A stretch of 64,000 bases of DNA from Amycolatopsis thermoflava N1165 (GTDB lineage Bacteria; Actinomycetota; Actinomycetes; Mycobacteriales; Pseudonocardiaceae). The first letter of the stretch is position 1. Every line of letters starts with the position of its first letter. The DNA lies in the NCBI RefSeq assembly GCF_000473265.1, contig NZ_KI421511.1:4005560-4069559 (forward strand). The letters are read 5' to 3'. Below, piece after piece: positions 1-64,000 of the stretch. Below the pieces are notes generated by a model, which was not told the DNA's origin, ran no database searches, and worked only from the letters and a program-made list of their open reading frames with translations. A program made the position numbers and the translations under genes.

Positions 1-2
1 CC

Positions 3-302
3 GAACTGCTGGATCGGCGCGACGCGGCCTACCGCGTCGAGGAGATCGAGACGTACGTGCGCGCCGACACCGAGTTCCACCTCGCCGTCGTGCGGGCCGC
101 CCACAACGACCTGCTCACCGAGCTCTACCGCGGGATCCTGGAGGCCGTGACCGCGAGCGTCGCGGCCACGACGGACACCCGCCTGCCGGAGTCGGAGGCG
201 ATCGGCCACCGCGGCCTGCTGGAGGCCATCGCGGCGCGCGACGCCGAGCGCGCGATGGCCGAGGCCGCGGGCTTCCTGGACTCCTTGATCAGGGAAGCGT
301 GA
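3..302 (+). CDS. GntR-family regulator, FCD ligand-binding domain (3' end only)
   Basis: This is the C-terminal part of a transcription regulator whose start and DNA-binding domain lie left of the window. The frame is open from base 3. The visible part is all helical and carries the FCD (FadR C-terminal) signature: D-x-E-F-H followed by the A-A-H-N-D-L motif. Later histidines ([12 protein letters not shown]) fit the metal or ligand site of that domain. FCD proteins are usually repressors of sugar-acid or organic-acid catabolism. Its last 14 bases overlap the 3' end of the convergent map gene. The effector cannot be inferred because the rest of the locus is missing. Confidence 0.8.
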
Positions 303-1146
303 GGATCTCCGCGCCGGTCGCGGTCACCACCAGGGTGTGCTCGAACTGGGCCGTCCAGCTCTTGTCCTTGGTGGTGACCGTCCAGTCGTCGTCCCAGATG
401 TCGTAGTCGATGGCGCCCAGGGTGATCATCGGCTCGATCGTGAAGGTCATGCCCTCCTCGATCACCGTGGTCACCGACGGGTCCTCGTAGTGCAGCACGG
501 TCGGCGCGGTGTGGAAGGCCGGGCCGACGCCGTGGCCGGTGAAGTCGCGCACCACGCCGTAGCCGAAGCGCTTGGCGTAGGACTCGATGACGCGGCCGAT
601 CACGTTCAGCTGGCGGCCCGGCCGCACGGCCTTGATCGCACGCATCGTCGCCTCGTGGGTGCGCTCGACCAGCAGCCGCACCTCCTCCGACACGTCACCG
701 GCGCAGAACGTGGCGTTCGTGTCGCCGTGCACGCCGCCGATGTAGGCGGTGACGTCGATGTTGCAGATGTCGCCGTCCTGGATCACCGTCGAGTCCGGGA
801 TGCCGTGGCAGATGACCTCGTTGAGCGAGGTGCAGCAGGACTTCGGGAAGCCGCGGTAGCCGAGGGTCGACGGGTAGGCGTTGTGGTCGAGCAGGAACTC
901 GTGCACCACCTTGTCGACGTCGTCGGTGGTGTTGCCCGGCTTGACGGCCTTGCCGCCCTCCTCCAGCGCCTGCGCGGCGATCTTGCCCGCCACGCGCATG
1001 GCCTCGATGACCTCGGGCGTGCGCACTCCGTTGCCGGTGTCCCGCTTCGGCGCCGGCTTGTCCACGTATTCGGGGCGCGGAATGCTGGCTGGCACGGGGC
1101 GGCGCGGCGTCTGGACGCCAGGGGTCAACGGAGCACGCAGGGACAT
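289..1146 (-). CDS. map: Methionine aminopeptidase type I (MapB class)
   Basis: This enzyme removes the N-terminal methionine from new proteins at the ribosome. The 285 residues match the length of M. tuberculosis MapB (Rv2861c). The five dinuclear-metal ligands can be read in place: D131 and D142 ([14 protein letters not shown]), H205 (TGHGVG), E238 (IEPM) and E269 (QFEH). H114 (CHGIP) is the conserved active-site histidine. The first 40 residues are a proline-rich extension ([11 protein letters not shown]), the ribosome-docking tail of the actinobacterial type Ic enzymes. It is the first gene of the conserved minus-strand housekeeping block. Confidence 0.97.
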
Positions 1147-1191
1147 GACTCCACCCTACGACCCCCGCGAGCGGCGCGGCCGTGAGCCCGG

Positions 1192-2052
1192 TCAGAACAG
1201 CACGGTCGCGTACCGGCCGACCTGGCTGAACCCGATGCGCCGGTACGCGGCGAGCGCGGGGCTGTTGAAGCTGTTCACGTACAGGCTGGCGGTGCGGCCG
1301 AGCCCGTTGACGAGCCGGCTCACCACGGCCGCCGTGCCGGACGTGCCCAGGCCGTGGCCGCGCCGGTCCGGCCGCACCCAGACCCCCTGGATCTGGCCGA
1401 CGCTGCGGGACATCGCGCCGATCTCGGCCTTGAACACGACCTCGCCGTTCTCGAACCGGGCGAAGGCGCGGCCGCTGGAGATCAGTTCCGCGACGCGGGC
1501 GCGGTAGCTCACGCCACCGTCACCGGCGCGCGGGTCGACGCCGACCTCCTCGATGAACATCGAGATCGCGGCAGGCAGGTACCGCTCCAGCTCGTCCGGG
1601 CGCACCGGCCGCACCAGCGGGTCCGGCTCCACCGCAGGCTGGGCGTCCATCGCCATCAGCGGCTGGTCCTCGCGGACCTCGCGCGCCGGGCCCCACTCCC
1701 CCGCCAGCTCGTCCCACAACCCGAGGACCTGCTCGGCCGGGCCGACCAGCGACGAGCACACGCGCTGCTTGCGCAGGGCCCGGTCGGCGAAGGACCGCAG
1801 GGCCGCGGCGTTGCCGCGCAACGGGATCAGGTTCGGGCCGGAGAAGCACAGACCGGGCAGCCGGCCACCGCGGGCGCCGCGGTAGTCGGCGGCCCACAGC
1901 TCGCCGCCGAGGCGCCAGGGGTCCAGACCGGCCACCTCGACGCGCGCGCTGACCATGCAACTGGCCACCGGGTCCGCCGCGAGCACGGCGCGGACCACGG
2001 GATGATCCCGATCACTGAGCAGCCGTGCACCGGCAAGCCGCAACACATCCAC
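1192..2052 (-). CDS. GNAT N-acetyltransferase with DUF4081 N-terminal domain
   Basis: This is a 286-residue protein of the Rv2867c type. The N-terminal half (about 1-140) is the DUF4081-like domain. The C-terminal half is a GNAT fold with the acetyl-CoA loop RPDRRGHGLGTSG near residue 230, followed by YVNSFNSPALAAYRRIGF, a typical GNAT motif-B end. The substrate is unknown. In mycobacteria its orthologue lies directly beside gcpE (ispG), the same neighbourhood as here, except that three lineage-specific genes have been inserted between them. Confidence 0.88.
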   Translation of the reverse strand: MDVLRLAGARLLSDRDHPVVRAVLAADPVASCMVSARVEVAGLDPWRLGGELWAADYRGARGGRLPGLCFSGPNLIPLRGNAAALRSFADRALRKQRVCSSLVGPAEQVLGLWDELAGEWGPAREVREDQPLMAMDAQPAVEPDPLVRPVRPDELERYLPAAISMFIEEVGVDPRAGDGGVSYRARVAELISSGRAFARFENGEVVFKAEIGAMSRSVGQIQGVWVRPDRRGHGLGTSGTAAVVSRLVNGLGRTASLYVNSFNSPALAAYRRIGFSQVGRYATVLF

Positions 2053-2094
2053 CAGATTGCCAGATGGAGTGGTGGATCGGGAAATCGTGGGGGA

Positions 2095-2490
2095 TCAAGG
2101 GGCCCCGCGGTAGGTCCCGAAGGTCCACAGGTTGCCCTCCGGATCGCGGGCGGTGAACGTGTGCGAGCCGTAGTCGGTGTCGTGGAGGGGCGCGACGATC
2201 TCCGCGCCGGCCCGGCGCACGCGGTCGTGGATCTCGTCGACGTGGTCGGTGACCACATACGCGGAACCGGCGTTCTTCGTGTCGCCGTGGACCCCGTCGG
2301 TGTGGCTGGTGCTGCCGAACATGACGCCGCCGCCCTCGGGCCAGCGCAGCTCGGCGTGGGCGATCTGCCCGTCCTCCCCCGGCACGACGAGCGCCTCGCG
2401 GAAGCCGAACACCTCGGTGAGGAACGTCAGGGCGGCGCGCGCGTCGTCGTAGCGGAAGGCGGGCCAGACGGTGGGTGGGTTTTCGCTCAT
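2095..2490 (-). CDS. VOC-family (glyoxalase-like) protein
   Basis: This is a 131-residue single VOC-domain protein. The start is the ATG at 2490 (MSENPPTVWP), because an open frame extends upstream but runs through the AraC gene. The fold shows as the first beta-alpha-beta unit (PAFRYDDARAALTFL), the central VMFGS strand, and the closing DPEGNLWTFGTY strand, a common bleomycin-resistance/PhnB-like ending. ATG and the AraC stop overlap as ATGA, so the pair is translationally coupled. Function is unknown; detoxification of, or binding to, a small molecule sensed by the neighbouring regulator is inference. Confidence 0.85.
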   Translation of the reverse strand: MSENPPTVWPAFRYDDARAALTFLTEVFGFREALVVPGEDGQIAHAELRWPEGGGVMFGSTSHTDGVHGDTKNAGSAYVVTDHVDEIHDRVRRAGAEIVAPLHDTDYGSHTFTARDPEGNLWTFGTYRGAP

Positions 2491-3314
2491 GTCTGCGAGT
2501 CTGCGTCCGTCGCGGCGCCCTGGTCTTGGAGGAACGGGAGCTCCTCGGTGATCCAGGTGCGGGGCGTGCACCCGGCCAGTGCGCGCCACTCGTTGGACAG
2601 GTGGGCCTGGTCGTAGAAGCCGCAGTCGGCGGCGAGGGTGGCGAGGTCCGTGGGCGCCTCGCGGAGCCTGCTGATGGCGCGTTCGAAGCGCAGCACGCGG
2701 GCGGCCTGCTTGGGCGGCAGGCCCAGCTCGCGGCGGAAGCGTTCGGCGAAGTGGCGGCGGCTCCAGCCGACCTCGGCGGCGAGGTCCTCGACGCGGATCA
2801 GCCCGCCCGCCGCGGTGAGGCGGCGCCACGCCCAGCCGACCTCCCGGGCGGGCCGGCGGTCGGCGAGGGCGCCGCGGAAGGCGTCGTCGAGGATGCCGAA
2901 GCGGTCGTCCCAGGTGGGCGCCTCCGCGAGCCGCTCGGCGAGGCGCTTCGGGCCCAGCTCGCCGAGGTCGACGACGCAACCGGACAGGTCGGCCGCGGAG
3001 ACCTGGAACAGGGCGGGCACGGCGAGCGGGTCGATCTCGACGTGGATGCCCGACTGGAAGGCGTCCTGGGCGATGAGGGCGGGCGCGGTGTGCATGCCGC
3101 CGACCGCGGCGGTGAAGCGGCCCGGCGACTGGTCCGGGCGGGGCATGCCGGTGAAGCGGATCGGCTCGGCGAGGCTGATGACGAGCGTGACATGCCGGGA
3201 AGGCAGCCCGCGGTGGGTGCGGAGGGCCACGCCGCGCTGCGTGTAGCCGATGTAGCGCGTGATCGCGGACCGCAACTCCGGGTGCGGCGCGCGAACCTCC
3301 CAGTCGGCGGGCAT
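2487..3314 (-). CDS. AraC-family transcriptional regulator
   Basis: This is a 275-residue regulator starting at ATG 3314 (MPADWEVRAPHPELR). The open frame runs further upstream but has the arginine/serine composition of non-coding frame. An effector domain occupies about residues 1-160. The two AraC helix-turn-helix units follow (EVGWSRRHFAERFRRELG, then DCGFYDQAHLSNEWRA), ending in the family-typical PRTW. Its stop overlaps the VOC start by 4 bp, so it probably controls that gene and itself. This gene pair interrupts the conserved GNAT-ispG order seen in mycobacteria. Confidence 0.92.
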   Translation of the reverse strand: MPADWEVRAPHPELRSAITRYIGYTQRGVALRTHRGLPSRHVTLVISLAEPIRFTGMPRPDQSPGRFTAAVGGMHTAPALIAQDAFQSGIHVEIDPLAVPALFQVSAADLSGCVVDLGELGPKRLAERLAEAPTWDDRFGILDDAFRGALADRRPAREVGWAWRRLTAAGGLIRVEDLAAEVGWSRRHFAERFRRELGLPPKQAARVLRFERAISRLREAPTDLATLAADCGFYDQAHLSNEWRALAGCTPRTWITEELPFLQDQGAATDADSQT

Positions 3315-3318
3315 GGGC

Positions 3319-3756
3319 TCAGAACTCGGTGGTCTCCGACCGGACCGCGAACGGCTCGCCGACCTCGACCGGCTGCCCGAAAGGGACCCGCACGGTGCGG
3401 CTGTAGCCGCCCTGGACCGGCTCGACGACGAGGACCGTGTGCTCGGCGGGGACCGGATCAGAGTTGTCCGGGACGGCGTCCCGCGGTACCACGCAGAGGT
3501 CCGGCACGTAGATGCTCCCGGTCGCGCGGATACCGACATCCAGCCGTTGGAAGATGCCGCAACCATCCAGCTCGGCCGACGCGAGCGCGTCGTGCACCGA
3601 GCTCGCGATCAGGTTGTGCTGTCCGGTGGGTGGCGGGGTCATGCGGATCCCCTCGGCGGCGAGCTCCGGGCGCCGGCCCTCCGGCACCTGGAGTTCACGC
3701 CAGATGTCCAGCGCTCGGTTCCAGGCCGTCTCGGGACGTGCGAACGCGGTGCTCAT
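3319..3756 (-). pseudogene. Uma2-family (PD-(D/E)XK-like) protein with an internal deletion
   Basis: This is a 145-residue open frame. The N-terminal part reads as a normal actinobacterial Uma2/DUF820 protein (MTPPPTGQHN, then the YVPDLCVV strand with the first acidic residue and the VVEP strand with the second). The chain then jumps straight to the family C-terminus (GGYSRTVRVPFGQPVEVGEPF). The usual 40-50 residues between these, which carry the conserved lysine and the A-x-x-G-I-P-x-Y-W segment, are absent. The frame is kept, so a small protein may be made, but the nuclease-like site would be incomplete. It ends 4 bp upstream of the AraC start. Confidence 0.7.
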
Positions 3757-3795
3757 CGACCCACTCCCGTTCTGCCGGGTCCCTCTGCCAGGAGG

Positions 3796-4947
3796 CTAGC
3801 TCACCGTGACGACGGGCGAACCGCTTCCTTCCGCGTCCCCCGCCTCCTCGGCGATCCGCATCGCCTCTTCGATCAGCGTCTCGACGATCTGGTGCTCCGG
3901 CACCGTCTTGATGACCTCGCCCTTGACGAAGATCTGGCCCTTGCCGTTGCCGCTCGCCACGCCGAGGTCTGCCTCGCGCGCCTCGCCCGGGCCGTTCACC
4001 ACGCAGCCCATCACCGCGACGCGCAGCGGGACCTCCATGCCCTCCAGGCCCGCGGTGACCTCGTCGGCCAGCTTGTAGACGTCCACCTGCGCCCGCCCGC
4101 ACGACGGGCACGACACGATCTCCAGCTTCCGCGGCCGCAGGTTCAGCGACTGCAGGATCTGGATGCCGACCTTGACCTCCTCGACCGGCGGCGCGGACAG
4201 CGACACGCGGATGGTGTCGCCGATGCCCTGCCGCAGCAGCGCGCCGAACGCCACCGCCGACTTGATCGTGCCCTGGAACGCCGGGCCGGCCTCGGTGACG
4301 CCGAGGTGCAGCGGATAGTCGCACTGCTCGGCGAGGATCTCGTACGCCCGGACCATGATCACCGGGTCGTTGTGCTTGACCGAGATCTTGATGTCGTGGA
4401 AGTCGTGCTCGGCGAACAGCGACGCCTCCCACAGCGCCGACTCGGCCAGCGCCTCCGGCGTCGCCTTGCCGTACTTCTTCATCAGCCGCGGGTCCAGCGA
4501 ACCGGCGTTGACCCCGATCCGGATGGGCGTGCCGTGGTCCTTCGCCGCCTGGGCGATCTCCTTGACCTTGTCGTCGAACTTCTTGATGTTGCCCGGGTTC
4601 ACGCGCACCGCGGCGCAGCCGGCCTCGATCGCGGCGAACACGTACTTGGGCTGGAAGTGGATGTCCGCGATGACCGGGATCTGCGACTTCTTCGCGATCG
4701 CGGGCAACGCCTCGGCGTCGTCCGCGGACGGGCAGGCCACGCGCACGATGTCGCAGCCGGCCGCGGTGAGCTGCGCGATCTGCTGCAGCGTCGCGTTCAC
4801 GTCCGCGGTCAGGGTGGTCGTCATGGACTGCACCGAGATCGGGTGTTCACTGCCCACGCCGACGTTGCCCACCATGAGCTGGCGCGTCCTGCGGCGCTCG
4901 GACAGCACGGGGGCGGGGAGGGCGGGCATACCAAGCTCGACGCTCAT
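3796..4947 (-). CDS. ispG: 4-hydroxy-3-methylbut-2-enyl diphosphate synthase (flavodoxin)
   Basis: IspG (GcpE) is the penultimate enzyme of the MEP isoprenoid pathway, converting MEcPP to HMBPP with a 4Fe-4S cluster. The 383 residues show the TIM-barrel start ([16 protein letters not shown]) and the C-terminal cluster domain, with SCPSCGR supplying two cysteines and [10 protein letters not shown] the third. The sequence is full length. It lies downstream of rip1 and dxr on the same strand, as in mycobacteria, so two MEP-pathway genes flank the site-2 protease. Confidence 0.98.
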
Positions 4948-4998
4948 CGAATCCTCTACGGCGTGAGACGGGCTGCTGACGTGTCCAGCTTACTCACA

Positions 4999-5012
4999 GG
5001 CCGGGCCCGGCC
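4999..5012. other. GC palindrome between rip1 and ispG
   Basis: GGCCGGGCCCGGCC is a perfect 14-bp palindrome in the 126-bp gap between the rip1 stop and the ispG start. It could form a small hairpin in the rip1-ispG transcript. There is no following T-run, so termination is not claimed. Confidence 0.35.
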
Positions 5013-5073
5013 CGGTGGTGACCAGCCGGAGTGAGTTACCCCGCGTGGGGCCCTGACCTGCGAAGACCGGGCG

Positions 5074-6297
5074 TTACTGCAGCCTGATCGGGTTGACGAT
5101 GTCGGCGGTGACGGTGAGCAGGGTTACGGCGCCGCCGATCAGCACCAGCACCACGGTGACCGCGGACAGCTTCGAGTAGTCGACCGGGCCGCCCGCGGCC
5201 TTGCCGCGCAGCTTGCGGATCCAGTCGCGGACGCGTTCGTACCAGACGATCGCGATGTGCCCGCCGTCCAGCGGCAGCAGCGGCAGCAGGTTGAACACGC
5301 CGACGAAGAAGTTCAGGCTCGCCAGCAGCAGCAGGAACAGCGACCACAGCCCGGCCTCGACGGCCTCGCCGCCGATGCGGCTGGCGCCGACCACGCTGAC
5401 CGGCGTGTTCGGGTCGCGCTCGCCGCCGAAGATCGAGGACACCACCGCCGGGATGCGCTCCGGGAACTCGATCAGCCGCTGCCAGGTCTGCACGAACATG
5501 TCGCCGGTGAACGACGCCGCACCGCCGATCGCGGTGATCGCGTTGTACTCCAGCGTGCGCGGGAAGGTCACGCCGATCGAGCCGACGGTGACGATCTTCT
5601 CCGGGCCGCTGGGGTTGGCCGGGTCGGTGACCGGGCGGTCGACGCGCACGACGTCGACGGTCAGCGGCACGATCTGGCCGTTCCGGTCGACCTCGAAGCG
5701 GGTGGGACCGGACAGGTTCTGGATCAGGGCCGTGACGTCGGCGTAGGTCTCGGTGCGCTGGCCGTTGACCGAGACGATCTCGTCGCCGGGCTGGATGCCG
5801 CCGTTCTTGGCCGGCGCGGCGTCGCCCGGCCGGCACACCGGGTTCGCGTACTCCTCGTCGGTGGTCGCGCTGCGCACGCACTCGGAGACGGACGAGATCT
5901 GCGGCTTGCCGACGACCGCGTTGGGCAGGCCCATCGTGGCGGCCATCAGGTACAGGACGACGAAGCCGAGGATGAAGTGCGTGACCGACCCGGCGGCCAT
6001 CACGACGGTGCGCTTCCAGGTCTTGAAGCGCCACATTGCCCGCGGCGCCTCGTCCGGCGTCACCTCGTCCAGCGCGGTCATGCCGGCGATGTCGCAGAAC
6101 CCGCCGAGCGGGATCCACTTCAGGCCGTACTCCGTCTCGCCGCGGCGGAAGGAGAACACCTTCGGGCCGAACCCGACGAAGTAGCGGCGGACCTTCATGC
6201 CGAACGCCTTGGCGGTCAGCATGTGACCCGCCTCGTGCAGTGCGACGGACACGCAGATGCCCAGCGCGAACAGCACGACTCCGAAAACGTAGGCCAC
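5074..6297 (-). CDS. rip1: Site-2 intramembrane metalloprotease (Rip1/RseP, M50)
   Basis: This membrane protease of 407 residues cleaves anti-sigma factors and other membrane substrates inside the bilayer. The zinc motif HEAGH (H21, E22, H25) lies in the first membrane helix. A PDZ domain follows in the middle (GGIQPGDEIVSVNGQ). The third zinc ligand is in the C-terminal motif NLLPLLPLDGGH. The start is GTG at 6297, only 3 bp after the dxr stop, so the two are co-transcribed. The same dxr-rip1-gcpE order is found in mycobacteria. Confidence 0.96.
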   Translation of the reverse strand: MAYVFGVVLFALGICVSVALHEAGHMLTAKAFGMKVRRYFVGFGPKVFSFRRGETEYGLKWIPLGGFCDIAGMTALDEVTPDEAPRAMWRFKTWKRTVVMAAGSVTHFILGFVVLYLMAATMGLPNAVVGKPQISSVSECVRSATTDEEYANPVCRPGDAAPAKNGGIQPGDEIVSVNGQRTETYADVTALIQNLSGPTRFEVDRNGQIVPLTVDVVRVDRPVTDPANPSGPEKIVTVGSIGVTFPRTLEYNAITAIGGAASFTGDMFVQTWQRLIEFPERIPAVVSSIFGGERDPNTPVSVVGASRIGGEAVEAGLWSLFLLLLASLNFFVGVFNLLPLLPLDGGHIAIVWYERVRDWIRKLRGKAAGGPVDYSKLSAVTVVLVLIGGAVTLLTVTADIVNPIRLQ

Positions 6298-6300
6298 CCG

Positions 6301-7515
6301 CTACTTCCCTCCGGTCATGATTTCGGCGGCCCGGGCTCGCGCCCACTCCTCGGCCGCCAGTACCTCCGCGACGTCGCCCGGCTCGCGACGCCACTCGTCG
6401 GCGGCCTCCACCACCTCGGTAACAGTGTCCACAATCGCCGTGAAGCCCGCGTTCTGCGTCAGGAACGCCTCGACGCACACCTCGTTGGCCGCGTTGTAGA
6501 CCGCGGGCAGGCAGCCGCCGACGGTCCCGACGTGGCGGGCCAGCTCGACGGCCGGGAAAGCCTCGTTGTCCAGCGGCTCGAACGTCCACTGCGCGGCCTG
6601 GTCCCAGCGGCAGGCCGGGGCCGCGCCGGGCACCCGGTCCGGCCAGTTCAGCGCCAGCGCGATGGGCAGGCGCATGTCCGGCGGGCTGGCCTGGGCCAGC
6701 GTCGAGCCGTCGGTGAAGGTGATCATCGAGTGCACGATCGACTGCGGGTGGACGACCACGTCGATCTTGTCGCACGGGACGCCGAAGAGCAGGCTCGCCT
6801 CGATCAGCTCCAGGCCCTTGTTGACCAGGGTGGCCGAGTTGATGGTGACCAGGCGGCCCATCGCCCAGGTGGGGTGGGCCAGCGCATCCTCGACCGTGAC
6901 GTTCGCCAGGTCGGCCCGCTTGCGGCCGCGGAACGGCCCGCCGGAGGCGGTCAGCACGAACCGATCGACCTCCTCGGCGCGGCCGCCGCGCAGGGCCTGC
7001 GCCATCGCGGAGTGCTCGGAGTCGACCGGGACCAGCTGGCCGGGCTTGGCCTGCTTGAGCACGAGCGGCCCGCCAGCGATCAGCGACTCCTTGTTCGCCA
7101 GGGCGAGGGTCGCGCCGGTTTCGAGGGCCTTGAGCGTCGGTTCGAGGCCCTGGGAGCCGGGCAGGCCGTTGAGCACGACGTCGACCCCGACCGCGCCGAT
7201 CAGCTGGACGACGGCGTCGCGGCCGGCGAAAATGCGCGGCATCTTGAACTCGCCCCGCGAGTAGCCGCGCTTCTGGGCCTCGGCGTACAGCGCGAGCTGC
7301 AGGTCCTCGACGACCGTGGGCTTCGTCACGGCCACGGCGTCCACTTCGTGGGCCAGCGCCTGCGCCGCCAGCAGCGCCGGGTCGGACCCGCCCGCGGCGA
7401 GGCCCGAGATGCGGAAGAGGTGCTGGTTGCGGGCCGCGACGTCGAGGGCCTGGGTGCCGATCGAGCCGGTCGAGCCGAGCACGAGCACGGTGCGGGGTGC
7501 GTTCATCGGGGTCAT
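6301..7515 (-). CDS. dxr: 1-deoxy-D-xylulose 5-phosphate reductoisomerase
   Basis: Dxr catalyses the first committed step of the MEP pathway (DXP to MEP, NADPH dependent). The N-terminal dinucleotide loop GSTGSIG is present, as are the metal-site segment (VDSEHSAM, then ALRGG), the ASGGPF loop, and a histidine-containing C-terminal half ([11 protein letters not shown]) typical of the family. I prefer the ATG at 7515 (MTPMNAPRT) because a GGACGGG stretch lies about 9 nt upstream; ATGs at 7542 and 7506 are alternatives. The protein is about 404 residues. Confidence 0.96.
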
Positions 7516-7610
7516 TGTCGCGAACCCGTCCGAGCGGGTCATCGGCGCGGGGCGGGTCGCGGTGTGGAATCATCCGGTTGGACGTTCGTGCAGGGCCTGG
7601 AGGAGTGATC

Positions 7611-7880
7611 GTGGCGAGCAAGGCGGTCGAGAAGCGGCAGCAGGCCGCTCCGGCGAAGGTGGACCCGCGGGACGAGCCGTCGGCCGAGTGGGGCTGGCAC
7701 GGCGGGTTCCCGAAGGGCGCGCGCATCGCGGGCTGGATCACGGTCGTCGCGCTGCTGGCGATGATCTACAACAACCACGAGAACAACACCGAGAACGTGT
7801 GGCTGATCGCCATCGCGGCCGGCATCGTGATCGGACTGCTGGTGGACATCAAGAAGAAGCGCACGGCCTGGCGCCGCTGA
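7611..7880 (+). CDS. DUF2631 family small membrane protein
   Basis: This is an 89-residue actinobacterial protein starting at GTG 7611, with a strong ribosome site GGAGGAG at 7599-7605. The longer open frame from 7497 is upstream read-through. The conserved head is D-E-P-S-A-E-W-G-W-H-G, followed by two short membrane helices (WITVVALLAMIY, then WLIAIAAGIVIGLLVDI) and a basic tail. Function is unknown. It is divergent from dxr and convergent with rlmN, and a strong hairpin separates it from rlmN. Confidence 0.88.
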   Translation: MASKAVEKRQQAAPAKVDPRDEPSAEWGWHGGFPKGARIAGWITVVALLAMIYNNHENNTENVWLIAIAAGIVIGLLVDIKKKRTAWRR

Positions 7881-7893
7881 CGGCTCTTCCGGA

Positions 7894-7924
7894 AAGCCCC
7901 TCACGACCTCGTCGTGAGGGGCTT
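7894..7924. terminator. Bidirectional hairpin terminator between DUF2631 gene and rlmN
   Basis: A perfect 14-bp stem (AAGCCCCTCACGAC / GTCGTGAGGGGCTT) with a 3-nt loop lies between two convergent 3' ends: the DUF2631 stop at 7880 and the rlmN stop at 7963. It is self-complementary, so it can act in both directions. Confidence 0.85.
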
Positions 7925-7962
7925 CATCGTCTTCGGCGCCCGGGACCCGGACCTGCGGGCGA

Positions 7963-9087
7963 TCAGCCCTCGGCGGCCAGCTGCCCGCACGCGGCGGCGA
8001 TCTCCTGCCCCCGGGTGTCCCGCACGGTGCACGCCACGCCGCCCTCGTTGACGCGCCGCACGAACTCGCGCTCCACCGGCTTCGGCGAGGCGTCCCACTT
8101 CGAGCCGGGCGTCGGGTTGAGCGGGATCAGGTTCACGTGCACCAGCCGGCCCAGGTGCTTGCGCAGCCGCTTCGCGAGCAGGTCCGCCCGCCACGGCTGG
8201 TCGTTCACGTCCCGGATCAGCGCGTACTCGATCGACACGCGGCGGCCCGTCGAGTCGGCGTAGTACCGCGCCGCCTCCAGCACCTCGTCCACCGGCCAGC
8301 GGTTGTTGACCGGCACCAGCGTGTCGCGCAGCTCGTCGTCCGGGGTGTGCAGCGACACCGCCAGCCGGACCTGCATCTTCTCGTCCGCCAGCCGCCGGAT
8401 CGCCGGGGCCAGCCCGACCGTCGAGACGGTGACCGATCGCTGCGAGATGCCCAGCCCGTTCGGCGCCGGGTCGGTGATCCGGCGCACCGCGGCCAGCACC
8501 CGCTTGTAGTTCGCCAGCGGCTCGCCCATGCCCATGAACACGATGTTCGACAGCCGCCCGGGACCGCCCGGCATCAGGCCGTCCCGCATGACCGCCGCGG
8601 CCGAGCGCACCTGGTCGACGATCTCCGCGGTGGACAGGTTGCGGGTGAGCCCTGCCTGGCCGGTCGCGCAGAACGGGCACGCCATGCCGCAGCCGGCCTG
8701 GCTGGAGATGCACAGCGTCGCCCGGTCCGGATAGCGCATGAGGACGCTCTCCAGCAGCGTGCCGTCGTGCGCACGCCACAACGTCTTGCGCGTCGCGCCG
8801 TCGTCGCAGGCCACCGCGCGCACCTCGGTCAGCAGCGGCGGCATGAGTTCGGACACCAGCCGTTCCCGCGACGCGGCCGGGATGTCGGTCATCGCGGCGG
8901 GGTCGGCGGTCAGGCGGGCGAAGTAGTGGTTCGACAGCTGCTTGGCGCGGAACGGCTTCTCGCCGAGGTCGCTGACGGCCGCCGCGCGTTCGGCGGCGGT
9001 CAGGTCGGCGAGGTGGCGAGGCGGCATCCCGCGCCGGGGAGCCTCGAAGAGCAGCGGCAATGTCGACACAACCACACATTGTCCCAC
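7963..9087 (-). CDS. rlmN: Dual-specificity 23S rRNA/tRNA (adenine-C2) methyltransferase
   Basis: RlmN is a radical-SAM enzyme that methylates A2503 of 23S rRNA and A37 of some tRNAs. The cluster motif CGMACPFC (C-x3-C-x2-C) is present. The MGMGEP motif, the [11 protein letters not shown] segment and the near-terminal cysteine in ACTVRDTRG, which forms the protein-RNA adduct, can all be read. The 374-residue frame opens at GTG 9087. A GTG at 9069 ([14 protein letters not shown]) matches the mycobacterial N-terminus better and may be the real start. Confidence 0.96.
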
Positions 9088-9149
9088 GCCAGCACTGGGG
9101 GAACCCGCGCCGGGGTGCGCGAACCGGGTGGAAAACCCCGAATGCGCGG

Positions 9150-9444
9150 CACAAATCGAGCAGCATCACCTCTCCGGAAGCGCTCACCGCGCTGACCGGG
9201 TTCGCCGGTATAGACAAGGCCGACGCCACCATTTCCGCGCTGAACATCGGTGCACCGAACGCGACCCCGGCGCAGTTCAACGTCGCGGACCCGCCCGCGT
9301 GATCAAGGACATCCCGATCCAGGCCGGCCGGCCCGCTGAAGGTCGGCCGCGGACTTCCGGATCAACGGCAGCACCCAGACGATCCGGGTCACCTGCGCCA
9401 CCCCGTCTCCGCAGGTCATCCTGGTCGACAACCCGGTGACCTGA
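9150..9444 (+). pseudogene. Frameshifted remnant of an unidentified (probably secreted) protein
   Basis: No intact gene lies in the gap 9088-9514, but coherent protein sequence is spread over all three plus frames. One frame reads DKADATISALNIG and then A-P-N-A-T-P-A-Q-F-N-V before a stop at 9302. A second frame continues at about 9299 with VIKDIPIQAGRP. The third continues from about 9350 with DFRINGSTQTIRVTC and ends PQVILVDNPVT plus TGA at 9442-9444. The pieces join into one beta-rich sequence, so at least two frameshifts have broken it. I do not recognise the family. Confidence 0.55.
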
Positions 9445-9463
9445 CATCGGGTTTGCCTTCCGA

Positions 9464-9497
9464 CTGTTTCCGATATATCGTGAGCATGTCGGAACAG
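9464..9497. promoter_or_regulatory. Probable PadR operator/promoter
   Basis: Just upstream of the padR ribosome site is an interrupted inverted repeat, CTGTTTCCGA (9464-9473) and TCGGAACAG (9489-9497). Inside it lies the perfect 10-bp palindrome CGATATATCG (9471-9480), very AT-rich for this genome. PadR proteins commonly autoregulate through such palindromes. A further TTCCGA copy lies at 9458-9463. Confidence 0.6.
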
Positions 9498-9514
9498 TAC
9501 GGAAGGAGACCGAC

Positions 9515-10132
9515 ATGAGACACGGACATTTCCCCCCGCCGCACGGACGGCCCGCCTTCGGCCCGTTCGCCCGCGGTGGTTTCGGAGAGTTCCCCCCGGG
9601 CTGGGGCCCGGGCGGTCCGCGTGGCGAGTTCCGGGGGCGCGGCCCCCGTGGCCCGCACCGCGGGCGGCGAGGACGGCGGGGCGACGTACGCGCCGCCATC
9701 CTCGCGCTGCTGGCCGAGCAGCCAAGGCACGGTTACGAGATCATCAGTGAGATCGCCGAGCGCAGCGGCGGTTTCTGGCGGCCGAGCCCCGGCTCGGTCT
9801 ACCCGACCCTGCAACTGCTGGCCGACGAAGGCCTGGTGGTGGCCCGCGAGGACAGCGGCAAACGCCTGTTCGAGCTGACCGACGCCGGGCGCGAGGCGGC
9901 CGCCAGCCAGGACGGGAAGCCGCCGTGGGAGCAGATCGCCTCGGACGTCGACCCCAACGAGGTCGACCTGCGCAAGGCGGGTGCGATGCTGGCCGCCGCC
10001 GCGGTCCAGGTGTCCCAGGCCGGGACGCCGGGTCAGAAGCGGCGCGCCGCGGAGATCCTCAACGAGGCCCGTCGGTCGATCTACGCCGTGCTCGGCGAGA
10101 TCGACACCGACGACGAGGACGACGAGGAGTGA
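9515..10132 (+). CDS. PadR-family transcriptional regulator
   Basis: This is a 205-residue repressor-type regulator with a good ribosome site (AGGAG at 9504-9508). Residues 1-55 are a low-complexity Gly/Pro/Arg/His-rich tail. The winged helix follows (AILALLAEQPRHGYEII, then SPGSVYPTLQLL, then the wing with GKRLFELTDAGRE). The C-terminal dimerisation helix ends in a run of acidic residues (DTDDEDDEE). It may control itself through the palindrome upstream. No obvious transporter or enzyme target is encoded beside it on the same strand. Its 3' end overlaps the convergent methyltransferase gene by 52 bp. Confidence 0.93.
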   Translation: MRHGHFPPPHGRPAFGPFARGGFGEFPPGWGPGGPRGEFRGRGPRGPHRGRRGRRGDVRAAILALLAEQPRHGYEIISEIAERSGGFWRPSPGSVYPTLQLLADEGLVVAREDSGKRLFELTDAGREAAASQDGKPPWEQIASDVDPNEVDLRKAGAMLAAAAVQVSQAGTPGQKRRAAEILNEARRSIYAVLGEIDTDDEDDEE

Positions 10133-10911
10133 CCGGGCAGCACGAGGCCGGTGGGCTTGTCGCGAACGAGAACGCGGTACCCCACCGGCACCGTGAAGCC
10201 CGCCGCGTGCCGGCCGCGTGATCCGTTGTCCCGCAGGACGTCTTCGATCGCGCGGTCGGCCACCTCGGGGCTGAACTCGATGCGCAGCACCGCCGCGAGG
10301 CTTTCGGCGTCGGCGAACCGCCACTTCGCCGTCACACGATGGCAGCGGAAACCCTGGCCGTCGAAGAACGCGTCGACCGCGGCCGGGTCGTAGTCGGGCA
10401 GGTCCGCCCGCATCCACCGGCCGTACGGCTCACTGGACACGTCCAGATCGACGATCGCCAGCGCACCCCCCGGGCGCAGCACGCGATCCGCCTCGCGCAG
10501 ACCCGGTTCGCAGCCGGGGCCGAAGAAGTACGCGGTGCGCGCGTGCACGATGTCGACACTCCCGTCGGGTACGGGGATCGACTGCGCGGAACCACGCAGC
10601 ACCCGCACCGACGCCAGCCCGGCGACCCGGCTTTCCGCCCGGCGCACCAACGGTTCGTGTGGTTCGACGCCGATCACCGACCGCGCGGACTCGGCGAAGC
10701 GGGGCAGGTGAAAACCGTCCCCACAGCCGACGTCCAGCACGTCCTTGCCCTGCCAGGGACATTCGCCTGCCAGGACCCGCCAGATGTCGCCTTCGACGTC
10801 CTGCGCGCGGTTCTCCAGCTCGTAGGTGTCCGGGTAGTACCAGATGTTCGGGCTGGGCAGGACGTCCGCCCTGGACGTGGTCCGCTGCCCACGCCGGGCG
10901 ATCTTCCACAC
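10081..10911 (-). CDS. Class I SAM-dependent methyltransferase
   Basis: This is a 276-residue methyltransferase. Motif I is VLDVGCGDGFH near residue 60, the acidic residue of motif II is in VIGVEPHE, and ADRVLRPGGALAIVDLD is the post-motif region. The substrate is unknown. I place the start at GTG 10911 (VWKIARRG); the frame stays open far upstream, but that stretch is the antisense of the VOC gene. The last 17 residues, a serine-rich tail (SSSSSSVS), are read from the antisense of the padR acidic tail, so the two genes share 52 bp. Confidence 0.85.
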   Translation of the reverse strand: MWKIARRGQRTTSRADVLPSPNIWYYPDTYELENRAQDVEGDIWRVLAGECPWQGKDVLDVGCGDGFHLPRFAESARSVIGVEPHEPLVRRAESRVAGLASVRVLRGSAQSIPVPDGSVDIVHARTAYFFGPGCEPGLREADRVLRPGGALAIVDLDVSSEPYGRWMRADLPDYDPAAVDAFFDGQGFRCHRVTAKWRFADAESLAAVLRIEFSPEVADRAIEDVLRDNGSRGRHAAGFTVPVGYRVLVRDKPTGLVLPGHSSSSSSSVSISPSTA

Positions 10912-10995
10912 ACCGCAAGGATATCCGAGACGATGCCCGGAAAGCGCTTCACGTTCGGCATAGACTTGCTGCCCTCCCCACCGATCGGAGGCGGT

Positions 10996-11838
10996 ATGTC
11001 TCTCGGATCTTCGGCCCCGTCCGTCCTGCCGTCCGGGGTGCCGTGCTGGGTCGAGCTCGCCAGCGTCGACGAGGCGGCGTCCCACCGGTTCTACGAAGGC
11101 CTGTTCGGCTGGACTTTCCTGCTCAGCCGCGATCCGGCGACGCGCACCGGCCGGTACCTGATCGGCACGCTGGACGGCGTGCCCGTCGGCGGCCTTTACC
11201 AGGCGGCGCCGGACCAGGCGAGCGCCTGGATGATCAACATCTCGGTGCAGAACGCGCACGCGGCGTCGAACTGGGTGCAGCGGCTCGGCGGAGTCGTCAC
11301 GCTCGAACCGACCGTGCTGCCGCACCGCGGCTGCATCCTGCACGGCATCGAGCCCTCCGGCGCGCCGTTCGTGCTGTGGCAGCCGCCTGCGGACTGGGCG
11401 TTCGCGGCCGGCTTTCCGAACACCTTCTCCGGCGCCGACCTGAACACGCGCGACGGCGAGGCGGCGGACGGCTTCTTCACCCGGCTCTTCTCGTACACGA
11501 GCCTGCAGGTGGGCGACAACCGCGGCATCGACTACGTGGAATGGCGGCTGGAACATCAACCGGTGCTGTACCGGTACGTGATGGGCCCGGAGTACCCGCC
11601 GCAGGCGCCACCGCACTGGATGGTGTACTTCGGCGTCGACCCGGCGCGCGGCACCGACGCGACGGCGGGGCATGCGCTGATGCTGGGCGGCACCGTGCTG
11701 GTGGAGCCCTACGACACGCCGTGGGGCCGCATCGCGATCCTCGCCGATCCGGCGGGCGCGGTGTTCTCGATCATCGACCACTCGCGCACGAGCGAGGGCT
11801 GGGGCCGCGCCGAGGTGGACGACCCGTACGACGACTGA
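10996..11838 (+). CDS. Two-domain VOC protein (CFP32/Rv0577-like)
   Basis: This is a 280-residue protein with two tandem VOC domains. The first begins VPCWVELASVDEAASHRFY and F-G-W; the second includes FFTRLFSYTS and closes with GRIAILADPAGAVFSII. This is the arrangement of the mycobacterial CFP32 (Rv0577) family. The start is ATG 10996 with GGAGG at 10987-10991; the longer frame is antisense to the methyltransferase. Members are linked to methylglyoxal or small-molecule handling, but the exact function here is unknown. It is divergent from the methyltransferase gene, with an 84-bp shared promoter region. Confidence 0.88.
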   Translation: MSLGSSAPSVLPSGVPCWVELASVDEAASHRFYEGLFGWTFLLSRDPATRTGRYLIGTLDGVPVGGLYQAAPDQASAWMINISVQNAHAASNWVQRLGGVVTLEPTVLPHRGCILHGIEPSGAPFVLWQPPADWAFAAGFPNTFSGADLNTRDGEAADGFFTRLFSYTSLQVGDNRGIDYVEWRLEHQPVLYRYVMGPEYPPQAPPHWMVYFGVDPARGTDATAGHALMLGGTVLVEPYDTPWGRIAILADPAGAVFSIIDHSRTSEGWGRAEVDDPYDD

Positions 11839-11874
11839 GCCGTCGCTTCCCGGGCGTGCGATAGGTTCGCCGCC

Positions 11875-12396
11875 ATGTTCGACGCCTGGCCACCCGACCC
11901 GATCAGGACCGACCGGCTGGTCCTCCGCGAGTCCGCGGCCCGGGATCGGGCGGCGTTCATCGAGCTGTTCGCCTCACCGGAGGTCGGGGCCTACCTCGGC
12001 GGCTCTCGGCCACGCGACGAACTGGAGCGCTCGGTGCCCGAGGTGCCCGGACGGCGCCCCGGGCTGTTCGTGGTCGAACTCGACGGCGCGATGATCGGGA
12101 TGATCACCCTCGACCCGCGGGACGCGGACCGTCCGGGGCACGTGCGCCCGGAGGCCGGCGAGGCCGAGCTCGGCTACTTGTTCCTGCCGCGGGCGTGGGG
12201 CTCCGGCTACGCGGCCGAGGCGTGCGCGGCGGCGCTCGGCTGGTTCGCCGGGGCGCATCCCGGCGAACCAGTGGTGCTCTCCACCCAGACGGCCAACGAG
12301 CGCGCGCTGCGCCTCGCCGTGAAGCTGGGGTTCACCGAGGTGGAGCGGTACGAGGAGTACGGCGCCGAGCAGTGGTTCGGCGTGTGGTCCCGCTGA
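11875..12396 (+). CDS. GNAT acetyltransferase, RimJ/RimL type
   Basis: This is a 173-residue GNAT protein of the RimJ/RimL (Acetyltransf_3) group. It opens with IRTDRLVLRES, has the acetyl-CoA loop region GYLFLPRAWGSGYAAEA, and the late N-E-R-A-L-R-L-A-x-K-L-G-F motif. The substrate is unknown. It starts 36 bp after the VOC gene, so the two are probably co-transcribed, and its 3' end faces cdsA 6 bp away. Confidence 0.9.
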   Translation: MFDAWPPDPIRTDRLVLRESAARDRAAFIELFASPEVGAYLGGSRPRDELERSVPEVPGRRPGLFVVELDGAMIGMITLDPRDADRPGHVRPEAGEAELGYLFLPRAWGSGYAAEACAAALGWFAGAHPGEPVVLSTQTANERALRLAVKLGFTEVERYEEYGAEQWFGVWSR

Positions 12397-12402
12397 CGGC
12401 GG

Positions 12403-13284
12403 TCAGTTCAGGAACGCCGACAGCAGCAGGAACGACACCACGGCGGAGGGCAGGAGCGAGTCGAGCCGGTCCATCAGCCCGCCGTGGCCCGGCAGCAGCG
12501 TGCCCATGTCCTTGATGCCGAGGTCCCGCTTCATCAGCGACTCGACCAGGTCGCCCAGGGTCGCGGTCAGCACGATCGCGACCCCGAACACCACGCCCTG
12601 CCAGACCTGCCCGTCGAGCAGCAGCGTCAGGGTCAGCGAACCCGCCACGACACCCGCGACGAGCGAGCCGCTGAAGCCTTCCCACGTCTTCTTCGGGCTG
12701 ATCGACGGCGCCATCGGGTGCTTGCCCTTGAGGACACCGGCGATGTAGCCGCCGGTGTCCGACGCGACGACGCCGATCAGGAACGCCAGCACGCGGCCCA
12801 CACCGTCGGACGGCGGGACGAGCATTGCCGCGAACGCGCCGAACAACGGCAGGTACGCGGCGGTGAACACGGACGCGCTGATGTCCCGCACGTAACCCAC
12901 CGGGCCGCCCGGCAACCGCCAGAGCAGGCACGCCAGCACGGTGACGGCGAACGCGATCAGCGCGCCCTCGTACCCGAACGGCCAGGACAGCCACAGCATC
13001 GCCTGACCGCCGAGCAGCAGCGGGACCAGCGCGAGGCGGATGTTCGCGGCGCGCCGCAGCGCCTGGGCGAACTCGTACGTGCCGACGGCGATCGCCGCCG
13101 CGATGATCCCGATGAACAGGTACCGCACGGTGAGCAGCGACACGAGGATCGCCGCACCCAGTGCCAGCCCGACACCGATCGCCGCGGGAAGGTTCCGCCC
13201 GGCCCGCGACGTTTTCTTGGCCGGTTCAGCCGGCTCGGGAGAAGCCACCGGGGCCTTCTCGCGTTCTTCGCTCACCTGTGGCAT
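12403..13284 (-). CDS. cdsA: Phosphatidate cytidylyltransferase
   Basis: CdsA makes CDP-diacylglycerol from phosphatidate and CTP at the membrane, feeding all phospholipid synthesis. It has 293 residues with seven to eight hydrophobic helices. The family signature is at the C-terminus: S-L-M-K-R-D, then K-D, then LPGHGGLMDRLDS with the metal-binding aspartates. The first 35 residues are a soluble charged tail. The start codon directly abuts the frr stop (no gap), so cdsA is the last gene of a pyrH-frr-cdsA transcript. Confidence 0.97.
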   Translation of the reverse strand: MPQVSEEREKAPVASPEPAEPAKKTSRAGRNLPAAIGVGLALGAAILVSLLTVRYLFIGIIAAAIAVGTYEFAQALRRAANIRLALVPLLLGGQAMLWLSWPFGYEGALIAFAVTVLACLLWRLPGGPVGYVRDISASVFTAAYLPLFGAFAAMLVPPSDGVGRVLAFLIGVVASDTGGYIAGVLKGKHPMAPSISPKKTWEGFSGSLVAGVVAGSLTLTLLLDGQVWQGVVFGVAIVLTATLGDLVESLMKRDLGIKDMGTLLPGHGGLMDRLDSLLPSAVVSFLLLSAFLN

Positions 13285-13842
13285 TCAGACCTCGAGCAGC
13301 TCGGCTTCCTTGTGTTTGACGAGCTCGTCGACCTTCGCCACGTAGTTGTCGGTCAGGTGCTGCAGTTCCTTCTCCGCGCGCGCGACCTCGTCCTCACCGG
13401 CCTCGCCGTCCTTGGCGATGCGGTCGAGCTCTTCCTTGGACTTGCGGCGGACACCGCGGATGTGGACCTTGGCGTCCTCGCCCTTGGCCTTGACCATCTT
13501 CACCATCTCCTTGCGCCGCTCCTCGGTGAGCTGCGGGATGGTGATGCGGATGATCTGACCGTCGTTGGACGGGTTGACGCCCAGGTCGGACTCGCGGATG
13601 GCCTTCTCGATGGCGCCGAGCTGCCCCTGGTCGTAGGGCTTGACGATCACCATGCGGGCCTCGGGGATGTTGACGCCGGCCACCTGGTTCAGCGGCATCG
13701 TCGACCCGTACGCCTCCACCATGATGCGGGCGAACATGCCCGGGTTGGCCCGGCCGGTCCGCACCGACGACAGATCCTCCTTGGCGAAGGACACCGCTTT
13801 TTCCATCTTCTCCTCGGCGTCGAGGAGGGTCTCGTCGATCAC
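13285..13842 (-). CDS. frr: Ribosome recycling factor
   Basis: RRF splits post-termination ribosomes together with EF-G. The 185 residues are the standard length. The family sequence is plain: [10 protein letters not shown] near residue 28, [11 protein letters not shown], and the helical C-terminal arm [20 protein letters not shown]. It lies between pyrH (44 bp upstream) and cdsA (abutting). Confidence 0.98.
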
Positions 13843-13886
13843 GGCTACTCCCGTTGTGTGTGCTGTTGTTCCCGGTCCGTTCGGGG

Positions 13887-14636
13887 TCAGGCGCTGGGTC
13901 CGGCCCCGGAGGTGCTCACCAACGTGCCGATCCTCTCACCACGCACCGCCCTCGCGATGTTCCCCTCGGTGAGAAGGTTGAACACGATGATGGGCATGTT
14001 GTTGTCCATGCAGAGGCTGAAGGCGGTGGCGTCGGCGACCTTGAGCCCGCGCTCGAGCACCTCGCGGTGGCTGATCTCGTCGAACATCTTCGCGCTCGGG
14101 TCGCTCTTCGGGTCCGCGGTGAACACCCCGTCGACGGCCTTGGCCATGAGCACGGCCTCGCAGCCGATCTCCAGCGAGCGCTGGGCGGCGGCGGTGTCGG
14201 TGGAGAAGTAGGGCATCCCGGTTCCCGCGCCGAAGATCACCACACGGCCCTTTTCGAGGTGCCGCTCGGCTCGTCGCGGGATGTAGGGCTCGGCGACCTG
14301 GCCCATCGTGATGGCGGTCTGCACGCGCGTGGGGACGCCTTCCTTCTCCAGGAAGTCCTGCAGCGCCAGGGAGTTCATGACCGTGCCGAGCATGGCCATG
14401 TAGTCGGCGCGGTCGCGGTCCATGCCGCGCTGGGACAGCTCCGCGCCGCGGAAGTAGTTACCACCGCCGATGACGACCGCCATCTGCACGCCGGTGCGGA
14501 CGACGTCCGCGATCTGCGCGGCCACGGAGTGGACGACGTCGGGGTCGAGGCCGAGCGCTCCCCCGCCGAACATCTCGCCACCCAGTTTCAGCAGCACCCG
14601 CCGGTAACCGCCGTCGGCTCGTTTCGCCTCGCCCAT
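13887..14636 (-). CDS. pyrH: UMP kinase
   Basis: PyrH phosphorylates UMP to UDP (amino-acid-kinase fold, hexameric, GTP-regulated in bacteria). The 249 residues include the N-terminal [11 protein letters not shown] with the phosphate-binding lysine, the GGGNYFRG loop, the DYMAMLGT helix and the [14 protein letters not shown] region. The long hairpin at 14686-14719 separates it from tsf, so pyrH probably has its own promoter as well as read-through. Confidence 0.98.
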
Positions 14637-14685
14637 GTCCGCCTCCGCCCGCTCGGGTGCTCTTGTGGAGCCTGCCTTCGCGAGT

Positions 14686-14719
14686 GTGCCCCGTCCCCGT
14701 GATCACGGAGACGGGGCAC
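14686..14719 (-). terminator. Hairpin downstream of tsf
   Basis: The 16-bp arms GTGCCCCGTCCCCGTG (14686-14701) and CACGGAGACGGGGCAC (14704-14719) pair with one mismatch around a 2-nt loop, 21 bp past the tsf stop. There is no clear T-run, which is common in high-GC actinobacteria. It would end or attenuate the rpsB-tsf transcript before pyrH. Confidence 0.75.
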
Positions 14720-14740
14720 CCTCACGTCACTGCCGTCGTG

Positions 14741-15568
14741 TTACGGCTGGCCGACCTCGAACCGGGCGAACCGGGTGACGGTCACGCCGGCCGCGTCGAG
14801 CAGCGCCTTGACGGTCTTCTTGTTGTCGAGGACCGACGGCTGCTCCAGCAGCACGGTGTCCTTGTAGAACGCGTTGACCTTGCCCTCGATGATCTTGGGC
14901 AGGGCCTGCTCGGGCTTGCCCTCGGCCCGGGCGGTCTCCTCGGCGATGCGGCGCTCGTTGTCGACCAGGTCGGCGGGCACCTCCTCGCGGGTCAGGTACT
15001 TCGGCTTGAGTGCCGCGATCTGCAGCGCCGCGTTGCGGGCCGCCTCGGCGGCGCCGTCGCCCTCGCCGTTGTACTCGACCAGCACGCCGACCGCCGGGGG
15101 CAGGTCGGTGCCACGGCGGTGCAGGTACGTCGCGACCTGGCCGTCGAAGGCCACCACGCGGCGCAGGACCAGCTTCTCGCCGATCTTGGCGGCCAGCTCC
15201 TGCACGGCGTCGCCGACGGACTTGCCGCCCTCGAGCTCGGCCGCGGCCAGCTTCTCGACGTCGTCGGTCTTCAGGGTCTGCGCGACCTTGACGATCTTGT
15301 TGGCGAGCTCCTGGAACTGCTCGTTCTTGGCGACGAAGTCGGTCTCGGAGTTGATCTCGACCAGCACGCCGCCGTCGCCGGCGACGAGGCCCTCGGCGGT
15401 GGCGCGCTCGGCGCGCTTGCCGACGTCCTTGGCGCCCTTGATGCGCAGGAACTCAACGGCCTTGTCGAAGTCGCCGCCGCTCTCCTCGAGCGCCTTCTTG
15501 CAGTCCATCATGCCGGAGCCGGTGAGCTCGCGGAGACGCTTGACGTCCGCCGCGGTGTAGTTCGCCAT
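14741..15568 (-). CDS. tsf: Translation elongation factor Ts
   Basis: EF-Ts is the nucleotide exchange factor of EF-Tu. The 275 residues show the N-terminal UBA-like module with the signature [17 protein letters not shown], and the core [10 protein letters not shown] motif, which contacts the EF-Tu nucleotide site. It is the second gene of the rpsB-tsf operon, with a hairpin in the 69-bp gap. Confidence 0.98.
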
Positions 15569-15601
15569 CGTGCGGTGTCCGTTCCTCTCGGAAAGTTTGG
15601 G

Positions 15602-15624
15602 GGCCGCGCCGGTCCGGCGCGGCC
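15602..15624. terminator. Intercistronic hairpin between rpsB and tsf
   Basis: A perfect 10-bp stem GGCCGCGCCG / CGGCGCGGCC with a 3-nt loop sits in the rpsB-tsf gap. It could be a partial terminator or RNA-stability element setting the S2 to EF-Ts ratio. There is no T-run. Confidence 0.6.
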
Positions 15625-15637
15625 GTGCCGGAAAGAT

Positions 15638-16459
15638 TCAGGAGGCGGTGGTCTGCTCGGCCGGGGCCTCGCTGTTCTTCAGCAGGTCCTGCTCCCACTC
15701 CGCGAGCGGCTCGTCGGACACGCCCGGCTCGGGCTTGTCCTGGCCCTCGGCGGCGGCGGAGCCGTTGCGGCTGGAGCGGGCCATCAGGCCGGCGGCGGCG
15801 GCCTCGGCGACCACCTTGGTGAGCAGCGCGGCCGAGCGGATCGCGTCGTCGTTGCCCGGGATCGGGTAGTCGACCTCGTCCGGGTCGCAGTTGGTGTCCA
15901 GGACCGCGACGACCGGGATGTTCAGCTTGCGCGCCTCGCCGACGGCGATGTGCTCCTTCTTGGTGTCCACGATCCAGACGGCGCTGGGCACCTTCTGCAT
16001 GTCGCGGATACCGCCGAGGGTGCGCTCCAGCTTCTCCTTCTCGCGGGTCAGCGTCAGGATCTCGCGCTTGGTGAGACCCTGGAAACCGCCGGTCTGCTCC
16101 TGGGCCTCGAGCTCCTTGAGGCGCAGCAGCCGCTTGTGCACGGTCTGGAAGTTGGTCAGCATGCCGCCGAGCCAGCGCTGGTTGACGAAGGGCATACCCA
16201 CGCGCTGCGCCTCGCGGGCGATCGCCTCCTGGGCCTGCTTCTTCGTGCCGACGAACATGATGGTGCCGCCGTGCGCGACGGTCTCCTTGATGAACTCGTA
16301 CGCACGGTCGATGTAGCTCAGCGTCTGCTGCAGGTCGATGATGTAGATGCCGTTGCGCTCGGTGAGGATGTAGCGCTTCATCTTCGGGTTCCAGCGGCGG
16401 GTCTGGTGCCCGAAGTGCACGCCGGAATCGAGCAGCTGCTTCATGGTGACGACGGCCAT
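15638..16459 (-). CDS. rpsB: 30S ribosomal protein S2
   Basis: S2 is a protein of the small ribosomal subunit. The 273 residues begin with [20 protein letters not shown], the classic S2 signature, followed by coiled-coil segments. The motif [20 protein letters not shown] near residue 195 is also family-defining. The last 40 residues (after the alanine-rich stretch) form a charged actinobacterial tail. The gene starts the rpsB-tsf operon. Confidence 0.98.
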
Positions 16460-16845
16460 GGCCGGATTCGCACCTCTTCTGTGTAGCGCGCGCCCCGCGG
16501 GACGCGCTGGTCGGTTTTGTCGCCGTCGGCCGGGTGGCCGGCGACCCTGGTGCAGTGCCGGTGCCCGGACCCCGTGGATGACTCCTCGGGGACCGCCGGG
16601 CGCCGTGGGTTCCGTGAGCGGGAACGTGCACGTACACGCGAAGTCGACCTGTCGTGACAGGCCGCGCGAACAGTGTACGCCCTGGCGGCGCGGGGTTCAC
16701 CACGGGCGGCCTGGTGCTACCGGCTGCGCGGCCCCGGACGCTGCCGACGATTCGACCGGCACCGGTTGTCCACAGGCGAGGTGGAGTTGTCCACAGATTG
16801 TGTCACCGCCCGTTCGTGACGCCCGATGTGCGCCAGGCTGGGCCG
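16460..16845. promoter_or_regulatory. Divergent intergenic region, rpsB (minus) and M23 gene (plus)
   Basis: This 386-bp gap has no gene. It contains a perfect inverted repeat CCTGTC-GT-GACAGG (16648-16661). On the minus strand there is a -10-like TACACT (complement of 16672-16677) with only a weak -35 (GTGAAC) 17 bp further out, which would give rpsB a leader of about 200 nt. Two DnaA boxes lie nearer the M23 gene and are listed separately. The promoter call is tentative. Confidence 0.4.
16766..16795 (+). promoter_or_regulatory. Pair of perfect DnaA boxes upstream of the M23 gene
   Basis: TTGTCCACA, the actinobacterial DnaA-box consensus, occurs twice in the same orientation at 16766-16774 and 16787-16795. 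The start-to-start spacing is 21 bp (two helical turns), which suits cooperative binding. They lie about 50 bp before the M23 start. Confidence 0.65.
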
Positions 16846-18033
16846 ATGATCGTGGTGATTCGCCGGTTGCCCGGGTTAGTGCTGGTCAGTGCCGTGGTGT
16901 GGCTCCTGGTCCCGGCTGCGCTGGAGGCGCCGTGGGGGCCGGGCGCGGCAAGACCAGTGGTAGTGGCGGCCAAACCGCATGGATCGGCCACCACGGGATC
17001 CGCGGCCCACTCAGCGCAGCCACCGGCCAGGGCGGGCACATCCGTCAGACCGCCCACCGCGGAACCGGCGACCGCGGCCGCAGCCACCCCACCGCCGGCA
17101 CTGGCCAAACCCGAGCCGGCGGCCGCGACCGACACACCCCTCCGACCGCTCACCGCAGGACCACTGGCCGCAGCCCACGCACTACAGGTGCCGGGCGCGA
17201 CAGAATCGTCCGCTGCGGCCCCAACCAGGTCATCACGCGGACCGGCAGCAAAGGCGCCGACGACCGCCGCAGCCAGTTCACGGCACCGGTCGGCAGCGAA
17301 GGGTCCGGCGCCCGTGGCGGGCGCACCGATCGCCCCGCCCGGGACTGGACCGGCGGCTGTAGCTCGCGCGGTGGCGGGCGAGCTGGATCCCCCGTTCGGG
17401 ACTGGACCGGCGGCAGTAGCTCGCGCGATGGCGGGCCAGCTGGACCCCCGGTTCGAGACTGGACCGGCGGCAGTAGCTCGCGCGATGGCGGGCCAGCTGG
17501 ACCCCCGGTCCGGGACTGGACCGGCGGCAGTAGCTCGCGCCGTGGCGGGCCAGCTGGACCCCCGGTTCGAGACTGCACCGGCGGCAGTAGCTCGCGCGAT
17601 GGCGGGCCAGCTGGACCCCCGGTTCGGGTGGCCGCTGTCGCCGAAGCCGGTGGTCGTCCGGCCGTTCCAGGCGCCGTCCGGGCCCTACGGGCCTGGCCAT
17701 CGGGGTGTCGACCTGGCCGCGGCCCCCGGTCAGCAGGTCCTGGCCGCGGGGCCGGGCGTGGTGGTGTTCGCGGGGCTCGTCGCCGGGCGGCCGGTGGTCT
17801 CGATCGACCACGACGGCGGGCTGCGGACCACCTACGAGCCGGTCGCGCCGTCGGTACCGGTCGGCACGCAGGTGTGGCGGGGACAGCCGGTCGGGGTCGT
17901 CGAGGCCGGGCATCCGGGTTGTCCGGTCGAGGCCTGCCTGCACTGGGGCGTCCGGCGGGGCGAGGAGTACCTGAACCCGCTCCCCCTGGTCCAGACCGGC
18001 TCGGCGATCCGCCTGAAGCCGTGGACCGGCTAG
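16846..18033 (+). CDS. M23-family peptidoglycan endopeptidase with a repeat-rich stalk
   Basis: This is a 395-residue secreted or membrane-anchored protein starting at ATG 16846. An N-terminal hydrophobic segment (VIRRLPGLVLVSAVVWLLVP) is the signal or anchor. Residues 45-165 are an Ala/Pro/Thr linker, then come five 19-residue repeats (166-260) of the form T-G-P-A-A-V-A-R-A. The C-terminal LytM/M23 domain has GHRGVDLAA (first zinc ligands H and D) and EACLHWGVRRGEEYLNP. The usual catalytic H-x-H is C-L-H here. Rv2891 sits at the same place beside rpsB in M. tuberculosis. A role in cell-wall remodelling is family knowledge. Confidence 0.88.
   Translation: MIVVIRRLPGLVLVSAVVWLLVPAALEAPWGPGAARPVVVAAKPHGSATTGSAAHSAQPPARAGTSVRPPTAEPATAAAATPPPALAKPEPAAATDTPLRPLTAGPLAAAHALQVPGATESSAAAPTRSSRGPAAKAPTTAAASSRHRSAAKGPAPVAGAPIAPPGTGPAAVARAVAGELDPPFGTGPAAVARAMAGQLDPRFETGPAAVARAMAGQLDPRSGTGPAAVARAVAGQLDPRFETAPAAVARAMAGQLDPRFGWPLSPKPVVVRPFQAPSGPYGPGHRGVDLAAAPGQQVLAAGPGVVVFAGLVAGRPVVSIDHDGGLRTTYEPVAPSVPVGTQVWRGQPVGVVEAGHPGCPVEACLHWGVRRGEEYLNPLPLVQTGSAIRLKPWTG
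17341..17625 (+). repeat. Five tandem 57-bp in-frame repeats in the M23 gene
   Basis: Units run 17341-17397, 17398-17454, 17455-17511, 17512-17568 and 17569-17625. Each encodes 19 residues of the pattern xTGPAAVARA(M/V)AGQLDPRF. Units 2-5 differ by only a few bases, so the array expanded recently and copy number probably varies between strains. An antisense frame is also open across the array, but only as a by-product of the composition. Confidence 0.95.
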
Positions 18034-19247
18034 ACCCCGGCCTGCTCCGTGAGCCGAGCCCGGAGCCGGAGGACGGCGCGCGTGTGCAGCTGGCTGACCC
18101 GCGACTCGGTGACGCCCAGGACGCGTCCGATCTCGGCGAGCGTCAGCCGTTCGAAGTAGTAGAGGCTGACGACGATCCGGTCGCGTTCGGTGAGCTGCGC
18201 GATGGCCTCGGCGAGCTGGCGGCGGTTGTCCCGGTCGACGAGGACTGCGACGGGGTCGATGGCGTCGTCGTCGGGGAGCGTGTCGACCAGCGAGCCGCTC
18301 TCCCGGCCTGCCGCCATGAGGTCCTCCAGCGCGACGACGCTGGTCAGCTGGAGCTGGCTGTAGAGGTCGCGCAGCTCGTCGAGGCTGATGCCCAGCTCGG
18401 CCGCGACCTCGGTGTCGGTCGGGGTGCGGCGCAGGCGTCCGCCGAGGCGTTCGAGCGCGCGCTCCACTTCGCGAGCGCGGCTGCGCACGACGCGGGGCAC
18501 CCAGTCCTGTGAGCGCAGGTCGTCGAGGATCGCGCCGCGGATGCGCTGCATCGCGTAGGTCTCGAACCGCAGGCCGCGCTCGGGTTCGAACTTCTCGATG
18601 GCGTCGATCAGGCCGAAGATGCCGGACTGGATGAGGTCGCTGACGTCGACGTGCGTGGGCAGCCCGGTGCCGACCCGCCCGGCGACGTACTTGACCAGCG
18701 GCGCGTAGTGCAGGACCAGACGCTCGCGCAGCCGCTGCTCCGGCCGTTCGCGGAACTCGCGCCACACCGCCTGGATCGCGGAGTCACCGTCCCCCGCGCT
18801 CCGGGCGGCGGCCCCGCCCGCTGGAGCGCTGCTGGCACCCGCCGTTTCACCGGCCGGTGGCTCGCTGGCGGCGACTGGGCCAGTGGCTGCAGACGCTTCC
18901 GCGCCGCCGGGTGTCGCCGCACCGGCCTGGGAGTCGCCGCCAGGGTTGACCCCGGCCTGCGCTTCAGCGTCTGTCGCGAGCGCGTCGCTCCGAGGACCGA
19001 GGCCCGGAATGTGCGCGCCGGTGTGGTCGCTCCGAAGCCCACTGTCCGGTTCGGACCTGGGCAGCGTCGGATGTCCGGCCTGCTCGGGGGCAGGGCGGGC
19101 AGGGGTCGCTCGCAAATCGGCCGTCACACGGAAACCGTTCTCGGTAGCGGGCTCAGGTCGTTCTCCGGGCTCGTACGGGACGGGCGGTGTCAACGATCCT
19201 GCCTGCCGTCCTCCGAGGTCATCGGGATCGGGGGTGGGCTTGGTCAT
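18030..19247 (-). CDS. whiG: RNA polymerase sigma factor, FliA/WhiG family
   Basis: This is a 405-residue sigma factor. Residues from about 165 onward form the standard protein: region 2 ([20 protein letters not shown], then [19 protein letters not shown]), region 3 ([16 protein letters not shown]) and region 4 ([20 protein letters not shown]). WhiG starts spore formation in aerial hyphae of Streptomyces, where it also lies near rpsB-tsf. The first 160 or so residues are a low-complexity Pro/Ala/Gly extension not found in Streptomyces WhiG. An internal start is possible, but no better candidate with a ribosome site is evident. Stop codons overlap the convergent M23 gene by 4 bp, and the start overlaps xerC by 29 bp. 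Confidence 0.88.
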
Positions 19248-20211
19248 GGATCGCCTTCAACCGCTCGACGGTCACGTGGGTGTAGAGCTGTGTCGTGGCA
19301 AGCGTAGCGTGACCGAGTAGCTCCTGAACGCTGCGAAGGTCGGCACCGCCCTCCAGCAGGTGCGTCGCCGCGGTGTGCCGCAGGCCGTGCGGCCCCATGT
19401 CAGCCGCCGAGGGCACCGCGTCGAGAGCCTCGTGCACCACCCGCCGGACTGTTCTCGGGTCCAGCCGTCCGCCCCGCACCCCGAGGAACAGCGCGGACGC
19501 GTGGGGCTTCGCCGCCGCACCCGCCACCGCCGGCCGGCCGTGGTCCAGCCAGCCACGCAACGCCCGGTCGGCCGGTGCGCCGAACGGGACCATGCGCTCC
19601 TTGCCGCCCTTGCCGAGGACCCGGACGAGTCTGCGCCCGAAGTCCACGTCATCGACGTCGAGCCCGCACAGCTCGGACACCCGCACACCCGTCGCGTAGA
19701 GCAGCTCGAGGACGGCGAGATCACGCAAGGTCACCGGCTCCTGCTGCGCCGCGCCACTGCCTGCGGCCGTCAGGACGTCCTCGGCCTCGTCCGGTCGCAG
19801 CACCGGCGGCAGGGTCCGGTGCACGCGTGGCGCGACGAGCTTCGCCCCCGGGTCGTGCTCCAGCGCGCCCTGGCGGCGGGCCCAGGCGGTGAAGGTCCGG
19901 GCCGAGGCCGCCCTCCGCGCGAGGGTGGTCCGGCCGGCTCCCCCGTTGCGCTGGTCGGCGAGCCAGGCCCGCAGCGCTCCGATGTCCAGGCCCTCCAGCG
20001 CGGCGACATCCGGCCGCGGCTCCTCACCGTGGAGGAACCCCAGCAGGGACACCACGTCCCCGACGTACGCGCGCACCGTGTGCGGGGACAACCCCCGCTC
20101 GAGCCCGAGGTGCCGTTCGTAGGCGTCGACCAGCTCGGCGGCGGCGCGCGGCAGGGCGTCCCGGAGGGCGTGCAGGTCCGTTTTGCGGCCCCGAGATTCC
20201 CGTGCGGACAT
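19219..20211 (-). CDS. xerC: Tyrosine recombinase XerC
   Basis: XerC acts with XerD at dif to resolve chromosome dimers. It has 330 residues: an N-terminal SAM-like core-binding domain ([19 protein letters not shown]) and a catalytic domain with R in [13 protein letters not shown], the H-G-L-R-H box ([18 protein letters not shown]), [15 protein letters not shown] with the nucleophilic tyrosine, and a short tail. It is a housekeeping recombinase at its usual place between whiG and dprA, not a sign of a mobile element. Confidence 0.95.
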
Positions 20212-20281
20212 GGTTGTTCACGCTGCGCGAAGGGACGCGCGCGGTCAAGCATCGCCACACCGGCGGCAGATGACGATCGCA

Positions 20282-21445
20282 TCACCTCCTCGTCCTGCGG
20301 CGCCAGCCGCTCTCGCAGCGCACGGCGAACTCGTCGAGTTCGAGGGCGGGCAGCAGCGCCCGGACCCGGGCGACCGGCACCCCGGATTCGGTGGCTATCT
20401 GCTCGGCGGATTTGCCCTCGCGCCGGTCGAGCGCCTCGTGAACGCGCAGGGCGTCCGGGCCGAGGCCGTCCGTCGGCCGTTTCGAGCGGACCTTCTCGGG
20501 CCGGGGAGTACCCAGCCGTCCGACGGTTTCGATCACGTCGTCGACCGAGGCCACGAGGGTGGCGCCGGACTCGCGGATCAGTTCGTGACAGCCGATCGAC
20601 AACGCGGAGGTGACCGGGCCTGGCACGGCCATCACGACCTTGCCGAGCGCTCCGGCCGTGGTCGCGGTGTTGCGGGCGCCACTGCGCCGGCCTGCCTCCA
20701 CGACGATGGTGCCCTCGCTGAGCGCCGCGATGAGGCGGTTGCGGACGAGGAACCGGTGGCGGGCCGGTGGTGTGCCCGGCGGGTACTCGCTGACGACGAG
20801 ACCGCCGTGCTCGGCGATCTTGTCGAGCAGGACGACGTGCCCGGCGGGGTACCCGGCGTCGAGACCGCAGCCGAGCAGCGCGACGGTGGTGCCGCCGACG
20901 AAGAGGGTTCCGCGGTGCGCCGCGCCGTCGACGCCGTAGGCGGCGCCGGAGAAGACCGAGATGCCCTGGCCGGCCAGTGCGGCGGCGAAGTCCCCGGCGA
21001 CGTGCTCGCCGTACCCGGTCGCGGCTCGCGCGCCGACGATCGCCACGGCCTGCTCGGTGGCCTCGTCGAAGCGGACCTGGCCGCGCACCCACAACGCGAG
21101 CGGTGGGGCGACGCCCTGCACACCGCGACTGGCGGCGAGTTGGAGGGACAGGAGTGGCCAGCCCGGCCACTCGTCGTCCTCCGGAATCAGCAGCCGCATA
21201 CCGAGGCGAGCGCCTTCGTCGAGGTCGCGCTGAGCGTGGTCGTGGGTGCGGCGGGCCTCGGTTTCGTCGCGCACGCGGTTGGGACAGTCACCGGCGCGGA
21301 TCGCCTCGGCTGCCGCGACGGGCCCGTGCTGGGCGACGAAGTCGACCACCGCGGGGGCCGGCGGCTCGGCGACGCGGACGAGGTAGGAGCGGGCGAGGCG
21401 CTCCGCGTCGAGCTTGTCGCTGGCGGGCTCGGGGGAGGTTGTCAT
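20282..21445 (-). CDS. dprA: DNA-processing protein DprA
   Basis: DprA binds single-stranded DNA and loads RecA during transformation or repair. It has 387 residues from ATG 21445; the frame continues upstream through a duplicated spacer that does not look coding. The Rossmann core is present: VAIVGARAATGYG, the GISVFSGAAYGVDGAAH segment, VRNRLIAALSEGTIVVEA, and SGARNTA near residue 270. The C-terminal winged helix is the DprA_WH domain (KSAEQIATESGVPVARVRALL). It forms the usual comM-dprA neighbourhood. Confidence 0.95.
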   Translation of the reverse strand: MTTSPEPASDKLDAERLARSYLVRVAEPPAPAVVDFVAQHGPVAAAEAIRAGDCPNRVRDETEARRTHDHAQRDLDEGARLGMRLLIPEDDEWPGWPLLSLQLAASRGVQGVAPPLALWVRGQVRFDEATEQAVAIVGARAATGYGEHVAGDFAAALAGQGISVFSGAAYGVDGAAHRGTLFVGGTTVALLGCGLDAGYPAGHVVLLDKIAEHGGLVVSEYPPGTPPARHRFLVRNRLIAALSEGTIVVEAGRRSGARNTATTAGALGKVVMAVPGPVTSALSIGCHELIRESGATLVASVDDVIETVGRLGTPRPEKVRSKRPTDGLGPDALRVHEALDRREGKSAEQIATESGVPVARVRALLPALELDEFAVRCESGWRRRTRR

Positions 21446-21683
21446 GCTGCCCTCCGCGTGTGGAGTGCCAGTGCCGAGAAGGTGCGGGGTGAGGTTCGAG
21501 AGCACGTGCGGCCCTTCACAGGTGCCGGAGCGGGAACAGGGACTGCGACATGCGCGGAGGCAGACGATGAGGTGGCGCGGGGCGAGGTTCGGGAGCTCAT
21601 GCGGCCCTGCCCCCGCGCCGGCGAGGAAGCACGGATGACAGCACACGCCTTCGCTGTGCCGGGGCGGAGCGAGCGTCGATGGC
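21446..21683. repeat. Spacer with imperfect direct duplication between comM and dprA
   Basis: Two copies of a roughly 60-bp segment lie about 95 bp apart. One begins near 21482 (GCGGGGTGAGGTTCGAGAGC) and the other near 21577 (GCGGGGCGAGGTTCGGGAGC), each followed by a TGCGGCCCT-type run. A third short match (CTCATGCGGCCCT) sits at the comM stop. Several frames are open here only because of base composition. Confidence 0.6.
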
Positions 21684-23195
21684 TCATGCGGCCCTCCGGT
21701 CTCGGAACTCCAGCGCGGTGGCGACGTGGTCGGCTTGGGGTTCGTCGGCGTCGTCGAGGTCGGCGAGGGTCCAGGCGATCCGGAGGCATCTGTCGACGCC
21801 TCGGGCGGTCACCGCGCCGCGTTCCAGGCTTCGGTTCAGCAGGGCTGTCGTCGTGGGTGGCAGGGCGAACTCGCGGTGCAGGGCCGGACCGGGGACCTCC
21901 GCGTTGGTCTTCCAGCCGTGCTCGCTCCAGCGGGCGGCGGCGCGGTCGCGGGCGGCCAGCACGCGTTTGCGGACCACCTCCGTCGGCTCGGGCTCGCCGC
22001 TCTCGTGGCGGCCCATCGCCGTCATCGGGCGCAGCCGCACGCGCAGGTCGACGCGGTCGAGCAGCGGGCCGGACAATCTGCTGAGGTAGCGGCGGCGCTC
22101 GGTCGGTGAGCACGTGCAGTCTGTTTCGCGGGGTGGCGCGCACGGGCACGGGTTGGTGGCCATCACGAGCTGGAAGCGCGCCGGGTAGCAGACCGAACCG
22201 CGGGCGCGGGCGATGCTGACCTCGCCCTCCTCCAGCACCGTGCGCAGGGAGTCCAGGCGCTGCGACCCGAATTCCGCCGCTTCGTCCAAGAAGAGGACCC
22301 CACGGTGGGCGCGGCTGATCAGCCCGGGTGTGGCGATGCCCGCGCCGCCACCGATGAGGGCGGCCTCGGACACCGAGTAATGCGGCGCGACGAACGGCGG
22401 AACTTTGATCAGCGGAGCCTTGGCCGTCAGTTTGCCGTTGATCGAATGCACGGCGGTGACCTCGAGCGACTCCTCCGGCGAGAGCATCGGCAGAAGACCG
22501 GGCAGCCGCTTGGCGAGCATGGTCTTCCCCACGCCCGGCGGACCGGTGAGGAGGAGGTGGTGCGCGCCCGCGGCCGCCACTTCGAGCGCCCAACGGGCCT
22601 CGGGTTGGCCGACCACGTCCGCCAGATCCAGCCCCTTGGGCGGCTCGCTCTCGGTGGGTGGTTCCGGCCGGGCCAGAGCGTTTTCGCCCTCCAGCCACGC
22701 CACGACGTCCCGCAGCCTGGCCGCGCCGTAGACCTCGAGGCCATCGACCAGCGCAGCTTCGAACAGCGTCCCGGATGGCACAATCGCGCGCTTGATCCCT
22801 TCCTTGCGGGCCGCGAGCAGACCGGGCAGGACACCGCGGACTTCGCGCACTCGGCCGTCGAGAGCCAGCTCACCCAGCAGGACCGTGCCGAGCAACCGGG
22901 TGGCCGGGACCTTGCCCGCCGACGCGAGGATGGCCACCGCGATCGCGAGGTCGTAGGCCGAACCGAGCTTGGGCAGGTTCGCCGGGAACAGGCCGAGGGT
23001 GAGCTTGTCCTCCGGCCAGTGCTGGCCCGAGTTGCGGATGGCCGACCGGACCCTGTCCTTCGCTTCGCGCAGCCCGGCGTCGGGCAGGCCGATCATCTTG
23101 ATGCCGGGCAGACCACCGCCGAGGTCGGCCTCGACCTCGACCAGGCGGCCGTCGAGGCCGACGAGGGCCACCGACCAGGCGCGTCCGAGCGGCAT
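21684..23195 (-). CDS. comM: ComM/YifB AAA+ helicase (Mg-chelatase-like)
   Basis: ComM is a hexameric AAA+ helicase involved in branch migration of incoming DNA. It has 503 residues from ATG 23195. An N-terminal ChlI-like Lon-protease-fold domain is followed by Walker A GPPGVGKTMLAKRLPG, Walker B (LFLDEAAEF), and a cysteine-containing insert (NPCPCAPP, then CTCSPTERRRYL) before the C-terminal Mg_chelatase_C helices. Its start overlaps the yraN stop (TGATG). The order yraN-comM-dprA is the conserved actinobacterial arrangement. Confidence 0.95.
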   Translation of the reverse strand: MPLGRAWSVALVGLDGRLVEVEADLGGGLPGIKMIGLPDAGLREAKDRVRSAIRNSGQHWPEDKLTLGLFPANLPKLGSAYDLAIAVAILASAGKVPATRLLGTVLLGELALDGRVREVRGVLPGLLAARKEGIKRAIVPSGTLFEAALVDGLEVYGAARLRDVVAWLEGENALARPEPPTESEPPKGLDLADVVGQPEARWALEVAAAGAHHLLLTGPPGVGKTMLAKRLPGLLPMLSPEESLEVTAVHSINGKLTAKAPLIKVPPFVAPHYSVSEAALIGGGAGIATPGLISRAHRGVLFLDEAAEFGSQRLDSLRTVLEEGEVSIARARGSVCYPARFQLVMATNPCPCAPPRETDCTCSPTERRRYLSRLSGPLLDRVDLRVRLRPMTAMGRHESGEPEPTEVVRKRVLAARDRAAARWSEHGWKTNAEVPGPALHREFALPPTTTALLNRSLERGAVTARGVDRCLRIAWTLADLDDADEPQADHVATALEFRDRRAA

Positions 23196-23569
23196 CAGAA
23201 TGCTCCCGGGATGTGCCGGACGCGGGGCTCGCCGTCGCCGTCCGCGTAGACCGCGATGACGTCGAAGCGGACCCGGCACCAGCCGACGCGGTGGATGCTG
23301 AGCCACTGCCCGGCGAGGCGCCGGATGCGGGCGATCTTGTCCTCGGTGACCGCCTCGGCGGGGTCGCCGAAGCTCTCCCGGGTGCGGGTCTTGACCTCGC
23401 AGACGACCAGGGTGCGGCCGTTGGTGGCGATGAGGTCGAGCTCGCCCTGGCGGCAGCGCCAGTTCCTGGCCAGCACGACGAAGCCGAGCTTCTGCAGGTG
23501 GCGCGCGGCGATGTCCTCGCCCCGGCGGCCGAGTGTCAGGTGGCGGGCGGGTCTGGCCGCGGTGGTCAT
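23195..23569 (-). CDS. yraN: UPF0102 protein YraN (endonuclease-fold)
   Basis: This is a 124-residue member of the YraN family. The restriction-endonuclease-like core is visible as GEDIAARHLQKLGF, then the GELDLIAT segment (E and D) and VVCEVKTRT (the E-x-K of the fold). The biochemical role is not settled. It is the first gene of the yraN-comM unit; upstream lie two DnaA boxes and a long repeat array. Confidence 0.93.
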   Translation of the reverse strand: MTTAARPARHLTLGRRGEDIAARHLQKLGFVVLARNWRCRQGELDLIATNGRTLVVCEVKTRTRESFGDPAEAVTEDKIARIRRLAGQWLSIHRVGWCRVRFDVIAVYADGDGEPRVRHIPGAF

Positions 23570-23655
23570 GGCTGGTCCCCCAAGGTCGGTGGTCGTTCAC
23601 TGCCTTCGACGGTGCCATGACCTGCGATTTCGCCGACAGAGCGAGTTGCCGGGCC

Positions 23656-23682
23656 TGTGGACAAGTGGGGTGTTGTGGACAA
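23656..23682 (-). promoter_or_regulatory. Pair of perfect DnaA boxes upstream of yraN
   Basis: TGTGGACAA, the complement of TTGTCCACA, occurs at 23656-23664 and 23674-23682, about 90 bp upstream of the yraN start. Both point the same way, 18 bp apart. No other perfect copies were seen in this window except the pair at 16.77 kb. Confidence 0.62.
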
Positions 23683-23879
23683 ACCACGGCGGGTCGCGGC
23701 TCGGTGGGGCGGAAATGTCGGACCCCGGTGGTAGGGGCGGGGACGGCGCGGTGGGGCTGACGGCCGGATTCGGGCGGCAGGGGGACGGCCGGGGCGGAAG
23801 TGAATTGAGGCCGGAGCCGCGGAGGGCGCAGTAAGCCAGGTCAACGGGGGAAGCGGGGCCGCGCCGTGCAGAGGCGAGA

Positions 23880-24620
23880 TGTGAGTGGCGCCGGGGGCGG
23901 ACGGCCGATGGGGCGCGCCAGGGGGCAGACCGCCGGTGGGTAGCGCCGGGGGCAGACGGCCGATGGGTAGCGCCGGGGGGGCAGACGGCCGGTGGGTAGC
24001 GCCGGGGCAGACGGGCCATGGGTGGCGCCTGGGGCAGACGGGCGATGGACAGCGTCGGGGAGGCAGCCGGCTGGTGGGTAGCGCCGGGGGCGGACGGCTG
24101 GTGGGGTGCGCCAGGGGCGGACGGCCGATGGGTAGCGCCAGGGGCGGACGGCCGACGGGTGGCGCCGAGGAGACAGACGGCCGATGGGGGCGCCTGGGGC
24201 AGACGGCCATGGATGGCGCCGAGGGCAGACGGGCCATGGGTAGCGCCGCGGCGGACAGCTGGTGGGGCGCGCCAGGGGGCAGACCGCCGATCGGTAGCGC
24301 CGGGAAGACAGACGGCCGACGGGTGGCGCCGAGGGCAGACGAGCCATAGGTGGCGCCGGGGGCAGATGGGCCATGGGTGGCGCCGGGGGCAGATGGGCCA
24401 TGGGTGGCGCCGGGGGACGGCCGGTAGGTGGCGCCAGGGACGCACGGTGGGGGCGCCTGGGGCAGACGGGCATGGGTAGCGCCGGGGGCGGACGGCTAGT
24501 GGGGTGCGCCAGGGGACAGACGGCCGACGGGTGGCGCCGGGGAGGCAGCCGGCCGGTGGGTAGTGCCTGGGGCGGACGGCCCGTGGATAGCGCCGGGGGC
24601 GGACGGCCGGTGAGGTGCGG
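23880..24620. repeat. G-rich minisatellite, about 27 units of about 27 bp
   Basis: This is a tandem array with a consensus close to GGTAGCGCCGGGGGCAGACG + GCCGATG. I count about 27 units, 23-30 bp each. Unit variants recur in blocks: the pair ending GGCTGGTG then GGGTGCGCC at about 24081-24130 returns at about 24475-24520, and the GGGCGCGCCAGGGGGCAGAC unit occurs twice, so there is higher-order duplication. Unit length drifts, so no frame stays in register. I treat it as non-coding. It lies in the 1.1-kb gap between yraN and DUF2469; 23570-23879 holds only the DnaA boxes. Confidence 0.92.
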
Positions 24621-24625
24621 CGGCC

Positions 24626-24662
24626 AAAAAAGAGAGGGACGTCCCGCTGGGGGACGTCCCTC
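24626..24662 (-). terminator. Rho-independent terminator of the lepB-rnhB-DUF2469 transcript
   Basis: On the minus strand a 12-bp stem GAGGGACGTCCC / GGGACGTCCCTC with a 5-nt loop is followed by TCTTTTTT (complement of the A-run at 24626-24631). It begins 16 bp past the DUF2469 stop. It is the most classical terminator in the window and marks the boundary with the repeat array. Confidence 0.92.
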
Positions 24663-24677
24663 GTCGAGCTTGGGGTG

Positions 24678-25001
24678 TCAGCTGGAGAACGGGCCCTCTT
24701 CGGGCAGTCTCAGCTCCGGCTTCTCCAACTCCTCCACGTTCACGTCCTTGAACGTGATCACGCGGACGTTCTTGACGAACCGGGCCGGGCGGTACATGTC
24801 CCACACCCACGCGTCGGACATGCGGACCTCGAAGTAGACGTCTCCCCCGCTGTCCCTGACCTGCACGTCCACCGCGTTGGCCAGGTAGAACCGCCGCTCG
24901 GTCTCCACCACGTACGAGAACTGGCTGACGATGTCGCGGTACTCGCGGTACAGCGACAGCTCCATCTCGGTCTCGTACTTTTCGAGATCCTCTGCGCTCA
25001 T
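24678..25001 (-). CDS. DUF2469 family protein
   Basis: This is a 107-residue actinobacterial protein (Rv2901c type) starting at ATG 25001 ([18 protein letters not shown]). It is acidic at the N-terminus, with a conserved aromatic-rich core ([13 protein letters not shown], then [14 protein letters not shown]). Function is unknown. Its start overlaps the rnhB stop by 4 bp (ATGA), and a strong terminator follows. Confidence 0.93.
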
Positions 25002-25825
25002 GAAATCCGCGCCCCTCCTCGCGAGTTCGACCGGTCTCCGGCGGCGGAACTCCCATTCTGAACCACGGTGCCCTCCAGAGCACGCACCGGAGCATCGGAC
25101 TGCCCCAATGCAGCAGCGGTGAGCATGACCTTCCGCGGCGGTCGCAGACCGTGGGCGGCGGCCGCCGCTGCCACATTGGTGTACGACCACCGGTGTACCT
25201 CACACGGCCCGTGTTCGACGAGCGCCGCGCCGTGGTCCGCGGTCGTGTACCCCTTGTGCACATCGAATCCGTACATCGGGTACTCCAGGTGCGTCTCGGC
25301 CATGATCCGGTCCCGCGTCACCTTGGCCAGCACCGACGCGGCCGCCACGCACGCGACCGCCCGGTCCCCCTTGATCACCGGCACGCTCGGCGCCGGCAGA
25401 CCCGGCACCTTGAAACCGTCCGTCAGCACATACCCGGGGCACTCCCGCAACCCCGCCACCGCCCGGCGCATGCCCTCGATGTTGGTGACATGGATGCCGA
25501 GCTGATCCACCTCTTCGGGTGAAATGACGACGATCGAATAGTCCAGGGCGCGCACCAGGAGCCGCTCGTAGACCCGCTCCCTGGCCAGCGCGGTGAGCAG
25601 CTTCGAGTCGTTCAGCTCCGCCAGCCGGGCCGCGTCCCCCGGCCGGAGCACGCACGACGCGACCACCAGCGGACCCGCGCAGGCCCCGCGGCCCGCCTCG
25701 TCGACCCCGGCCACCGGGCCGAGGCCACGCCGGTCGAGCGCCGACTGCAGACCCCACGCCGTCTCACCCCGGACGATCGCCCTGGGCGGGCGGAAGGAGG
25801 CCAGAACCGCCGAAGACCTACCCAA
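24998..25825 (-). CDS. rnhB: Ribonuclease HII
   Basis: RNase HII removes misincorporated ribonucleotides and RNA primers from DNA. The active site is visible: [17 protein letters not shown] (first D-E), NDSK, the [20 protein letters not shown] segment and HKGYTTADH. No ATG lies near the expected N-terminus. I place the start at TTG 25825 ([15 protein letters not shown], about 275 residues), 5 bp after the lepB stop; other rare starts are possible. The frame upstream of this is antisense-like read-through of lepB. Confidence 0.9.
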
Positions 25826-25830
25826 CCTGG

Positions 25831-26763
25831 TTACCGCTTTCGCTCGACCGCCTCGCGCACCTTCGAGCCCAGTCGCCGTCCACCCCACACCGCGGGCCAC
25901 GCGGCGACGACCCCGAACCCGAGCGGAACGCCTTCCTGCCACGCCGGAGCGCTCATGCCGAGCGCGGCCGGCTGCGCGGCGGCCTGCGGATTGTGGTCGC
26001 TGACCCCGCCCCACCGGCTGGGTGGCAACACGATGATGCGTGCCTTGCCGATGATGTTGTCCACCGGGACGGCACCGCGGACCCCGCCGCCGCCCTGGCA
26101 GCGCGAGTCGCACGAGTCGTTGCGGTTGTCGCCCATCACCCAGACGTAGCCGTCCGGCACCGTCACCGGGTCGAACGGCTCCTGCCGCTGGTTGTCTGGA
26201 TTCTCCCAGTGGATGTAGGGCTCGTCCAGGGCCTTGCCGTCGACGACGACCCGGTTCTGGGCGTCACAGCACTGGACGGTCTGGCCACCGGTCGCGATGA
26301 TCCGCTTGACGAAGTCGCGCTCGTCCGGCGGCGCCAGCCCGAACACCGAACCGATGTTCTGGAAGAACCGCACCACCGCGTTGCCCGACCGCTCGGTCGC
26401 GACCTCGTTCTCCACCCACGGCTCGGGCCCCTTGAACACCACGACGTCACCCGGTTCAGGGTCGGTGAAGTCGTAGGTGATCTTGTCGACGAGGACCTTG
26501 TCGCCGTAGCACCCGGTGCATCCGTGCAGCGTGGTCTCCATCGACCCCGAAGGAATCGTGTAGACCCGCGCCAGGAATTGCTGGAACACGAATGCCAGCG
26601 CCAGCGCGACGACGATCAGAATCGGAAGTTCGACCCAGAACGAGCGCTGTTTCTTGGGTTTACGGCGACGCCGTTTCCCATTTGCGCCGGCATCGGCACT
26701 CTCGTCCGGATCCGGGCGTTCGGGCTCGTCCTCAGCGGCGCTGGAGGGCACAGGTTCGACCAC
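25831..26763 (-). CDS. lepB: Signal peptidase I
   Basis: LepB is the membrane serine-lysine protease that removes Sec signal peptides. It has 310 residues: a charged cytoplasmic tail with a [11 protein letters not shown] stretch, one membrane helix ([18 protein letters not shown]), the catalytic serine in PSGSMETTL, the catalytic lysine in [11 protein letters not shown], and the late [11 protein letters not shown] motif. The C-terminus has a second hydrophobic segment. It is followed closely by rnhB and DUF2469 in one transcript. Confidence 0.96.
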
Positions 26764-26794
26764 TTCGCCAGGCTATCGGAGAACGTCCGATCCC

Positions 26795-27154
26795 TCAGGA
26801 CGCGGTCGGGGCCTCGCGGCGCTCCTTGATCTTGGCGGCCTTGCCGCGCAGCTCACGCAGGTAGTACAGCTTGGCGCGACGCACGTCACCGCGCTTGTGC
26901 ACCTCGATCTTCGCGATGTTCGGGCTGTGCACCGGGAAAGTGCGCTCCACGCCGACACCGAACGAAACCTTGCGCACGGTGAAGGTTTCGCGAATACCGC
27001 CACCCTGGCGGCGGATCACGACGCCCTGGAAAACCTGAACACGCTCACGGTTTCCCTCGATGACGCGAACGTGCACCTTCAGCGTGTCACCCGGGCGGAA
27101 GTTCGGGATGTCGGAACGCAGCGACTGAGCGTCCAGGGCGTCCAGGGTGTTCAT
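26795..27154 (-). CDS. rplS: 50S ribosomal protein L19
   Basis: L19 is a ribosomal protein at the subunit interface. The start at ATG 27154 gives 119 residues beginning [17 protein letters not shown], the usual actinobacterial N-terminus; the open frame extends to 27217 but that part is not conserved. The core [20 protein letters not shown] and the C-terminal [17 protein letters not shown] are family-defining. lepB follows 31 bp downstream. Confidence 0.97.
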
Positions 27155-27301
27155 CGGGAGTCCGTCCTCGTCCTTCGTCTGTCTGGCAGTCATCCGAGCA
27201 CGCGCACGCTCACTCACGGCAGGCGACCCGGGGGCTTGTGGCAGGCACGCACCATTGGCACGGCCAACCTGTCAAGTATTGCAGACGCGTCCCCGGCCGG
27301 A

Positions 27302-28057
27302 TCACCCGGCCTGCCGCTGCTCGGACCGGACACGGTCGAGCACGGCGAGATCGCGCTGGTCCAGCGTACCTTCCGGCAACCGGTCGAGGAGATCGGGGCG
27401 GCGCAGGAGGGTCCGTTCGAGGGCCTGGTCGCGCCGCCAGCGGTCGATCAGCGCGTGGTTGCCCGACCGCAGCACCTCGGGCACGGACAGGTCGCGCCAC
27501 ACCTCGGGGCGCGTGTAGCTGGGGCCTTCGAGCAGGCCGTCGGAGAAGGAGTCCTGCTCGGCCGACACCGGGTTGCCCAGCACGCCGGGCAGCAGCCGCA
27601 CCGTGGCCTCGACCATGACGAGGACCGCCGCTTCGCCACCGACCAGCACGTAGTCGCCGATGGACACCTCGTCGACCGGCATCCGGCGCGCGGCGTCGTC
27701 GATCACGCGCTGGTCGATGCCCTCGTAGCGGCCGCAGGCGAACACCAGGTGCTTCTCGCGGGCGTACTCGTGCGCCATTTCCTGCGTGAACGGGCGGCCC
27801 GCCGGCGTCGGCACCACCAGCCGGGTCTCCGGCCCGCACACCGCGTCCAGCGCGTCGCCCCAGACCTGGGGCTTCATGACCATGCCGGGACCACCGCCGT
27901 AGGGCGCGTCGTCGACGGCGCGGTGCACGTCGTGGGTCCAGTCCCGCAGATCGTGCACCCCGACCTCGATCAGCCCGCGCTCGATGGCGCGGCCCAGCAG
28001 CGCGGCCCGCAGCGGGTCCAGGTACTCGGGGAAGATGGTGACGACGTCGATCCGCAC
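27302..28057 (-). CDS. trmD: tRNA (guanine-N1-)-methyltransferase
   Basis: TrmD methylates G37 of tRNAs. It is a 251-residue SPOUT enzyme. The N-terminus is [25 protein letters not shown] is the flexible lid, [11 protein letters not shown] and [13 protein letters not shown] are the trefoil-knot SAM site, and PGVLGN is conserved. It follows rimM by 21 bp in the ribosomal rpsP-khpA-rimM-trmD operon. Confidence 0.97.
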
Positions 28058-28078
28058 GGCGCGAGCGTAACCAGCCCG

Positions 28079-28597
28079 TCAGCCGGCGTCGTCGAGCAGG
28101 CCCTCGGGCGGATCGACCACGACGCGGCCGCCCTTGACGTCCACCACGGGGACGATGGCCTGCACGAACGGCACGAGGACGGTGCGCCCGTCGCGGTCGA
28201 GCGCGAGCAGCTCGCCGTGCGGGGCGTGCACGACCTCGGTGACAGTGCCGATCACCTCGCCGTCGCTCAGTTCGGCGCGCAGGCCCTCGAGTTCGTGGTC
28301 GTAGAACTCGTCCGGGTCGTCCGACGGCGGGAGGTCGGCGGTGTCGGCGAGGAGCAGGGCGCCGCGCAGGGCCTCGGCGGCCTCGCGCGTCACCACCTGC
28401 TCGAACGTGACCAGCAGCCGCCCGCTGTGGGGGCGGGCGGCTGCGACGGTCAGCGGGCGCGTGGTGCCGTCGCGGAAACGCGCGGTCACCGTCGCGCCGT
28501 CGCGGAAGCGTTCCTCGGGCGAGTCGGTCCGGATGTCCACGGCGAGTTCACCGCGCACACCGTGGGCCTTGGCGACCCGCCCGACGACGACGTCCAC
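28079..28597 (-). CDS. rimM: 16S rRNA processing protein RimM
   Basis: RimM assists maturation of the 30S head. I choose GTG 28597 (VDVVVGRVAKAHGVRGELAV, 172 residues), 7 bp after the khpA stop, because it matches the family N-terminus. The GTG-proximal beta-barrel and the C-terminal PRC-barrel (FYDHELEGLRAELSDGEVIG, then LVPFVQAIVPVVDV) are both visible. A start at 28648 would overlap khpA. Confidence 0.94.
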   Translation of the reverse strand: MDVVVGRVAKAHGVRGELAVDIRTDSPEERFRDGATVTARFRDGTTRPLTVAAARPHSGRLLVTFEQVVTREAAEALRGALLLADTADLPPSDDPDEFYDHELEGLRAELSDGEVIGTVTEVVHAPHGELLALDRDGRTVLVPFVQAIVPVVDVKGGRVVVDPPEGLLDDAG

Positions 28598-28604
28598 GGA
28601 TGGG

Positions 28605-28844
28605 TCAGCGGTCGGTGTCGACGACGTCCACGCGGACGCCGCGGCCACCGATGCCGCCCATGACGGTGCGCAGCGCGGTCGCTGTCCGGCCGCCTCGGCC
28701 GATGACCTTGCCCAGGTCGTCCGGGTGGACGTGGACCTCGAGCGTGCGACCGCGGCGGGTGGTGATCAGGTCGACCCGGACGTCGTCCGGGTTGTCCACG
28801 ATCCCCCGCACCAGGTGTTCGAGGGAGTCGGCGAGGAAGCTCAC
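28605..28844 (-). CDS. khpA: KH-domain RNA-binding protein KhpA
   Basis: This is a 79-residue single KH domain (type II) with the G-x-x-G loop in [11 protein letters not shown]. KhpA proteins bind structured RNAs and in Gram-positives pair with KhpB. The start is GTG 28844, overlapping the rpsP stop by 4 bp, so it is translationally coupled. It sits in the conserved rpsP-khpA-rimM-trmD order. Confidence 0.95.
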
Positions 28845-29266
28845 GCCTCGTCCTTCGCCGCCTCGTCGTCGGCCTTCTTGGCCGACTTCTTCTTCGGGGT
28901 GGTGGCCTCGTTGGCGGGCTCCTCACCGGCAGCCGCGAGGGCCGCGTTGAACAGCTCCTCCTTGGTCGGCTTCGGCGCGGCGGTCTTCAGCGTGCCCTCG
29001 GCGCCCGGCAGGCCCTTGAACTTCTGCCAGTCACCGGTGATCTCCAGGATGCGCTGCACCGGCTCGGTCGGCTGCGCGCCGACACCCAGCCAGTACTGGG
29101 CGCGCTCGGAGTCGACCTCGATGAAGCTCGGCTCGGACTTCGGGTGGTACTTGCCGATCGACTCGATCGCCTTGCCGTCCCGGCGGGTGCGGGCGTCGGC
29201 GACGATGATGCGGTAGTACGGCGCACGGATCTTGCCGAGGCGCTGGAGCTTGATCTTGACGGCCAC
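28841..29266 (-). CDS. rpsP: 30S ribosomal protein S16
   Basis: S16 has 141 residues starting at GTG 29266 ([20 protein letters not shown]) with AAGGAG about 13 nt upstream. The frame stays open far upstream, but that region is the CPBP gene boundary. The conserved part ends near residue 85 ([14 protein letters not shown]). After this comes a 50-residue Lys/Ala/Glu-rich tail, longer than in enterobacteria and typical of actinobacteria. It is the first gene of the operon. Confidence 0.97.
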
Positions 29267-29442
29267 GGTGTGTGGGTACTCCTTGGTTCTCTGCGTGCTC
29301 GCGGGTGTCGGGTCACGATCCGTGTGGGGACACCGGACGAGTACCCGAAGCTTTTCGGTCGCCACGGCACGGTGAGAGGGCCCGGCCGCAGCAGGCAAGC
29401 GACTATTCTGCCAGACCCGTTCGCGTGGCCCGCAGGCGGCGT

Positions 29443-30216
29443 CTAGATCGCCATGACGCCCAGCGCCGTGAGCAGCATCGCCACGGCGGGCAGGAAGTTG
29501 TTCATCTGGTGGGCCACGATGCTGCCGAGCAGGCGGCCGGTGAACAGCCGGGCCAGGCCGATCGGGATGGCGATCACCAGCAGCAGCGTGGTGCGCAGCG
29601 GCTCCAGGTGGCTGGCCGCGAACACCGCGGTGGACAGCAGGAACGCCGCCAGCCGCGCCCACTTCTCCTGGCCCCAGTGCAGCCGCTCGACCGCACCCCA
29701 CAGCAGGCCGCGGTAGATGACCTCCTCGCAGATCGGCCCGAGCAGCCACAGGTAGGCGAACATCACGATCGCGGCGCTCACCGACATCGGCTGTTCCTCG
29801 ACCAGGGCACTGATCGCCGACCCGGCGTTGGCCTCGCCCACCGCCTGGGTCCAGATGAACGCGCTCACGGTGGTCAGGACGAGCCCGAACGAGCCGAGTT
29901 TGAGGCCGAGCTTCACGTCGTCCCAGCGCCAGGACAACCGCAGGTCGGCCAGCGGGCCGTTGCCGCGCACCTTGGTGATCAGGATGGCGACCAGCGCGGC
30001 GAGGACGGTCGGGGCCATCGTGCCGATCAGCACGTCCCGCGCCGGCAGCGGCTGACCGGGCGGCGCCGGGCCGAGCAGGACGCTGACGAACGCGGCGGAG
30101 GCCAGCAGGACGGCCTCCACGACCAGGAAGGCGCCGAACCCCCAGCGGTGCGACGGCGCGGGCTCCGCGGTGGCCGGCAGATCAGGCGGATCGAGCTCGC
30201 CCGGATGTGCCGTCAC
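29443..30216 (-). CDS. CPBP-family intramembrane glutamic endopeptidase
   Basis: This is a membrane protein of about 257 residues starting at GTG 30216 with a GGAGG ribosome site 9 nt upstream. It has about seven membrane helices. The CPBP (Abi) motifs are visible: [11 protein letters not shown] (E-E-x3-R), FAASH, and HQMNN near the C-terminus. Family members process prenylated or membrane substrates; in bacteria some give bacteriocin immunity. The target is unknown. A second, divergent CPBP gene lies just upstream on the same strand. Confidence 0.88.
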
Positions 30217-30278
30217 GGCGCGCCTCCCTCTGATCCTCGCCCAGCACCTACCGAGCCTAGTCGCCATGGTCGTTCCGC

Positions 30279-31031
30279 TCAGGACCCGGTGAACAGCAGC
30301 AACGCGGGGGCGAGGTTGTTCGCCGCGTGCGCGACGAAACTCGCTCCCACCCGGCCGGTGCGCCACCGGGCCGCGCCGATCACCAGCCCCTGCGCGAGCA
30401 GCGCCAGCGTGCGGGTCGGCTCGCCGTGCAGGTAGGCGAAGACGACCGCGGTGAGCACGAGGATCACCCACTGCGGGACGCGGTGGTGCTCGAGCGCTCC
30501 CCACAGGGAGCCGCGCATCAGCAGCTCCTCGGCCATCGGGGTGGCGACCACGACGACGAGGGCGGCCAGCGCGAGCCAGACGAACTCGTCCCGCCCGCCG
30601 TCCTCGGCGAGGTCGGTGAGCGGGCTGTCGGAGACACGGTCGGTGCCGTAGATACCCAGCAGCACCAGGTTCACCAGGTACCCGGCGAGCAGGGCGAGCG
30701 CACCGCAGGCCAGGCCCACCTTGACGTCGCGCAGCGTCGGCATCCAGCCGAAGTCGCGCCGCGGCCCGCTCCCCCAGCGCCGCGACGCGACCAGCGGGGC
30801 CAGGCCGAGCAGGAGGCTGGGCACGAAGGCGAGCAGCAGCACCGGGCCGACATCGAGCAGTTCCAGGGGGTCGACGCTGGCGTGCCCGGAACGCAGCGCC
30901 GTCATCACGACGGTCACCAGGTGGTAGCCGCCGAGACCGGCGAAGAACGCGACGAACCCCCAGTGGGCGCCGAAGACCGGCCGGTTCCGCACGTCCTCGC
31001 CGACGCCCTGGCCCACCCTCGACGCGCTCAT
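30279..31031 (-). CDS. CPBP-family intramembrane glutamic endopeptidase (second copy)
   Basis: This is a 250-residue polytopic protein with the motifs AEELLMRGSLWG (E-E-x3-R), VFAYLHGE and HAANN. It is only distantly similar to its neighbour at 29443-30216, so the pair is an old duplication or separate acquisitions. The two are 62 bp apart on one strand and probably co-transcribed. They sit between rpsP and the ffh region, where mycobacteria carry other genes. Confidence 0.87.
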   Translation of the reverse strand: MSASRVGQGVGEDVRNRPVFGAHWGFVAFFAGLGGYHLVTVVMTALRSGHASVDPLELLDVGPVLLLAFVPSLLLGLAPLVASRRWGSGPRRDFGWMPTLRDVKVGLACGALALLAGYLVNLVLLGIYGTDRVSDSPLTDLAEDGGRDEFVWLALAALVVVVATPMAEELLMRGSLWGALEHHRVPQWVILVLTAVVFAYLHGEPTRTLALLAQGLVIGAARWRTGRVGASFVAHAANNLAPALLLFTGS

Positions 31032-31086
31032 GGAGTTCAGGCTATGTGGCTCGGCGCGATCAATCGACCCCGGGGCGTGAGCGGTG

Positions 31087-31320
31087 TCACCGGATCCACA
31101 CCGGCAGCAGGCCGACGGCGACCAGCACCACCGTGGCGAGCGCGGTGGGCAGTGCGCGTGGCCGCCGTCGCCGGACGAGGACGGCTGGGGTGAGGACGGC
31201 GCCGGCGACGAACGCCGCGAGGTAGGCGCCCTCGCCGTACCCCAGCCAGCCGGCCGCGCCCGCGACGAGCAGCGCGACCGGCACGGCGTACACCAGTCCC
31301 AGTCCGCGGATGATCTTCAT
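31087..31320 (-). CDS. Small membrane protein, paralogue of its upstream neighbour
   Basis: This is a 77-residue protein with two to three membrane helices. Its start MKIIRGLGLVYAVPVALLV aligns with the start VKIIKSLGLLYAVPLALLV of the gene at 31359-32024, so the two are paralogues. I prefer ATG 31320 on that basis; a GTG at 31359 that overlaps the neighbour's stop (TAGTG) would add 13 residues and suggests coupling. It lacks the soluble domain of the neighbour. Function is unknown. Confidence 0.65.
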   Translation of the reverse strand: MKIIRGLGLVYAVPVALLVAGAAGWLGYGEGAYLAAFVAGAVLTPAVLVRRRRPRALPTALATVVLVAVGLLPVWIR

Positions 31321-31358
31321 CGCCGCGTCGTGGCTGATGTCGGGGACGAAGTGCGGCA

Positions 31359-32024
31359 CTAGCGGGGGTTGCCGCCGGCGTCGGCGACGAGCTGGCCGCG
31401 GCGCTCGGCGCCGGACCGCCCGACGTGCACCGTGATTTCGACCGGGTCTCCCCCACGCGGCCGGGTCACCTCGACGCGCAGCACGTCCGTGGCGTCCGGG
31501 AACCGCTGGCGCGCGAGGTCGATCAGACCAGGGACCGCGGCAAAGTCGATCTCGTCCAGTGCGAACGCGTAATCGGGATCCGGCCCTGCCGTGTCGTCCG
31601 GGGTCGGCGAGAGGTCGCCGTCGCGGTAGATCACCGCGCGGTCGCCGCGCTGGCCGCGGATGAAGTCGCGCTCGATGTAGATCGCGTCGTAGGTGGTCGC
31701 GACGCTGCGCAGCTCCTCGACGCCGGTCTCCAGGCCCTCGGCGGTCAGCAGGTCCGGGCCGCCGAACAGCTCCGTGCGCAGCGGGAGCAGACCGGCGACG
31801 ACCAGCACGACCGTCGCGGCCGCGACCCGCTTCCAGTCGGCGGGCGCACGCCCGTTCATCCGGGCGACGACCAGCGCGAAGACCGCGGCGAGCGTGGCCG
31901 CCGCGCCCACCGCGAAGGCCGCCAGGAAGAGGCCCTCCCCCAGGACGAGCCCGCCGACGACGCCGACGACGAGCAGGGCCAGTGGGACCGCGTAGAGCAG
32001 CCCCAGCGACTTGATGATCTTCAC
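31359..32024 (-). CDS. Membrane protein with C-terminal soluble domain, unknown function
   Basis: This is a 221-residue protein starting at GTG 32024. Three hydrophobic segments occupy about residues 5-85 (LLYAVPLALLVVGVVGGLV, FLAAFAVGAAATLAAVFAL, VAAATVVLVVAGLLPL). The rest is an acidic soluble domain (DAIYIERDFIRGQRGD, then ALDEIDFAAVPGLIDLA and VLRVEVTRPRGGDPVEITV). I do not recognise the family. The open frame upstream runs through the low-complexity repeat tract and is not coding. Confidence 0.7.
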   Translation of the reverse strand: MKIIKSLGLLYAVPLALLVVGVVGGLVLGEGLFLAAFAVGAAATLAAVFALVVARMNGRAPADWKRVAAATVVLVVAGLLPLRTELFGGPDLLTAEGLETGVEELRSVATTYDAIYIERDFIRGQRGDRAVIYRDGDLSPTPDDTAGPDPDYAFALDEIDFAAVPGLIDLARQRFPDATDVLRVEVTRPRGGDPVEITVHVGRSGAERRGQLVADAGGNPR

Positions 32025-32039
32025 TCGGACATCTTGATC

Positions 32040-32870
32040 AAGGATCGATCGCGACGGTAGCGGCAATTCGGCCGTCAGCGGAGGAGGGGGATGTGGGGGT
32101 GGGTTGCGGTGGGGTGGGGACGGTCGCGGCGGTGGGTCTCGGGCTGGGCCGAAGTGCCACAGGACTTGGAAGCGGCGCGGCGGTGCCGCAGGCGGCGCGG
32201 CGGTGCCGCAGGCGGCGCGGGCCCGGTGCGGCGGGACGGTGGAGCGGCGCGGCGGAGCGGCAGGCGGCGCGGGCGCAGCGGCGCGGAGCGCGGCGGTGCG
32301 GGGGCGCGGCAAGGCGGGCGGGGTGGCAGGTTGGCAGGAGCGGCGTGCAGGGCAGTGGGGCTCGGCGGCACGGCAGTGGTGCTCCGCGGCTGGGCGGTAG
32401 CGCGTCGAAGCGGCCCGTCGGCGGTAGTGCGACGGAGCGGCCAGCGGTCGGGGACCCGGCTGTAAGGGGCGAGTGCCGCGGCGGTGGGTCCGGGCTGGCC
32501 GTGGGGCGGCGGGCGCGGCTGGGCTGCCGCTCGGCCAGGCGACAGCAGCGCGGCAGCAGCGCGGCAGAACTACAGCAGCCGGCGGCCAGCGGCCAGAGCA
32601 CTCGCAGAAGGTGGCGGGGCCAGCAAGTGCGGCAGGGCAGCGGGATCGCAGGGCGAGCAGGGGCGGCATGGCCGCGAGGTGGCCGGCGGCCGGGCGGCCA
32701 GCACAGCAGCGCGGCCGGCGGCCGGGCGGCCAGCACAGCAGTGCGCCCGGCGGCCGGGCGGCCAGCACAGCAGTGCGCCCGGCGGCCGGGCGGCCGGCAT
32801 CGCCGGGCAGTGGGACAGCGACGCAGCGCGAACCAGGCGTATGCAGTCCACCCACCCTGGAGGCGCGAAC
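32040..32870. repeat. Low-complexity GC-rich repeat tract downstream of the amidohydrolase gene
   Basis: This is an 830-bp gene-free stretch. The left part has two copies of a 20-bp unit, GCGGCGCGGCGGTGCCGCAG, at about 32170-32215. The right part has a 32-bp unit beginning GCGGCCGGGCGGCCAGCACA three and a half times (32686-32717, 32718-32749, 32750-32781, then partial). All six frames are open for long distances, but the translations are simple Arg/Ala/Pro/Gly strings with shifting register, so I see no gene. Confidence 0.85.
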
Positions 32871-32872
32871 CG

Positions 32873-33937
32873 TCAGCGGATGATCGCGCCGCGCAGGATT
32901 ATGTGTTTTGGGCTGCGTAGGACGGACAGGTCCTCGCGGGGGTCGGTGTCGTAGATCAGCAAGTCCGCGGGGGCGCCTTCGGTGATGCCGGGGTGCCCGA
33001 GCCACTCCCGGGCCGCCCAGGAGCCTGCGGCCAGCGCCTCCTCCGCGGTCATCCCCGCGCGGTGCAGCGCTTCCAGCTCGTCCACGAGCCGTCCATGGGC
33101 GATCATGCCGCCCGCGTCGCTGCCTGCGTAGACCGCCACGCCGGCGTCCAGCGCGTTTCCGACCAGCTCACCGACCCTGGCGTGCAGCGCCCGCATGTGG
33201 GCGGCGTACACCGGGTACTTGCCGGCCGAGTCCGCGATTCCCGGGAAGTTCTCGATGTTGATCAGCGTCGGCACCAACGCCGTCCCCCGGCGGGCCATCT
33301 CGGCCAGCAACGACGGGTCCAGGCCGGTGCCGTGCTCCAGGCAGTCGATACCCGCGTTGATCAGACCCGGCAGCGCGTCCTCACCGAAGACGTGCGCCGT
33401 CACGCGCGCTCCGGCCTCGTGGGCGACCTTGATCGCCTCGGCGAGCACGTCGTCCGGCCACAGCGGCGCCAGATCGCCCACCGACCGGTCGATCCAGTCA
33501 CCCACCAGCTTGACCCAACCGTCACCGTCCGCCGCCTGCTCGGCGACCGCCGCGGGCAGCTCGTCGGGGTGCGACAGGTCGACGCCCAGCCCGGGGATGT
33601 AGCGCTTGGGCAGCGCGAGGTGCCGCCCGGACCGGATGATCCGCGGCAGATCGGCGCGCTCCTGCAAGGGCCGGGTGTCGATCGGCTGGCCGCAGTCGCG
33701 GATCAGCAGCGTCCCCGCGTCCCGGTCGGCGAGCGCGTTGACCACCGCGCCGTCGAGGGCGGTCGGCCCGCCCGGGCCGATCGCCGGGTGGCAGTGGGCG
33801 TCCACCAGCCCCGGCACCAGGAAACCGTCGGCCACCACGGTCCGCGCGCCCTCGACCGGGGCGAACGTGACCCGGCCGTCGCTGATCCAGACGTCGCGCT
33901 GCTCACCGTCGGGCAGCACCACCCCGCGCAGGTGCAT
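32873..33937 (-). CDS. Amidohydrolase-family metal-dependent hydrolase (Rv2915c-like)
   Basis: This is a 354-residue TIM-barrel amidohydrolase. The first metal pair is in VDAHCHPAIG, later ligands are in VTAHVFGEDAL and DCLEHGTGLD, and the catalytic aspartate is in YAGSDAGGM. The family includes imidazolonepropionase-like and aryldialkylphosphatase-like enzymes; the substrate is unknown. Its start abuts the ffh stop with no gap, the same pairing as in M. tuberculosis (Rv2915c-ffh). Confidence 0.9.
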   Translation of the reverse strand: MHLRGVVLPDGEQRDVWISDGRVTFAPVEGARTVVADGFLVPGLVDAHCHPAIGPGGPTALDGAVVNALADRDAGTLLIRDCGQPIDTRPLQERADLPRIIRSGRHLALPKRYIPGLGVDLSHPDELPAAVAEQAADGDGWVKLVGDWIDRSVGDLAPLWPDDVLAEAIKVAHEAGARVTAHVFGEDALPGLINAGIDCLEHGTGLDPSLLAEMARRGTALVPTLINIENFPGIADSAGKYPVYAAHMRALHARVGELVGNALDAGVAVYAGSDAGGMIAHGRLVDELEALHRAGMTAEEALAAGSWAAREWLGHPGITEGAPADLLIYDTDPREDLSVLRSPKHIILRGAIIR

Positions 33938-35464
33938 CTACTTGTTCTTCGGCAGCTTGAACTTGGACGGGTCGAAGCCGGGCACGTCGTTCATGCCGCC
34001 GCCCAGCTGCGACAGGTCGGGCATCCCGCCGCCGGCGCCACCGGGCGGGAGCATCGGCATGCCGCCGGGGAACCCGCCGCGCACCTTGGGCTGCGTTGGG
34101 CCCTTGCCCTTCTTCCCCTTCTTGCCCTTCTTGCGCTTGGTCGCGCTGCCACCGCCGAAGCCGAAGCGGCCCGCCATCTGCTGCATCATCTTGCGGGCCT
34201 CGAAAAACCGGTTCACCAGGTCGTTGACCTCGCGGACCGTCACGCCCGAACCCTGCGCGATGCGCTGACGACGCGAACCGTTGATCATCTTCGGGTCGGC
34301 CCGCTCGGCCGGGGTCATGCCGCGGATGATCGCCTGCAGGCGGTCCAGGTGCTTGTCGTCGACCTGCGCGAGCTGGTCCTTCATCTGCCCCGCGCCGGGC
34401 AGCATGCCGAGCAGGTTGCCGATCGGGCCCATCTTGCGGACCGCGAGCATCTGCTCCAGGAAGTCCTCCAGCGTGAGCTGGCCGGTGCCCAGCTTCGCCG
34501 CGGCCTTCTCGGCCTGCTCCTGGTCGAAGGCCTGCTCCGCCTGCTCGATCAGGGTGAGCAGGTCGCCCATGCCGAGGATCCGGCTGGCCATCCGGTCCGG
34601 GTGGAAGGTGTCGAAGTCCTCGAGCTTCTCACCGTTGGAGGCGAACAGGATCGGCTGGCCGGTGACCTGCCGGACGGACAGCGCCGCACCACCGCGGGCG
34701 TCACCGTCGAGCTTGGTCAGCACCACACCGGTGAAACCGACGCCGTCGCGGAACGCCTCGGCCGTGGTGACCGCGTCCTGACCGATCATCGCGTCGACGA
34801 CGAACAGGATCTCGTCCGGCTGCACGGCGTCGCGGATGTCCGCGGCCTGCTTCATCAGCTCCTCGTCGACGCCCAGCCGTCCGGCGGTGTCGACGATCAC
34901 GATGTCGTGCTGCGCGTGCTTGGCCTCGTCGATGCCACGGCGGGCGACGTCCACCGGGTCGCCGACGCCGTTGCCCGGCTCGGGCGCGAACGTCTGCACC
35001 CCGGCGCGCTCACCGACGACCTGCAGCTGCGTGACCGCGTTGGGGCGCTGGAGGTCACAGGCGACCAGCAGCGGCGCGTGACCCTGCTTCTTGAGGAACA
35101 GCGCGAGCTTGCCGGCCAGCGTCGTCTTACCGGAACCCTGCAGACCGGCGAGCATGATCACCGTCGGCGGGTTCTTGGCCAGGCTCAGCCTGCGGGTCTC
35201 GCCACCGAGGATGCCGATGAGCTCCTCGTTGACGATCTTGATGACCTGCTGCGCCGGGTTGAGGGCCTCGGAGACCTCGGCGCCCTTCGCGCGTTCCTTG
35301 ACGTGCGCGATGAACTCCCGGACGACGGGCAGCGCGACGTCGGCCTCCAGCAGCGCGATGCGGATCTCGCGCGCGGTGGCGTCGATGTCGGCGTCGGTCA
35401 GCTTCCCCTTGCCCCGCAGGTTCTGCAGGACCGAAGTGAGCCGGTCGGAGAGGGTGTCGAACAC
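33938..35464 (-). CDS. ffh: Signal recognition particle GTPase Ffh
   Basis: Ffh is the protein part of SRP, targeting membrane proteins co-translationally. It has 508 residues: an N-domain, the G-domain with GLQGSGKTTLAGKLA, DTAGRLGVDEELM, the TKLDGDARGGAAL guanine-specificity loop, and an M-domain that binds SRP RNA (GSRRQRIAQGSGVTVREVN). The tail after about residue 445 is Lys/Gly/Met-rich. The partner ftsY, which follows amt in mycobacteria, is not in this window. Confidence 0.98.
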   Translation of the reverse strand: MFDTLSDRLTSVLQNLRGKGKLTDADIDATAREIRIALLEADVALPVVREFIAHVKERAKGAEVSEALNPAQQVIKIVNEELIGILGGETRRLSLAKNPPTVIMLAGLQGSGKTTLAGKLALFLKKQGHAPLLVACDLQRPNAVTQLQVVGERAGVQTFAPEPGNGVGDPVDVARRGIDEAKHAQHDIVIVDTAGRLGVDEELMKQAADIRDAVQPDEILFVVDAMIGQDAVTTAEAFRDGVGFTGVVLTKLDGDARGGAALSVRQVTGQPILFASNGEKLEDFDTFHPDRMASRILGMGDLLTLIEQAEQAFDQEQAEKAAAKLGTGQLTLEDFLEQMLAVRKMGPIGNLLGMLPGAGQMKDQLAQVDDKHLDRLQAIIRGMTPAERADPKMINGSRRQRIAQGSGVTVREVNDLVNRFFEARKMMQQMAGRFGFGGGSATKRKKGKKGKKGKGPTQPKVRGGFPGGMPMLPPGGAGGGMPDLSQLGGGMNDVPGFDPSKFKLPKNK

Positions 35465-35542
35465 GGGTGTGCACGCTCCAGCTGGTCGTGGTTGTCCGCC
35501 TGCGGCGTCCCACCAGGGTAGCCGCTCGTGGCGGGTGACCTG

Positions 35543-36406
35543 TCAGGCCTGCCGTTCGGCGAGCAGGCGCATCCCGCCGGGTTCCAGCAGCACCACGCAC
35601 GGGACCAGCTCGGTCGTGTCGTACTCGGAGCCCAGCACCTGCTCGTGGATCACCTCGGCCCAGCCCGAGTCCGCGGCCGCCACGAAGAGCTCGTCCGGGC
35701 AGGGCAGGCCGACCACCAGCCGCTCTGAACCGAGGTTGCGGGACATCTGCGCGCCGAAGTCGTCCAGCGCCAGCGCCGAACCGGCCAGCCAGTCCTCCCG
35801 GGTCAGGTGCAGCAGGTCGCCGTGCTCGCCGCGGTGGCCGGTGACGCGCAGGCCGCGCTTGAGGTTGGCGCCGGCCTCGGCCATCAGCTCGGCGAACGGC
35901 GGCGAGCCCATCTCCTGGTAGCCGTGCGTGGTGACGTGGTGCATGCCGACGGTGCCGCGTGGCGTGGGGCCGACGTGGGCGAGGGCGACGGACAGCCGTC
36001 CGGGCACCAGCGGGTGGTGCGGGACCGCGCCGAGCACCTCGGCGCGCGGCGACGACGCGCTCCACAGCACCGGCAGCAGCTCCGGCTCGGGCGCGGCCTG
36101 CTCCGCCAGCACGCGCTCGGCCTCGGCGAACGCGGCCGCCCAGCCGTCCGGGCCCGGCCGGTCGAAGCTGTAGGTCTGCCGGATGCCGGGGAACATCAGG
36201 GCCACGAACCCGAGGTCCTCGGCGGAGGGCTCCCACTCGCTGTAGACGGCGGCGACGTCCCCGGGCTGGACCTGGCGTTCAGCGCGCACCTGGGCCCACG
36301 CCTGCCGCAGGGCGTCGTCCGCCACGGTGGGGGCGCTCGCGACCACCGGTTCGTCCAGGCCGTTGAGCTGGAAGGCGAACAGGTTCTGCGTCACGTCCGT
36401 GTTCAC
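35543..36406 (-). CDS. Conserved protein of unknown function
   Basis: This is a 287-residue soluble protein starting at GTG 36406 (VNTDVTQNLFAFQLNGLDEP). It has no signal peptide or membrane helix. It is acidic and mixed alpha/beta, with distinctive segments VGMHHVTTHGYQEMG and VGLPCPDELFVAAADS. I do not recognise a domain with confidence. The composition and codon use are those of a real gene, and it lies between ffh and glnD, 78 bp upstream of ffh. Confidence 0.7.
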   Translation of the reverse strand: MNTDVTQNLFAFQLNGLDEPVVASAPTVADDALRQAWAQVRAERQVQPGDVAAVYSEWEPSAEDLGFVALMFPGIRQTYSFDRPGPDGWAAAFAEAERVLAEQAAPEPELLPVLWSASSPRAEVLGAVPHHPLVPGRLSVALAHVGPTPRGTVGMHHVTTHGYQEMGSPPFAELMAEAGANLKRGLRVTGHRGEHGDLLHLTREDWLAGSALALDDFGAQMSRNLGSERLVVGLPCPDELFVAAADSGWAEVIHEQVLGSEYDTTELVPCVVLLEPGGMRLLAERQA

Positions 36407-36517
36407 GCGGCGCTCACCAGCCAACGGCCGACGTCGATCGTGGTGTGCGCCCCGCTCCTCAGGTTGCGCGCGATCAGCAGATGCAGCATGCGCGACATCC
36501 AACCGCGCAAGGGAAAG

Positions 36518-36552
36518 TGCGGGTGGCCCGCCCCCTCGCCGGGCCACCCGCA
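36518..36552 (-). terminator. Strong hairpin, probable minus-strand terminator
   Basis: The 13-bp perfect arms TGCGGGTGGCCCG (36518-36530) and CGGGCCACCCGCA (36540-36552) have a 9-nt loop. Reading the minus strand, the stem is followed by CTTTCCC. It lies in the gap 36407-36951 and would end transcripts coming from the glnD side before the 35.5-kb gene. Confidence 0.65.
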
Positions 36553-36779
36553 CACGCACGCCGCGGCCGCCGGTCCCCCGGTGCTCGCCGTACCCCCAGT
36601 ACCAGCGAGTCCCTCCGGACATCCGTGGCGTGATGTCCCAAGACTGCCGGTTCCGCGAGGCCCGGGGCAGCGTGAAGACCCCCAAGTAGCGGTAGGTAGA
36701 TCTACTCAGGAACCGCGTGCGCGCAGAGGTGTGACCCGGGTCGCGCGGGTGTGTGACGCGGGTTCGGGCAAAAAGATTT

Positions 36780-36951
36780 CCGCGCTGCGTCCTGGGCGCC
36801 GACTTCGCCTTCGACGTGGCCTTCCGCGCGGCGCTTCGCCTCCGCGGCCTTGTTCGCGGCCGCCTTGGCGTTCGCGACGCGCTGGTGGGCGTCGGTGCGG
36901 TCCTGTAGGCCAGTGCATCGTGTCCACCACGATCAGCTGGTCGTGCAACTG
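36780..36951 (-). pseudogene. Detached C-terminal remnant of the 36952-37311 gene
   Basis: Beyond the TAG at 36952 the minus strand still reads like protein: QLHDQLIVVDTMHW, then, after a frameshift near 36900, RTDAHQRVANAKAAANKAAE and AKRRAEGHVEGEVGAQDAA. The Ala/Lys coiled-coil composition is coding-like. A stop and a frameshift have therefore probably cut an ancestral protein of about 175 residues. Confidence 0.5.
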
Positions 36952-37311
36952 CTACAAGCGGGTGCTCTCGCCGGCGTTGGCGGCGATGAACGCGGCCAGC
37001 GGCTCGCTCTCGCCGAGCGCGTCGGCCGAATAGCCGAACGCCGCTCCGGCTGCCTGGAGTATCTCCACGAGGGCGGCCATCTCGGCCGACGGCATCGCGG
37101 CCAGCGCGCCGAACCGCGCTTCGCCGAGCCGTTCGGCGAGCCCGGTGAGCGCGCCGGAGAGGTGACGCTGCCCGGCGACGAGGTGTTTGAGGGCGGCGAC
37201 GATCTCCCCGAGATCGGTTTCCGGCGCCTGGTCCAGCTCCGCGGCGCAGGCCTCCAGGTGCGCGGCGGCGACCGTGAGCGGCAGGATCGTCGACTCTGGC
37301 ACGAGCGACAT
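36952..37311 (-). CDS. Helical Ala-rich protein, probably truncated, unknown function
   Basis: This is a 119-residue protein from ATG 37311 (MSLVPESTILPLTVAAAHLE) with GGTGGCAGG just upstream. It is entirely helical and Ala/Leu/Glu-rich, with no motif I recognise. The chain ends abruptly at ESTRL-TAG, while coding-like sequence continues in the following 170 bp, so a C-terminal coiled-coil appears to have been lost. It lies 46 bp downstream of glnD on the same strand. Confidence 0.6.
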   Translation of the reverse strand: MSLVPESTILPLTVAAAHLEACAAELDQAPETDLGEIVAALKHLVAGQRHLSGALTGLAERLGEARFGALAAMPSAEMAALVEILQAAGAAFGYSADALGESEPLAAFIAANAGESTRL

Positions 37312-37357
37312 CCTGCCACCCCCGATCAAGAAAACCGTGGCGACACCCCGGAGCGGA

Positions 37358-39670
37358 TCACGCCGCCGCGGCGAGCACCGCCTGTTCGACCCGCTGCCGC
37401 CACGCCGGGTCCAGCTTCCCGCCGCGCGGGGAGACGGCGAAGGAGTCCACGACAGCCGCGCCGAGCGTGGCGACCTTGGCCCACTTCACCTCCGCGCCGC
37501 ACGACTGCAGCGCGCCGGCGACCCGGTACAGCAGGCCGATCCGGTCGGTGGCCCGCAGTTCCAGCACGACCGTGTTCGGGCCGCTGGTCTCGTCGTCGAA
37601 CCACAGCACCTTCGGCTTGGCCGACACCCGAGTCGGCTGGTAGTCCCGTTCCTTCGCCGCGAGCTTCGCCTCCAGCGCGAGCCCGCCTGCGACCGCCCGC
37701 GCGAACTGCTCGCGCAGCAGCGCCGGATCGGGCAGCGAACCGAACTTCGGGGACGCGGTGAAGATCCCGGCCCGTCCACCGTCGTGGCCGCGCAGCACCG
37801 CGGTGTGCACCTCCAGCGAGTGCAGCGCGAGCACCCCGGCCGCTGGCGCCAGCAGGTCGGTGCGCGCGGGCGCGGCGACCACCACCGTGGCCATCTTGCC
37901 GTCGTGCGTGATCAGCACTTCGCTGCGGCCGGCCGCCACCGCCGCGGCGACCAGCTCGCGCCGGCGCGCGTCGAGCGGCTCCGGCGGGCTGAACCCCTTG
38001 CCCTGCACGACTTGCCTGCACCGGTTGACCAGGTTGGCGACCAGCCCGGCCTTCCAGTCGGTCCACATGCCGGGCCCGGTGGCCAGCGAATCGGCCTGGG
38101 TCAGCGCGTGCAGCAGTTCCAGCAGGACCACGTCGTTGTCGACGGTCTTGGCCACCCGCGCGACGGTGCTCGGCTCCTCGATGTCGCGCCGGGTCGCGGT
38201 GTGCACCAGCAGCAGGTGGTGGCGCACCGCGGCCGAAACGAGCGCGGCATCGGAGTCGGGCAGCCCGATGCGTCGGGCGACCTGCAGCGAGATCGCGGCG
38301 CCCAGCTCGGAGTGGTCGGCCTCGCGGCCCTTGCCGATGTCGTGCAGGAGCGCGGCCAGCAGCAGCAGGTCCGGCCGGGACACCGTGGTGGTGAGCTTCG
38401 CGGCCTCGACCGCGGTCTGCACGAGGTGCCGGTCGACGGTCCACTCGTGCACCGGCTCCCGTGGCGGCAGGTCGCGCACCGCGCCCCACTCCGGGAACAA
38501 CCGCGCCCACAGGCCGGTGCGGTCCAGCGCCTCGACGGCGTCGATCAGGCCCTCGCCCGCGCCGAGCAGTTCGGTGAGCGAGTCCCGCGCGTCGGGCGGC
38601 CACGGCGTGCGCAGTTCCGGCGCCGAATCGGCGAGCGTGCGCAGGGTGCCGTGGGAAATCGGCGTGCGGGTGCGGGCGGAGGCGGCCGCGACGCGCAGCA
38701 GCAGCGCGGGATCCTTGGCCGGAACGGCGTCCCTGGCCAGCGCGACCTCGTTGCCGTGCAGCACCACGCCGTCGTCCAGCGGGATGCGGCTGGGCCGGCG
38801 CGAGAAGCGCCCGCGTGGCACCTCGGCCGTGGCGCGCAAGGCGACGTCGACGGCGTACCCGACCGCGCGCCCGGCGCCGGAGAGCTTGCGCGCCAGCGTG
38901 AACCGGTCGCCGAACCCGAGTTCGGCCGCCACCAGCTCGGCGTCCACACCGGACAGCACGTCCCGGTCGCGCCGCAGTTCGCGGCGCATCTCGGTGCGCA
39001 CGTCCAGCAGCAGTTCCCTGGCCTGGCGCAGTTCCTCGCCCGGCCGGTCGGTGAGCTGGGCGACGGCGAGCGCCTCCAGCACCCCCAGGTCACGCAGGCC
39101 GCCCCGGCCGTGCTTGAGGTCGGGTTCGGCGGACTGGGCGATCTCCCCGCTGCGCTGCCAGCGCTTGCGGGTCGATTCGGCCAGTTCCGGCAGGCGTTTG
39201 CGCGCGGTGCGGCGCCACTGGTCGCGCGCCGCCGTGGCGAGCCTGGCGGTCAGCTCGGCGTCCCCGGCGATGTGCCGGGCGTCGAGCAGTCCCATCGCGG
39301 TCCGCAGGTCCTCCGAGGCGACCTGGAGGGCCTCCCCCGGGGTGCGGACCGAGTGGTCGAGGCCGATGCGCGCGTCCCACAGCGGGTACCACAGCGCATC
39401 GGCGATTCCGGCGATCCCGGGGTGCTGGTTGTGGACGAGGACGAGGTCCAGGTCCGAGAACGGCACGAGTTCGCGGCGGCCGAGGCCGCCGACGGCGACC
39501 AGCGCGACACCGGGTTCGGCGGTGTCCACGCCGGCCGCCGCGGCGGCCTTGCTGAGCCAGAACTCGTACAGGTCCACCAGCGCGGCGCGCAGTGCCGACG
39601 CACCGAGCCTGCCGTGCCGGCCTTCCAGCAACCGGTTCGCCGCCTTGGCGAGTTCCCCCCCGACGACCAT
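37358..39670 (-). CDS. glnD: PII nucleotidyltransferase/nucleotidyl-removing enzyme GlnD
   Basis: GlnD covalently modifies PII according to glutamine level; in actinobacteria the modification is adenylylation. It has 770 residues from ATG 39670 with AGGGAAG upstream. Domain order: nucleotidyltransferase (AVGGLGRRELVPFSDLDLVL, the G-G and D-x-D motifs), the HGRGGLRDL linker, an HD phosphohydrolase domain (LLAALLHDIGKGREADHS), then two ACT domains (the second beginning LELRATDRIGLLYRVAGAL). It starts 11 bp after the glnB stop. Confidence 0.96.
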   Translation of the reverse strand: MVVGGELAKAANRLLEGRHGRLGASALRAALVDLYEFWLSKAAAAAGVDTAEPGVALVAVGGLGRRELVPFSDLDLVLVHNQHPGIAGIADALWYPLWDARIGLDHSVRTPGEALQVASEDLRTAMGLLDARHIAGDAELTARLATAARDQWRRTARKRLPELAESTRKRWQRSGEIAQSAEPDLKHGRGGLRDLGVLEALAVAQLTDRPGEELRQARELLLDVRTEMRRELRRDRDVLSGVDAELVAAELGFGDRFTLARKLSGAGRAVGYAVDVALRATAEVPRGRFSRRPSRIPLDDGVVLHGNEVALARDAVPAKDPALLLRVAAASARTRTPISHGTLRTLADSAPELRTPWPPDARDSLTELLGAGEGLIDAVEALDRTGLWARLFPEWGAVRDLPPREPVHEWTVDRHLVQTAVEAAKLTTTVSRPDLLLLAALLHDIGKGREADHSELGAAISLQVARRIGLPDSDAALVSAAVRHHLLLVHTATRRDIEEPSTVARVAKTVDNDVVLLELLHALTQADSLATGPGMWTDWKAGLVANLVNRCRQVVQGKGFSPPEPLDARRRELVAAAVAAGRSEVLITHDGKMATVVVAAPARTDLLAPAAGVLALHSLEVHTAVLRGHDGGRAGIFTASPKFGSLPDPALLREQFARAVAGGLALEAKLAAKERDYQPTRVSAKPKVLWFDDETSGPNTVVLELRATDRIGLLYRVAGALQSCGAEVKWAKVATLGAAVVDSFAVSPRGGKLDPAWRQRVEQAVLAAAA

Positions 39671-39681
39671 CCGGTGCTTCC

Positions 39682-41405
<1,724 letters not shown>

Positions 41406-41453
41406 ATCGTCCTCCCGTACACGAGATATTGACGGGGAGTTTTCGATTCCCGT

Positions 41454-41491
41454 GTTTCACGACGGCACTTCGCACGTTTCCCGCGGGTGAA
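41454..41491 (-). promoter_or_regulatory. Probable GlnR binding site of amtB
   Basis: On the minus strand: TTCAC-n6-GAAAC-n6-AGTGC-n6-GAAAC. This follows the actinomycete GlnR consensus of alternating gTnAC and GAAAC boxes. Both GAAAC boxes (complements of 41476-41480 and 41454-41458) are perfect and exactly 22 bp apart; the first a-box is good and the second poor. A further GAAAC-n6-GTAAC lies just upstream. Nitrogen-limitation control of amtB-glnB-glnD by GlnR is established in related genera. Confidence 0.72.
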
Positions 41492-41624
41492 CTGTGCCGC
41501 CGCTCTTGTTACGAGCACGTTTCGCGCCACCGGGGCTGATATGTCCGGTCACGAAACGTCGGCGTCGAATACCAGCGGTCACCGGTGACGGTGGGTGAGC
41601 CCGCCGGTGTGATGAGATGTGGGC

Positions 41625-42470
41625 ATGACCAGGCCCGCCACGCTGCCCGGCGCCGTCGTCGCGGCGTTGCGGTGCCCACTGTGCGCGTCCGCCTTCGCCC
41701 TCGACGGGCGGTCGCTGCGGTGCCCGTCGCGGCACTCGTTCGACCTGGCGAAACAGGGCTACGTGAACCTGTTGCACGCCGGCATCCCCGCGGGCACGGC
41801 CGACACCGCGGAGATGGTCGCCGCGCGGGTGGCGTTCCTGGGCGCGGGACACTACGGCGGGTTGCGGGATCTGTTGGCGCAGGTCGCCGCGGGCACCGGC
41901 GGTGACGGCCTGGTGGTCGACGCGGGCGCCGGGACGGGTTACTACCTCGCCGGCGTGCTCGACCGGCTGCCGGACGCGGCCGGGCTCGCGCTGGACGTTT
42001 CGGCGGTCGCCCTGCGCCGCGCCGCGAAGGCGCACGCCCGTCTGGGCGCGGCGGTGTGGAACCTGTGGGAGCCGTGGCCGGTCGCGGCGGAGACGGCCGC
42101 GGTGGTGCTGAACGTGTTCGCGCCGCGCAACGCCGCCGAGTTCCGGCGGGTGCTGCGGCCCGGCGGGACTTTGCTCGTCGTGTCGCCCGAACGGGGGCAC
42201 CTGGCCGAACTCGCGGCGGTGGCGCCGGTTCTCGACGTGGATCCGCGGAAGGAAGAACGTCTCGACGCCGCGTTGTCGGAGCATTTCGAACTGGTGTCGC
42301 GCCGGTCGCTGCGGGACCGGGTGACGCTGGAACCGGAGGACGTCCGCAACGCCGTGCGGATGGGGCCCACCGGGCACCACCCGGAGCGCCTCGCCGCGCT
42401 CGACGGTGTGGCCGGGCCGGCCGCGGTGACGCTCGCGTTTTCGTTGTCGGAGTACCGGAGGACCGCATGA
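41625..42470 (+). CDS. RlmA-type 23S rRNA (guanine-N1) methyltransferase
   Basis: This is a 281-residue enzyme. An N-terminal zinc finger (CPLC, then CPSRHSFDLAKQGYVNLL) is the hallmark of RlmA/TlrB, which methylate G745 or G748 in 23S rRNA helix 35. The Rossmann SAM site is VVDAGAGTGYYLAGV, followed by ALDVSAVALRRAA. In tylosin producers a homologue gives macrolide resistance; here a housekeeping RlmA role is equally possible. ATG 41625 is preferred over GTG 41619. The stop overlaps the next start (ATGA). Confidence 0.9.
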   Translation: MTRPATLPGAVVAALRCPLCASAFALDGRSLRCPSRHSFDLAKQGYVNLLHAGIPAGTADTAEMVAARVAFLGAGHYGGLRDLLAQVAAGTGGDGLVVDAGAGTGYYLAGVLDRLPDAAGLALDVSAVALRRAAKAHARLGAAVWNLWEPWPVAAETAAVVLNVFAPRNAAEFRRVLRPGGTLLVVSPERGHLAELAAVAPVLDVDPRKEERLDAALSEHFELVSRRSLRDRVTLEPEDVRNAVRMGPTGHHPERLAALDGVAGPAAVTLAFSLSEYRRTA

Positions 42471-43102
42471 CAGCCGTGCCGGCGACCGCGATCACCGACC
42501 GGGACTGGCTGTCCGCGCAGCTGCGCCTGGCCGCCGGGCTGTACGGCGAGGCCGGGCCGGTCGTGCTGGGGACGATCTGGTGGTACTCGGTGTCGGCGGT
42601 GCTGGTGACGCCCGCGCTGGACCCGCTGGTGGCGACCGGGCGCGCGATGGACCCGGCGCTGGAGGCGGTGACGCTGGACGTGGTGCCCGACGGCCGGGTG
42701 CTGGACGCCCGCTCGTCGCGCCCGCTGGGGTCCGATGTGGACGAAATCGGCAAGGCGCTGGCCGGGTCGCTGGACGCCGGGATCGCCGCTGTGGCCGAGG
42801 TCAGCGGCGCCGGAAGCCGCGCGTTGTGCGCGATCGCGACGGACTCGATCGCGAACGTCCTGCTGTGGGCGGGGAAGGCGGCTGGGGACGTCGCACGCGG
42901 GGTGTCGCTGGCCTACGCGGTGGTCGCCGCGGTGGGCGACCACCTCCCCCGGCCCCGCTTCGTGGAGGTCGGCGGCACCCCGGTGGTGCGGCGGGCGTCG
43001 TGCTGCCTGATCTACCGGACCGGCAGCGCGCCCAAGTGCGTCAGCTGTCCGCGCCAGACGCCTTCGGAACGCGCCCAGCGGTTGCGGATGACGTTCGGCT
43101 GA
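42467..43102 (+). CDS. FhuF-like 2Fe-2S ferric-siderophore reductase
   Basis: This is a 211-residue protein from ATG 42467. The C-terminal motif SCCLIYRTGSAPKCVSC fits the C-C-x10-C-x2-C cluster motif of FhuF ferric reductases, which release iron from siderophores in the cytoplasm. The N-terminal half is helical, with the WWYSVSAVLVTPAL segment typical of actinobacterial members. It is coupled by a 4-bp overlap to the rRNA methyltransferase; the functional link is unclear. Confidence 0.85.
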   Translation: MTAVPATAITDRDWLSAQLRLAAGLYGEAGPVVLGTIWWYSVSAVLVTPALDPLVATGRAMDPALEAVTLDVVPDGRVLDARSSRPLGSDVDEIGKALAGSLDAGIAAVAEVSGAGSRALCAIATDSIANVLLWAGKAAGDVARGVSLAYAVVAAVGDHLPRPRFVEVGGTPVVRRASCCLIYRTGSAPKCVSCPRQTPSERAQRLRMTFG

Positions 43103-43175
43103 GGAATCAGAGCGGGCCGCCGATCGGAAACGTGACCGCGAACGTCGGCGTGTAGGTGGTCGCCGTCTGCAACAG

Positions 43176-43450
43176 GACGCCGAACGCACGAAGACCCGGA
43201 TCCTCGACGCCGCCGTGGCCGAGTTCTCCGCACGGTTTCGCCGGCGCGCGAGTCTCGGCGATCACCGGCGGGCCGGGGTGAACCAGCAGCTCATCGCCTA
43301 CTACTACGACAGCAAGGAAGGGCTGTACCGGCGGCGAACGCGCTGGCGGTGTAACCGCAGCTCGCCCCGGCTCTGTTCGGGCGCGAGGGGTCCGCGGTGG
43401 CGGACCACTACGCGGAGCAACTCGCACGGCTCTTCGGGAAGAAGGGTTGA
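43176..43450 (+). pseudogene. TetR-family regulator remnant
   Basis: Clear TetR N-terminal sequence is broken over frames: RTKTRILDAAVAEFSA, then in the +1 frame GFAGARVSAITG, then back in the first frame RAGVNQQLIAYYYDSKEGLY, then another frame with ANALAV, a stop, and ADHYAEQLARLFGKKG-TGA ending at 43450. Several indels have destroyed it. In the same gap (43103-43175) the minus strand reads TYTPTFAVTFPIGGPL before a stop, perhaps the tail of another lost gene. Nothing intact lies between 43103 and 43486. Confidence 0.75.
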
Positions 43451-43486
43451 GTCGCCGGCCGCGGCAGCCGCCGCAGCGGTGGCGGC

Positions 43487-44299
43487 TCACGTTCGGCTGA
43501 GGAAGTCGTCCAGCAGCTTGTTGACGGTGTCCGGCACCTCGGCGGCGACGAGGTGGGCCGCGTCCTCGATGACGACCAGTTCGGCGCCCGGGATGGCGGC
43601 GGCCATCTCCTCCACCTCACCGGGCGGGAAGGTCGCGTCCTCCCGGCCGCCGATGACCAGCACGGGCGTGCTGATCGACGCGAGCAGCCCACGCTGGTCC
43701 GGCCGCCGGGACACGACGCTCGTCACCGCGTGCCTCACGGACCGCGGGTCGTTGCGGCGGGCCAGGTCCAGGACGCGGGCCACGACCTCCGGCCGGGTGC
43801 GCAGCGAGGTCGGCCCGAGGAACGCCTTGACCACCGACCGGGTGAGCGGCGGGCGGATGCCGCGCAGGACCCGCACCGCCGCCACGAGCACCGCGTACTC
43901 GGCCTTCTGACGGGCCGGGGCCGCGGAGGCGGTGCCGTTCATCAGAGTGCTGGTGAGCACCCGGTCCGGGTGGCGCGCGGCGAAGGTGGCCCCCACCATC
44001 GCGCCCCACGAGTTGCCGACGAAGTGCGTCCGCTCGAACCCGAGCGCGTCGAGGATCGCGAGGACCGCGGTGGCGCACTCGTCGAGCGTGAAGGTCCGGG
44101 TGAGCGGGCTGCTCGCCCCGTGCCCCGGTGGGTCGAGCGCGACGGTCGTGTAGCGGGGTGCCAGGTGGTCGGCCTGCGCCTGCCAGAGCGTGTGGTCCAT
44201 CAGGAGGCTGGGCCACATCAGGACCGGCTCGCCGGAGCCGCGCACGCGGACCCGGAGCGTGCCCAGGTCCGTCGCGATGTCGCGATCCTCGTTGATCAT
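43487..44299 (-). CDS. Alpha/beta hydrolase
   Basis: This is a 270-residue hydrolase from ATG 44299 (MINEDRDIATDLGTLRV). The nucleophile elbow is FVGNSWGAMVG (Ser), the acid is in GGREDATFPPG, and the histidine is in IEDAAHLVAAE. Oxyanion-region residues lie in DPPGHGASSP. It resembles ring-cleavage-product hydrolases and 3-oxoadipate enol-lactonases, but the sequence does not fix the substrate. It is 51 bp downstream of the KstD-like gene on the same strand and may be the last gene of that operon. Confidence 0.85.
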   Translation of the reverse strand: MINEDRDIATDLGTLRVRVRGSGEPVLMWPSLLMDHTLWQAQADHLAPRYTTVALDPPGHGASSPLTRTFTLDECATAVLAILDALGFERTHFVGNSWGAMVGATFAARHPDRVLTSTLMNGTASAAPARQKAEYAVLVAAVRVLRGIRPPLTRSVVKAFLGPTSLRTRPEVVARVLDLARRNDPRSVRHAVTSVVSRRPDQRGLLASISTPVLVIGGREDATFPPGEVEEMAAAIPGAELVVIEDAAHLVAAEVPDTVNKLLDDFLSRT

Positions 44300-44349
44300 G
44301 GTGCGCAGAGTACGCGGTGCTGGGCCCACCAACGTGGGACCCGCAGGCG

Positions 44350-46044
44350 TCAGGGGTGGGCGGCGTGGCGGGCGGCGAGGTAGCCGAACGTCAGGCCGGC
44401 GCCGACCTGGCAACCGGCGCCCGGGTATTCCGAGGCCATGATCGAGTTGGCGTCGTTGCCGCAGGCGTACAGCCCGCCGACCGGCTCACCGGACTCGCGG
44501 AGCACCTGGGCATCGACGTCCGTGCGCAGGCCCAGTGCGGTCGCCAGTGGGGTCGGCACCACGGCGATCGCGTAGAACGGGGCCTTCTCGATCGGGCCGA
44601 CGTTGACGTTCGGGGTGTGGGCGGGGTCGCCGTACTGGTGGCCGAACGTGCTCTCGCCCTTGCCGAACTCCTCGTCGACGCCCGTGCGGGCGAAGCGGTT
44701 GAACCCGGCCACCGTGGCCTCCAGTCCGGCCGGGTCCACCCCGATCGACGCGGCCAGCTCCCGCACCGTCGAACCGGTGTGCAGGTAGCCCGATGCGAGG
44801 TGCCGCTTCAGCAGCACCCGCGGCAGGTGCGGGTAGACCATCCCGAGCCCGTAGGCCGCGAGCGTCCGCGAGTCGACCACCAGCCACGCCGGGATCGTCG
44901 GCACGGACTTGTGCGAGTCGTACATCGCGCGTGTGAACCGGTGGTAGGACACGGATTCGTCGACGAACCGCCGCCCGGCCGCGTTGACCGCGATGATGCC
45001 GGGCTTGGCGCGGTCCCAGATGTGCGGGAACACCGCGGTCGACCCGTCCCGGCGGCGGCCGATCGAGCTCGGGAACCACAGCGCGTTGTCGTCGCGCGGT
45101 TCGCCAAGCGCGGCGCCCACCGCGGTGGCCAGCGAGATGCTGTCGCCGGTCGAGCCCTCGCCCGCCCGCGTGAACTGCGCTGTCGGCTGCGGCAGGTACC
45201 GCGCACGCAGCTCCGGGCTCGACGAGAACCCGCCCGCCGCCAGCACAACACCGCGCCGCGCCTCGACCCGCACCGTCCGGCCGCGCCGGGACACCACCGC
45301 CCCGGTCACGCGGCCCGACGAATCCGTCACCAGCTCGCTCGTGCGCGCGGTGAACCACACGTCACCGGAGCGCCGCAGCAACTGGTGGTACAGGTTCGCC
45401 ACCAGCGCGTTGCCCATCGCCAGCCGCGTGCCGCGCGGGTACCGCAGCCGGTCGAACGCCCACCGCACGCCGAGCCGCAGCGCGACCGCCATCCCGCGCA
45501 CCGAGCCGTCGAAGATCGTCAGCAGCTGGTTCACCTCGGGCCGCCGCACCATCAGCGTCCCGCCGAACAACGCGAACTCCGGCACCGGGCGCCGCACCCG
45601 CCCGAACCGCGCCCTGCCGAGCTTGCGGCCGTCGAACGTCCGCGGCTCCAGCGCCCGCCCGACCCCGGAACCGGGGATCTCCGGGTGGTAGTCGACGACG
45701 GTCTTCGAGTGCCAGAACCCGACGCCGATCCGCTCGAGATAGTCGAGCATCGCCGGCCCCTGCGCCAAATACGTCTCCCGCAGCTCGCGCGGCGCGCGAT
45801 CGCCCACCAGCGCGTCGAGGTAGCCGCTGGCGGCGGCCCGGTCAGCGGCCGGATCGGACTGGTACCGGTGCCCGGGGATCCAGCAGGTGCCCGCCGAGTA
45901 CGCCGTGGTGCCGCCCAACCACTCGGTCTTCTCCAGCGCCAGCACCGACAGCCCCTCCGCGGCGCCGACGACCGCCGCGCCAAGGCCGGCCGCGCCGGTG
46001 CCGAGGACCAGCAGGTCGACCGAGTGGTCCCAGTCGTCACTCAT
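44350..46044 (-). CDS. KstD-like FAD-dependent dehydrogenase 1
   Basis: This is a 564-residue flavoprotein of the fumarate reductase / 3-ketosteroid delta1-dehydrogenase superfamily. The FAD loop is [11 protein letters not shown] at residues 12-22, followed by [20 protein letters not shown]. The C-terminal FAD and active-site segment is [16 protein letters not shown], with the Y-x3-G pair that in KstD acts as proton donor and oxyanion site. A role desaturating a cyclic ketone next to the carbonyl is family knowledge; the substrate here is unknown. It overlaps aroE by 8 bp at the end of the transporter operon. Confidence 0.87.
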
Positions 46045-46858
46045 CGGTTGTCCTTCCCACGAGCACGTCCAGGTGCCCTCGCATGCGGTCGAGATCGGGA
46101 GTGGCGCCGGTGAGCACCTCGAGCGTCCGGGCGGCCTGCGCGACGAGCATCGCGCCGCCGTCGAGCACCCGGCAGCCCCTCGCGCGCGCCGCGGCCAGCA
46201 GCTCGGTCTCCAACGGCCGGTACACGACGTCGGCCACCCAGTGCCGCGGTTCCAACAGACGGGGATCGAACGGCACCCCGGGATGCCCGGTCATGCCGAT
46301 CGGCGACGCGTTCACGACACCGTCGGCGTCCGCCAGAACCACCGACGCCGCAGCGGAAACACCGAGCCGGGCCACCAGCGCCTCCCGGCGAGCCGCGTCG
46401 GGATCGACCACCGTCACCGCCGCGCCCGCGTTCGCCAGCGCGTAGGCCACGGCCGAGCCCGCTCCCCCGGCACCCACCACGACGACCCGGCCCAGTTCGG
46501 CATCCGGGAGCCCGTGCCGGAGCCCGGCGAGGAATCCACTGTGGTCGGTGTTGTGCCCGGTCAGCCGACCGCCGTCGATGGTCACCGTGTTGACCGCGCC
46601 CAGCGCACGGGCGTCCGGGGACAGGTCGTCGAGCTGCGGGATCACCGCCTGCTTGACCGGGTGCGTCACGTTGAAGCCGGTCAGGCCCACCGCGTCGCGC
46701 AACGTCCAGCCCGGCGGGAGGTCGTCGAGGTCGAGCAGGCCGTAGGTGTAGTCGAGGCCGAGCGCGGCGGCCTCGCGTTCGTGCAGCGCGGGCGAGAGCG
46801 ACCCGCCGATGTCCGCGCCGACCAACGCCACCCGGTGCCGGACGAGCACTTCAGACAT
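46037..46858 (-). CDS. aroE: Shikimate/quinate dehydrogenase family protein
   Basis: This is a 273-residue NAD(P)-dependent dehydrogenase. The substrate site shows [13 protein letters not shown], the catalytic lysine in NVTHPVKQ, and the aspartate in GHNTDHSGF. The nucleotide loop is [11 protein letters not shown]. Being inside a catabolic operon rather than an aro cluster, it is more likely a quinate/shikimate-type catabolic enzyme (as QsuD or YdiB) than the biosynthetic AroE; the symbol reflects the family only. It overlaps both neighbours by 8 bp. Confidence 0.85.
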
Positions 46859-47684
46859 GGGCGCTCACCAGGGCCCGCACCGCCGAGAGGTTCCGCTTCG
46901 CGAACTCCAGCGGGGTCAGCTCGGTCACCCGCGGCACCTCGACGCTCAACGGCGTCCCCTCCGGTGCCGCGGCGATGAGCGCGGCCAGCGGGAACTCCCC
47001 TTCGCCGGGCACCTGCCGCTGCACACGGGCCTCGACCTGGAGCACCGACCCGTCGGCCGTCATCCCGAGTGGCAGCTCGGCAGGCAGGTCCAGCCGTTCC
47101 GGCGCGGCCAGCGGGCCGTCGCACAGTTGCAGCACCGGCACGAGATCCGGGTCCAGCGCCCGCACGTCGTCGATCGTGCTGCCGCCGCGCTGGATGTGCA
47201 GCGGGTCGAGCAGCAGGGCCGCGCCGGCCGAAGAAGCGATCGCGGCGGCGTCGGCGACCGTGCTCACCGGCTGGTAGCTGATCGGTTCGAGCGTGGGCCG
47301 GATGCCCAGCTCCAACGCGTCCTCGGTCAGGGCCGCCAGCGTGTCGGTGAGCCGGCCGCGGTCGGGATCGCTGCCGGTGACGCTGATCGTCGACGCGCCG
47401 AGCGCGGCCCCGGCCTCCAGGGTCGCCGCCCAGTCGCCGGGCCGGGTGTCCGGGCCGAGTGCCAGGAACTCGATGTCGCGCACCCGCAGACCGGTGTCGT
47501 CAAGCCGGCGCACGGTTTCCCGTGACATCGGCGACCCGGCCGCCATCGGGTACTGCCGCTCCCCCACGGTCGCCGCCCGCACGCGGACGCCGACGAAGTC
47601 GAAGCCGGCTTCCGCCGCGGTGGTGACCAGTTCGGGTGGGCTGAGCCGCAGCAGCGTGAGGTGGGCGAGCCCGACGGACGTCAT
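46851..47684 (-). CDS. Sugar-phosphate isomerase/epimerase-like TIM-barrel protein
   Basis: This is a 277-residue AP-endonuclease-2-type TIM barrel starting at ATG 47684. Metal ligands of the superfamily can be placed at E in PTLEPISYQ, D and H in LLLDPLHIQR, D in LQLCDGP and E in LSVEVPRV. The same fold includes hydroxypyruvate isomerase, inosose dehydratase and 3-dehydroshikimate dehydratase. Next to a shikimate-dehydrogenase-like gene and an MHS transporter, a dehydroshikimate dehydratase-like reaction is a reasonable hypothesis, not shown. Confidence 0.82.
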   Translation of the reverse strand: MTSVGLAHLTLLRLSPPELVTTAAEAGFDFVGVRVRAATVGERQYPMAAGSPMSRETVRRLDDTGLRVRDIEFLALGPDTRPGDWAATLEAGAALGASTISVTGSDPDRGRLTDTLAALTEDALELGIRPTLEPISYQPVSTVADAAAIASSAGAALLLDPLHIQRGGSTIDDVRALDPDLVPVLQLCDGPLAAPERLDLPAELPLGMTADGSVLQVEARVQRQVPGEGEFPLAALIAAAPEGTPLSVEVPRVTELTPLEFAKRNLSAVRALVSAHV

Positions 47685-48757
47685 ACGGTGATCTCCTCGT
47701 TCAGGGACGGAACCCGCTCCGGGCGGCCGGAGCGGGCCGAGGCGTACAGCGCGGTGAGGATCGCGAGGGACTTGGCGGCCTCGCGTCCGGTGACGGCGGG
47801 GTCGCGCCCGTCCCGCACCGCGTCGGCGAATTCGGCGATCTGCAGCGCGTGGAACGGCGCGAGGCTGCCGTTGATCTCCGCCAGCGGCCGGTCCGCGGAC
47901 AGGCCGGGCCCGAACGGCGAGGTGACGGCCTCCGCACCGGGCACGGCCCACACGTCGATGCGGGCCTCGCTGCCCTCCGGGTACTCGGCCAGGCCCGCGG
48001 TCGCGCCCGTCCGCCCGGTGACCTGCACCCGCGTGCCCAGACCGGGGGTCAATGCGGTCGACGCGGACAGGGTCGCGAGCGCGCCCGAGGCGAACCGCAG
48101 CGTCGCGACCGCGGTGTCCTCGACCTCGATGGCCGCGCCGTGCTTGACGGTCGCGTGCGCCGCGCTCACCTCGACCGCCTCGCCGAGGAACCACTGCAGC
48201 AGGTCGATGTTGTGCACGGCCTGGGTCATCAGCACGCCACCGCCGTCGGTCGCCCACATGCCCCGCCATGCATCGGCCGTGTAGTACGACGTGTCGCGGT
48301 GCAGCAGGACCGAGGCGTGGCCGAGGATCGGCTCACCGAGCGTGCCGTCGTCGATCGCCGCGCGGATGCGCTGAGCCGCGGGCCAGAACCGGCGCTGGAA
48401 CAACACCCCGAGGGTCACACCGGCCGCCTCGCACGCGGCCACCATGCGAGCGGCCGCGCCGAGGTCGATCGCGATCGGCTTCTCGCACAGCACGTGCACG
48501 CCGTGCGCGGCGGCCTGGGTGACCACCGCCTCGTGCGTCGGGTGCGGGGTGCAGACGCTGACCACGTCCAAGCCGAGGTCGAACAGCTCCTCCGGGGTGG
48601 CCGCGGCGGCGCCGTACCGGGCGGCGAAGGCAGCGGCGCGCGAGGGGTCGACGTCACTGCACGCCACCAGCTCGACACCCGGCAGGTCGCGGTAGGCCGC
48701 GGCGTGGTTGCCGGCGACGTTGCCGCAGCCGACCACGCCGGCCCGCAGCACGGTCAT
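47681..48757 (-). CDS. Gfo/Idh/MocA-family oxidoreductase
   Basis: This is a 358-residue NAD(P)-dependent dehydrogenase from ATG 48757. The N-terminal Rossmann fold has [16 protein letters not shown]. The CEKPIAID motif holds the catalytic lysine, and [13 protein letters not shown] holds the D-x-x-x-H-type site (H-N-I-D here). Family members oxidise sugars, inositols and cyclic polyols. Both ends overlap the neighbouring genes by 4 bp, so it is part of the transporter operon. The longer open frame upstream is antisense or read-through of the transporter gene. Confidence 0.9.
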
Positions 48758-50100
48758 CCACGCACCGCCTCGGCGGCCGGCGTCTCCACTGTGGACTCCC
48801 GATCGCCGAGCCGGGCCGTCGGGATCCGGAACGTCTCCGGACCGGTCAGCGCGGCGAGCGCGGAGGCCACCACGAACGCGGCGCACATCCACGCCACGGG
48901 CGTCCAGTTCGCCTTGTCGCCCGCGGTGAGCGCGGTGGCCAGCAGCGGGGTGAACCCGGCGGCCAGCAGCCCGACCATCAGGCCGATCGCCATCCCGCTG
49001 TAGCGGACGCGGGCCGGGAACTGCTCCGGGAAGTAGGCCGGGTAGACGCCGTTGGGCGCGGCGTAGCAGAAACCGATCAGCAGCACGGCCGAGCCGTAGA
49101 TCCACGGCACGTTGCCGGTGCCGATGGCGTCGAAGAACACGAACACCATCACGCCGACGCCGATCAGCCCGGTCACGAACACCGGTTTGCGCCCGATCCG
49201 GTCGGCGATCAGCCCGTACACCGGCTGTGTCACCACGGCGACCACGTTGGCGACCGAGATGACCGCGAGCATGGTCGGTTTCGCGACGCCCTCGACCTCG
49301 GTGGCGTAGGCCAGCGCGAACACGTTGACGATGGTGTTGACCATGGCGAAGCTCGCGCACACGGCGATCCGCAGCACGGTCAGCCAGTGGTCGCGGAACA
49401 GCTCGACGATCGGCGCCTTCGCGGTTTCCGCCGACTCCTGCAGCTCGGCGAACACCTCCGGCTCGTGCAGCGAGCGGCGCAGGAAGTAGGCGATCGCGGT
49501 GACGGCGATGGACAGCCAGAACGGGATCCGCCAGCCCCACGAGTACAGCTGGTCGTCGGGCAGCGCCGCGACCGGGATGAACACGATGCTGGACACGACG
49601 ATGCCGAACATGATCCCGCTCATCGTGAAGCTGGTGAAGAACGCGCGACGCCGGTCGGGGGCGTGCTCGACGGTCAGTGAGCTGGCGCCGGGTGACTCGC
49701 CGCCAGCGGACAGGCCCTGCAGCAACCGCAGCGCGACCAGCAGGATCGGCGCGGCGATGCCGATCGAGGAGTAGGAGGGCAGGCAGCCGATCAGGAAGGT
49801 CGACGCGCCCATCATCAGCAGTGTGGCCATCAGCGCGTTGCGGCGGCCGAGCCGGTCGCCGAAGTGTCCGAAGAGGACAGCGCCGAGCGGGCGGGCGACG
49901 TAGGCGACGCCCAGCGTGGCGATCGAGAGCAGGGCACCGGTGGCGCCCGCGTCCGGGAAGAAGACCTTGCCGAACACGAGTGCCGCGGCCGAACCGTAGA
50001 TGAAGAAGTCGTAGTACTCGAGGGTGCTCCCGAGGAACCCGGAGAGCGCGGCTTTCCGGGGATCGTTGCGGGTACCGCTCGAGTGTGGGGCGCGAGACAT
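48754..50100 (-). CDS. MFS transporter, metabolite:H+ symporter (MHS) family
   Basis: This is a 448-residue protein with 12 membrane helices. MHS features: the N-terminal [18 protein letters not shown] helix and the loop motif [13 protein letters not shown], repeated in weaker form as ADRIGRKP in the second half. The MHS family takes up organic acids such as citrate, proline/betaine, dicarboxylates and shikimate (ShiA). It is the first gene of the five- or six-gene minus-strand operon, with a LysR-type element upstream at 50.16-50.21 kb. Confidence 0.92.
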
Positions 50101-50159
50101 GGCGCCTCCTTTCGATCCGGCGTCGTCGACGGTGGGGTTGCCGACGAGGATCGCAGGCG

Positions 50160-50210
50160 GAACTATGTCGCGTCCAATACTTGGTTTTGCTTACACAATG
50201 TGCGCGAGAA
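50160..50210 (-). promoter_or_regulatory. Probable LysR operator of the transporter operon (element A)
   Basis: The minus strand reads CGCGCACATTGTGT, a short spacer, then AACCAAGTATTGGACGCG. The core is an inverted repeat CCAA-GTA-TTGG (complement of 50174-50184). An almost identical element in the same order and orientation follows the second lysR gene (54995-55045). It lies between the lysR1 stop and the transporter start. Confidence 0.7.
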
Positions 50211-50216
50211 GCATAA

Positions 50217-51113
50217 TCAGTGCTCTGGCGTCGGGAGGACCTCCTCGGCGAGATCGAGTACGGCCTTGAGCACGGGCGAGGGGTTGTCGTCCAGCCACGC
50301 CAGCGCGTGGTCCATGTACGTGGGCTCGCCGCGCAGGGGCACGAACACCGCCGCCGACGGCATGATCCCGGCGACGCCGGACGACATCAGCGCGACGCCG
50401 ACGCCGGCCGAGACCAGGGTCAGGATCATGTACGGGTCGGTGATCTCCTGGATCACGCGCGGCCGGAAGCCGGCCTTGACGCACGCCTGCATCGCCAGCT
50501 CCTGCAGCGCCGAACCGGTGGCGGCGGGGGTGGTGATGAACCCCTCGTCGGCGAGATCGGCGAGGTCGATCTCGCGTTCCCTGGCGAGCGGGTGGTCGAT
50601 CGGCAGCGCGGCGCCCAGCGGTTCCCGCCCGATGAGCCGGGTGCGTACCGGGGACGGGTCGATCGGCAGCCCGACGAACGCGATGTCGAGGCCGCCCTGT
50701 TCGAGCTGCTCGACCCCGTCGCGGGTCATCACGCGGCCGGTCAGGGACAGCTGGACCTCTGGGTAGCGCTGCCGGACGGCGCGGGTCAGCGGCGGCAGCG
50801 TGAGGTGGTTGAGCGCACCGGAGAACCCGATCGACACCGTGCCGTACACCACTCCGGAGGTCGCGCGCGTCGCCTGGCGGCCCAGCTCCAGCTCCTCGAA
50901 CACGCGGTGCGCGTGCGGCAGGAACGCATGCCCCGCCGGGGTGAGCGTGACACTGCGCGTGCTGCGGTCGAACAGCGTCGTACCCAGCTCTTTTTCCAGC
51001 TTGCGAATGGTCTGGCTCAGCGGCGACTGGGCCAGCCGCAGGCGCGCGGCGGCGCGGCCGAAGTGCAGTTCCTCGGCGACGGCGACGAACGCCTCGAGCC
51101 ACCGGATCTCCAT
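50217..51113 (-). CDS. LysR-family transcriptional regulator 1
   Basis: This is a 298-residue regulator starting at ATG 51113 (MEIRWLEAFVAVAEELHFGR). The winged helix is AARLRLAQSPLSQTIRKLEK and the effector domain starts near residue 90 (GTVSIGFSGALNHLTLPP). By eye it is well over half identical to LysR2 (54109-54993), and the two recognition helices differ at only a few positions. It is divergent from FAD-dehydrogenase gene 2 and lies upstream of the transporter operon. The Pro/Arg-rich open frame upstream of the ATG is not part of it. Confidence 0.93.
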   Translation of the reverse strand: MEIRWLEAFVAVAEELHFGRAAARLRLAQSPLSQTIRKLEKELGTTLFDRSTRSVTLTPAGHAFLPHAHRVFEELELGRQATRATSGVVYGTVSIGFSGALNHLTLPPLTRAVRQRYPEVQLSLTGRVMTRDGVEQLEQGGLDIAFVGLPIDPSPVRTRLIGREPLGAALPIDHPLAREREIDLADLADEGFITTPAATGSALQELAMQACVKAGFRPRVIQEITDPYMILTLVSAGVGVALMSSGVAGIMPSAAVFVPLRGEPTYMDHALAWLDDNPSPVLKAVLDLAEEVLPTPEH

Positions 51114-51265
51114 GACGTCCTCCCGAACTCGGGGGCTTGCGCCGGCCCGGGTTCCACTTATAGTCGTCTGGCAACACAGTTGACCAGCAATTTTATCGCA
51201 AATCTTACATAGTCCTGGAGCGCGGTGCACACAGTCCGCCCGGGACGTCAGGGAGGAACAGCGTC
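51114..51265. promoter_or_regulatory. Divergent promoter region, lysR1 and FAD dehydrogenase 2
   Basis: This 152-bp gap contains an unusually AT-rich stretch (about 51160-51215, including ATTTTATCGCAAATCTTACA). It does not carry a full copy of the CCAA-GTA-TTGG element found after both lysR genes. A good ribosome site GGAGGAA lies at 51251-51257 for the plus-strand gene. It is the expected site of LysR1 autoregulation. Confidence 0.5.
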
Positions 51266-52978
51266 GTGACCACCCGAGCACAGCAGGAGTACGACGTGGT
51301 CGTCGTCGGCTCCGGAGCGGGCGGGCTCGCCACCGCGGTGACCGCCGCCCACCACGGCCTGAAGGTCGCCGTCCTCGAACGCGCCGACGTCTGCGGTGGC
51401 GCGACGGCGTGGTCCGGCGGCTGGATGTGGGCGCCGGGCAACCCCCTCGCCCGCGCCGACGGCGTTCGCGAGGACACCGGGGAGTTCCGCCGCTACCTGC
51501 GCGCGGCACTCGGCGGCGACTACGAGCCCGAGCGCGTCGACGCGTTCCTCGCCGCCGCCCCGGAGATGGTGCGGTTCTTCCACGAGCGCACGGCGCTGAA
51601 GTTCGTGCCGGGCACGAAGATCTGCGACATCTACGGCGACCTGCCGGGCGCGGGGACCGGGCACCGCTCGGTCGCGCCCGAGCCCGCGGACCTGCGCGAG
51701 CTCGGCGACGACGTCGCACGGATCCTGCGCCGCCAGCTGTACGAGACGTCGTTCCTCGGCCTGGGTGTGATGGCCGGGCCCGATCTGGCCGCGTTCCTCG
51801 CCGCCTCGCGCGGGAACCTCCGCGGTCTGGCGCACGCGTCGCGCCGGGTCACCCGGCACCTGCTCGACCTGGCCACGAAACGCCGGGGCATGCAGCTGGT
51901 CAACGGCACCGCGCTGGTCGGCAGGCTGTTGCGGTCGGCGCTGGACCTCGGCGTCGACATCCGCGTGTCCGCGCCGGTCACCGAGCTGGTCCACGAGGAC
52001 GGGCGGGTCACCGGGGTCGTCGCGTCCACTTCGGACGGACCGCTGCGGCTGGTGGCCGCGCGGGGTGTGGTGCTCGCCGCGGGCGGGTTCCCGCGCGACC
52101 CGAAGCGCCGCATGGAGCTGTTCCCGCACGGTGACACGCACTGGACCCTCGCCCCTGTCACGGCCGACGGCGCCGGGATCGGCCTGGGCGAGCAGGCCGG
52201 CGGGCGGCTGCGCACGGATCTCGCCTCACCCGCCGCGTGGTGCCCGGTGTCGCTGGTGCCGTATCGCAACGGCCGCACCGGCGTGTTCCCGCACATCATG
52301 GACCGCGCGAAACCCGGCAGCATCGGTGTGCTGCGGGACGGGCGCCGGTTCGTCAACGAGGCCAACGGCTACTACGACTACGTCTCCGCGCTGCTCGCCG
52401 CGACCCCGCCCGGCGAAACGGCGGAGGCGTGGCAGATCGCGGACGCCCGGTTCGTGCGCCGGTACCCGCTGGGCATGGCGAAACCGTTGCCGGTGCCGCT
52501 GTTCCCGTACCTGCGCAGCGGTTACCTCAAACGCGGCCGCACGCTGGAGGAGCTGGCCCGCAAGTGCGGCATCGACCCGGCCGGGCTGGTCGCGACCGTC
52601 GAGGAGTTCAACAAGGGCGCTCGTCGCGGTGAGGACCCGGCGTTCGGGCGCGGCTCGTCGCCGTTCAACCGCTACGGCGGCGACCAGTCGGTGACACCGA
52701 ACCCGTCCCTCGCGCCGCTGGAGAAGGGCCCGTTCTACGCGGTGCGGATCGTGCCCGGCAGTTTCGGCACCTTCGCCGGCCTGGCGACCGATGCCCGCGC
52801 CCGGGTCCTGGGTGAGCACGACCAGCCGATCCCGGGGCTCTACGCGGTGGGCAACGACCAGGCGAGCGTGATGGGCGGCCACTACCCGGCGGGCGGGATC
52901 AACCTCGGCCCCGCCATGACGTTCGGCTGGATCGCGGCCCGCGATCTGGCCGGCATCGACTCGGAGGTGACAGCATGA
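51266..52978 (+). CDS. KstD-like FAD-dependent dehydrogenase 2
   Basis: This is a 570-residue flavoprotein starting at GTG 51266. The FAD loop is VVVGSGAGGLATAV, followed by CGGATAWSGGWMWAPGN. The C-terminal segment VGNDQASVMGGHYPAGGIN contains the conserved Y-x3-G and is very close to that of true 3-ketosteroid delta1-dehydrogenases. It leads the operon FAD2-VOC-SDR-lysR2. It and the flavoproteins at 44.35 and 56.3 kb are three paralogues in 13 kb. Confidence 0.9.
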   Translation: MTTRAQQEYDVVVVGSGAGGLATAVTAAHHGLKVAVLERADVCGGATAWSGGWMWAPGNPLARADGVREDTGEFRRYLRAALGGDYEPERVDAFLAAAPEMVRFFHERTALKFVPGTKICDIYGDLPGAGTGHRSVAPEPADLRELGDDVARILRRQLYETSFLGLGVMAGPDLAAFLAASRGNLRGLAHASRRVTRHLLDLATKRRGMQLVNGTALVGRLLRSALDLGVDIRVSAPVTELVHEDGRVTGVVASTSDGPLRLVAARGVVLAAGGFPRDPKRRMELFPHGDTHWTLAPVTADGAGIGLGEQAGGRLRTDLASPAAWCPVSLVPYRNGRTGVFPHIMDRAKPGSIGVLRDGRRFVNEANGYYDYVSALLAATPPGETAEAWQIADARFVRRYPLGMAKPLPVPLFPYLRSGYLKRGRTLEELARKCGIDPAGLVATVEEFNKGARRGEDPAFGRGSSPFNRYGGDQSVTPNPSLAPLEKGPFYAVRIVPGSFGTFAGLATDARARVLGEHDQPIPGLYAVGNDQASVMGGHYPAGGINLGPAMTFGWIAARDLAGIDSEVTA

Positions 52979-53424
52979 ACCCGCCGGGCAGGATCGACCA
53001 GGTCGGCATCGTCGTGCGCGACCTCGACGCCGCGGCGGACGGGATGCGCCGCGTGTTCGGCGCCGAACCGCACACCCGCCAGGAGAACACCTACCGCCGC
53101 ACGACCTACCGCGGCGACGAGATCGACGCGATCGTCGGGGTGATGCTCTACGACCTCGGCGGGATCGAGCTGGAATTCCTGGCCCCCCGCAGTTCCGGCA
53201 ACGTGTGGCAGGACTTCCTCGACGAACGCGGCGAAGGGCTGCACCACATCCGCTTCGCCGTCGACAGCCACACCGCCGCGCGCGACGACCTGCACTCCCG
53301 CGGTGTGGAGACATACCAGGAGGGCGAGTCGATGCGCGGCGGCGGAGTCCGATACGCCTACTACGACACCGTGCCCCAGCTCGGTTTCCTGATCGAGACC
53401 TTGAACCCGGGAGGGCGGGCGTGA
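52975..53424 (+). CDS. VOC-family protein (methylmalonyl-CoA epimerase-like)
   Basis: This is a 149-residue protein with two VOC half-modules (IDQVGIVVRDLDAAADGM, then GLHHIRFAVDS). The metal ligands would be the H in H-H-I-R-F and E in GGIELEFLAP and near the C-terminus (FLIETLNP). This is the layout of methylmalonyl-CoA epimerase and of the C-terminal domain of bacterial 3-dehydroshikimate dehydratases, though the latter match is speculative. It is coupled to FAD2 and to the SDR gene by 4-bp overlaps. Confidence 0.87.
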   Translation: MNPPGRIDQVGIVVRDLDAAADGMRRVFGAEPHTRQENTYRRTTYRGDEIDAIVGVMLYDLGGIELEFLAPRSSGNVWQDFLDERGEGLHHIRFAVDSHTAARDDLHSRGVETYQEGESMRGGGVRYAYYDTVPQLGFLIETLNPGGRA

Positions 53425-54107
53425 GCTACCCCGATGTGACGGCTCTGGTGACCGGTGGCGCGAGCGGCATCGGTGCGGCGGTCGCGACCCGGTTGCGCGC
53501 CGAGGGTGTCCGGGTGGTCACCGCCGACCTCGCCCCCGGCGCCGACGAAAAGCTCGACGTCACCGACCCGGAAGCCGTCGACGCGCTCGTGGCCGCACTG
53601 GGCCCGGTCGGGATCCTCGTGCACAGCGCGGGGATCGTCGGGCCGTCGAAACCGGTGGCCGAAATCGGGTTCGAGGAGTGGCGGACCACGTTCCGCGTCA
53701 ACGTGGACGGCACGTTCCTGATGTGCCGCGCGGTCGTCCCCGGCATGGTCCGCGCGGGCTGGGGCCGGATCGTCACCATGGCGAGCATCGCGGCCAAGGA
53801 CGGCAACCCGGCGCAGAGCGCGTACTCGGCGTCGAAGGCCGCGGTCGTCGGGTTCACCAAGTCGCTCGGCAAGGAGCTGGCCACGACCGGGGTGCTGGTC
53901 AACGCCGTCGCCCCGGCCGCTGTCGAGACGCCGATGAACGCGCACACCGACCCGGCCGTGCTGGCCCGGTCCCAGTCGCTGACGCCGATGGGCCGGTTCG
54001 GGAAACCGGAGGAAATCGCCGAGCTGGTGGCGTGGCTGTGCTCGGCGCGGGTCAGCTTCTCCACCGGCGCGGTCTACGACGCCAGTGGCGGGCGGGCGAG
54101 CTACTGA
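53421..54107 (+). CDS. Short-chain dehydrogenase/reductase
   Basis: This is a 228-residue classical SDR from GTG 53421. The nucleotide loop is VTGGASGIGAAVA, HSAGIVG is the N-A-G equivalent (S-A-G here), the catalytic Ser lies in TMASIAAKDG, and Y-x3-K is in SAYSASKAAVVGF. PMGRFGKPEEIA is the usual late segment. It would interconvert a hydroxyl and a ketone in the pathway; ring hydroxy-acid substrates are plausible from context only. Confidence 0.92.
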   Translation: MSYPDVTALVTGGASGIGAAVATRLRAEGVRVVTADLAPGADEKLDVTDPEAVDALVAALGPVGILVHSAGIVGPSKPVAEIGFEEWRTTFRVNVDGTFLMCRAVVPGMVRAGWGRIVTMASIAAKDGNPAQSAYSASKAAVVGFTKSLGKELATTGVLVNAVAPAAVETPMNAHTDPAVLARSQSLTPMGRFGKPEEIAELVAWLCSARVSFSTGAVYDASGGRASY

Positions 54108-54108
54108 C

Positions 54109-54993
54109 GTGGAGATGCGGTGGATCGAGGCGTTCCTCGCCGTCGCCGAGGAGCTCCACTTCGGACGCGCCGCGGAGCGGCTGCACATGGCGCAGTCCCC
54201 GCTGTCCCAGACGATCAAGAAGCTGGAAAAGCACGTCGGGGCCCCGCTGTTCGACCGCACCACCCGCGCGGTCACGCTGACCTCCGCCGGGCACGGGTTC
54301 CTCCCGCACGCCCGGCGGATCGTCGCCGAGACCGACCTCGCGCTGCGGGCGACGAGCGCGGGCCCGGGCGAGGTGTACGGCCGGGTGCGGCTCGGGTTCT
54401 CCGGCGCGCTCAACCACCTCACACTGCCGCCGCTGACCCGCACGCTGCGCACCCGGCACCCGCACATCGCGCTGCAGCTGGTCGATCGGGTCACCACGGA
54501 GGACGCCGTCGGGCTGATCGAGCACGGCACGCTCGACATCGCCTTCGTCGGCCTGCCCGCGCCCGGATCACTGCCGAGCCGGGTCGTCACGGTCGAGGAG
54601 CTGGGCGCCGCGCTGCCCTCGGACCACCGGCTGGCCGGCCACGACGAGGTGTCGCTGGCCGATCTGGGCGCCGAGGACTGGGTGCTGATGCCCGGGCAGT
54701 CCGCGCTGCGCACGGTCATCCTCACCGCGTGCCACACCGCGGGGTTCCGGCCGCGGCTCGCGCAGGAGGTCAAGGACCCCTACGTCGTGATGTCCCTGGT
54801 CGCGGCCGGTCTGGGCGTGTCGCTGGCGCCGACATGCCTGCGGCCGATCATGCCAGCGGGCGCGGTGTGGGTGCCGCTGGCCGGCTCGCCGCCCCTGCTG
54901 CGCAGTGCGCTGCTCTGGCACCCGGACCGGCTCACCGACGCCGTCCGCGCGCTGCTCGACGTCGCGGCCGAAGTACTGCCCACGCCGGGATAA
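54109..54993 (+). CDS. LysR-family transcriptional regulator 2
   Basis: This is a 294-residue regulator. GTG 54109 (VEMRWIEAFLAVAEELHFGR) matches the N-terminus of LysR1 exactly in register, so I choose it over upstream starts. The HTH is AERLHMAQSPLSQTIKKLEK and the effector domain opens LGFSGALNHLTLPPLTR, a segment almost identical to LysR1. It begins 1 bp after the SDR stop and is followed by element B and the YciI operon. LysR1 and LysR2 probably arose by duplication and may bind the same sites. Confidence 0.92.
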   Translation: MEMRWIEAFLAVAEELHFGRAAERLHMAQSPLSQTIKKLEKHVGAPLFDRTTRAVTLTSAGHGFLPHARRIVAETDLALRATSAGPGEVYGRVRLGFSGALNHLTLPPLTRTLRTRHPHIALQLVDRVTTEDAVGLIEHGTLDIAFVGLPAPGSLPSRVVTVEELGAALPSDHRLAGHDEVSLADLGAEDWVLMPGQSALRTVILTACHTAGFRPRLAQEVKDPYVVMSLVAAGLGVSLAPTCLRPIMPAGAVWVPLAGSPPLLRSALLWHPDRLTDAVRALLDVAAEVLPTPG

Positions 54994-54994
54994 A

Positions 54995-55045
54995 GTGCGA
55001 TTCGCACACAATGTCTGCCGAACCATGTATTGGACTCGCACAGTC
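54995..55045 (+). promoter_or_regulatory. Probable LysR operator of the YciI-ADH-FAD3 operon (element B)
   Basis: The perfect inverted repeat GTGCGA-T-TCGCAC (54995-55007) is followed by ACAATGTCTGCCG and AACCATGTATTGGACTCGCA. The CCA-TGTAT-TGG core (55023-55033) and its flanks match element A at 50.16-50.21 kb in the same orientation relative to the lysR gene and the operon it precedes. It lies between the lysR2 stop and the YciI start. Confidence 0.7.
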
Positions 55046-55066
55046 GTGGCGGCGCACGCTGCTGGC

Positions 55067-55342
55067 ATGGCTACCTTCGCAGTGCAGTACACCTACGGCG
55101 CGAACACCGACGCCGCCCGTGACCGTTTTCGCCCGGAGCACAAGGACTTCCTCGCCGGCCTGTACGAGTCCGGCCGTCTGCGCGTGTCCGGTCCGGTGGA
55201 CGGCGGGGCGCTGCTGATCTTCGAGGGAGCGTCGGCCGACGAGGTCGCCGCGCTCCTCGACGACGATCCGTTCCGCCGCGAGGGGCTGATCGCCGAGCGC
55301 ACCGTGCGCGAGTGGACGATCTTCTTCGGGGGCCTCAAGTGA
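55067..55342 (+). CDS. YciI-like (dimeric ferredoxin-fold) protein
   Basis: This is a 91-residue protein from ATG 55067 (MATFAVQYTYG). The YCII fold shows as an FAVQYTY strand, R-P-E-H-K-D-F-L with the conserved histidine, GRLRVSGPVDGG, and the DDDPFRREGLI motif with the D-P-F signature. Some YciI proteins act in chloro-aromatic pathways (e.g. muconolactone isomerase-like or dehydrochlorinase roles); function here is unknown. It opens the second plus-strand operon and overlaps the ADH start by 4 bp. Confidence 0.88.
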   Translation: MATFAVQYTYGANTDAARDRFRPEHKDFLAGLYESGRLRVSGPVDGGALLIFEGASADEVAALLDDDPFRREGLIAERTVREWTIFFGGLK

Positions 55343-56313
55343 AGGTCGCGCGCACGCTCGCGCGCGAGCGCATCGAAATCCAGGAGGTCCCGGACCCGCG
55401 GCCGGGTGCGGGCGAGGCGCTGGTCCGCGTCCACACGGTCACCCTGTGCGGCACAGACCTGCACATCTGGGAGGACGACTATGCCACCGAGCTGCCGATC
55501 GTGCAGGGCCACGAGATCGCCGGGATCGTGGAAAGCGCACCGGGTTTCGCGCCGGGCGACCCGGTCGCCGCGTCGCCGATGCGGTACTGCGGCGAGTGCT
55601 ACGCCTGCGGCATCGGGCGGGTCAACGCGTGCCGGTCCTCGTCCTGCCTCGGCTGTTACGAGGACGGTGCGCTGGCCGAGCTGATCGCCGTCCCGGTGAC
55701 CGATCTGCACCGGATCCCGGACGGGATGCCGACCGGGCTCGCCGCGCTGGCCGAACCCACGAGCATCGCGATGCAGGCGGTGCTGCGTGGCCGCCCGGAG
55801 AAGGGCGAGCAGGCGCTGGTGCTGGGCTGCGGTCCGATCGGGCTGCTGGCGACCCTGCACCTGACGTCGCTCGGGGTCGAGGTGGTCGCGGCGGACACCG
55901 CGCCGGAGCGGGCCGCCTTCGCCCGCCGGTTCGGGGCGGTCGCGGGCATCGACCCGTCGGAGGTGCCCGGGGAGCCGTCGCTGGTGATCGAAGCGACCGG
56001 GGCGCCCGCCGCGCTGACCACGGCCGTGGACGTCGTCGCCACCGCGGGCCGGGTCGTGCTCGTCGGCATCTCGGACCGGCCGGTGACGCTGTCGATGCGG
56101 ACGTTGCCGGTCAAGGACCTCGACCTGCTCGGCAGCCGGAACAGCCAGCGCCGCATCGGCGAGGCGCTCGAACTCCTCGACGCGCACCGCGAAGCGGCCG
56201 AAGCGCTGGTCACGCACCGCGTGCCGTTCGCGCGGGTCGCGGACGCGTTCCCGCTGCTGCGGTCGCGGGACGAGCTCGTCGGGAAGGTCGCCGTGGAGGT
56301 GTTCTCATGCTGA
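55339..56313 (+). CDS. Zinc-dependent alcohol dehydrogenase (MDR family)
   Basis: This is a 324-residue medium-chain dehydrogenase from GTG 55339. The catalytic zinc ligands are C in TLCGTDLH and H-E in QGHEIAGIV. The structural-zinc segment is CGECYACGIGRVNAC. The nucleotide loop is VLGCGPIGLLATLHL. It is close to the threonine/sorbitol-dehydrogenase type. Within this operon it would oxidise a secondary (ring) alcohol to the ketone needed by the adjacent FAD dehydrogenase; this coupling is inference. It overlaps FAD3 by 7 bp. Confidence 0.9.
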   Translation: MKVARTLARERIEIQEVPDPRPGAGEALVRVHTVTLCGTDLHIWEDDYATELPIVQGHEIAGIVESAPGFAPGDPVAASPMRYCGECYACGIGRVNACRSSSCLGCYEDGALAELIAVPVTDLHRIPDGMPTGLAALAEPTSIAMQAVLRGRPEKGEQALVLGCGPIGLLATLHLTSLGVEVVAADTAPERAAFARRFGAVAGIDPSEVPGEPSLVIEATGAPAALTTAVDVVATAGRVVLVGISDRPVTLSMRTLPVKDLDLLGSRNSQRRIGEALELLDAHREAAEALVTHRVPFARVADAFPLLRSRDELVGKVAVEVFSC

Positions 56314-57875
56314 CCTCACGACCGCGGGACCGTTACGACGTGGTGGTCGTCGGCAGCGGTGCCGCGGGGCTGACGGCCGCCGTGGCTGCGGCTGATGCCG
56401 GAATGTCCGTTGTCGTGCTGGAAAAAGCCGCACAGCTGGGCGGCACGTCCGCGGTCGGCGGCGGGGTCATCTGGGCGCCGGGCAACGACCTGATGGCCGA
56501 GGCCGGGTTCCCCGACTCCCCGGCCGCCGCGCGCGCCTACCTCGGCACCGGCCGGATGAGCGCCGCGGAGATCGACGCCTACGTCGCGGACGCGCCGGCG
56601 GCGATCCGGTTCCTCACCCGTGCCGGGGTGCGGATGCGCCCGCTCGCCCGGCCCGACTACCACCCGGAGTGGCCCGGCGCGGCGCGCGGCCGCGGACTCG
56701 ACCAGGAGCCGTTCGACCCGCGCCCGTGGCCGGGACTCGCCGAGGCGATCCGCCCGCCGACCTACTTCCCGCTGATCACGATGGCCGAGCGGGACGCGCT
56801 GGCCGGCGGGGCCGCCGACCCGGGCCTGCTCGCCCAGCGGGCCGCCGACGGCGTCCGGACCATGGGCGGCGCGCTCGTCGGCCGGCTGCTCGTGGCCGCG
56901 CTCGAACGCGAGGTCGACATCGTGGCCGGCACCCCGGTGACCGGGCTCGAACCCGGCTGGACCGTCCGGGCGGGCCGCGAGATCCGCACGTCGGCCGTGG
57001 TCCTCGCCTCCGGCGGGTTCGAGTGGAATCCCACGCTGCGGGAGGCGTTCCTGCCCTTCCCGGTCACCCCGATCAGCGCGCCGAGCAACACCGGGGACGG
57101 CCTGGTCCTCGGGTTGCGGGCGGGCGCGGCGGTCGGCGACATGACCGCGGTGTGGGGCGTGCCGGTGCTCACCCCGCCCACCGCGCGCTACGACGGGCAG
57201 CAGTCCGGCCGGATGGGCAACGTCGAGATGACGCTGCCCGGTTCGCTCACCGTGACCGCCGCCGGGCGCCGGTTCGTCAACGAGGCCACCAACTACCACG
57301 ACCTCAACCGCGCGTTCGGCCCGATCGGCTCGCGCGCGTTCCTCGTGTTCGACCGCGCCTACCTGGACCGCTACCCCGTCGCCGGCTGCTCTGGTCCGCA
57401 ACCGTGGATGGTTCAGGCAGACACCGTGGCCGGGCTCGCGGCGGCCGCGGGAATCGATCCGGCTCTCGTCGAGACGGTCGAGGCGTTCAACGCGGCCGCG
57501 CGTCGCGGCGAGGACCCGGAGTTCGGCCGCGGTCAGAGCCCGCAGGACCGCCACCTCGGCGACCCGGCGGTCACCCCGAACCCGTGCCTCGCTCCGGTCG
57601 AGACCGCGCCGTTCTTCGCGGTGCCGGTGCACGCCGGAGTGCTCGGCACCGCGGGTGGCCTGGCGACCGACGGGAACGGTCAGGTGGTCGACCACGACGG
57701 CGCGCCGATCCCGGGGCTGTACGCGGCGGGTAACTGCGCGGCGACCCTGTTCCACGACGCCTACCCGGGCGGCGGCGCGACGCTGGGCTCGGCGGTCGTG
57801 CGGGCCTACCGGGTCGGACAGCATCTGGGATCGCTGGCCCGGTCCGTGGAACGGGAGGTAGCGTCGGCCGGGTGA
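56307..57875 (+). CDS. KstD-like FAD-dependent dehydrogenase 3
   Basis: This is a 522-residue flavoprotein from ATG 56307. The FAD loop is VVVGSGAAGLTAAVAAA, then EKAAQLGGTSAVGGGVIWAP. The C-terminal segment is GNCAATLFHDAYPGGGATL with the same Y-x3-G pair. It is the shortest and most divergent of the three paralogues. The GTG of metY overlaps its stop by 4 bp. A desaturase role is assumed from the family; fumarate-reductase-like activity cannot be excluded. Confidence 0.88.
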   Translation: MLTSRPRDRYDVVVVGSGAAGLTAAVAAADAGMSVVVLEKAAQLGGTSAVGGGVIWAPGNDLMAEAGFPDSPAAARAYLGTGRMSAAEIDAYVADAPAAIRFLTRAGVRMRPLARPDYHPEWPGAARGRGLDQEPFDPRPWPGLAEAIRPPTYFPLITMAERDALAGGAADPGLLAQRAADGVRTMGGALVGRLLVAALEREVDIVAGTPVTGLEPGWTVRAGREIRTSAVVLASGGFEWNPTLREAFLPFPVTPISAPSNTGDGLVLGLRAGAAVGDMTAVWGVPVLTPPTARYDGQQSGRMGNVEMTLPGSLTVTAAGRRFVNEATNYHDLNRAFGPIGSRAFLVFDRAYLDRYPVAGCSGPQPWMVQADTVAGLAAAAGIDPALVETVEAFNAAARRGEDPEFGRGQSPQDRHLGDPAVTPNPCLAPVETAPFFAVPVHAGVLGTAGGLATDGNGQVVDHDGAPIPGLYAAGNCAATLFHDAYPGGGATLGSAVVRAYRVGQHLGSLARSVEREVASAG

Positions 57876-59164
57876 GTGAGCGCAGCTGGGGCTTCCGCAC
57901 CCGCGCCCTGCACGCCGGCGGGTCTCCCGATCCGGTGACCGGGGCGCGGGCGGTGCCGATCTACCAGACCACGAGTTTCGTCTTCGAGGACGCGGCCGAC
58001 GCGGCGAACCTGTTCGCGTTGCAGAAGTACGGCAACATCTACAGCCGGATCGGCAACCCGACCGTGGCGGCCTTCGAAGAACGCCTCGCCAGCCTGGAGG
58101 GCGGCATCGGCGGCGTCGCGACCAGCAGCGGGCAGGCCGCGGAGTTCCTCACGTTCGCGGCGCTCACCGAGGCCGGCGACCACGTCGTGTCGGCGAGCGG
58201 GCTCTACGGCGGCACCGTCACGCAGCTGGACGGGACGCTGCGCCGCTTCGGCGTGGACACGACCTTCGTGGCCGGCGACAGCCTCGACGACTACGCGGCC
58301 GCGATCACCGACCGCACCCGGTTGATCTTCACCGAGGTCATCGGCAACCCGAGTGGCGGCATCGCGGACCTCGCCGGGCTCGCCGACCTCGCGCACAGTC
58401 ACGACATCCCGCTGGTGGTCGACGCGACGCTGGCGACGCCGTACCTGTGCCGCCCGATCGAGCACGGCGCGGACATCGTGCTGCACTCGGCGACGAAGTT
58501 CCTCGGCGGGCACGGCACCACGCTCGGCGGGATCGTCGTCGAATCGGGCACCTTCGACTGGGGCAACGGGAAGTTCCCGCGCATGACCGAGGTCGTGCCC
58601 AGCTACGGCGGCCTCAAGTACTGGGAAAACTTCGGCGAGTACGCGTTCTGCACCCGGCTGCGCGCCGAGCAGCTGCGCGACATCGGCGCGGTGCTGTCGC
58701 CGCATTCGGCGTTCCTGCTGCTCCAGGGCGTCGAGACGCTGCCGCAGCGGATGGACGCGCACCTGGCCAACGCCAAGGCGGTCGCGGAGTTCCTGGACGC
58801 CGACGACCGCGTGGCGTGGGTGAGCTACGCCGGGCTGCCCGGGCACAAGCACCACGAGCTGGCGAAGAAGTACCTGCCGCTCGGGCCGGGCGCGGTGTTC
58901 TCGTTCGGTGTCAAGGGCGGGCGCGCGGCCGGGGAGAAGTTCGTCGAGTCCGTCGAGCTGCTGTCGCACCTGGCGAACGTCGGCGACGCCCGCACGCTGG
59001 TCATCCACCCCGCGTCCACGACGCACCAGCAGCTCTCCGACGAGCAGCTGAAGGCGGGCGGCGTCGGCCCGGACCTGATCCGGCTGTCGGTGGGGCTGGA
59101 GGACGCCGAGGACATCCTGTGGGACATCGACCAGGCCCTCACCGCGGCGGTGAAGGCCGCATGA
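57872..59164 (+). CDS. metY: O-acetylhomoserine sulfhydrylase / PLP-dependent Cys-Met metabolism enzyme
   Basis: This is a 430-residue PLP enzyme of the trans-sulfuration family with the length and features of Met[13 protein letters not shown] near residue 53, the SSGQAAEFL loop, the PLP lysine in [16 protein letters not shown], and [11 protein letters not shown] near the C-terminus. It would make homocysteine (or methionine) from O-acetylhomoserine and sulfide or methanethiol. It starts inside the FAD3 stop codon region, so it is read with the catabolic operon, although its role may be independent. Confidence 0.92.
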
Positions 59165-59691
59165 GCCTGGAGACGACCGTGCCCGCCGGAGCCGTCCGGT
59201 CGGAATCGCCCCTGTCCTGGTCCCCGCCGACCGCGCGGGAGCGGCTCGCGCTGCTGTCGCGGACGAAATCGGTGACGATCGTGGGCGCGTCGGACAACCC
59301 GGCGCGGCCGAGCTACTTCGTCGCGACCTACCTGCTGTCCTCCAGCGAGTACGAGGTGCACTTCGTCAACCCCCGGCTGTCGTCGCTGCTGGGCCGTCCG
59401 GTGTACCCGTCGCTGGCCGACGTGCCGGGCGAGCCGGACCTGGTCAGCGTGTTCCGCAAGCACTCCGACCTGCCCGAAGTGGCCGAGGAAGTGATCAAGG
59501 CGGGCGCTCGGACGCTGTGGCTGCAGCTGGGCCTGTGGCACGAGCCGGTGGCGCAGCGGGCGAGCGAGGCCGGCCTGGACGTGGTGATGAACCGGTGCGT
59601 GAAGATCGAGCACGCGCGCTTCGCGGGCGGGTTGCACCTGGCCGGTTTCAACACCGGGGTGATCTCGTCGCGGCGGCGGTTGAAGGCCTGA
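59161..59691 (+). CDS. CoA-binding domain protein
   Basis: This is a 176-residue protein from ATG 59161, a single CoA-binding Rossmann domain (SVTIVGASDNPARPSYFVAT, then VHFVNPRLSSLLGRPVYPSL, and LWLQLGLWHEPVAQ). Single-domain YccU/YneT-like proteins of this kind often follow metY in actinobacteria. The function is not known. It overlaps metY by 4 bp and ends the operon. Confidence 0.9.
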   Translation: MSLETTVPAGAVRSESPLSWSPPTARERLALLSRTKSVTIVGASDNPARPSYFVATYLLSSSEYEVHFVNPRLSSLLGRPVYPSLADVPGEPDLVSVFRKHSDLPEVAEEVIKAGARTLWLQLGLWHEPVAQRASEAGLDVVMNRCVKIEHARFAGGLHLAGFNTGVISSRRRLKA

Positions 59692-59814
59692 TCCCTTGCC
59701 CACGGAAGCGATCCGGCGCAACTCACCCTCCACTGCGGCTCCTCCGGGAACGGCCGTTCGTGTCAGACTCGGTGGTGTGGCGGGAAGTTCCCCGTGTGGA
59801 GGTGGGTGCTGGTG

Positions 59815-60579
59815 ATGGCGAACGGTGTGCAGGTGACCTACGTCGGCGGCCCGACGCTGCTGCTGGAGGTGGGTGGCAAGCGGTTCCTGACCGACCCGAC
59901 GTTCAGCCCGACCGGCGTGCACGAGACGACGCCGGGGCGGCCGCTGACGAAGACGGAGGGCCCCGGCCTGTCCGCGGCGGAGATCGGCCCGGTCGACGCG
60001 GTGCTGCTGTCGCACGACCAGCACGCGGACAACCTCGACCCGGACGGTCGCCGGTACGTCGAGGAAGCCCTGCTGACGCTGACCACGCCGAGCGGCGCGC
60101 GCCGGCTGGGCGGCACCGCGCAGGGGCTCGCGCCGTGGCACCAGCTGCACATCGGACCGGTCGCGGTGACCGCCGTGCCTGCCCAGCACGGGCCGAAGGG
60201 CAGCGAGGAGCTGACCGGTGAGGTCATCGGTTTCGTGCTGACCGGCCAGGACCTGCCGACGGTGTACGTCAGCGGGGACAACGCGTCGCTCGACGTGGTG
60301 CGGGACATCTCCCGCCGCCTGCGGCGCCTGGACCTGGCGGTGCTGTTCGCCGGCGCCGCGCGCACGTCCCTGTTCGACGGCGCCCCGCTGACCCTGACCA
60401 GCGAGGACGCCGCCGAGGCCGCCCACGCGCTGCGGGCGCGCAACATCGTGCCCGTGCACACCCGCGGGTGGGCCCACTTCAGCGAGGGCCCCGACGAGGT
60501 GCGGAAGGCGTTCGCCGGGGCGGGGCTGAGCGACCGACTGCACGTACTGGAACCGGGCGAAAGCACGCACATCAGCTGA
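59815..60579 (+). CDS. Metallo-beta-lactamase-fold hydrolase (UlaG-like)
   Basis: This is a protein of about 254 residues. The metal motif is SHDQHADNLD, the H-x-x-H-x-D-x type of the UlaG/L-ascorbate-lactonase-like group, with AQHG and VYVSGDNASLD further on and a late HTRGWAHF. The start is one of several close codons: ATG 59815 (MANGVQVTYVGGP) or GTG 59812 or 59806, with GGAGG at 59798-59802. The substrate is unknown. It is separated by 123 bp from the upstream operon. Confidence 0.85.
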   Translation: MANGVQVTYVGGPTLLLEVGGKRFLTDPTFSPTGVHETTPGRPLTKTEGPGLSAAEIGPVDAVLLSHDQHADNLDPDGRRYVEEALLTLTTPSGARRLGGTAQGLAPWHQLHIGPVAVTAVPAQHGPKGSEELTGEVIGFVLTGQDLPTVYVSGDNASLDVVRDISRRLRRLDLAVLFAGAARTSLFDGAPLTLTSEDAAEAAHALRARNIVPVHTRGWAHFSEGPDEVRKAFAGAGLSDRLHVLEPGESTHIS

Positions 60580-61142
60580 TGCGTGCGGTACCACCGGCTT
60601 GGCTGTTCTGCTGACCGGCAACGCGGGCGGCACAGTGCGGTGATCAGCCGCATCACCGCCCACGGCGGCGGCACTTGTGGAGGGCGGCGGGTGAGCGCAC
60701 GCGGTCCGTGGCGGTTCCGCTGGTGCGGAACCTGGGCGGGTCGCGGCACCGCCGGACGGCGCCGAGCGGGCGCACGGAAAGCCCGCGGCGGAAGCCGCGG
60801 TCTCGCCGGCGCCGGACCTCGCGGAGGTCGCGACACTGCCGGACGCCGGCGACCGAGCGCGCAACACGCCTCGGTGGAAGCGGCGGTTCGCTGGTGCTGG
60901 GCGACAGAGTGCGGGCCGCTCAGCACCACTTGCGTTTCTCGGTCATCGGTACTGCCGGCCCGCCACACCGCGCGGGCACGTGCCCGCAGGCGACAGCCAA
61001 CCCGCGGACATGCCCCAACGACGGCCCAGTCCGGACCAGGCGCCCCCTCGCGTCGTGCTCCGACTGCACGGGCGGCGATGCCGCCCGATCGCTGAGCAGG
61101 CGGACGCGTCCCGCCGCCGGGATGACCGCGCGCCAGGCGCGC
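60580..61142. other. Gene-free region between MBL-fold gene and alc
   Basis: This is 563 bp between two convergent genes. Open frames exist on both strands, but their translations are Arg/Pro/Ala/Gly-rich, without recognisable motifs and without ribosome sites. I see no gene, repeat or convincing terminator here. Confidence 0.6.
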
Positions 61143-62147
61143 TCAGCCCGCGCTGTCGGTGAACCGCCGTTCGAAGTCCGCCCGGCCCCGCTCGGTCAGC
61201 GCGCCCCACAGGCGCAGCCGCGCCATGCCGCCGTCCGGGTAGATGTCCAGGCGCACCTCGCTCAGCTCGCGTGGCTCCGGCACCAGGAACCGGTGCCGCG
61301 TGTCCGGCTGGAGGCGGGTCCTCGGCAGCACCTCGAACCACGAACCGTCCAACCGTCCGCTCAACGACGCCCAGCCCGGCGCGTTGCCCTTGAAGTGCGT
61401 CGTGTCCAGCTCGGCCAGCCGCGGCACGCCCGCGCCGGCCAGTGCGACCGACACCCAGTCGTTGCCGTCGTCGCGGCGGCGGGCCGTCTCCCAGCCCTCC
61501 CCCATCACCGCGGCGAACCCGGGCGAGATCAGGTTCGACGGCGACGAGTAGAACATGTTCGAGCAGCCCACCACGCGCGCGCCGTTCTCCAGCGCCGCCA
61601 GGTCCAGGGCCGCCGGGTCGACCAGCCGCGGGTCCGCCACCGGCGCGCCGTGCACCCGGAACCGCGCGACTCCGCCGTCCGGGTGGATCGACAGCCGCAC
61701 GTGGGTCCAGCGCCGCGGCGACGACACGGCGAAGAAGTTCTCCGAGTCCCCCGCCAGCGGCGACTTCGGCACCAGCGGCGTCCACTCCAGCTCGGCCAGC
61801 TCCGCCGGGCTCGGGTAGCCGTCGACGGCGACCGCCTCCACCGACGCGAACGGCGGGTAGTTGCCGGTGAAGAACGCGGTGTCCACGACCACCCCGGTCA
61901 CCACGCCGGGCAACCCGAGCCGCACGACCGCCTGGTCCACGCCCGGCTCCCGGCGTCGCCGCGTCTCCCAGCCGTCGTAGATCTGCCCCTTGTGCCCGAA
62001 GTTCCACGGGCGGAACTCCGCGGGCTCCGGCTTGATCAGGTTCTCCCGCTCGGCGAAGGCCTCGTCGTTGGCCCACACCACGCTGCCGCCGACCCGGCGC
62101 GACGCCAGATCCGGCTCATGAGTCCACTCCGGACGTTCGGTCAACAC
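61143..62147 (-). CDS. alc: Allantoicase
   Basis: Allantoicase hydrolyses allantoate to ureidoglycolate and urea. The start is GTG 62147 ([20 protein letters not shown]), overlapping the allB stop by 7 bp, giving 334 residues, the family length. The two tandem allantoicase (jelly-roll) repeats are visible: [28 protein letters not shown] and [12 protein letters not shown] in the first, and [20 protein letters not shown] and [13 protein letters not shown] in the second. It is co-transcribed with allB. Confidence 0.95.
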
Positions 62148-63466
62148 TGCCCTCGATTCAGCAACTCGCCCCGCGGACTGTCCCCGGTGACTTCCTGGCC
62201 CCGCAACCACGTCTGCCGCACCACACCGCGCAGCGGGCTGCCGTCGTAGGCGCTCACCGGGTTCCGGTGGCGCAGCTTCGCGACGTCCACGACGAACTCC
62301 TCGTCCGGCGCGAACACGCAGAAATCCGCGTCGTACCCGACCGCGATGCGACCCTTGCGCGTCATCCCCGCCAGTTCCGCCGGCCGCGTCGCCATCCAGC
62401 GCACCACGTCCGCCAGCGTGTGCCCGCGCCGCGCGGCCCCGCTCCACACCGCGGACAACCCGACCTGCAGCCCGGAGATCCCGCCCCACGCCTCGCCGAA
62501 GTCGCCGCTGTCGAACCGCTTCAGCTCCGGCGTGCACGGCGAGTGGTCGCTCACCACGCAGTCGATCACGCCGTCGGCCAGCCCCTGCCACAGCCGATCG
62601 CGGTTACCTGCCTCGCGGATCGGCGGGCAGCACTTGAACTGCGTCGCGCCGTCGCGGATCTCCTCCGCGGTGAAGCTGAGGTAGTGCGGGCACGTCTCGA
62701 CCGTCAGCGCGACCCCCTCGGCGCGGGCCGTCGCGATCATCGGCAGGGCGTCCGAAGAGGACAGGTGCAGGATGTGCGCCCGCGCCCCGGTGCGCCGCGC
62801 CAGCTCGATGACCCGCGCGATCGCCCGGTTCTCCGCCTCGGGCGGCCGCGACGCCAGGAACCCCGCATACCGCGGGCCGTGCGGTCGCGGCGCCGCGTCG
62901 ATCGTCGGCGCGTCCTCGGCGTGCACGATCATCAGCGCGCCGAGCGCGGCGAGGATCCGCAGGTCGGCCTCCAGTTCGGCGTCGTCGAGCGGCGGGAACT
63001 CGTCGACGCCCGAGTGCAGCAGGAAGCACTTGAACCCGAACACCCCGGCCTCGTGCAGGGCCGCCAATTGCCCGCCGTTGCCGGGGATCGCGCCGCCCCA
63101 GAACCCGACGTCGACGTGCACCCGCCCGGCCGCGGTCTTCCGCTTCACGTCCAGCGCGTCCGGGTCGACGGTCGGTGGCAGGCTGTTCAGCGGCATGTCC
63201 ACGATCGTGGTGACCCCGCCCGCCGCGGCCGCGCGGGTGGCCGTCTCGAAGCCCTCCCACTCGGCGCGGCCGGGGTCGTTGACGTGCACGTGCGTGTCGA
63301 CGAGCCCGGGCATCAGGACGACGTCCTCCCCCAGCTCGACGACCCGGTCACCGGACAACGCGCGGCCAGGTTCGACGGCCGTGATCCGTCCTCTGTCGAC
63401 ACCGACCGAGCACGGCCCGTCGCCCGCGGCCGTGATCGCGCGCCGCGCCCGGAAGACCAGTTCCAC
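62141..63466 (-). CDS. allB: Allantoinase
   Basis: Allantoinase opens the hydantoin ring of allantoin to allantoate. It is a 441-residue cyclic amidohydrolase starting at GTG 63466 with AAGGAG 7-8 nt upstream. Metal-site features: DTHVHVND (H-x-H), FKCFLLHSG (the carbamylated lysine), MIVHAED and [10 protein letters not shown] (histidines), and [11 protein letters not shown] (aspartate). It is the first gene of allB-alc, divergent from the regulator at 63523. Confidence 0.96.
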
Positions 63467-63498
63467 CCGGCACTCCTTTCGTCCGCTTCCAGTTCCCC

Positions 63499-63523
63499 CG
63501 CCCGTACGGTTACCGTGCGGGCG
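63499..63523. promoter_or_regulatory. 25-bp near-perfect palindrome, probable operator of the allantoin locus
   Basis: CGCCCGTACGGT (63499-63510), a central T, then ACCGTGCGGGCG (63512-63523): 11 of 12 positions pair. It lies in the 56-bp gap between the divergent allB and regulator starts and covers the first base of the regulator's GTG. TACCGT (63511-63516) looks like a -10 box with the start codon at the expected transcription start. Confidence 0.75.
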
Positions 63524-63993
63524 TGGAACTGCAAGCCGAGTTCACCACCGAACCGTTCCGCGGCGAGGGCGAGCCGCCCGAGCACGCCGTCCGGGCGCGC
63601 ACCGCCGCCGAGGAGGCCGGCCTGTCCGTGGACTTCGGCCCGCTCGGCACCACCGCCCGCGGCGACGCGGACGCCCTGCTCGGCGCGCTCCCGGCCATCG
63701 CGCGGGCCGCGTTGGACGGCGGCGCGAACCGCCTGACCCTGCAGCTGTCCACGCCGACCGCCGCGAGCGAACCGGCCGGTGCGCCGCCCACCACGCTGGA
63801 GCGGCTGATCGCCGACGTCGAGCGGGAGCTCGGCTGCAGGCTGGCCGACCTGGACCGGCCCGGCAAGCAACGCGCCGTGCGCCTGCTGGAGGAGCGCGGT
63901 GCGTTCGCCATGCGCAGGGCCGCACCCACCGTCGCCGAAGCACTCGGCGTCACCCGGTTCACGGTCTACAACTATCTCAACCGCGAGCCATGA
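63523..63993 (+). CDS. Helix-turn-helix regulator with thiamin-binding-like N-terminal domain, probably allantoin-responsive
   Basis: This is a 156-residue protein from GTG 63523. The N-terminal 90 residues ([61 protein letters not shown]) resemble the MTH1187/YkoF ferredoxin-like ligand-binding fold. The C-terminal part ([17 protein letters not shown], then [19 protein letters not shown]) is a helix-turn-helix of the HTH_22 type. It has no ribosome site and looks leaderless. Control of allB-alc through the palindrome is inferred. The gene ends 7 bp before the window edge. Confidence 0.78.
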
Positions 63994-64000
63994 TTTCAAC

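Follow-up and report, generated by a model that had tools for sequence, protein, structure and literature searches.

The window, a stretch of 64,000 nucleotides from Amycolatopsis thermoflava N1165, was analysed, and 15 genes were mapped between positions 43487 and 59164. They comprise three KstD-like flavoproteins, hereafter A, B and C, and the genes surrounding them:

43487..44299, minus strand: alpha/beta hydrolase, PcaD-like, probably outside the system
44350..46044, minus strand: flavoprotein A, KstD-like, 564 aa (PF00890, 268.5 bits); nearest model PRK12843 (NF009477, 614 bits, below the cut-off of 758)
46037..46858, minus strand: AroE/QsuD-like quinate/shikimate dehydrogenase (NF009201, 331 bits, cut-off 235)
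46851..47684, minus strand: TIM-barrel protein with one domain, a relative of the N-domain of the dehydroshikimate dehydratase QuiC (PF01261, 41.4 bits, cut-off 31.1)
47681..48757, minus strand: Gfo/Idh/MocA dehydrogenase (PF01408 and PF22725, above cut-off)
48754..50100, minus strand: MFS permease, probably an MHS-type organic-acid importer (PF07690 and PF00083, above cut-off)
50217..51113, minus strand: LysR regulator 1, divergent from flavoprotein B (PF03466, 140 bits; PF00126, 82 bits)
51266..52978, plus strand: flavoprotein B, KstD-like, PRK12839 group (PF00890, 350.6 bits; NF009476, 965 bits, cut-off 940)
52975..53424, plus strand: VOC-family protein, overlapping flavoprotein B by 4 bases (PF13669, 53 bits)
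53421..54107, plus strand: SDR dehydrogenase (PF13561, 170 bits; ChcB2 model NF053701, 162 bits, below the cut-off of 350)
54115..54993, plus strand: LysR regulator 2 (PF03466, 136 bits; PF00126, 82 bits)
55067..55342, plus strand: YciI-like small protein, 91 aa (PF03795, 45.4 bits, cut-off 24)
55339..56313, plus strand: zinc alcohol dehydrogenase (PF08240, 85 bits)
56307..57875, plus strand: flavoprotein C, KstD-like (PF00890, 226.5 bits; NF053676, 346 bits, below the cut-off of 1000)
57872..59164, plus strand: O-acetylhomoserine sulfhydrylase, metY-like, outside the system (TIGR01326, 600 bits, cut-off 495)

Neighbouring genes within the operons overlap by 4 to 8 bases. The sequence-only reading had placed three flavoproteins inside about 14 kb; they were found within 13.5 kb, all of them full-length to PF00890 (FAD_binding_2, cut-off 20.4 bits), and represent three of the 12 near-full-length PF00890 matches in the host genome. 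The probability that some three of 12 fall within 13.5 kb by random placement is about 0.002. The AroE-like, VOC, SDR, Gfo/Idh/MocA, zinc alcohol dehydrogenase, YciI and TIM-barrel genes named in that reading were all recovered by family matches; the YciI-like protein had no NCBIfam match at a threshold of 1e-15. Its importer is present as an MFS permease, and the MHS label, assigned both there and by us, is probable. Two paralogous LysR regulators had been overlooked. As that reading had stated, steroid-specific genes are absent from the 15 mapped genes; furthermore, neither a P450 hydroxylase nor a 3-dehydroquinate dehydratase was found among them.

Conservation of the gene set

A sample of 80 named loci was fetched by means of the TIM-barrel gene and scored for 11 core genes; B-type matches below 48% identity were not scored as B. 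Eight of the 80 loci contained 9 to 11 of the core genes in rearranged order and were distributed over four actinobacterial families, the fullest loci belonging to Prauserella, Pseudonocardia, Saccharopolyspora, Streptomyces, Brevibacterium and Microbacterium. The MFS permease was present in all eight, the Gfo/Idh/MocA gene in seven and the VOC gene in four. LysR regulator 1 is kept in the same place in several relatives, and the YciI-like gene is conserved ahead of the alcohol dehydrogenase. Dispersal of the genes in related genomes, which would have spoken against a common system, was not observed: carriers keep the set together while its order changes. Both LysR genes belong to the set. The alpha/beta hydrolase and the metY-like gene had no match in the compared stretches of the eight fullest relatives; the hydrolase, present as a gene and earlier counted as a member, is probably not part of the system, and the metY-like gene is not part of it. 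Distribution of the set is patchy. The TIM gene was found in none of the six other same-genus genomes listed, flavoprotein C was matched at 1e-100 in two of 396 genomes of the phylum sample, one of them the host genome, and at 1e-80 it had no match in plasmid records.

Flavoprotein B was present in 27 of the 80 TIM loci, and B and TIM were same-strand neighbours in 18. AroE accompanied 19 of the 27 loci with B as compared to 10 of the 53 loci without B; it was missing from the remaining eight B loci, and none was found in the stretch examined of Bosea vaviloviae or Phyllobacterium. QuiC was found in 10/27 loci with B and 39/53 without B, the respective values for AroQ being 5/27 and 15/53; therefore, the classical genes are commoner partners of TIM at loci that lack B. 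TIM adjoins QuiC rather than B in 38 of the 80 loci.

B and TIM also occur in Halomonadaceae, Rhodobacterales and Burkholderiales. Outside the Actinobacteria, B and TIM are accompanied, in changing combinations, by quinate/shikimate dehydrogenase, 3-dehydroquinate dehydratase, QuiC and pca genes. The halomonad pair has CoA-transferase, thiolase, lyase, pcaC-like and pcaD-like genes as neighbours. Through these relatives, the set is linked with the breakdown of quinate and shikimate and, in halomonads, also with pca-type genes. Bosea, Paracoccus and Paraburkholderia have relatives of flavoprotein A near B and TIM, and in S. meliloti Rm41 such a relative adjoins a TIM; at locus L053, the match to A was weak (37%) and lay at a contig edge. 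A Rhizobium plasmid carries TIM with AroE, AroQ and Gfo and without a KstD-like protein. In Rm41, a maleylacetate reductase and an intradiol dioxygenase are encoded beside the TIM and the FAD protein. Oxidative decarboxylation of dehydroquinate to hydroxyquinol was considered and dropped, because a set similar to that of Rm41 is found elsewhere in the host genome and has no KstD-like protein among its matches.

Relationship of the flavoproteins, TIM barrel and dehydrogenase to known enzymes

The flavoproteins had been described as three paralogues that keep the Y-x3-G active-site pair. The shared KstD-like fold was borne out, a recent duplication was not: A, B and C are old, separate subfamilies. 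We take the KstD1 catalytic residues to be Tyr119, Tyr318, Tyr487 and Gly491 in its numbering. In the alignment, the Y-x3-G pair (Tyr487/Gly491) is kept in A, B and C, and equivalents of Tyr318, Tyr487 and Gly491 occur in all 45 aligned rows, these three included. The Tyr119 equivalent, judged from the same alignment, is present in all 27 non-B rows, A and C included, and is missing from 18/18 B-type rows.

Position in the family was analysed with two trees. The 61-row tree gave a warning that long branches meet and left out the rows of loci L044, L069, L088, L104 and L127 as well as an OYE-type protein; the 45-row tree comprised a chosen subset of loci, with seven of the 12 KstD loci plus the host's own KstD. 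In the 45-row tree, each with a single anchor on a long branch, C was sister to the ChcC1 anchor (98/93) and B to the ChcC2 anchor (100/99). The position of A differed between the two trees.

The residues that make up the metal site and the RxxR pair in the N-domain of QuiC are kept in the TIM barrel (E133, D160, H163, D189, R220, R223, G227, G229 and E249). This residue set was found in 21/21 TIM rows; among QuiC rows, E133 is present in 13 of 14 and all others in 14 of 14. The TIM tree retained 22 QuiC-adjacent rows, picked at random, 38 such loci having been counted. Fold comparison gave tied scores for IolI (28.6), QuiC (28.3) and Lmo2234 (28.2), and because the fold fits IolI as well as QuiC, an epimerase role of TIM is possible. 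In contrast to IolI/IolE inosose isomerase/dehydratase systems, the context in the window consists of hydroaromatic-acid genes. The idea that TIM is the sole dehydroshikimate dehydratase was weakened because QuiC shares its loci in many genomes; the host itself has a QuiC-like dehydratase domain outside the cluster (54% over its N-domain). Among solved structures, TIM is matched best in sequence by Lmo2234 of Listeria (1.7e-15). Listeria reportedly has a QuiC2 dehydroshikimate dehydratase, with which Lmo2234 may be identical; we know of no KstD-like partner of that enzyme.

The AroE-like dehydrogenase passes the quinate/shikimate dehydrogenase family model NF009201, its closest solved relative being the quinate/shikimate dehydrogenase 3jyo. 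It fails the equivalog of the C. glutamicum type (NF010631, 219 vs 515) and, as read from its sequence, appears to be NAD-type. The cluster resembles the qui/qsu systems (QsuD/QuiB, AroQ, QuiC/QsuB) in its AroE/QsuD-like dehydrogenase, dehydroshikimate dehydratase-like TIM, acid importer and LysR control, and in some relatives AroQ and QuiC lie beside the set. However, it differs from them in lacking 3-dehydroquinate dehydratase and a two-domain QuiC and in adding three flavin desaturases.

Proposed pathway and alternative explanations

Degradation of steroid or terpenoid rings would account for the KstD fold common to A, B and C, with all four KstD catalytic residues in A and C and three of the four in B. 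It is nevertheless extremely improbable: on the 3-oxosteroid 1-dehydrogenase model NF005882 (curated cut-off 788), A, B and C scored 412, 423 and 311, whereas the host's own KstD, serving as positive control, reached 960. The eight KstD rows of the 45-row tree formed one branch (support 100/100) with A, B and C outside, so the tight grouping with genuine steroid dehydrogenases that would have contradicted the earlier reading did not occur. Because of these scores and this placement, A, B and C were rejected as steroid enzymes, a view with which the lack of steroid genes at the locus agrees. The known cyclohexanecarboxylate (Chc) aromatisation cluster is closer. ChcC1 and ChcC2 are desaturases that aromatise 4-oxocyclohexanecarboxylate, and the chc pathway of Sinomonas cyclohexanicum shares with the proposed one the conversion of a ring hydroxyl to a ketone followed by successive KstD-fold desaturations to an aromatic acid. 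The sister relations of B and C and the sub-threshold ChcB2 match of the SDR dehydrogenase point in this direction. Yet identity with that cluster is very unlikely: all three flavoproteins stay below the Chc model cut-offs, with 346 for C on ChcC1 (NF053676, 1000) and 498 for B on ChcC2 (NF053677, 900), whereas the anchors, both from one genome, pass their own models (1010 vs 1000 and 1019.5 vs 900). This genome also carries a B/C-type set, on another contig. The window cluster has no P450; it adds the AroE/QsuD-like dehydrogenase, the dehydratase-like TIM barrel, Gfo and a third flavoprotein, and in an excerpt of PMC9795900, AroE, TIM and Gfo are not part of the Chc scheme.

Two further alternatives are unlikely. 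In a side branch of quinate/shikimate breakdown, B would desaturate 3-dehydroshikimate at C4-C5 to gallate, and TIM would either dehydrate in parallel or epimerise stereoisomers. B is ChcC2-like, ChcC2 works on an enone acid and 3-dehydroshikimate is one; AroE, AroQ and QuiC adjoin B in several genomes, and the host has five LigB-type matches. However, in an untargeted inspection no gallate dioxygenase was noticed beside the set, the halomonad neighbours are of the protocatechuate ortho-cleavage type, and A and C are left without explanation. A cyclitol or glycoside pathway, which we consider improbable, would have the Gfo/Idh/MocA protein and the zinc alcohol dehydrogenase oxidise an inositol-like ring, TIM act as an IolI/IolE-type isomerase/dehydratase and the flavoproteins aromatise the product. 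It gains from the similarity of Gfo to inositol dehydrogenases and DgpA, from a sub-threshold match of the alcohol dehydrogenase to a model for inosose dehydrogenase and from the tied IolI fold; but the recurrent partners (AroE, AroQ, QuiC, Tct- or MHS-type carriers and pca-type genes) belong to carboxylic acids, and TIM retains the RxxR pair of QuiC.

We favour, as rather likely, a catabolic locus that would aromatise saturated or partly saturated hydroaromatic carboxylates. The sequence-only reading had proposed import, oxidation of ring hydroxyls to ketones and stepwise desaturation to an aromatic product, and at the level of sequence this is supported by the non-steroid tree, the co-conserved set and the quinate/shikimate context. 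The gene set, its co-conservation, its non-steroid phylogeny and its neighbourhood were established by computation; from families, phylogeny and neighbours we infer every reaction and the substrate, as follows. The MHS-type permease would import the acid, and the NAD-linked dehydrogenases (AroE/QsuD-like, Gfo/Idh/MocA, zinc alcohol dehydrogenase and SDR) would turn a ring hydroxyl into a ketone. TIM, as a single-domain relative of dehydroshikimate dehydratase, may then eliminate the beta-hydroxyl to give a cyclohexenone. The flavoproteins would take ring hydrogens adjacent to the ketone: the ChcC1-like C presumably handles saturated ketones that carry no leaving group, the ChcC2-like B the final, aromatising desaturation and A a further substrate or isomer. 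Protocatechuate would be passed to the beta-ketoadipate route, pcaGH-type genes being located elsewhere in the host genome.

Our best single guess for the substrate is dihydroshikimate (3,4,5-trihydroxycyclohexanecarboxylate) or 3,4-dihydroxycyclohexanecarboxylate. Lactic acid bacteria produce both compounds from the quinate of plants. More tentatively, the set might represent a widespread, undescribed oxidative aromatisation route by which aerobic bacteria of two or more phyla salvage the dihydroshikimate or dihydroxycyclohexanecarboxylate left by anaerobes reducing plant quinate and shikimate, and which joins a diverged relative of dehydroshikimate dehydratase to a Tyr119-less flavin desaturase subfamily. 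Among open-licence PMC papers, none was found that links KstD-like flavoproteins to quinate/shikimate genes. If the proposal is correct, a recurring gene set gains a pathway, the fate of saturated hydroaromatic acids from lactic fermentation of plant quinate can be put to the test, and biocatalysis would profit from selective desaturases for the rings of small polyhydroxylated acids. Likewise, the NCBIfam groups PRK12839/PRK06134 and PRK12843 would gain a likely chemistry. The public records inspected name the flavoproteins 'FAD-dependent oxidoreductase' or, once, 'kstD'; their entries for the TIM protein read 'sugar phosphate isomerase' or 'TIM barrel protein'.

Organization and conservation of the gene cluster

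The window (GC content 72%, genome size 8.69 Mb) contains three KstD-like flavoproteins of the FAD_binding_2 family (PF00890), A, B and C, encoded together with a single-domain TIM-barrel protein (TIM) related to the N-domain of the dehydroshikimate dehydratase QuiC.

Gene layout of the window cluster
Operon I, minus strand: MFS/MHS-type permease, Gfo/Idh/MocA dehydrogenase (Gfo), TIM (46851-47684), quinate/shikimate dehydrogenase-like AroE, flavoprotein A (44350-46044)
Minus strand, downstream of operon I and separated by a gap: hydrolase
50217-51113, upstream of and divergent from operon II: LysR1
Operon II, plus strand: flavoprotein B (51266-52978), VOC, SDR, then LysR2 (54115-54993)
Operon III, plus strand, after operon II: YciI, zinc ADH, flavoprotein C (56307-57875); a metY-like gene is next

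Genes within the operons overlap by 4-8 bases. The genome has 12 near-full-length PF00890 proteins, and three of them are encoded within 13.5 kb (P ~ 0.002 under random placement). The paralogous LysR1 and LysR2, one adjoining each operon group, had not appeared in the sequence-only reading.

At 1e-15, matches to the TIM gene were found in 19 of the 150 genomes in the family sample; all six other genomes listed for the genus were without it. The FAD-linked cluster was found in five of these 19 genomes, that of the window included, and was absent from four others (five places, about 20 kb each inspected); the remaining TIM-bearing genomes were inspected over short flanks only. Furthermore, named loci were sampled as the best 80 of 113 found with TIM alignment; this search used one sequence pattern, and the locus counts describe that sample only. 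Among these best 80, eight loci from four families carried 9-11 of 11 core genes (Prauserella flavalba, P. alba, Pseudonocardia oroxyli, Saccharopolyspora, Streptomyces, Brevibacterium and two of Microbacterium). Neither the hydrolase nor metY had a match in the stretches examined around them. Gene order varied, with A followed by LysR2-YciI-ADH-C in P. oroxyli; since it differs among relatives, shared function accounts for the set better than mere linkage. The gene set is real and conserved.

Flavoproteins, steroid dehydrogenases and Chc desaturases

The 3-oxosteroid 1-dehydrogenase model NF005882 (cut-off 788) gave scores of 412, 423 and 311 for A, B and C, whereas the host's own KstD (3-ketosteroid dehydrogenase) at 8.147 Mb of the contig scored 960. 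A tree of 45 rows placed its eight KstD rows on a single branch (100/100), C-type rows with ChcC1 (98/93), B-type rows with ChcC2 (100/99), and A-type rows with proteobacterial partners. A 61-row tree repeated the B-ChcC2 join (96/85) and the C-ChcC1 join (98/92), the latter flagged as a meeting of long branches; A was positioned differently. Judged by sequence, A, B and C are not steroid enzymes.

ChcC1 and ChcC2 are consecutive desaturases which, according to PMC9795900, convert 4-oxocyclohexanecarboxylate aerobically to 4-hydroxybenzoate. One anchor of each was used, both from one genome (G151) and above their model cut-offs (1010 vs 1000 and 1019.5 vs 900, respectively). A second G151 contig bears a B/aldo-keto reductase (AKR)/TIM/OYE/Gfo set and a YciI/ADH/C set; because G151 has both systems on different contigs, the Chc and B/C-type systems are distinct.

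Active-site residues were compared using the KstD1 numbering and residue roles for Tyr119, Tyr318, Tyr487 and Gly491. Equivalents of Tyr318, Tyr487 and Gly491 were present in 45/45 aligned rows. Tyr119 was conserved in 27/27 non-B rows and in 0/18 B-type rows; the latter, including window B, all had I, V, T, M or F at this position, and 17/18 had an adjacent Tyr or His. As read from the alignment, absence of Tyr119 marks out the B subfamily but does not prove that a novel mechanism operates.

The B-TIM module and its neighbors

Among the best 80 of 113 loci, B was present on 27, B and TIM were adjacent on the same strand in 18, and QuiC adjoined TIM in 38; the two adjacencies occurred together in none. 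AroE was found in 19/27 loci with B vs 10/53 without, QuiC in 10/27 vs 39/53, and AroQ (3-dehydroquinate dehydratase) in 5/27 vs 15/53. In the TIM tree, the 22 QuiC-adjacent rows fell into a single nested group (SH-aLRT 99 by a quick method).

Neighbors of B-TIM
Rhodobacterales: AroE, Tct carrier
Marinovum: QuiC, AroQ
Paracoccus: two AroE, QuiC, FAD A-like gene
Paraburkholderia: AroE, Gfo, SDR
Rhodococcus rhodochrous: MFS, AroE, AKR, Gfo
Halomonads: CoA-transferase, thiolase, lyase, pcaC/pcaD-like genes

In the stretches inspected, AroE was not found near B-TIM in Bosea vaviloviae and Phyllobacterium, nor near several Arthrobacter and Rhodococcus pairs. Two variant B-TIM clusters (L166, L134) encoded a flavoprotein of the OYE/FadH type along with an AKR, and no A-type protein was found in either stretch. 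On a Janthinobacterium lividum plasmid (L129), genes for a shikimate dehydrogenase and for a TIM relative adjoin condensation-domain, ketosynthase and CoA-transferase genes; related chemistry may serve biosynthesis there.

Proposed pathway and related host genes

The window set is probably a pathway for aromatization of hydroaromatic acids; among open-licence papers, none was found that describes it. By analogy with the Chc route, a 3-oxo hydroaromatic acid would first lose its beta-hydroxyl via TIM, and the resulting cyclohexenone would yield protocatechuate by one flavin step; acids lacking a beta-hydroxyl would require a first desaturation by C. Such a scheme would account for the coexistence of B-TIM with the AroE-AroQ-QuiC route, in that B-TIM would serve acids without the C1 hydroxyl or the 1,2-double bond. 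Acids of this type exist. Lactobacilli make 3,4-dihydroxycyclohexanecarboxylate. Carr et al. 1957 (cited in PMC10558750) report in their title that lactic acid bacteria reduce quinic acid to dihydroshikimic acid, and dihydroshikimic acid may arise from chlorogenic acid according to PMC7427622.

The host genome encodes a QuiC-like dehydratase domain (54%) at 7.224 Mb and pcaGH/C/D-like genes at 7.505 Mb of the contig; therefore, an outlet for the product is in place, and the set probably supplements the basic quinate route. At 7215001-7235000 (L155), the QuiC-like TIM-domain and VOC-domain matches lie in different reading frames (~9.1-10.9 kb). Additionally, 1199001-1219000 (L156) carries in a row, at ~8.6-12.7 kb, a maleylacetate reductase, an intradiol dioxygenase, a QuiC-like TIM barrel, an NTF2-like protein and an SDR. 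Closely spaced genes of S. meliloti plasmid pRM41A match the reductase (53%), the dioxygenase (52%) and the NTF2-like protein (66%); the L156 genes are a separate set, perhaps linked to hydroxyquinol.
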